Shown here: positions 1-23,906 of the stretch, piece by piece
Position numbering within the stretch: the stretch's first letter is position 1
Layout: every line of letters begins with the position of its first letter
Virus record (IMG/VR): IMGVR_UViG_3300032296_002858
Span: 1 to 23,906 of that record
Direction: 5' to 3' (one strand)
DNA length: 23,906 nt
DNA from: a virus
Notes under the pieces: generated by a model
Database searches by the model: none
What the model saw: the letters and a program-made list of their open reading frames with translations, nothing else
What the model was told of the DNA's origin: nothing
Program-made: the position numbers and the translations under genes

Positions 1-135
1 ATGGCGGCGCTGAAACCGTTTGCTGACGCAGCCGACCATTGTATTGGCCCTGACGAAGCAAGCATTGTCGGCGGCCCTTTCACGTTAGGAGACCTCCGCG
101 CCGCCCGCGCCGCTTATCTGGGGGAGAAGGAATGA
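1..135 (+). CDS. Small hypothetical phage protein, probably 5'-truncated
   Basis: An open frame of 44 codons runs from the first base to a TGA at 133-135. An ATG happens to sit at position 1, but the protein opens with AALKPFADAADH and ends with LGDLRAARAAYLGEKE. In my recollection these are the middle and end of a common small phage protein type, in which a coiled stretch such as IAELEAAL precedes the first motif. The real start is therefore probably upstream of the window. The last codons form the first copy of a junction cassette repeated four more times downstream. The next gene starts inside the stop codon (ATGA). Function unknown. Confidence 0.6.
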   Translation: MAALKPFADAADHCIGPDEASIVGGPFTLGDLRAARAAYLGEKE

Positions 136-281
136 CTGACGATTTTATGTTAGTTGACGGCGACACCGCAGATTGGATTATCGCTGAACTGACCAAACAA
201 CTACATGTCATCAATCTACTTAAAAGAGATAACGCTGTTCTGATGAGCGACATCCGCGCCGCTTATCTGGGGGATAAATAA
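132..281 (+). CDS. Small hypothetical phage protein (49 aa)
   Basis: The ATG overlaps the previous stop (ATGA), and GGGGGAGAAGGA just upstream is a strong Shine-Dalgarno sequence, so the start is well supported. The product is helical, with a short amphipathic centre (IIAELTKQLHVINLLKRD), and ends in SDIRAAYLGDK. At DNA level this end matches the upstream gene's end minus a 9-base CCGCGCCGC-type unit. No domain is recognised. It is one of a chain of coupled small genes, probably early or accessory functions. Function unknown. Confidence 0.6.
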   Translation: MTDDFMLVDGDTADWIIAELTKQLHVINLLKRDNAVLMSDIRAAYLGDK

Positions 282-282
282 C

Positions 283-411
283 ATGACTACAACCGTAATA
301 TTTTGGCTGGCAATAATTTGCGTATCCTTAGCCTTGATGCACGAGCCTGCAGTCCCCGATGAACCGCATCCTGACGAAGATGACGACGGATACGGCGACA
401 CTTGGGGATAA
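283..411 (+). CDS. Small single-pass membrane protein with acidic tail (42 aa)
   Basis: ATG at 283, one base after the previous TAA. Residues 4-19 (TVIFWLAIICVSLALM) form one hydrophobic segment, either a transmembrane helix or an uncleaved signal. The rest is strongly acidic (PDEPHPDEDDD). The stop is TAA at 409-411. Immediately afterwards, in the same frame, come codons reading RNDLRAALEKKND and then TGA, which is the C-terminal tail seen on the neighbouring genes. The protein may therefore once have been longer, or the cassette may persist here only for its ribosome binding site. Function unknown. Confidence 0.55.
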   Translation: MTTTVIFWLAIICVSLALMHEPAVPDEPHPDEDDDGYGDTWG

Positions 412-445
412 CGAAACGACCTACGCGCAGCTTTGGAGAAGAAGA

Positions 446-688
446 ATGACTGATATAGAACCACATCGTTTAAGGATTGCATACATAATTGCACCAAACA
501 CAATCACAGTTGCAAAGGAGAAGTCTGTTGTTTACGAGGATGTCGCCAAAGCTGACTTGATTATTAATATTGTGGAAGCGCCATTACGCGCCCGCATCGC
601 GGAACTTGAAGCGGAGAACGAAGAACTGAAAAAGGCAATTTCTAAACCGTGGATGGGTTCTGCCCGCGCCGCTTTGGAGAAGAAGTGA
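446..688 (+). CDS. Hypothetical coiled-coil phage protein (80 aa)
   Basis: The start at 446 is chosen because GGAGAAGAAGA stands directly before it; a longer in-frame start at 359 would run through the upstream gene and cassette. The N-terminal part is mixed (MTDIEPHRLRIAYIIAPNTI). Residues about 53-68 (RARIAELEAENEELKK) form a charged coiled coil, and the end is SARAALEKK. The TGA shares its A with the next ATG (TGATG), suggesting coupled translation. The IAELEAENEELKKA-type coil is common in small phage proteins and gives no function. Confidence 0.6.
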   Translation: MTDIEPHRLRIAYIIAPNTITVAKEKSVVYEDVAKADLIINIVEAPLRARIAELEAENEELKKAISKPWMGSARAALEKK

Positions 689-1002
689 TGGGATTTGGAT
701 TTGGGAAAGGGCCGCCTTTGACAGCCGCGCAGCGAGCCGTATCAGAAATACGCGCCGATGAAACTTTGGCGTTACAATCCCGAATCGTGGAACTTGAAGC
801 GGAGATTAAGCATTTAGAAGAGAATTTTACCGAATGGCTAAAAGAATATCGCAAACAAGGCGAACGCGTTGCGGGACTTGAAGCGGCGCTGCGTAAGTTC
901 GACTTCTATTTGATTTTTGGTAGCGACAAGGACACCGACACTTTGCCTGTGTTGATTGAACATATCCGCGCCGCTCGCAACGCTCTGGAGAAGAAAGGAT
1001 GA
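688..1002 (+). CDS. Hypothetical coiled-coil phage protein (104 aa)
   Basis: The ATG overlaps the previous stop (TGATG) after a GGAGAAGAAG ribosome binding site. The N-terminus is glycine-rich (MGFGFGKGPP), followed by a long coiled coil (SRIVELEAEIKHLEENF and onwards) and then GLEAALRKFDFYLIF. The C-terminus is HIRAARNALEKKG, the full form of the repeated tail. The pattern of coil, LEAAL-(R/K)-F, and RAAR-ALEKK parallels the truncated protein at the window's left edge, so the two are probably relatives. The stop overlaps the next start (ATGA). Function unknown. Confidence 0.65.
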   Translation: MGFGFGKGPPLTAAQRAVSEIRADETLALQSRIVELEAEIKHLEENFTEWLKEYRKQGERVAGLEAALRKFDFYLIFGSDKDTDTLPVLIEHIRAARNALEKKG

Positions 1003-1181
1003 CTGACGGCCACTTAGCGCTGATATTCTTATTGGGTTTATGTCTCATCATTATCGGCACGCTATTGCCAGATCATAATGACAAATTCACCGAACAATGC
1101 ACCAAGGACAACGGCGTAGTCATCAAGGCATATAAACTAGTTTGTGTTAAACAGAGTGCAGTATTGGAGCAAGAAAAGTGA
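999..1181 (+). CDS. Small membrane-anchored protein with a C-terminal cysteine pair (60 aa)
   Basis: The ATG at 999 overlaps the previous TGA and follows GGAGAAGAAAGG. Residues 6-23 (LALIFLLGLCLIIIGTLL) form a transmembrane helix. The tail carries two cysteines (C34 and C49) around NGVVIKAYKLVCVK. Small phage proteins with an N-terminal anchor and a C...GGVV...VCVK tail are frequent, from memory, but have no known function. If the tail is periplasmic, the cysteines could form a disulphide (inference). The TGA overlaps the next gene's GTG start. Confidence 0.65.
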   Translation: MTDGHLALIFLLGLCLIIIGTLLPDHNDKFTEQCTKDNGVVIKAYKLVCVKQSAVLEQEK

Positions 1182-1981
1182 CAAAAGACTATCTAATAGA
1201 AGTCAAAGTCAAAAATAATCTGCTCGTAAAGAAAATACGGGAAAACGGTTTTGACAGTGTTTCTGCATTTGCCCGCGCCACCGGCATGACGGCATCATCT
1301 GTTGGTCGTTATGTTCTTTTGAAAGAGCCAGCGATAGATCGATGGGGCAAATGGAGAAAATCCGTTGAGAAAATGGCTCAAGTCTTAAAGTGTTTGCCCG
1401 AAGATTTGTTTCCCCCGCAGCATATCGACAAGGCTTTAAAAAATAGTAAGGCTTCTTTTGAGGCGGATATTAACGAAGTAGCCGGATTTTTGGCAAGCAA
1501 CAATGATGCATCAAAGACTGCTCTTGATTATATTACAAGCGAGGAAGCACAAAGGCAGATCGCAAATTCTTTTTCGGATCTGACGGCAAGAGAAGAACGA
1601 ATATTAAGATTGCGTTACGGATTCGATAGTCCAGAAGACCTTACATATCAGCAAATTGGTGATCAATTTGGCGTCCAAAGAGAAAGGATCCGTCAATTAG
1701 AAGCAAAAGCTTTAAGGAAATTGAAACATCCTAAAAGATCAAAGGACTTGCGTGATGCAGCAGACAGTTTGGGCTTCACGCCTCGTTTTTCAAATAATCC
1801 GCCGCCGCGCCATTATGTCCCTCAATGGAAGAAGGATGAAGAAAAGCAATACGAAGAAAAGATCATCAAAGCATTATCAGACCCGAAGTTTGGTGAAGCG
1901 TTCAGGAGGCATGGCGCTGGGTCTTTACAAACACCGGAACTTGTATTTGAAGAAGAGACGGATGTGGACGCTTTTAAGTGA
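1178..1981 (+). CDS. Helix-turn-helix / sigma-70 region 4 fusion protein, probable phage transcription regulator
   Basis: GTG start at 1178 (GTGA overlap with the previous stop). Residues about 10-75 resemble a Xre-like helix-turn-helix unit: LLVKKIRENGF, then FARATGMTASSVGRYV, ending LKCLPEDLFPPQ. Residues about 128-188 are a clear sigma-70 region 4: LTAREERILRLRYGFD, then LTYQQIGDQFGVQRERIRQL and EAKALRKLKHP, the -35-recognition helix-turn-helix. Sigma region 2 (-10 binding, core binding) is absent, so it is unlikely to act as a complete sigma factor. More likely it redirects or modulates host RNA polymerase, perhaps for the late genes (inference). The C-terminal 70 residues are charged and unassigned. 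Confidence 0.82.
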   Translation: MTKDYLIEVKVKNNLLVKKIRENGFDSVSAFARATGMTASSVGRYVLLKEPAIDRWGKWRKSVEKMAQVLKCLPEDLFPPQHIDKALKNSKASFEADINEVAGFLASNNDASKTALDYITSEEAQRQIANSFSDLTAREERILRLRYGFDSPEDLTYQQIGDQFGVQRERIRQLEAKALRKLKHPKRSKDLRDAADSLGFTPRFSNNPPPRHYVPQWKKDEEKQYEEKIIKALSDPKFGEAFRRHGAGSLQTPELVFEEETDVDAFK

Positions 1982-2029
1982 ACCATGGTCCATGAGGCTA
2001 AAAGTCCGCTCCATGATCGTGAGGAAGAA

Positions 2030-2656
2030 ATGTCTGTGATTTCCGTTAAAGACTATTGGCCTTTCTGGAACACTCCGGGAAAGTTGCGACGTTTCGATTA
2101 TACCGCGATTGATGGCTCAATGCCCCCGATCACAAGCGTTTTTGCGTATGATCAGGGGTCAAAGTCGATGCTCTATATCGACTATGACGCCCATCTGACA
2201 TGGAAAGATACATGGTATTTGAAATACGATCCTAGCAATGGCGTCATGGAATGGCGCGATGATTATCCGGGCGGTAAAAAGGTCGTCATGAATCCGGGTA
2301 TTGGCTGGGGGAACGTAGAACAAATTGGCGGTTCTTACGTTAATAAGCCCAAGATGGATCCGTTTCAGTCATGGCCACCGGCAATGGCCAAAGGCGTCCA
2401 GTGTGTCGCCTATGAAGCTCTTCTGCCTTCTTGGTCTAATACAAAAGGAAACTATGAAGATGTTCTCCAATTTACCTATCTCCAGTCATGGGATGGTAAG
2501 CCGGGAACCGGGGCGCGTTATTGGATGGCTAAAGGTATTGGACCTGTAGCTGTTCAATGGTTGGCGCAGGATCCGACAAATCCTTACGGCAAGCCGATCA
2601 TTGAAACGGCGCGCATGGACGCGGTTGTATCAGACGTTGATCCGGCAATATCTTAA
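2030..2656 (+). CDS. Uncharacterised aromatic-rich protein (208 aa)
   Basis: The start at 2030 is preferred because GTGAGGAAGAA precedes it; an in-frame ATG at 1985 has no comparable site. No signal peptide, membrane segment or domain is recognised. The sequence is rich in W, Y, G and D (VKDYWPFWNTPGK, YIDYDAHLTWKDTWYLKYD, DDYPGGKKVVMNPGIGWGN, ARYWMAKGIGPVAVQW), a composition typical of beta-rich, carbohydrate-binding-like or virion surface proteins (inference only). It is the last plus-strand gene and ends 2 bp from the stop of the convergent lysis unit. Base use resembles its neighbours. Confidence 0.7.
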   Translation: MSVISVKDYWPFWNTPGKLRRFDYTAIDGSMPPITSVFAYDQGSKSMLYIDYDAHLTWKDTWYLKYDPSNGVMEWRDDYPGGKKVVMNPGIGWGNVEQIGGSYVNKPKMDPFQSWPPAMAKGVQCVAYEALLPSWSNTKGNYEDVLQFTYLQSWDGKPGTGARYWMAKGIGPVAVQWLAQDPTNPYGKPIIETARMDAVVSDVDPAIS

Positions 2657-2658
2657 GA

Positions 2659-2880
2659 TTAGTCTTTGGACGGTTTTCTTCGGAGAAATCCGGAGGAAGC
2701 CGTCTTCTGGATCTTCTCTATCTCTAAATGAAGCTCTGCAATCCAAACACAGGCGTCATTATAAGCTAGAGCTAAATCAAGATTGTTGTTGTCTAAAATG
2801 ACATCATGAATCTCACCAACAAGCTCATTTTGATGAAGAAGAGCCTGATTCTTTTTCTGATTTGTATTTAGAGAAATCAT
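2659..2880 (-). CDS. Small hypothetical protein at the end of the lysis cassette (73 aa)
   Basis: The ATG at 2880 lies 4 nt after the outer-spanin stop and is preceded by GCAGGTAG, a plausible ribosome binding site. A longer in-frame start at 2931 would add a hydrophobic stretch (FMMTSAVVLAGS) but lacks such a site and overlaps the outer-spanin gene. The product is helical and polar (NQKKNQALLHQNELVGEIHD, IAELHLEIEKIQK) and ends in basic LRRKPSKD, which is encoded by the hairpin arms. If the longer form is made, it would be a membrane-anchored coil. Function unknown; position suggests a lysis accessory role. Confidence 0.5.
   Translation of the reverse strand: MISLNTNQKKNQALLHQNELVGEIHDVILDNNNLDLALAYNDACVWIAELHLEIEKIQKTASSGFLRRKPSKD
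2668..2705 (+). terminator. Strong GAAA-capped hairpin, probable terminator or RNA-processing site of the plus-strand operon
   Basis: The arms 2668-2684 and 2689-2705 pair over 17 positions around a GAAA tetraloop: 13 Watson-Crick and 4 G-U pairs as plus-strand RNA. In minus-strand RNA the four wobbles become A-C mismatches, so the structure favours the plus strand. It starts 11 nt after the TAA of the last plus-strand gene. What follows is pyrimidine-rich (CTTCTGGATCTTCTC) but not a clean U-tract, so it may be an imperfect intrinsic terminator, a 3'-end-protecting hairpin or an RNase III site. It lies inside the C-terminal codons of the convergent minus-strand gene. Confidence 0.65.
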
Positions 2881-2884
2881 ATGA

Positions 2885-3154
2885 CTACCTGCTAAAACCA
2901 CGGCGGACGTCATCATAAAAATCGGCATCATTTATAAGGCGACGGTTTGCCTCTAGCAACGCCTTTCGGTTTTCAAGCGCAAAAAGTTTTACATTTTTCC
3001 CAATTGTCACCTTCGGCAAATCAACAGCTTTACCGAAGTTTGCGGGAGCGTCTGGCAGCGCGGGAGTGACGACTGTCGGCGTCTGAGAGCTGGCGCATGA
3101 CGCCAGCAAAATCGCTGTCGATATCACAATTGCGTTCAACCTTAACTTTAACAT
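2885..3154 (-). CDS. Outer-membrane spanin subunit (Rz1-like lipoprotein)
   Basis: 89 residues. The N-terminus is a lipoprotein signal: basic MLKLR, hydrophobic AIVISTAILL, then lipobox LASC with Cys20 as the predicted lipidated residue. The mature start is proline-rich (TPTVVTPALPDAPANF), as usual for o-spanins. It begins out of frame inside the inner-spanin gene (125-nt overlap) and runs past its end, the embedded-overlapping Rz/Rz1 arrangement. Together the two would bridge the periplasm and fuse inner and outer membranes at the end of lysis. Identification rests on architecture and context. Confidence 0.8.
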   Translation of the reverse strand: MLKLRLNAIVISTAILLASCASSQTPTVVTPALPDAPANFGKAVDLPKVTIGKNVKLFALENRKALLEANRRLINDADFYDDVRRGFSR

Positions 3155-3467
3155 TAGGTTGTTCCTTCAACTTTTTCTCATATTCATCGATGACAGACTG
3201 CATATCACGGGCAGCGTCAAGATCATCTTCAGCGCGACGGGTGGCGGCTTCAGCTATCTCACGAGAGACATACTCCTGCCTCTGAAGCTCAGCGCGATAC
3301 GCCGCTTCAACCGCCGCTTTTTCCGCAGCGATCATTTTTTGATACTTAACCGCCGTTTCATGTGACGACCAGAACCAAGAAACAAGGGCCACGATCCCAA
3401 GCTGACCAATCCTGCTGGATATGATCGAACCAAGAATCGACTTCAGGATTTCAAAGACAGCCCACAT
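3030..3467 (-). CDS. Inner-membrane spanin subunit (Rz-like)
   Basis: The start at 3467 (protein opening MWAVFEILKSILGS) is chosen because it lies 1 nt past the endolysin stop and puts the transmembrane segment (QLGIVALVSWFWSS, about residues 22-35) near the N-terminus. A start at 3566 would run deep into the endolysin. Residues about 36-105 are an alanine- and charge-rich periplasmic coiled coil (AAEKAAVEAAYRAELQRQEY and onwards). The end has the single-cysteine VERNCDIDSDFAGVMRQL seen in many Rz proteins. No strong ribosome binding site is visible, so translation is probably coupled to the endolysin. Confidence 0.8.
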   Translation of the reverse strand: MWAVFEILKSILGSIISSRIGQLGIVALVSWFWSSHETAVKYQKMIAAEKAAVEAAYRAELQRQEYVSREIAEAATRRAEDDLDAARDMQSVIDEYEKKLKEQPNVKVKVERNCDIDSDFAGVMRQLSDADSRHSRAARRSRKLR

Positions 3468-3468
3468 A

Positions 3469-4572
3469 TTAATATCGCACGTTTTCGCCGGTTTTAGCCT
3501 GCCGAACCCGTTCGTTTTCGACGGATGTAGCCAATTCCCAGCATTTAACAATACAGAACAATACAACGACCAGCAGAATTACAATCAAAATCATCTGCCA
3601 ATTATCTTTAGCCCAATCCAAACCGGTATGACCAGTTGAAATGGCGTCCTGTATGCTTTGAAGCTGATCTTTCGCATCGCTAACCTGAGAAGCGACACCA
3701 GAAGCGCCAGCAAGGGCTGCTCCAGCCGTCGTGATGTTTTTCTTGATGCTGTCAGCAGCAGTGACAATTGTTGATCCTTGGTTTTTGAGATCAACAGCCG
3801 TCAAAGCCTCGCGCTCCGGAGAAACCGGGCGTTTCAGAGCGCTATCTGACATCAACAGGTCAAAAGTGCGCTTGTCCAGATTTCCAGTGACGGGCTCGCC
3901 ATTTGCGTCCTGAAAGTCTCGAATGGCAGAACGCGTAAGCGGTCCAATCTTTCCATCAATTGACCCAAGCGGATAGCTCAAAAAAGAGAGACGCTTCTGA
4001 GCGGCAGTGATGTCAATATCCGGCTTTGGTTCAGCTTTAGGTTCCACTTCTGGGACGGGCCACAGAGAGGAAAGTGATCCCGCTTTTTTGCGAACATCAT
4101 TAACGCGGCTTTCCCATCCTTTTCCAAAGACTGGCCATGTATCAAGGCGCTTCATGAACGCCAGACGCTCATTGCACAAAGCAGCCCATGACTCTGGATT
4201 CTTCTTGGCGGCAGCAATTGTCGCCGCATTCATTACGCCGGTCTGCTGGACGCCTAAAACCTTCTGAAGCTGACGGATGGCGCGTCCGGGACCAGAATTA
4301 ACGGCATAGTCAAAAACGGCCAGATCCAACCCAGACGGGAGATCGTCCCCCCGGACGACGTCCCAATAGTTGTTTTTATAAATCGATTCGACCTCTGGCT
4401 GGGAAATGTTACGAACCGACTGTATTCCGAGACCTTGTTTACGACGCCATACGTCATAGACTTTTTGGGTGATGCCTTTCATCGTAGCACCACCCGGATC
4501 AGACGGATGATTCGAGAAGCCACCTTCGTATTTAAGGACAGCCGCTAAGCATGTCTTATAATTAGCAAGCAT
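3469..4572 (-). CDS. Endolysin: GH108-type muramidase with peptidoglycan-binding domains and C-terminal membrane anchor
   Basis: 367 residues; ATG at 4572 after AAGAGG. Residues about 5-90 are a GH108-like lysozyme: YEGGFSNHPSDPGGATMKGI, with Glu16 as the expected catalytic acid. A PG_binding_3-like region follows (about 90-165, ending GWESRVNDVRKKA). Residues about 190-245 are a PG_binding_1-like repeat (AAQKRLSFLSYPLG, SIDGKIGPLTRSAIRDFQ). The last 120 residues hold an Ala/Ser-rich linker and one strong transmembrane helix at about 325-345 (MILIVILLVVVLFCIVKCW). It would cleave the glycan strands of peptidoglycan. There is no N-terminal signal or SAR domain, so the C-terminal anchor is notable: the enzyme may be membrane-tethered or carry a holin-like segment (inference). 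Confidence 0.9.
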   Translation of the reverse strand: MLANYKTCLAAVLKYEGGFSNHPSDPGGATMKGITQKVYDVWRRKQGLGIQSVRNISQPEVESIYKNNYWDVVRGDDLPSGLDLAVFDYAVNSGPGRAIRQLQKVLGVQQTGVMNAATIAAAKKNPESWAALCNERLAFMKRLDTWPVFGKGWESRVNDVRKKAGSLSSLWPVPEVEPKAEPKPDIDITAAQKRLSFLSYPLGSIDGKIGPLTRSAIRDFQDANGEPVTGNLDKRTFDLLMSDSALKRPVSPEREALTAVDLKNQGSTIVTAADSIKKNITTAGAALAGASGVASQVSDAKDQLQSIQDAISTGHTGLDWAKDNWQMILIVILLVVVLFCIVKCWELATSVENERVRQAKTGENVRY

Positions 4573-4581
4573 AGCAGCCTC

Positions 4582-4728
4582 TTAATTACAGGGATTACGG
4601 GTATTATCACGAGCAATACACTCGTAGTATTTCAATTCTGAACAGCCTGTCAGCATGAACGCAGCGCCGAATAGGGCAAAACAAAAGACAAAAGACACCA
4701 AGAGAAAACGAAGGGTTTCTCTCATCAT
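4582..4728 (-). CDS. Micro-gene: small lipoprotein (48 aa)
   Basis: Two consecutive ATGs (4728 and 4725), with GAGG about 11 nt upstream. The protein is basic at the start (MMRETLR), hydrophobic at residues 8-25 (FLLVSFVFCFALFGAAFM), then lipobox LTGC with Cys29. The predicted mature peptide is only 20 residues and has two further cysteines (YYECIARDNTRNPCN). The start overlaps the stop of the 41-aa gene (ATGA), and the stop lies 9 nt before the endolysin start. A second lipoprotein in addition to the o-spanin is unusual. It may regulate lysis or alter the cell surface (inference). Confidence 0.7.
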   Translation of the reverse strand: MMRETLRFLLVSFVFCFALFGAAFMLTGCSELKYYECIARDNTRNPCN

Positions 4729-4850
4729 AGCGGCGACCTCAGTTCGTGATAAACGCCTTGTCCCAACTTATACATCAAAATACACAACCACACGACCGCA
4801 ACGCATTTGCATATACGCATTAAAAGGTCGATGTGGTCGGGATGCATCAT
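4725..4850 (-). CDS. Micro-gene: single-pass membrane protein, candidate holin (41 aa)
   Basis: Starts 1 nt after the stop of the 737-aa gene (ATG at 4850, in-frame ATG at 4847) and ends in a TGA overlapping the next start. One hydrophobic segment at residues about 9-28 (LLMRICKCVAVVWLCILMYK) is unusually cysteine-rich. The tail is short and polar (QGVYHELRSPL). Its place directly upstream of a lipoprotein, endolysin and spanins makes a small holin or pinholin-type role possible, but one short helix is weak evidence. No clear ribosome binding site is seen, so coupled translation is likely. Confidence 0.6.
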   Translation of the reverse strand: MMHPDHIDLLMRICKCVAVVWLCILMYKLGQGVYHELRSPL

Positions 4851-4851
4851 G

Positions 4852-7065
4852 CTAGACGTCTTTGGCTATCTCAAGAGCCTTAGCGACTAACGCATCTGGC
4901 TGATCCATGATTGGCTTTGTTTCAAGAGCAATGTCTCTCTGAGCCTTTAAAGCTGCACGTTCTAGCTTGTTAAGACGTTTAGCGGGATAGTCACGCTTAT
5001 TTACTTTGCCGCCAGAAGCTCTTTCTTCGCGTTCGTCTTCAGCAACCATTCCAGCTCCCTGTGTCCCTGTTTTTGTAGCAAGATAGCTTCTGAGAGACCG
5101 TCTAAAATTGCTCTTCGACGCTTGAGTTGGATTTTTCATGTATCCAGCAAAAGCATGTGCAAGTCTTGGCTGAGACAGCAAGATGGCAAGAGGTATAGTT
5201 CCACCAATGCCAAGAACACTAGATGTCACGACATCCTGACCACCAAGCAATGGGACGCCAAGCCCGACTGTCGTTAGCGCAGCCAATGACAATTTGGAGA
5301 AGTGAGCGTCTTGTTTTGCCTTGGCATACTGCTTGGCGACATCATACATATTATCCATTGCCGTGCGCATTGGATTACCAGCAGGGCCATAAAGAGCATC
5401 TTTTCCGCCGGCAGAAAGGCTAGAGTAGTTTTTAACAAACTCTGAAGGGACAAAATTATCCCCCTTCATGCCCATCTTTTCAGTAATTCGTGACGCAACA
5501 TCGTGCCAAGCATCTGGAGCCATATACCGGCGAGCCTCTTCCAGAAGCTCTTTATTTTGGCCAGCGCCGCTTTTTGCGGCATTGCTCAATTTTTTGAAAA
5601 CGTCTTCTTTAACGGCAGTTCCTTTATCACCAACAAGCTTTTCGAAGCGCTTGCGCTGATTGATGATATCTCTTGCTTCCGCATTTGCCGCTTCATAAGC
5701 CGCCAAGGCTTTTTTGCCGCTTCTAGTTCCTAGTCCGCCTCCAGCATTCTCTGCCGCCTGCCGAACGTCTTTGCTTAAAGCGCCGTAAAGAAGATCTAAT
5801 TCTTCTTTATCAACATCAGACGAAGTTATTACTTGACTGGTTTTACGACCAATTCTTCTTTTCCAGTTGAGAATTGAATCATAATTTAATCCATGAGGAT
5901 TATTTACAGCTGTAAAAAGCTCTTTTAAATCTTCCGAAAACTTTGGATCTCCGGCTTTTGTGACCAGATCCATATTTAGCTTTTCATTACCAATTTTTTT
6001 AATTGCCGCCCTTGTATGGGACATTGGTGTTTTTGTGGTCGGATTAATCATCCTCTCAAACGCACTATAAGATTTATCTATGTCGTTTCTTGATGATTTA
6101 TCAATCCAATTAACAATAGAATTTAATGCGCTTTCTCCGGCAATAAAATCCTCACCAACATTTTTAATTCCGGCCTTTGTCGTCTTTGCTTCATTAAGCT
6201 TTTGAAGCGCAGTATCCATTCCCTCTGACATATAGCCTTTTGCCACGGGATGGACGCTGAGACCTTCAGCAACAAATTTCGTTAATGGATGCGAGCTGGA
6301 AACAGACGCAGGCATCGGAGCGCCAAGTTCTACAGCCTGCTGCTCAACCTTAGAAAGAGGCGTGACGCCAAAAGCTTTCTTCAGGCCAGACCATGCAGCA
6401 GGTAAACCGACATTGAGCGCAGCGCCGGTTTCTGCATTTGACACCGCATTCTTAAGGCGATCTTCAAGCGTGACGCCTTCTCCTAAACCATACAAGGCGT
6501 TTGACGTTGCGCCAGCAGCTGCGAGACCCGCACCTTTTGATGTAAGATCTACGGCCTTTTTGGCCCTAGAGCCAATATTGGCGATTGGAGCAAGCTTTGC
6601 TGCCGTTGCAGTCTCAACAGCCCCGGCTAAAGGAGCCTCAAATTCAAGCGCAGGGAGACTTCCAACAACACCGGTCAAAGTTCCAAGGGCGCTGGCTTTT
6701 GGCGCTTCTTCAGCAGCAATATCAGCCGCCCTCATTTGAGCGCGTTTTGCAGCTTCAAAACGCTCGCCAACAGTTCCTTCTGTCGGAACATATTCAGGAT
6801 GAATGGGAGTATAGGATAGAGCTGTAGCCCAAACAGAAGGGATGTCTTGCCCAAACAGTGCGCCACGGCCAACACCTGTGGCAAAGCCAAGAGCCGTTTT
6901 CTTGGCCTTATCAAGTGTCGATTCCTCACCACCAGCAACAATTGCCCGAAGCTCATCATCGGACATTTTATCCAAATCAGAATGATCTTGCGGCTGTGCC
7001 GATTTTCCGCCGTTTACGATTGCTCGTAGTTCGTCGTCCGACATATTTTCAAGATCGTTCGCCAT
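4852..7065 (-). CDS. Large internal-virion / DNA-ejection-type protein (737 aa)
   Basis: The ATG at 7065 shares a base with the upstream TGA (TGATG); a GTG one codon earlier is an alternative. The N-terminus has two copies of MSDDELRAIV(N/A)GG at residues 8-20 and 34-46. Next come an Ala/Gly-rich helical stretch with glycine-zipper features (GLAAAGATSNALYGLGEG), long polar helices to about residue 590, and a hydrophobic region at about 595-630 (TTVGLGVPLLGG, GTIPLAILLS). The basic tail is ASGGKVNKRDYPAKRLNKLE, then ETKPIMDQPDALVAKALEIA. This resembles, from memory, the third large ejection protein of environmental podophages, which enters the cell envelope with the genome. No enzymatic motif was found. 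Confidence 0.72.
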   Translation of the reverse strand: MANDLENMSDDELRAIVNGGKSAQPQDHSDLDKMSDDELRAIVAGGEESTLDKAKKTALGFATGVGRGALFGQDIPSVWATALSYTPIHPEYVPTEGTVGERFEAAKRAQMRAADIAAEEAPKASALGTLTGVVGSLPALEFEAPLAGAVETATAAKLAPIANIGSRAKKAVDLTSKGAGLAAAGATSNALYGLGEGVTLEDRLKNAVSNAETGAALNVGLPAAWSGLKKAFGVTPLSKVEQQAVELGAPMPASVSSSHPLTKFVAEGLSVHPVAKGYMSEGMDTALQKLNEAKTTKAGIKNVGEDFIAGESALNSIVNWIDKSSRNDIDKSYSAFERMINPTTKTPMSHTRAAIKKIGNEKLNMDLVTKAGDPKFSEDLKELFTAVNNPHGLNYDSILNWKRRIGRKTSQVITSSDVDKEELDLLYGALSKDVRQAAENAGGGLGTRSGKKALAAYEAANAEARDIINQRKRFEKLVGDKGTAVKEDVFKKLSNAAKSGAGQNKELLEEARRYMAPDAWHDVASRITEKMGMKGDNFVPSEFVKNYSSLSAGGKDALYGPAGNPMRTAMDNMYDVAKQYAKAKQDAHFSKLSLAALTTVGLGVPLLGGQDVVTSSVLGIGGTIPLAILLSQPRLAHAFAGYMKNPTQASKSNFRRSLRSYLATKTGTQGAGMVAEDEREERASGGKVNKRDYPAKRLNKLERAALKAQRDIALETKPIMDQPDALVAKALEIAKDV

Positions 7066-10000
7066 CACTGACCGGCCTTTTCACGTTCGCGGAGAATTTC
7101 AGCGGCTCTTCTTTGACGATCTGTCATTCCCTGTGAAGCGTCTGAAGAAGTTACATTCTGCTTGCTTGCACCTTCTGAGAACAGAGGCTTATCCGCAAAA
7201 TGCTTCGCCAAAGCAGCCGGATAATTCTCATCCAGACTTCCATTTTTAGTCTGATAATCAATCATAAATTCACGCGCATCCTGTGCGCGCTGCATGATAG
7301 TCTTCAGTGTCTTAAGCATCCGGAGATTGGACGCCGGAGACTTATCCAGACCAATCGCCATTCTTTCAATGGTTTTACGGTCGGCATCAGACACAGCCGT
7401 TCCGAGAGATCCACCGATCTTTTTCATAAGATCCGCAACACCAAGAGCCTGAAGCGTTTCAGTGTTCTCTATGGATTTTGAGTTAATGATCTTATTGGTC
7501 AGTTCCGGGGACACTTCATATCCGTAAGACTGAAACATTTTAAGGACAGACTGTGTCATGGGAGACGTATGAATTTCCCCCTTGCGATAAGCCTTCTCTA
7601 AAAGATCGATATCATTCAAAGTAGATTCGGCTGTTGTTGCGGCCTGATTTGTGGCGTCAACAATATCCTGCTCCTTCTTGGCGGCTGTTTCTACGCGCGT
7701 TTTCGCCCGAATTCCTTCCGGAGAACGCTCATAAGCCTCACGCCTTTCTTTTTCTTCAGCGCGCTGTTCTTGCAAAGTCTTAAAAGCAAGTTCTTCAGCC
7801 GCTTTCTTTTCGGCCATGACGCGATTCAGTTCATATTGAATCGCCTTTTCTTTATCTTCCAAAGCCTGACGAAGTTGAGGAACAGTTATATCTCCCATTG
7901 CCGACATAATGCGGCGATGAGCGCTTTGTAGGCGCTTGATATAAGCATCAGTTGAAGAAGCAGGAGTAGCCGCAGGAGCGGTTGAGCGTTCCGCAACTTT
8001 TGTCACTTCAGGAGCAGCTTCATCACCAGCAGCAACGGCAGGCTCAGCAGTCGGAGCCGCAGCAGCTTCTGATTTTGTCGTCTTTGGAGTTGTTAGAACG
8101 GGGGCTTCAGCGCCGCCTTCATCTTCTGCAACGGGGCCATTCAAGCGCTCAAGTATTTTGCGCTGACGGATAAGTTCAGCTCTCTGCTGTTCTTTTTCAC
8201 GCAGAGCCTGCTGCGCCGATCTTGAAGCACGATAATATTCGAGGCCCTTGATTCCGCCTTCGCCAATAGCGCGCAACGGGTCATGTGCCGGAGAAGCCAT
8301 CATCCCAAGGCCAGCGGCCAACAGAAAGTCGCTAATCGGACCCATCTCATTAAGACTTGACGCAGCAGGAGCAGGAGCGGACTCAGGATCCTGAGCCACG
8401 GTCTTACCTTCACCAAACAAGCCGCCAAGCGCATCACCGATGTCACCCAAAACAGGGATATCGGCAATTCCGCCATCTTCAAAATGGCTCCTTACGGAGC
8501 CGCCACGCTCAAAAGGGAGAAGGTCTCCTAATCCTCCCTGACGTGCGGAACCTTTTGTCTTGGACCGTTTGACGTTGCGACCGGTCAATTCATCAATGAA
8601 ATTGCCAACCGGATCGGAAGAAAACGGCTCAAGATCACGGTAATCACCGTAATACATCTCACCAGAAGGTGCAGCGCGACGGGCAACAGGACGCGCCGTA
8701 GCGCGATGTGCAGGACGCGAAACATTAACGGGACGACGGCCCTCATCAGCGGCAACGCTCGGCGCAGTCCGCATTTCAGAAGCCATTGGGCCACGGGCCT
8801 CACGCGGCATCGGAGCGCCGACACTTGCATGAGAAGCCGGAAGAGGCGGACCCTGCTCAACGCCTTGAGGGCGCTTACCAGTCAGAACACCAACGCCAAA
8901 ACCTGTTCCAGCAGCGGCGGCAGGACCAGACAAACGCATTGCTTTGTCCATAAGACCGGGCTGCGCAAGAAGCGGGATAGAGTTAGGAGACGGCGGCGGC
9001 TTATAAGCAGCGCCTTCTTCCATTCCCAAGATCACGGGATCAGGAGCGCGGTAATAATTACTGTTGCGCCCTTTGCCAAAACCAAAATTCTGTGCCTCTT
9101 CTGCTCCTTCAAGCAGACGATTAGCCCTTTTGTAGAAGGCGTTTGTCTGAAGAACCGGAGGAAGATTTGCGAAACGTTCAGCTTTAGCCGCTTCTGCGGC
9201 CTGTCGTGCAGCGATATTGGCGTCAACATTTTCCGCGACTTCGCCATGAACGCCCATGGTCGGAGAAGCGAGATTAAGTTTCGCATTAGGGCGCATGTCT
9301 AAGCTTGGACGATTTTTGAAGCTGGTGAAATAGTTGTTCACCATATTTTGCTCAAAAGAAGTCATCGGTTGGCCACCCTGTTCGACCCGCATTAGAATCG
9401 AACGGACTTTTGCATTCATGTCAGCAGGCTGAACATCGGACCAAGATTTAGGAGAGGGCGAAGCCGTAAGCTGGCTAGAAACGTCAGAAGCCTGCGGCAT
9501 TTTCGGAGTAACCGGGGCTTCAGGAGCGCCATGCGGATTAAGCTTAAGCTCAGGCCAAATCGACTTGCGCGGCTGCGCCATACGATCCGTGCGCTGCAAA
9601 CGATCAAGAGCATCCCAACTACCGGCTGTTGGACGCCGTTCCATTAGATCAAAACCGGCTGGAAGAGCAGCAATTTCGCGCTCAGCCGCCGCCGGGGCAG
9701 ACCGCATAGCCCCACGAACAAACGGCGAAGCCGCAGCAGCAACACCGGGCTGCGCCATAAAGGCAGCTTCAGCCCCCGGAATGGCTTCAGTCCCGCGCAA
9801 CCGGCCAGCGCGATAGGCTTCAGGATACCGGCGCTTCAGTTCGTTGGCAGCGGCCATGCGACGGTTATATTCGTCCATCACCTCATTGAAGCGCTCACCC
9901 ATAGGACCCATAGACGGCTCCGTAAGCTCTTTTCGAGCGCCACGGAAAAGGGAGCGAGCATAATCTAGGCCGGGAATGCCTGTAGCAGACGATCCGGCAC

Positions 10001-10118
10001 GATAAGCTTCAAGCTCATCAGGCGTGGTTATCTCACTTAGCTTCCGATAATCCCTGTTCTTCTCATTGTCCGGGTCGCTATCAACGGAATTAAGCAGAGA
10101 GTCAAAAAAACCAGCCAT
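7065..10118 (-). CDS. Large internal-virion / DNA-ejection-type protein (1017 aa)
   Basis: ATG at 10118 behind AGGAG. The N-terminal 450 residues are Ala/Pro-rich and low in complexity. At about 489-545 lies YYGDYRDLEPF...GNFIDELTG...QGGLGDLLPFERGG, a module also found near the end of the neighbouring 1233-aa protein. FERGGSVRSHFEDGG follows, a double-GG motif shared across this block. Then GPISDFLLAAGLGMMASP, an Ala/Glu-rich coiled coil (about 620-830), and a C-terminal helical domain (about 830-990) with LGTAVSDADRKTIERMAIGL. The last part resembles a conserved domain in podophage virion proteins (recollection). Probable ejection protein acting at the envelope during infection; no catalytic residues seen. 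Confidence 0.72.
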   Translation of the reverse strand: MAGFFDSLLNSVDSDPDNEKNRDYRKLSEITTPDELEAYRAGSSATGIPGLDYARSLFRGARKELTEPSMGPMGERFNEVMDEYNRRMAAANELKRRYPEAYRAGRLRGTEAIPGAEAAFMAQPGVAAAASPFVRGAMRSAPAAAEREIAALPAGFDLMERRPTAGSWDALDRLQRTDRMAQPRKSIWPELKLNPHGAPEAPVTPKMPQASDVSSQLTASPSPKSWSDVQPADMNAKVRSILMRVEQGGQPMTSFEQNMVNNYFTSFKNRPSLDMRPNAKLNLASPTMGVHGEVAENVDANIAARQAAEAAKAERFANLPPVLQTNAFYKRANRLLEGAEEAQNFGFGKGRNSNYYRAPDPVILGMEEGAAYKPPPSPNSIPLLAQPGLMDKAMRLSGPAAAAGTGFGVGVLTGKRPQGVEQGPPLPASHASVGAPMPREARGPMASEMRTAPSVAADEGRRPVNVSRPAHRATARPVARRAAPSGEMYYGDYRDLEPFSSDPVGNFIDELTGRNVKRSKTKGSARQGGLGDLLPFERGGSVRSHFEDGGIADIPVLGDIGDALGGLFGEGKTVAQDPESAPAPAASSLNEMGPISDFLLAAGLGMMASPAHDPLRAIGEGGIKGLEYYRASRSAQQALREKEQQRAELIRQRKILERLNGPVAEDEGGAEAPVLTTPKTTKSEAAAAPTAEPAVAAGDEAAPEVTKVAERSTAPAATPASSTDAYIKRLQSAHRRIMSAMGDITVPQLRQALEDKEKAIQYELNRVMAEKKAAEELAFKTLQEQRAEEKERREAYERSPEGIRAKTRVETAAKKEQDIVDATNQAATTAESTLNDIDLLEKAYRKGEIHTSPMTQSVLKMFQSYGYEVSPELTNKIINSKSIENTETLQALGVADLMKKIGGSLGTAVSDADRKTIERMAIGLDKSPASNLRMLKTLKTIMQRAQDAREFMIDYQTKNGSLDENYPAALAKHFADKPLFSEGASKQNVTSSDASQGMTDRQRRAAEILREREKAGQ

Positions 10119-10123
10119 CGAAG

Positions 10124-10138
10124 TCGCTCCTATAGCGA
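10124..10138 (-). promoter_or_regulatory. Small hairpin masking the ribosome binding site of the 1017-aa gene
   Basis: On the minus strand TCGCT-ATAGG-AGCGA can fold into a 5-bp stem with a 5-base loop. The AGGAG Shine-Dalgarno of the 1017-aa gene spans loop and 3' arm, 8 nt before its ATG. This could tune translation relative to the upstream gene. Only the complementarity is observed. Confidence 0.35.
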
Positions 10139-10148
10139 AATTTTATCC

Positions 10149-10171
10149 TGATTTCTTAAGAAAAGAAATCA
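10149..10171 (-). other. 9-bp perfect inverted repeat across the stop codon of the 1233-aa gene
   Basis: TGATTTCTT (10149-10157) is perfectly complementary to AAGAAATCA (10163-10171), with a 5-base loop. It covers the last codons and TAA of the 1233-aa gene. No T-tract follows on either strand, so it is not a classical terminator. It could be an RNA-processing or stabilising structure between two large virion genes, or a chance AT-rich palindrome. Confidence 0.4.
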
Positions 10172-13100
10172 AATAGACCACCGAAATCAGAAGCTTCTTC
10201 TTCCTTTTTACGCTTTGGCTGCTCGGGCGGCGCACCACCCGTTCCTTCCAAATCGAACAAAGCCCCTAGTCCACCCTGTCCAGCGAATTTACCCATCGGA
10301 GTTTTTGCCGTTCCGGGCTTATCGGAAGCCCGAACGTCTCCCGCCAAGGTATCAATGAAATCGCCAAACGGGTTGTTTTCTACATCCCGGTAATCACCCC
10401 AATATTTTTGGCCAGCCTTGGGCTGAGCCGTTTCGTCGGTGGCGACCACATTAAGATCCGAAGGACGACGGGGCGGAAGTGGTGCGCCCATCTCCGACAT
10501 TTGCGGCCCAACATTCGGATGAGACGCAGGGAATTCCGGACCCATATTCGCGTGAGACGCAGGAAGCTCAGGACCAAGTGATTTCCCCGGCTCATGCAAA
10601 TAATTTACCTCGTTTGCATATGCCGAGCTAACCGGATTTAGGACGTTCAATAAGCTGGCGACAAATCCACGAGCCCGCTCATTTGGAGACGCCGCAGCGG
10701 CACGAGTGGGACCAACGGACTCAGTTCCAATTGTCTCACCTGTAAATTTCGGAAGCGGCATATTCAGCGCTTCAGAATTACCGGCAATTCCACGAACCGC
10801 ATCAAGCGCCGCAGAATAATACGGTTTAAACTTACCGGATGTATATGTCGTCCAGTTCTTTAGACCACCGCGACCGCGCAAAAGCTGGAGAGCCGCTTTA
10901 GCATTTGTCACGGGATCATACAGATCAGACTTGCTGGATAGGCCAAACTGACGCATGCGCTCAGGACCCATTTTCCCAAGCATATTAATCTGCCACAAGC
11001 CATAAGATTCATCGCCTGTTCCGCGATTAAAATTATGAATGTTGTAGACGCCACTGCTTTCCGGCATTGCAATAGCAGTCAAAATTGCAGCTTCGCGCGG
11101 AGTAGCGCCCGCCTGCAAAGCTGCACGAGCGATTTCCTGCATGCTTAATTTGGATCCTCTGGATCCGCCTGAAGCCTTCTCAACAGCTCCGCCATCTTTA
11201 GAACCAATACGGTTTGTCACCTGTTTTAGAACATCAGAGCTTAAATCATTGCTAAGATTTAAGCCGGGGGCCAATCCGTAAGACTGCGGAGTTCCGCGAT
11301 ACGGAGCATCATATTTGATATTAAACAATCCAGTGTATGGATTAAATTGAGTATCTTGAAGGCTTGAAAAATACCCCTGAACAGGCGCATTGCTGCGGAA
11401 AATATCAGGAATGCTTTGATATTCTGGTGAAGATTCAAAACGGGACGCAATCTGAGACGCCGGCATGCCTTTCGACAGTTGATCTTTCCAAAAATTAAGA
11501 CCACCTAGATCCGGCGCGCGGCCAAATGCATCCGAATACATTTGATTCAGGAATGCAGTGTTCTGACCCTCTCTGGACGATTGCACCGTCGCTTCAACGG
11601 CAGACGGTGTTTTTCCGCCCTTCATATCATTGATATGAACATTGATTTCATCCTGCGTCGGATTACGACCCATATAATTCTGATAAACAGAGTTCAGAAA
11701 ATTTGTATATGGGTTTGCAGGAGTTTCACGGGGAGGCTGATTTTTGACGGCCTCTTCTAAATCACCCAATGAAGCCGGAGCTGCCGGAGTTGGATTTGCC
11801 GAGACAGCCATCTGAACGGCAATTGCCGGATTGATTCCGGACTGAGCCAGTCCAAGAGCCATGATCTGCTGACGAGACTGCGCATCGCTAACAGATGCAT
11901 TATAAGCATTTCTTGCATTTGCAAGAGCCGTTTCAGCCTCTGTTGCCGGAGCAACGCCGGGATCAACAAATTTATCAGGAAGCCCCATGCTACCGGCAAT
12001 ATTCAAATTACCGCCAATAACACCGGGATAGGAAGGACGTTGTCCTGAATAATATGCCTGACTAGGCATAGAAGGCATGCCCTGCTGCTCAGGAGTTAAC
12101 TGAGGACCGGGATTATTAGCCATTGCGCGTTTAAGCAGCTGATCATAGCCGCCAATTTTTGTGGCGTCCTGATTTACAGCCTGAGACTGCTGGATTCCGC
12201 CAGTCTGCTGATATTCGGGGCTGTTGTAAAAGTCAGTCCGAACAGCTTCTGGAGTTCTTCCAGCGGCTCTCTGCTGCGTCCAAAAATCAAAACCGCCCTG
12301 CTCGGCAGTTCTTCCAAGAATGTTTTTATAGTCCGAAAGAACTTCCTGAGCCTGATCTTTAGCCTGTTGAGCCCGCTGTGCCTGCTCTGCAAAAGTTCCG
12401 CCATCAGCAAAACCAACACGACCACCCTTTTTAAAGGATGGAAGCGCGCCTTCAAATGCAGACCCAATATCACCTAAACTGATATTAGATTTATTAGCTG
12501 CGGCTTTAAGAAAATCAGCCCCAGCGCCAAGAGCTTTGCCGTAATCTTCTCCGGAGTCTCCATCCTGCGCTCCAAAGAATTTAGACTTAATGCCGCTTTC
12601 CTGTTCCTTAAAATCAGGCTCGCTCTTAACATTAAGCATTTTATTAATTTCACGACTTAGGTTTTCAGCCGCCAATTTATTTGCGGGCTTCAGAACCTGA
12701 GACGTCTTTTCAGCTCGTGAAATATAATCATCTCCGCCAGCATAAGGCTGTTTGTTCATTAAAGAACCAAACCCAGCAGCAAGATCAATAGGACCTTCGC
12801 CATACGGAGCATCTTTCATATGCTCCATGTATCCGCCATCAGCCTTATGTGTGCGATCTTTTACAACGCCGCCCTTGGCAAGCAGTCCGCCAGAAAAAGC
12901 TTTTGTCGCAAGCCCAAGGCCAGTGGTTAACAGTCCAGCCAATCCACCACCGCCAGATTGATTCTGGTAAGGTTGCCAGCCTTGCTGTGCTCCTTGCGTA
13001 TTCGACGTTGTAGATGTCGTCCCATACTGACCAAGAAGCGGACCAAGGCCCTGTGCAAGACTTCCAAAGTAAGAGGTCTGCTGATAAGGATAAGCCTTAG

Positions 13101-13857
13101 CCTGCTGCCACTGCTCAAAAGCTTTATTAAGTTGCTGCTGACCAAGAGCCTGCTGTTGCGCACCAGACTGATACAGTGCGCCAAGTTCACTGCCCCGAGC
13201 AGCAAGCGACTGGTTGCCCAATCCTGCCTGTTGAGCGCCACCACGAAGAAGCGTATCAATTGCCTGTTGCTGCTGCTGATTATACTGGCCCATCGCCTGC
13301 TGATAATTTGCAGAGTTAAGACCGGCCAACGTCTGAGCATTTGACAAACCAAGCTGACGCATCTGTTCAGCGCGACCAAGCGCCTGACCAGAACCACCGT
13401 AAGATCCACGACGAACAGATTCGGCATTATTTTTGACGAACATTTCGTCTTGATTTTGCTTCATCTGAGCAAGAGTCGCATCAATAACGCTCTGCTGATA
13501 AGGGTTCATATAACGCTGAAGACTGCCAAAATTGTATTGGTTCGGATCCGCCAATCCAGCCGCCTGATTTGTCATGGCGGAAGCTTGGTTGATATAGGGC
13601 TGTGTAATGCCCTGAATATCGCGATATCCCTGCATCGCGGCGATCTGGTCCGGCGTAAACCCAGCGACTTGCTGACCCTGATAAGGCTGATAGGGCGTAT
13701 TCGCGATTTGGGCCGCATTCTGAAGCGTCTGTATATACGCAAGACTAGCAAGAGGATCCGGAACCTGAGCCGAAATACCGCTGCCCTGCGTCGTGGAATT
13801 CGTGGACTGAGCAGTCGGATAATATCCACCAATCGGGCTGGTATTCTTGGATCCCAT
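10156..13857 (-). CDS. Giant internal-virion protein with three DUF4214-like repeats and a lysozyme-like domain (1233 aa)
   Basis: ATG at 13857 behind AAGGA. Residues 1-330 are Gln/Ala/Tyr/Gly-rich. Double-GG motifs follow (LAKGGVVKDRTHKADGG, FKKGGRVGFADGGTF). Three DUF4214-like repeats lie at about 505-550 (YKNILGRTAEQGGFDFW), 718-765 (VYQNYMGRNPTQDEIN, degenerate) and 768-815 (MYSDAFGRAPDLGGLNFW). Residues about 905-1020 look like a lysozyme or transglycosylase fold: AILTAIAMPESSGV (Glu933 is the candidate catalytic acid), then ESYGLWQINM at 950-959. The C-terminus holds repeated PASHxN(M/V)GP blocks and the YWGDYRD module shared with the 1017-aa protein. Likely an ejected tail or core protein that locally cuts peptidoglycan, analogous to T7 gp16. 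Confidence 0.82.
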   Translation of the reverse strand: MGSKNTSPIGGYYPTAQSTNSTTQGSGISAQVPDPLASLAYIQTLQNAAQIANTPYQPYQGQQVAGFTPDQIAAMQGYRDIQGITQPYINQASAMTNQAAGLADPNQYNFGSLQRYMNPYQQSVIDATLAQMKQNQDEMFVKNNAESVRRGSYGGSGQALGRAEQMRQLGLSNAQTLAGLNSANYQQAMGQYNQQQQQAIDTLLRGGAQQAGLGNQSLAARGSELGALYQSGAQQQALGQQQLNKAFEQWQQAKAYPYQQTSYFGSLAQGLGPLLGQYGTTSTTSNTQGAQQGWQPYQNQSGGGGLAGLLTTGLGLATKAFSGGLLAKGGVVKDRTHKADGGYMEHMKDAPYGEGPIDLAAGFGSLMNKQPYAGGDDYISRAEKTSQVLKPANKLAAENLSREINKMLNVKSEPDFKEQESGIKSKFFGAQDGDSGEDYGKALGAGADFLKAAANKSNISLGDIGSAFEGALPSFKKGGRVGFADGGTFAEQAQRAQQAKDQAQEVLSDYKNILGRTAEQGGFDFWTQQRAAGRTPEAVRTDFYNSPEYQQTGGIQQSQAVNQDATKIGGYDQLLKRAMANNPGPQLTPEQQGMPSMPSQAYYSGQRPSYPGVIGGNLNIAGSMGLPDKFVDPGVAPATEAETALANARNAYNASVSDAQSRQQIMALGLAQSGINPAIAVQMAVSANPTPAAPASLGDLEEAVKNQPPRETPANPYTNFLNSVYQNYMGRNPTQDEINVHINDMKGGKTPSAVEATVQSSREGQNTAFLNQMYSDAFGRAPDLGGLNFWKDQLSKGMPASQIASRFESSPEYQSIPDIFRSNAPVQGYFSSLQDTQFNPYTGLFNIKYDAPYRGTPQSYGLAPGLNLSNDLSSDVLKQVTNRIGSKDGGAVEKASGGSRGSKLSMQEIARAALQAGATPREAAILTAIAMPESSGVYNIHNFNRGTGDESYGLWQINMLGKMGPERMRQFGLSSKSDLYDPVTNAKAALQLLRGRGGLKNWTTYTSGKFKPYYSAALDAVRGIAGNSEALNMPLPKFTGETIGTESVGPTRAAAASPNERARGFVASLLNVLNPVSSAYANEVNYLHEPGKSLGPELPASHANMGPEFPASHPNVGPQMSEMGAPLPPRRPSDLNVVATDETAQPKAGQKYWGDYRDVENNPFGDFIDTLAGDVRASDKPGTAKTPMGKFAGQGGLGALFDLEGTGGAPPEQPKRKKEEEASDFGGLFDFFS

Positions 13858-13868
13858 GATCTAATTCC

Positions 13869-14354
13869 TTATGCGTTCTGTTCAGCCGACGACGGACGAT
13901 ACATGAAATAAGCACCGACAGTTTTGAACTGTCTCTGATAAAGCCGGATCTTTGCCTCTGTTCTGGAATTGGAAAAAACGCCAATTGTCAGATCAAGGGA
14001 AAGCCCCTCAGACGCCTGCTTAGAAAACTGCATCAACTGCTTGGCGCGATCAGATTTTCTATGATCCGGATGAACAAAAAGACTCAACTCTAACAGCTGC
14101 ATTGTTCCGGGCTTAGCATACCATATTTCGTCTAAAATCATCAACAAATACGCTTCGGGATGGCCCACTTCTCCGATGACAGAAATGATCGCTCCCTGCT
14201 TGTCATAGTAACGACGAAGCATGTTCATTACGCGCTCTTCATCCATCTCATGCTGGGCGTCTTCACGACAGGCCACTCGCATAAGTTCAAGAAGCCCCGG
14301 AAGATCCTCCGGCAATGCGAGCCGAACGTCAGGGCAACTAGAAAAATCCGTCAT
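13869..14354 (-). CDS. GNAT-like acetyltransferase fold protein (161 aa)
   Basis: ATG at 14354 behind AAGAGG. The layout is GNAT-like: an N-terminal VRLALPEDLPGLLELMRVAC helix entry, a central strand before EIWYAK, then LLELSLFVHPDHRKSDRAKQ, which corresponds to the beta4-alpha3 acetyl-CoA site, and a C-terminal RLYQRQFKTVGAYFMYR. The usual R/Q-x-x-G-x-G/A loop reads R99-KSDR-A104, so the central glycine is missing. It may be a divergent or catalytically weak member. GNAT-like genes inside podophage structural blocks are known. The substrate is unknown; virion or host protein acetylation is only a guess. Confidence 0.72.
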   Translation of the reverse strand: MTDFSSCPDVRLALPEDLPGLLELMRVACREDAQHEMDEERVMNMLRRYYDKQGAIISVIGEVGHPEAYLLMILDEIWYAKPGTMQLLELSLFVHPDHRKSDRAKQLMQFSKQASEGLSLDLTIGVFSNSRTEAKIRLYQRQFKTVGAYFMYRPSSAEQNA

Positions 14355-14375
14355 TTTTTCCTCTTAAAACAACCT

Positions 14376-14404
14376 ATTATACGTCTTTGTTTGTTGTTTG
14401 GAAA
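14376..14404 (-). promoter_or_regulatory. Candidate sigma-70 promoter for the GNAT, ejection and lysis genes
   Basis: On the minus strand a perfect TATAAT (14376-14381) lies 17 nt from TTTCCA (14399-14404, four of six -35 positions). It is in the 50-nt space before the GNAT gene, one of the longest intergenic gaps in the minus-strand block. AAACAAC/GTTGTTT inverted repeats (14367-14373 and 14393-14399) flank the -10. Initiation would fall about 15 nt before the start codon, near the ribosome binding site. Motif evidence only. Confidence 0.42.
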
Positions 14405-14980
14405 TCAGTCTTTGGCCGGGGGCGGCAGTTTTTGAAGCGTTTTTATGTGTTGCTTCCTCTGCGATTTAACGAAGGCGTCCAGAACCTTGTGGCCTTCATT
14501 GATATCGCCACCGCCAACAGCCTCGACCTCTTCCGGGGTCAAGATGTATTCGCCACCCGCCACGACACACGGGACCACAGACTTAGTCTCATTGGACGGA
14601 TGATGATAATGGCCGCGAAGGCCGTATTTATCACGCATATTAACGCGACCGCCCTGAGACTTTGCGTCCTCAATCATCCTTTTGATGACTTCATAGCCCG
14701 CGTCTGTATTGCCTTCGGCCATGCCAGACACGATGTCAGCCGGAAGGACATAGCTTCCGGAATAGACATGAATGGGCAAACGATCAGTGCGGCCCGGAAT
14801 CGGGGCTTTCAAAGGCCCATGATAGACCTTCGGGTCTTTCGCCTTGCCGCCGCTTTCCATCGCCTTGCGGGCCATGTTCAGGGCCGCAGCGACCGCCTGT
14901 TTCTGGGGATGGCCAGAATGAACCATTTCGCTGATATTCGAGCTAATGGTCTTTTTGCTTTTTCCGGGCTTCAGGGGCAT
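14405..14980 (-). CDS. Virion-associated protein with a duplicated GxYxLxxxxV motif (191 aa)
   Basis: ATG at 14980, 1 nt after the previous stop, so probably translationally coupled. The N-terminal 40 residues (KPGKSKKTISSNISEMVHSG, then HPQKQAVAAALNMARK) match a short phage protein type usually found alone (recollection). Two related units follow: residues 71-103 (YSGSYVLPADIVSGMAEGN and onwards) and 138-170 (VAGGEYILTPEEVEAVGGGD and onwards). The GEYV(I/L) motif recurs in phage virion and tape-measure proteins. ESGGKAKDPKV and SQGGRVNMRDK echo the GG motifs of the ejection proteins. A minor virion component is likely; the role is unknown. Confidence 0.6.
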   Translation of the reverse strand: MPLKPGKSKKTISSNISEMVHSGHPQKQAVAAALNMARKAMESGGKAKDPKVYHGPLKAPIPGRTDRLPIHVYSGSYVLPADIVSGMAEGNTDAGYEVIKRMIEDAKSQGGRVNMRDKYGLRGHYHHPSNETKSVVPCVVAGGEYILTPEEVEAVGGGDINEGHKVLDAFVKSQRKQHIKTLQKLPPPAKD

Positions 14981-14981
14981 T

Positions 14982-15350
14982 TTAATACACCGAATAGGTT
15001 ATATTGGCTTCGATAGGGGCATTTACGACAAGCACTATTCCATTTGTAAACTCTAAACCAGCGGGATGCACACCAATATCCGCAGTGCTATCAAGGAAAA
15101 ACTTCAAGCTTGAAGCGGGGATAATTGTTGTGGAAGAGCTATCATACAGGCTTAAGTCGCCGCCCATAGTAACAATTGTTGCAGAAACAACTCTGCAACG
15201 ACCATGAAATATTTTTACTGTTGACAGACCCGCCGCAGGATATGTGTCCGAAGTAAACTGACCGTTGATATACTGCAACGTTTTATTGATAGAGCTGAAC
15301 GCAATAACAAGGTTTTGTGTTGCTGTTGTTAGTGTGTCATTGCCAGCCAT
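14982..15350 (-). CDS. Small beta-rich virion protein, hypothetical (122 aa)
   Basis: ATG at 15350 overlaps the previous TAA (TAATG) and has an excellent GGAGG ribosome binding site. The sequence is Ser/Thr/Val/Ile-rich with short alternating strands (VKIFHGRCRVVSATIVTMGG, FTNGIVLVVNAPIEANITYS), typical of a beta-sandwich structural or decoration protein. There is no signal or membrane segment. Its place directly after the tail hub suggests a tail- or head-associated accessory protein. No family recognised with confidence. Confidence 0.6.
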   Translation of the reverse strand: MAGNDTLTTATQNLVIAFSSINKTLQYINGQFTSDTYPAAGLSTVKIFHGRCRVVSATIVTMGGDLSLYDSSSTTIIPASSLKFFLDSTADIGVHPAGLEFTNGIVLVVNAPIEANITYSVY

Positions 15351-16537
15351 TATCGCCTCCCGCTCGGCGCAAAGCGATAACGAATCGATCCCAATCGCCA
15401 GAAACTGCCAAGATCTTCGCTTTCAATTTTCATTGCGACAAATCTGCCTCTAAATCGAGGACTTAAATACGGAACCTGTTCTGTTGCCGTATATGGTCCA
15501 TAAACTCTTGGCGTCTGACCGGCGTAATCGGCCACATAGAATGTGAATTTTACTTCGGCAGATGTCGTCTGTGAGTATGTCCCCCATTTCATGTCTGGGA
15601 GCATCCAATCGACAAATATTAAATCTTCGCCATTTGTAAGACTTTGATAACCTGTCTTCAGCGAAGAAGATATTGGAACGGTCGTTTCGCCAACTGCCAA
15701 GTTATATGATGTTTCATGCTGGTAAATCCAGCCGTCTGCATCTGATCCGATAGGAAAACCAAGGACCGATTGATCAGTCCAAGCCGTTCTTCCTAAATAA
15801 CCATAATCCCATTCTTGGTACAGGGTGTTGTAACAGACATAAGCATCCGGGAAGGTCCCCGGACCATTTACTGTAGAAAAATACCAAATAACTTCGTTAA
15901 AAAGAGAGTTACCGCCGCAAATTGTTCCAGCTAGTAGATCTTGAGTTGAATTTTGGAAAATAAAATCCCAAACAGAACACGGAAGAGGTTGCGGAGCAGA
16001 ACCAGCTTGGCAGACAAAGAACTGCTCTTGGCTCATCCAATAGATGGAGTTATTGACAATGTTAACGCCACGCGGAGAAATAAGTCCGCAGCCTGCGCCA
16101 ATTTTAAGGAAGCTAAAGAAGTCCGGATATGACGTATATTGGGCGGAATAAACGTCAATATCAGTGAACCAAAACTGCTGGTTTGGTGCCTGAATTCCAC
16201 GAACTATTTTTGATCCAGTCGGAATTGTATAATAACCAGCCGAACTTTGTCCGCCAATTGTCCAATTGTTTATATCTGTCGAGTCAGACCATCGAATATA
16301 CAATGGGTCTTGTATTGGGTTTATGTTATCGCATGTCCCCCAAGCCATAATCTGACCGGATGGCATAGCAACAAAAGAACCCTTACTTGCGATGGGAGCG
16401 CCAGTTAAAATTGATAAATTTTGATAACCACCTACCGGAGAATAGGTAAATATAGGCCCATCTTGGGCCGACGCAATTAACGTCGATCCAATATTATCTA
16501 ACCACCAATTCGGTGTAACATATGTAGAATTAGTCAT
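15350..16537 (-). CDS. Podophage tail hub / DNA-stabilisation-type protein, C-terminal part (395 aa)
   Basis: Contains the repeat-like beta segments of podophage hub proteins (P22 gp10-like role): NWWLDNIGSTLIASAQDGPI, FVAMPSGQIMAWGTCD, YIRWSDSTDINNWTIGG, PRGVNIVNNSIYWMSQEQFF and the end GSFWRLGSIRYRFAPSGRR. In relatives I remember, this follows in one chain from the N-terminal part carried by the gene just upstream. Here the two are separated by a single in-frame TAA and three codons (GGT AAC GTT). AAGG overlapping that stop lies 7 nt before the ATG at 16537, so re-initiation is possible. Would close the portal and hold packaged DNA. Confidence 0.75.
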   Translation of the reverse strand: MTNSTYVTPNWWLDNIGSTLIASAQDGPIFTYSPVGGYQNLSILTGAPIASKGSFVAMPSGQIMAWGTCDNINPIQDPLYIRWSDSTDINNWTIGGQSSAGYYTIPTGSKIVRGIQAPNQQFWFTDIDVYSAQYTSYPDFFSFLKIGAGCGLISPRGVNIVNNSIYWMSQEQFFVCQAGSAPQPLPCSVWDFIFQNSTQDLLAGTICGGNSLFNEVIWYFSTVNGPGTFPDAYVCYNTLYQEWDYGYLGRTAWTDQSVLGFPIGSDADGWIYQHETSYNLAVGETTVPISSSLKTGYQSLTNGEDLIFVDWMLPDMKWGTYSQTTSAEVKFTFYVADYAGQTPRVYGPYTATEQVPYLSPRFRGRFVAMKIESEDLGSFWRLGSIRYRFAPSGRR

Positions 16538-16546
16538 AACGTTACC

Positions 16547-17368
16547 TTATGGCGGTGCATTATTAGGCGGAGTTGTTATCCAATATCTTAAGCTAACAAA
16601 TCCTCCGTTCATCGTTTGTGTATCTGTTGAAGTGGCCGAATACTGCGCTTGGAAAGTGAAAGATGTCGATCCAAGAATTTGTAAAACGACATAGCTTCCA
16701 ATGATTGGAATGCCGCCAACGGTTGTTTGTATGGTGAAACCAATTCTATCTCCAGCAGCTAGGCTGTCGAATTGATATTGAATTGGAAAAGTAACAATCA
16801 CACGCGACAAGCTGTTTGTCGTCTGGAAAACCGGTAAAGTCCCGGCTACTGCTGTTTCAGTAGACGTTGCCGCATATCCAGCATCAATCACATAAGTATT
16901 AACGCCAGCCGGTGATTGAACCGGATATATTCCATTTAAAATCAATCCGCCGACCGAAACGGGCGTATTAAACTGCACGGAATCATAAAGAGTTACGCCC
17001 GGTTCTGTGGCGTCTGTAATTGTTACAAACTCACTGCCAACAGCAGTTGTAAACGTAGGGCTGGCGGTTAATGAATCATAATATAAAGGCGAAATATCTT
17101 TTAAAGATGTGTTTGTAACATCATACGCATAAACTTTGTTTGGTGTGGCGATTCCAAGATAATTCCCACCTTGAAAACTTGCCCAAGGTTTTAATGATAC
17201 TGGAGCGCCTTCAACGGCCTGATCTAAATATAAAGTGCAACCTCCGCGCTTTTCAGGAAGCGCAGCACGCCAGCGAACAAAATTACTCTCCTGCGCGCCA
17301 GACGGGTTATCTGCCGGAGACGTTTCCGTGTTGACACTCGGAATAAGATTAATCTCTGCAAAAGGCAC
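16547..17368 (-). CDS. Podophage tail hub-type protein, N-terminal part (273 aa), ending at an in-frame TAA
   Basis: GTG start at 17368; AAGAGG, which also encodes the last KR of the upstream gene, is the ribosome binding site. The opening is diagnostic of the hub family: INLIPSVNTETSPADNPSG, then FVRWRAALPEKRGGCTLYLD, and GGNYLGIATPNKVYAYDVTN. Next is a beta-rich region (YDSVQFNTPVSVGGLILNGI). It ends TTPPNNAPP followed by TAA at 16547-16549, and the frame then stays open through the whole downstream ORF. A single base change at TAA would restore one 672-residue protein. Either a natural two-chain hub, a recoded stop, or a nonsense mutation or sequence error. Confidence 0.75.
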   Translation of the reverse strand: MPFAEINLIPSVNTETSPADNPSGAQESNFVRWRAALPEKRGGCTLYLDQAVEGAPVSLKPWASFQGGNYLGIATPNKVYAYDVTNTSLKDISPLYYDSLTASPTFTTAVGSEFVTITDATEPGVTLYDSVQFNTPVSVGGLILNGIYPVQSPAGVNTYVIDAGYAATSTETAVAGTLPVFQTTNSLSRVIVTFPIQYQFDSLAAGDRIGFTIQTTVGGIPIIGSYVVLQILGSTSFTFQAQYSATSTDTQTMNGGFVSLRYWITTPPNNAPP

Positions 17369-17371
17369 TTT

Positions 17372-18079
17372 TTACCTCTTCGGAGAAATCGGAGTAGAAG
17401 ACAAAGATGTCCAACCGGGTCCGGCAAACTTTTTGCGAAGTTCAAGAAGTGTCGCAGATTTAAACAACGTCTGATACTGATTTTCCCAAGACTGTGCTTG
17501 CTGTGGGTTATCAGCCTGAGACCCAAAGTCTCGCATATAGCCAGATGCAAAAACCATCGATGCAGCTGTAAACAAATCTTCCAGATAAACAGTTAAAAAT
17601 GTCGTCGGATTTGTAGCAGACAACGGAGCGGGCTGAACTGTTCCGATAATTTCAATTGGGTAATCCTGATCAGGCCAAGGACCGACAATAATGTTGAACT
17701 GATTGACCATTGCAAACTCTTTAGGGACTCCGGGACGATCCCCACTGTTCCAAACAGCGTTAAGATAATCCATGCTCACAGCAGTCATCTGGTTTCTTGT
17801 TCCAGTATCAGCCGTGGCAGTATAGGGAGTAATCACATTCACGCCGGTAACTGTATAAAAAATACCGTTGGTAGCGTTTGTAGGAAGGGTAAAAGATCGA
17901 TTCCCGGCTGTTAGATTCTGTGTCGCATTGGCGACAACTGTATTAAGCAGATCTAACTCACGATAAATTCTGTTTTCGGCATATGGAATCATACCATCAA
18001 CCATGAGTAAAAACTCAGTGGTTGTCGGATCTGCCGCCATTAAGTTGGCGATTTGGGCGATATATGAAGTGTAATTCAT
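17372..18079 (-). CDS. Head-tail adaptor protein (235 aa)
   Basis: N-terminal helices (YTSYIAQIANLMAADPTTTE, then MIPYAENRIYRELDLLNTVV) are followed by a beta-rich insertion (TAGNRSFTLPTNATN, FNIIVGPWPDQDYPIEIIGT) and a C-terminal helix pair (YLEDLFTAASMVFASGYMRD, then SWENQYQTLFKSA and LLELRKKFAGPG). This pattern of helices, small beta domain and helix with YLpdLF and W..QY..L is typical of podophage adaptor proteins that sit under the portal (P22 gp4-like role). Its position directly before the hub gene agrees. The ribosome binding site for its ATG is weak (AAGG); it ends 3 nt before the hub's GTG. Confidence 0.8.
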   Translation of the reverse strand: MNYTSYIAQIANLMAADPTTTEFLLMVDGMIPYAENRIYRELDLLNTVVANATQNLTAGNRSFTLPTNATNGIFYTVTGVNVITPYTATADTGTRNQMTAVSMDYLNAVWNSGDRPGVPKEFAMVNQFNIIVGPWPDQDYPIEIIGTVQPAPLSATNPTTFLTVYLEDLFTAASMVFASGYMRDFGSQADNPQQAQSWENQYQTLFKSATLLELRKKFAGPGWTSLSSTPISPKR

Positions 18080-18081
18080 AA

Positions 18082-18324
18082 TTAATCGGCCCTTTTGTCC
18101 GCTTTGTCGTCTAGCTTGTCAGCTATCCTGTCAAGCTTTTCAAAAATAATTCGAATAGCGTCTGAAAATTCATCTTTGCGAACATACGCAGAAGGAAGTT
18201 CAACTTCGATGCTGTGAATGTCTCTGCGAAGTTCGGAAACGGCTTCCCAAATGACACGGGCAAACCATCCCAAAACGGCGAGGCAAGCTCCTGCGGCGAG
18301 ATTAATGATAGTCTGTTGATCCAT
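18082..18324 (-). CDS. Small N-terminally anchored coiled-coil protein (80 aa)
   Basis: ATG at 18324 behind a strong GGGGAG site. One transmembrane helix at residues about 6-25 (IINLAAGACLAVLGWFARVI), then an amphipathic coil (ELRRDIHSIEVELPSAYVRK, FEKLDRIADKLDDKADK). Proteins of this size and layout (XhlA-like) are frequent next to podophage tail genes, from memory, and are sometimes labelled holin-associated. The lysis cassette lies far away, so a holin role is uncertain; a virion-associated membrane protein is equally possible. Confidence 0.68.
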   Translation of the reverse strand: MDQQTIINLAAGACLAVLGWFARVIWEAVSELRRDIHSIEVELPSAYVRKDEFSDAIRIIFEKLDRIADKLDDKADKRAD

Positions 18325-18352
18325 AATTCTCCCCGCAGGCTCTTTATGTATA

Positions 18353-19930
18353 CTAACCTTTTGCTATTGCTTCTTCAAGCCATTTTAGGTTGCTTTGAAG
18401 ACGCGGATCGTTTGGCTCTTTTTCAACGGCAATTTTTGCCTGCTCAAGAGACAAATTTTTAAGGCCAAGATGCCACGCAGCGATTGAAGCCAAATCATGA
18501 GGCTGCGCGCCCCAGACCATCGGATCGCAAGTGTAAACAAGCTCCCGATCTTTTATCCTTAAAGCGCGCATGGCAAAGGCAAACGATTCCTCCCAACGAT
18601 GCTGCATATACATCAGTAGAGAAAGAGCGCACCAAGGCTCACGCGTGTTAGGGGCCTCTCCGCAAGCGCTGTGATAGGCTTTTTCGGCCTCAACCACATT
18701 GCCCATGCCTTCATAGCATTTGCCCATCACACGATATGCGTAACAACGCTCATTACCCCATGTCGCCCCCGGAAGAGCGAGATATCGTTTACATTCTCTT
18801 AGGGCTTCCTCCCAACGCGAATAGAAGGAAAGCTCACGGGCATAATAGAAAGCGTTGCGCGGACAATTTGGATCTTCTTTTACGGAAAGCTCCAAAAGAT
18901 CTAAATACTGACCACGGCTCTTTGTCGGATCAGGATGATGAGAAACAAGCAGCTTACTTGTATAAGCATACTTCTCATTTATTCTGCCGTCCGGCATCGG
19001 ATATTCGTGGCATGGATGGTGCCAATAATATCCATGACGAGCATGGATTTTTTCGTATTGGAAGCTGATTCCACAACCCCAATCGAACATATATCTGAGG
19101 CGAGTTGTTCCATCGACCCAAACTCGTTCTATTTCCTGACGCCATCCCGGTTCCATGACCTCATCAACATCTAAAGAGACGCAGATGTCGATATCTTTGG
19201 GGATAAGGGCAATAGACGCATTTCTGGCGTGGTCAAAACGCCAAGGGGTAATGCAGATCTCATGGACTGTAATACCTGCTTCGCGGGCAAATTTTACCGT
19301 CTGATCCGTAGATCCAGTATCTGCAATAAGAAGAAGATCAGCCTCACGCGCCGAATCAGCCCAACGCTTAACAAACTGTTCTTCGTTTTTGCTGATGGCA
19401 TAGACGCAGATTTTTGGTCCTAGCTTCTGATTTGACCAGCAATAGACGCCAATTTCGTTGTCAATAGCGCTCCATGTCGGATTGCCGAAGACTTCTTTAA
19501 ATTTGGCGTCAGACCAGTCATCGACAACGTGAGCTTCATGCGGATTGCCATTGTATTCTCCTTGCGGATAATGGCCAATCGGAATTGAAACAATCACGGT
19601 GTCAGCAATAGACCGCAGCTTTTCAACAAGCGTTTTCGCCTCTTCAGCGGTCATATGCTCAAGAACATCGCCAGCGATTGCAACATCAAAGCGACCGAGC
19701 GCCTCGTAATCGATCTCTTTGGCGTCCGCGACGATGAGCTGAGTATACAAATCTGCTAACTGAAACTGCTCAACATACGGCTCAAATATCTCAATTCCGA
19801 CAATATGAGCAGTTGGGAGCAGTTTTGCATAAGTGCCGCTTCCAGCACCTATGTCTAACACCTTCTCTTTTTTTACGCGGGAAAGGATATTCTTAATATG
19901 CTGTTTCCCGCTCTCAGAACTATACGGCAT
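18353..19930 (-). CDS. Methyltransferase - GT2 glycosyltransferase - TPR fusion protein (525 aa)
   Basis: ATG at 19930 behind GAGGTG. Residues 1-165 are a class I SAM-dependent methyltransferase: VLDIGAGSGTY (24-34, motif I), GIEIFEPY, VADAKEIDY and AGDVLEHM (86-93). Residues about 172-335 are a GT-A, family-2-like glycosyltransferase: CVYAISKNEEQFVKRW, ADTGSTDQT (nucleotide-sugar binding) and LDVDE with the metal-binding D254-V-D256. Residues about 340-520 are TPR-like helical repeats (FYYARELSFYSRWEEALREC, AYRVMGKCYEGMGNVVEAEK). It would transfer a sugar and methylate it or its acceptor; the acceptor is unknown (virion protein, host glycan). No transmembrane segment. It sits amid tail genes rather than replication genes. 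Confidence 0.85.
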   Translation of the reverse strand: MPYSSESGKQHIKNILSRVKKEKVLDIGAGSGTYAKLLPTAHIVGIEIFEPYVEQFQLADLYTQLIVADAKEIDYEALGRFDVAIAGDVLEHMTAEEAKTLVEKLRSIADTVIVSIPIGHYPQGEYNGNPHEAHVVDDWSDAKFKEVFGNPTWSAIDNEIGVYCWSNQKLGPKICVYAISKNEEQFVKRWADSAREADLLLIADTGSTDQTVKFAREAGITVHEICITPWRFDHARNASIALIPKDIDICVSLDVDEVMEPGWRQEIERVWVDGTTRLRYMFDWGCGISFQYEKIHARHGYYWHHPCHEYPMPDGRINEKYAYTSKLLVSHHPDPTKSRGQYLDLLELSVKEDPNCPRNAFYYARELSFYSRWEEALRECKRYLALPGATWGNERCYAYRVMGKCYEGMGNVVEAEKAYHSACGEAPNTREPWCALSLLMYMQHRWEESFAFAMRALRIKDRELVYTCDPMVWGAQPHDLASIAAWHLGLKNLSLEQAKIAVEKEPNDPRLQSNLKWLEEAIAKG

Positions 19931-19939
19931 GGAAACACC

Positions 19940-20152
19940 TCAACCTTGCGTTTGATCAGAATTCTCTTCTGTAGCAGCAGCCTCATTTGCCATTCTCTGA
20001 TACTCGGCAATCTGCGGGTTCGCCTGCTGCTGTAAAAACGCAACGATTGGGTTGACTGGATCAACAATAATCCACGGGGCATGTCCTAAAGCGTTTAGGA
20101 GGGCTTGCCACTGAGCAACCGTCAGCGTGATGGTTACTTGCTCATTTTCCAT
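19940..20152 (-). CDS. Small tail-region hypothetical protein (70 aa)
   Basis: The start at 20152 (MENEQVTITLTVAQWQALLN) is preferred because TGGAG precedes it and it avoids overlap with the upstream gene; an in-frame ATG at 20224 would overlap that gene by 40 nt. A short beta strand (VTITLTV) leads into an amphipathic helix (AQWQALLNALGHA), then Gln/Ala/Glu-rich helix and an acidic tail (EENSDQTQG). Such small proteins with an LTxxQWxxLLNALG motif are common in podophages, from memory. No function known. Confidence 0.62.
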   Translation of the reverse strand: MENEQVTITLTVAQWQALLNALGHAPWIIVDPVNPIVAFLQQQANPQIAEYQRMANEAAATEENSDQTQG

Positions 20153-20184
20153 ATTATTAGCTCCATTTACGATGATGAATTGTA

Positions 20185-20724
20185 TTAAACGTTTTCCCAA
20201 ACTTCGACCGGAAGCGTGGGCCATGTCGTAACAGGTGTCGTCGGCGGATTAACCGCTATAGCACGAACTTGGCTTCGGTATGAAAGAAAAGCATTTTGGT
20301 TTGCAAGATATGGATTTGACTGTGCTGGATCTGCAACACTTGGGATAGCCGTCCAATCAGTATTAGTCAGAAGCTGAGTAGCCTGCTGCTTGTTCTGGGC
20401 CTGAACTTGCTGGTCATGCTGGGCTTTCTGCTCTGGCGTCATCGTCGTGATCATCCAACCAAGCGTCCAAGTCCCAGAAAGCAATGTAGGATTAGTATCC
20501 TGAACACATACTTCCGTGTTTGGGTCGTAACCCGGCTGAGACAGGATCGTCACAGGAGCAAGCGTATAGCCATTCTCAATTGCCGTCTGCGTTTGCGGGA
20601 ACCAATAGGTGACATCATAATTGTCGCCGTAGTTGGTGTAAGGATTTTGTTCCTGCAAGGTAGAAAACAGGTAAGGATACAGGATTAGGGTTGTTCCCTG
20701 CACCTCGGCATATGTCGGGTTCAT
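20185..20724 (-). CDS. Tail-fibre assembly / chaperone-type protein (179 aa)
   Basis: ATG at 20724 overlaps the previous TGA (ATGA). The N-terminal half is rich in Tyr, Thr and Gln (LILYPYLFSTLQEQNPYTNY). The C-terminal half has a pattern seen in phage tail assembly chaperones (Phage_tail_APC type): LLTNTDWTAIPSVADP, then LANQNAFLSYRSQVRAIAVN and TTWPTLPVEVW. These proteins help tail fibres fold or attach, and the fibre gene lies 2 kb upstream in the same unit. Assignment from motif pattern; moderate certainty. Confidence 0.6.
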   Translation of the reverse strand: MNPTYAEVQGTTLILYPYLFSTLQEQNPYTNYGDNYDVTYWFPQTQTAIENGYTLAPVTILSQPGYDPNTEVCVQDTNPTLLSGTWTLGWMITTMTPEQKAQHDQQVQAQNKQQATQLLTNTDWTAIPSVADPAQSNPYLANQNAFLSYRSQVRAIAVNPPTTPVTTWPTLPVEVWENV

Positions 20725-20966
20725 TTAGGTTCTCCGTTAATAATAACCGTAGACGTGTCCCTGTCTATTGATAAGAACCCGTCACAGGCAATGTTCCAAT
20801 CTTCACCAGTTTGCTCGTCCCATGAAGGCACGTTTATCTTAACATGCTTCGCCAAATATTCCTTGCTGCCGTTCTCAAAAACCCGCCAGACATGGTCCTT
20901 TGTCCCACGGCCCGGCTGGCCGCGCTGTTTGTTAAATCTTATTAAAAAATGTGATTTATCAGCCAT
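20721..20966 (-). CDS. Conserved small phage protein, hypothetical (81 aa)
   Basis: The ATG at 20966 lies just inside the end of the homing-endonuclease gene (8-nt overlap). A TTG-started longer frame would run further into that gene and is rejected. The sequence is MADKSHFLIRFNKQRGQPGR, then HVWRVFENGSKEYLAKHVKI, and ends with DWNIACDGFLSIDRDTSTVI. The single-domain alpha/beta look and high conservation of such FNKxRGQPGRGT proteins near podophage tail genes are from memory. Function unknown. A weak GGAAATG site precedes it, so it is probably translated by coupling. Confidence 0.65.
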   Translation of the reverse strand: MADKSHFLIRFNKQRGQPGRGTKDHVWRVFENGSKEYLAKHVKINVPSWDEQTGEDWNIACDGFLSIDRDTSTVIINGEPK

Positions 20967-21675
20967 TAACGCACATTTCCAGCTTTTTTTTCTCACGCCA
21001 TTTTTTCTGGGCAATACTCATTCTTATTTTCGCTTCTTCCGAGTGCTTTCTTCCCTCATTCATTTTACCGTATTTATTCCCTATTAATCTTTCTTTTGCG
21101 TCTGGACGTAATTTTCCTTTATTAAATTTGCCCCAATTATTCCCAAGAGATCTACTTGATAGCGCTTGTTTAGCAGCATTACTTACAGAATGCCCTTCAC
21201 CATTTTTATTTCCTTTAAGGGAATTTGAAATTTTTTTCTTTGTTTCTTCTGAAACAATATAATTTGGGCGATTAGGTGATCTACCCTTTTTACCTTTGCT
21301 AATATTTTTAGCATGCTCAAGAGATTTATTTTTCCCAATATGCGCGCATCTTAATTTTTCTTTTGTTTCTTTAGAAACAATTATTCCAGATACCCCCTCT
21401 CCGCCATCTGTAAGATTAGCTAAATCAGCCCCATCCGCTCTCCAAAAAACTATTCTAGCTATTTCTATATCAAATGCTTCTTGCTCTGACAGTCCACCAA
21501 AAATAATTTTAATCTCTATAGCCAAACCTAAATTAGAAAGTTTTTGTTGAATAGATTTATGAAATATATTTCTATCTTTCATTTTATATGCACGATTACC
21601 AGTCCCCTTGCCCACATAAAAACATTCGTTTTTATCTGTTCTCCAATGCTCATAAACATAAAATTTGCCGTTCAT
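20959..21675 (-). CDS. GIY-YIG homing endonuclease with NUMOD3-type repeats (238 aa)
   Basis: The N-terminal nuclease (about 1-95) has the variant motifs FYVYEH (GIY-like) and CFYVGKG (YIG-like), Arg28 in GNRAY, acidic SEQEAFDIEIARI with a candidate metal-binding Glu, and ANLTDGGEGVSG. Several NUMOD3-like DNA-binding units follow: VSKETKEKLRCAHIG, VSEETKKKISNSLKG and HSEEAKIRMSIAQKK. Visibly more AT-rich and lysine-rich than its neighbours, as expected for recent acquisition. It would cut a DNA site in related phages that lack it and spread by repair. ATG overlaps the previous TGA (ATGA), and its own TGA overlaps the next gene by 8 nt, so it is inserted without breaking either neighbour. Confidence 0.88.
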   Translation of the reverse strand: MNGKFYVYEHWRTDKNECFYVGKGTGNRAYKMKDRNIFHKSIQQKLSNLGLAIEIKIIFGGLSEQEAFDIEIARIVFWRADGADLANLTDGGEGVSGIIVSKETKEKLRCAHIGKNKSLEHAKNISKGKKGRSPNRPNYIVSEETKKKISNSLKGNKNGEGHSVSNAAKQALSSRSLGNNWGKFNKGKLRPDAKERLIGNKYGKMNEGRKHSEEAKIRMSIAQKKWREKKKLEMCVNG

Positions 21676-22304
21676 ATAACCTCTACCTCACAGGCTGGCT
21701 GCGTGTTATCGACCAAGGAAATATTAAAATGAACAAACCGGAAAGGCTCCGTGCTGCCGTTTTTAGTAAAGCTATGCGGGAGCCAAGCATTTGTTAACAC
21801 CAGAACTCCCGGTTCTGGCTGGAAGTGAAAAGCATTCGAGGCGTAGGTGATATTTGACATATCATCTTCCGAAATGCCCAACTGCGTCTTACCCGGCCTT
21901 GGGTCATGGAACGTCGCCGCGCATGAGCCTTCTGGCGTGTCAAGGAAGTAAAACCCAACCATCTGGACGCCATTATGGTGGATGTGCTGGTCCATCTGGC
22001 TAAATTTATGGTGCTCCTGCGCCCACATTTCAGTGAAAAATGCCGCCTTTTCTCTGACGTTATAGCCCTGTTCCCGCAAGATATTGAGAGCCGTAACGGC
22101 GGTATAGGCGCAAAAGTCCTGTATGCTTGGGTCTTGCGAAATGTCTCCCGTCATTTTGACCGGGTAGATCTCATTTAACTCATGGTCGATATCAGCAAGC
22201 GCCGCGTTAGCAGATTTGCGAACAGCGTCCAGAAACTCCATTTTTTTTATGGAGTAAACCATTGTCGGGAAACAATGAATATTATCTAAAACATCGTCAG
22301 ACAT
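21672..22304 (-). CDS. 2-oxoglutarate/Fe(II)-dependent oxygenase-like protein (210 aa)
   Basis: Double-stranded beta-helix oxygenase pattern (2OG-FeII_Oxy_5-like): MDQHIHHNGVQMVGFYFLDT with His107/109/110, TFHDPRPGK, then PGVLVLTNAWLPHSF with the distal His177 and EPFRFVHFNIS with Arg189 as candidate 2-oxoglutarate anchor. The iron ligands are inferred from the family: a histidine of the HIHH cluster plus His177; the acidic ligand is not clear. Phages often carry such hydroxylases near tail genes; targets (protein, nucleotide or glycan) are unknown. Overlaps the upstream gene by 8 nt and the nuclease by 4 nt. Confidence 0.8.
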   Translation of the reverse strand: MSDDVLDNIHCFPTMVYSIKKMEFLDAVRKSANAALADIDHELNEIYPVKMTGDISQDPSIQDFCAYTAVTALNILREQGYNVREKAAFFTEMWAQEHHKFSQMDQHIHHNGVQMVGFYFLDTPEGSCAATFHDPRPGKTQLGISEDDMSNITYASNAFHFQPEPGVLVLTNAWLPHSFTKNGSTEPFRFVHFNISLVDNTQPACEVEVI

Positions 22305-22917
22305 TACGCTTATCTTCTAAAAAGTATTCGGTATGGTTTTCTAGGCATTCAATAGCGTTTTTTGCCCCCGCCAGCTTAGTCATCACACCTTGGATATGCG
22401 GCAGAAGCTCTGTCTGGAAGTCAGGATGGTTTCGCATAGCACGAAGATGGTCTTCTGGAATAGTGCCCGTCGAAAACAAGAAGTTCTCAACGCGGTTCTT
22501 AAATTCACCCAGCCATTCGTCCCGCTGAGCAGCCTCATTGGCCTCCAGAAGCGGAAGATGCGCATATTTTCTGTGAGGTTCAAGCTCATCCATGAGCTTT
22601 GTTATGGTCGCCAGTTCCATCTTGGCGGCTTCTAAGTTCGTCGCCCATGTGTAGTAATGCGCGTCTGCCTCAATAATGTCAGCCTGTGCCTTGAGCTTAT
22701 CGGACTTTGAGGAATTTGGATTGTCGATTACTTCCTGCGCCTCAATGATCTTTGCTTCCCGACGGAGTTTTTGTGCCTCACATGATTTCACAACTGCCTC
22801 TCGATCAATCTTTTGCCCATACATAAGCATCCACGCACCATCCGGCGTGAAGCAAGAGCCTGCAAGAAAGTGACGAAGCTGAAAGTCTGAGTTGTTTCTA
22901 TGCGGATTAGAGTTCAT
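22297..22917 (-). CDS. Helical hypothetical protein between fibre and oxygenase (206 aa)
   Basis: ATG at 22917, 2 nt after the fibre stop. The N-terminus has NSDFQLRHFLAGSCFTPDGA followed by WMLMYGQKIDRE, a block recurring in podophage tail-region proteins (recollection). The middle (about 40-125) is a long charged coiled coil (SCEAQKLRREAKIIEAQEVI, then SSKSDKLKAQADIIEADAHY), followed by a helical C-terminus. No catalytic motif. Possibly a fibre-assembly partner because of its position; function unknown. Confidence 0.65.
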   Translation of the reverse strand: MNSNPHRNNSDFQLRHFLAGSCFTPDGAWMLMYGQKIDREAVVKSCEAQKLRREAKIIEAQEVIDNPNSSKSDKLKAQADIIEADAHYYTWATNLEAAKMELATITKLMDELEPHRKYAHLPLLEANEAAQRDEWLGEFKNRVENFLFSTGTIPEDHLRAMRNHPDFQTELLPHIQGVMTKLAGAKNAIECLENHTEYFLEDKRNV

Positions 22918-22919
22918 TG

Positions 22920-23834
22920 TTAAGAACTAACTCCTGTTATTCCATTTGATGCGGCGGATCCTTGGTTCGACGCAATACTAGATGCTGTCGCGGATCCATT
23001 TGTATCGCAAGCATAGGTGTATTTGTTGCGGGTAACCGTAGTACCCCCCAACGCAAATATCCCGCGGGTGCTGTTGCCCGCGGCGGACCCCCAAGATGAG
23101 GCGGTGCTGGCAGACGTCGCAGAACCGCTAGTATCGCAAGCATATGTGTATTTATTGCGGGTGGCGGAGGCGCAAGGCGTAGCCCCCAGCGCGAATATGC
23201 CACGAGTGCTATTGCCTGCCGCGGAGCCTTGAGTTGACGCAGCACTTGATGCCGCCGCTGAGCCGTTAGTGTCGCAAGCATATGTGTATTTATTGCGGGT
23301 GGCGGGGATTGCGCAAGATGCACACCCCAGTGCAAAGATGCCGCGGGTGCTGTTGCCAGCCGCGGAGCCTCGCTGTGACGCAGCACTCGCGGCTGCCGCG
23401 GAGCCATTTGTATCGCAAGCATATGTATATTTGTCGCGAGTGGTGGAGGCGAAAGGCGTAGCCCCCAGCGCGAATATACCGCGGGTAGAATTGCCGGCTG
23501 CTGAGCCATAATATGTCGCAGCACTAGAAGCAGCAGCAGATGCGTTGGTGTCGCTGGCGTAGATGTATTTATCGCGGGTGGTGGATTGAGTAGTTGTGCC
23601 CCCCAGCGCAAAGATCCCGCGTGTGCTGTTTCCTGCTGCGCCAGATGATCTCCGCGACACGGCACTAGATGATGTAGCCGATCCGCTGGTATCATTGGCA
23701 AAGGTATATTTGTCGCGGGTGGCGGTGGAAGCGCCAAGCGCAAAAATACCAACCGTCGCGTCAGGACCGCCAGCAGCCGCGCCAAACCCAAAAGCCTTCG
23801 CAGAAAACGCGCCTCTGGTTATGACTGCGGGCAT
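22920..23834 (-). CDS. Repeat-built tail fibre / receptor-binding-type protein (304 aa)
   Basis: The ATG at 23834 (MPAVITRGAFSAKAFGFG) is chosen because it falls 7 nt after the stop of an upstream frame; a TTG at 23867 has no ribosome binding site. After a 28-residue leader the whole protein consists of six repeats of 44-47 residues. Consensus: GIFALG, a variable turn, TR(D/N)KYTYAxDT, NGSAxASxAA, a second variable turn, GSAAGNSTR. The spacing and GIFALG/KYTY strands suggest blades of a kelch-like beta-propeller with variable loops (inference). No signal or transmembrane segment. Leads the tail-gene run and probably contacts the host surface. Confidence 0.72.
   Translation of the reverse strand: MPAVITRGAFSAKAFGFGAAAGGPDATVGIFALGASTATRDKYTFANDTSGSATSSSAVSRRSSGAAGNSTRGIFALGGTTTQSTTRDKYIYASDTNASAAASSAATYYGSAAGNSTRGIFALGATPFASTTRDKYTYACDTNGSAAAASAASQRGSAAGNSTRGIFALGCASCAIPATRNKYTYACDTNGSAAASSAASTQGSAAGNSTRGIFALGATPCASATRNKYTYACDTSGSATSASTASSWGSAAGNSTRGIFALGGTTVTRNKYTYACDTNGSATASSIASNQGSAASNGITGVSS
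22923..23750 (-). repeat. Six degenerate in-frame tandem repeats (132-141 bp) in the fibre gene
   Basis: Units on the minus strand begin at about 23750, 23618, 23480, 23342, 23201 and 23063, with lengths of 44, 46, 46, 47, 46 and 47 codons. Identity is highest at GNSTRGIFALG and KYTYACDT. Differences cluster in two short loops (for example TPFAST, ASCAIPA, TPCASA, TTV; and YYGS, QRGS, TQGS, SWGS). Units 3-6 share a cysteine (YACDT) that units 1-2 lack, so the last four copies look more recently duplicated. Confidence 0.85.
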
Positions 23835-23841
23835 GTCAGGC

Positions 23842-23906
23842 TCACTTAAACTGGGTTTGGGAGGCAAACACGTTATACGCCGCGCTTGCTTCAGTTAAAC
23901 GATTAC
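23842..23906 (-). CDS. C-terminal end of an upstream gene, truncated by the window edge
   Basis: One minus-strand frame is open from the right edge to a TGA at 23842-23844. It reads NRLTEASAAYNVFASQTQFK in its complete codons. The stop is 7 nt before the fibre ATG, the spacing found throughout this gene block, and AAGTGAG across the stop could be the fibre's ribosome binding site. Too short to assign; by position probably another tail or fibre protein. Confidence 0.5.
   Translation of the reverse strand, partial: NRLTEASAAYNVFASQTQFK

Follow-up and report, generated by a model that had tools for sequence, protein, structure and literature searches.

The closest described counterparts of the locus presented here are the tail nozzles of podophages. 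Three parts make up the SU10 nozzle: its platform, a propeller of seven blades, and nozzle domains that interrupt the propeller between blades 2 and 3; blade 1 is completed by strands of both domain ends (PMC9509320). SU10 gp17, Pa223 9nwi_Y, Vibrio VP1 gp16, and P22 gp10 have a common sequence family, a propeller-with-insertion fold, and a position after the tail adaptor in common with the gene described below. All four are single chains, whereas in the window (the whole stretch of DNA analyzed from an uncultured bacterial virus, 23,906 nucleotides) a stop and a new start interrupt the reading frame where the inserted domain leads back into the propeller. One chain per nozzle is usual without defining homology, and the window departs from it by an in-frame TAA at the linker.

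Split genes have been described in other phages, namely, nrdA in Aeh1 and gene 43 (43A/43B) in the Aeromonas phages 25 and 44RR. Of these, the split nrdA is active, and copurification was seen for the gene 43 products of phage 25 (PMC2988022). As with the window nozzle, one ancestral protein comes from two adjacent genes, and relatives are fused. Those cases concern enzymes whose halves are separated by a homing endonuclease gene or by untranslated sequence (PMC2988022), whereas the window split affects a structural protein, leaves only nine bases between the genes, and, unlike the T4-like cases, is without an inserted element. No precedent for a split nozzle was found in the literature searched, a null result that carries little weight. 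Here, we report, from a single metagenomic contig, a nozzle gene that has probably (at about 0.72) undergone genuine fission into two translationally coupled genes with coassembling products; we infer that two chains are made, that their translation is coupled, and that they assemble together.

Results

The minus-strand frame 17368-15350 contains exactly one internal stop on translation, TAA 16549-16547 (Table 1). It is preceded by 273 codons from GTG 17368, taken as the true start on the alignment of relatives from the same residue (MPFAE), and followed by three codons (GGT AAC GTT) and then ATG 16537, from which 395 codons run to the terminal TAA 15352-15350. Nine bases separate the stop of chain A from the start of chain B (gap, +9 nt), and the product joined across the stop has 672 residues. 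The first-pass annotation had described this frame as open save for the TAA at 16547-16549, with three codons between the stop and ATG 16537 and a Shine-Dalgarno sequence overlapping the stop. The translation agreed with every coordinate, the three codons were read in the sequence, and TAAGG (16549-16545) includes the TAA.

Table 1. Coordinates of the nozzle locus and of the junction used for comparison
Feature	Coordinates	Strand	Details
SU10-type tail adaptor	17372..18079	-	Pfam PF24175, 61.4 bits (cutoff, 27)
Nozzle chain A	16547..17368	-	273 aa, GTG start, TAA stop
In-frame TAA, stop of chain A	16547..16549	-	Doubles as first three bases of TAAGG
TAAGG, Shine-Dalgarno-like site	16545..16549	-	Ends 7 nt ahead of ATG 16537
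Linker, nozzle domain (YWITT) to next propeller strand (NWWLD)	16505..16582	-	Hypervariable in relatives
Nozzle chain B	15350..16537	-	395 aa, ATG start, TAA stop
Comparison junction, same genome	13857..13871	-	TAA 13871-13869 within TAAGGA, then ATG 13857

Chain A residues 5-123 matched positions 7-125 of the PHROG 3287 profile (E value, 2.7e-8), chain B residues 3-395 matched positions 100-524 (E value, 1.1e-36), and fused relatives matched positions 13-524; the family is annotated as virion structural protein. The PF24175 adaptor lies directly upstream of chain A, ending 3 nt before its start, and a tail adaptor was matched in all of the relative genomes searched (6/6). The frame, read through the stop, was modeled with AlphaFold2 from a 35-row alignment (mean pLDDT, 87.3; pTM, 0.84). 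For this joined model, the best solved structures in Foldseek were all tail nozzles (Pa223 [9nwi_Y], E value of 3.1e-25; SU10, 4.6e-24), with further nozzle matches to Vibrio VP1 (gp16; 9e-17) and P22 gp10 (7.5e-13). It shows a platform and a beta-propeller with an inserted nozzle domain, domain borders being assigned from SU10. On its predicted fold, we identify the joined product as the nozzle of a podophage tail, the ring by which the viral DNA exits. The earlier suggestion that both halves carry parts of one podophage hub protein is borne out by the complementary PHROG 3287 matches, the nozzle fold, and the adaptor-adjacent gene order.

From the profile ranges matched by the two chains, about 150 residues just before the break form an insert missing from the 524-position PHROG 3287 profile. 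Minimal nozzles of about 470 to 500 residues exist, for example, that of Sinorhizobium phiM5, recorded as detected in the phage particle proteome. The break falls at the C-terminal edge of the insert, where the nozzle domain returns to the beta-propeller. By analogy with SU10, the inserted nozzle domain would belong to chain A, together with the first blades and the N-terminal part of the platform; the remaining blades, the propeller closure, and the C-terminal part of the platform would fall to chain B. Across 35 aligned relatives, the linker at the break varies in length between 18 and 132 residues, with its sequence wholly changed and an extra module in some; it makes up only ~4% of the nozzle gene, and no other loop of the joined model, the last residues aside, was predicted with less confidence (block 271-280; pLDDT, 56).

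A beta-rich module, VSGV..YNG(T/S)W.VT....SF, recurs at three different nozzle insertion points among relatives: the N-half insert (L010), the linker (L026, L027, L061, L075, and L089), and the C half (L013). It has the look of a shuffled module.

Chain A modeled alone with AlphaFold2 (pLDDT, 80.9) gave a confident nozzle domain, with block means of 81 to 98 over residues 101-260; residues 1-45 were not confident. Block means for the first 40 residues were 38 to 48 alone versus 64 to 85 in the joined model, a comparison that is suggestive only, the two models having been built from different alignments. Because residues 1-40 lose confidence in the model of chain A alone and the nozzle domain keeps it, chain A probably needs chain B for its N-terminal strands.

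The gene was compared with 183 distinct relatives drawn from viral contigs, bacterial assemblies, and annotated phages, and none of them was split at the nozzle linker (0/183). A conserved TAA had been put forward in the first-pass annotation as the discriminator between a restart and random nonsense; among the relatives compared, no such conservation was seen, the TAA being present in this contig only. A break of any kind in the nozzle gene was found in two relatives (2/183), in each case away from the joint and with no restart after it: a TGA that hits a conserved Trp in the C half (L125:4972-4974) and a frameshift (L114:2749-2773). Together, they put the background of errors or decay at roughly 1%. 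Some annotated phages had two features where the match lay and were considered as splits; these were rejected, the second feature being the next gene. No nozzle relative was found in a first bacterial genome search; a wider one gave 11 relatives, none of them split at the joint. An exact search for the junction, and for one nearby stretch, found no copies in viral contigs, a set that may lack near-identical records.

The window's nozzle nests in a clade of fused genes (L001, L006, L007, and L020; tree support, 98/96 and 100/100), which are 57 to 79% identical to it in both halves; the nearest fused relative is 73% identical over the full length. These four uncultured relatives have the same adaptor upstream and one unbroken frame of 668 to 704 codons with a linker of 22 to 45 residues, where the window has a stop and a restart. 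Because the window's nozzle nests among fused genes, the split is, on this phylogeny, the derived state. Two complete adjacent frames cover one ancestral protein whose relatives are fused, as expected of a gene fission, and the window would probably encode a two-chain ring where every relative found has one chain. Identity to the closer fused relatives over their N part is 43 to 69% for chain A, and that of chain B to fused relatives is 44 to 79%. In both halves, codons differ from those of relatives at 51 to 61% of third positions and 10 to 26% of second positions. Both halves are under protein-level constraint, since third positions differ far more than second positions.

If the stop were an error of sequencing or assembly, or a recent nonsense change in one virus, and an internal start followed it by chance, the normal product would be one chain or the virus would be defective. 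This explanation fits a stop confined to one contig and the presence of disruptions in assembled relatives (the L125 TGA and the L114 frameshift), and the constraint on both halves would outlast a recent nonsense change. We nevertheless consider it unlikely. The L125 and L114 breaks sit in conserved sequence, whereas that of the window sits in the small stretch where a break is tolerated; the remaining large genes of the window are intact. ATG 16537 is the only start codon in the 2-kb frame with an anti-Shine-Dalgarno match of at least five bases at usable spacing. The expectation by chance was estimated by placing TAA at every codon of 14 fused relatives and seeking an in-frame start with a site of at least five bases within six codons. 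An ATG with a comparable site followed the random TAA at only 26 of 9,474 positions (0.27%), or 0.81% with GTG and TTG also allowed, values that serve as guides rather than P values, the criteria having been set after the site was seen. The stop/restart arrangement is also used between other genes of the window: the gene pair 13869-14354/10156-13857 has its stop inside TAAGGA, as at the nozzle joint, and the TAA stop of the adaptor overlaps the ribosome site of chain A. The nozzle joint thus resembles the real gene boundaries of this virus.

Programmed or regulated readthrough of the TAA, yielding some full-length nozzle beside a short form, would accord with two halves that lie in the same frame only three codons apart and with a joined length (672) that fits the fused relatives of the nearest clade (668 to 704 codons). 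We regard it as improbable. Descent from a fused gene accounts for the shared frame, and readthrough needs neither the Shine-Dalgarno site nor the ATG. The stop is UAA, which is generally the least leaky stop. No unusual RNA structure was found around or after it (z scores, −0.43 and −1.62), and, although readthrough signals are usually conserved, the stop is conserved in none of the 183 relatives.

Reassignment of TAA to an amino acid in the virus or its host is scarcely credible, with nothing in its favor beyond the open frame. TAA terminates 10 of the 19 genes in the window, the adaptor and the nozzle frame included; there is no other internal TAA, and no tRNA genes of any kind were found in the window. 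General recoding, which the first-pass annotation had already discounted, was rejected on the same TAA count. Of the three options that it had left for the split, two-chain reinitiation gained support from the relatives, the junction anatomy, and the position of the break between domains; regulated readthrough gained none, and a nonsense change or error is disfavored by the anatomy of the restart.

Several other genes of the window were noted. The frame 20959-21675 is a likely homing endonuclease within the structural gene cluster (NUMOD3 motif, Pfam), and its N terminus, YVYEHWRTDKNECFYVGKGTGNR, is GIY-YIG-like by eye. It was considered as a cause of the split; it lies ~3.6 kb upstream, nothing is inserted between the halves, and no link is claimed. 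Just upstream of the adaptor region, 18353-19930 combines a methyltransferase domain, a weak family 2 glycosyltransferase match, and tetratricopeptide repeats in one frame. An acetyltransferase-like (GNAT) gene, 13869-14354, lies between the nozzle and ejection genes; an acetyltransferase is also annotated near the nozzle in the distant phages L100, L102, L146, L148, and L150. The adjacent frame 10156-13857 encodes a probable ejection protein of 1,233 residues, a single chain carrying both DUF4214 and lysozyme-like/SLT domains. In the structural region, 21672-22304 is a putative 2OG-Fe(II) oxygenase (PF13759). Near the contig edge, 22920-23867 (TTG start uncertain) encodes a strongly repetitive protein with NSTRGIFALGG...TRDKYTYACDTNGSA units, for which no convincing Pfam family was found.

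Discussion

Under the fission reading, an ancestral one-chain nozzle gene would have been split at the linker where the inserted domain reenters the beta-propeller. Ribosomes would finish chain A at TAA 16547, and the stop-containing TAAGG would place them, or freshly recruited ribosomes, at ATG 16537, nine bases downstream, so that chain B is then made in step with chain A. Gaps of −8 to +10 nt are predictive of termination-reinitiation, and pairs this close show an enrichment for subunits of a single complex; at +9 to +12 nt, the second gene may instead be initiated independently, from a ribosome site of its own (PMC10666635). The +9-nt gap of the nozzle joint, with TAAGG 7 nt before the ATG, falls within the range for coupling. 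Either route, reinitiation or independent initiation, would yield two chains from one message.

Interleaved folds, as predicted for the two chains, would let both be built into one ring: the N-terminal strands of chain A would join the platform and the first blade, which chain B completes. It is a long shot that the halves are kept apart on purpose, with the nozzle-domain chain made or loaded at another ratio or time than the propeller chain and the moving part of the nozzle serving as an exchangeable subunit.

As a two-chain product of gene fission, the split nozzle would be a new twist on a known part, represented so far by one assembled sequence. Should it prove real, a ring protein that has to contain packaged DNA under pressure would exist naturally in a two-chain form. 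Its propeller would be able to close from two pieces, its inserted nozzle domain would be a separable module, and the peptide linker between them would be replaceable by a short stretch with a stop, a ribosome site, and a start.
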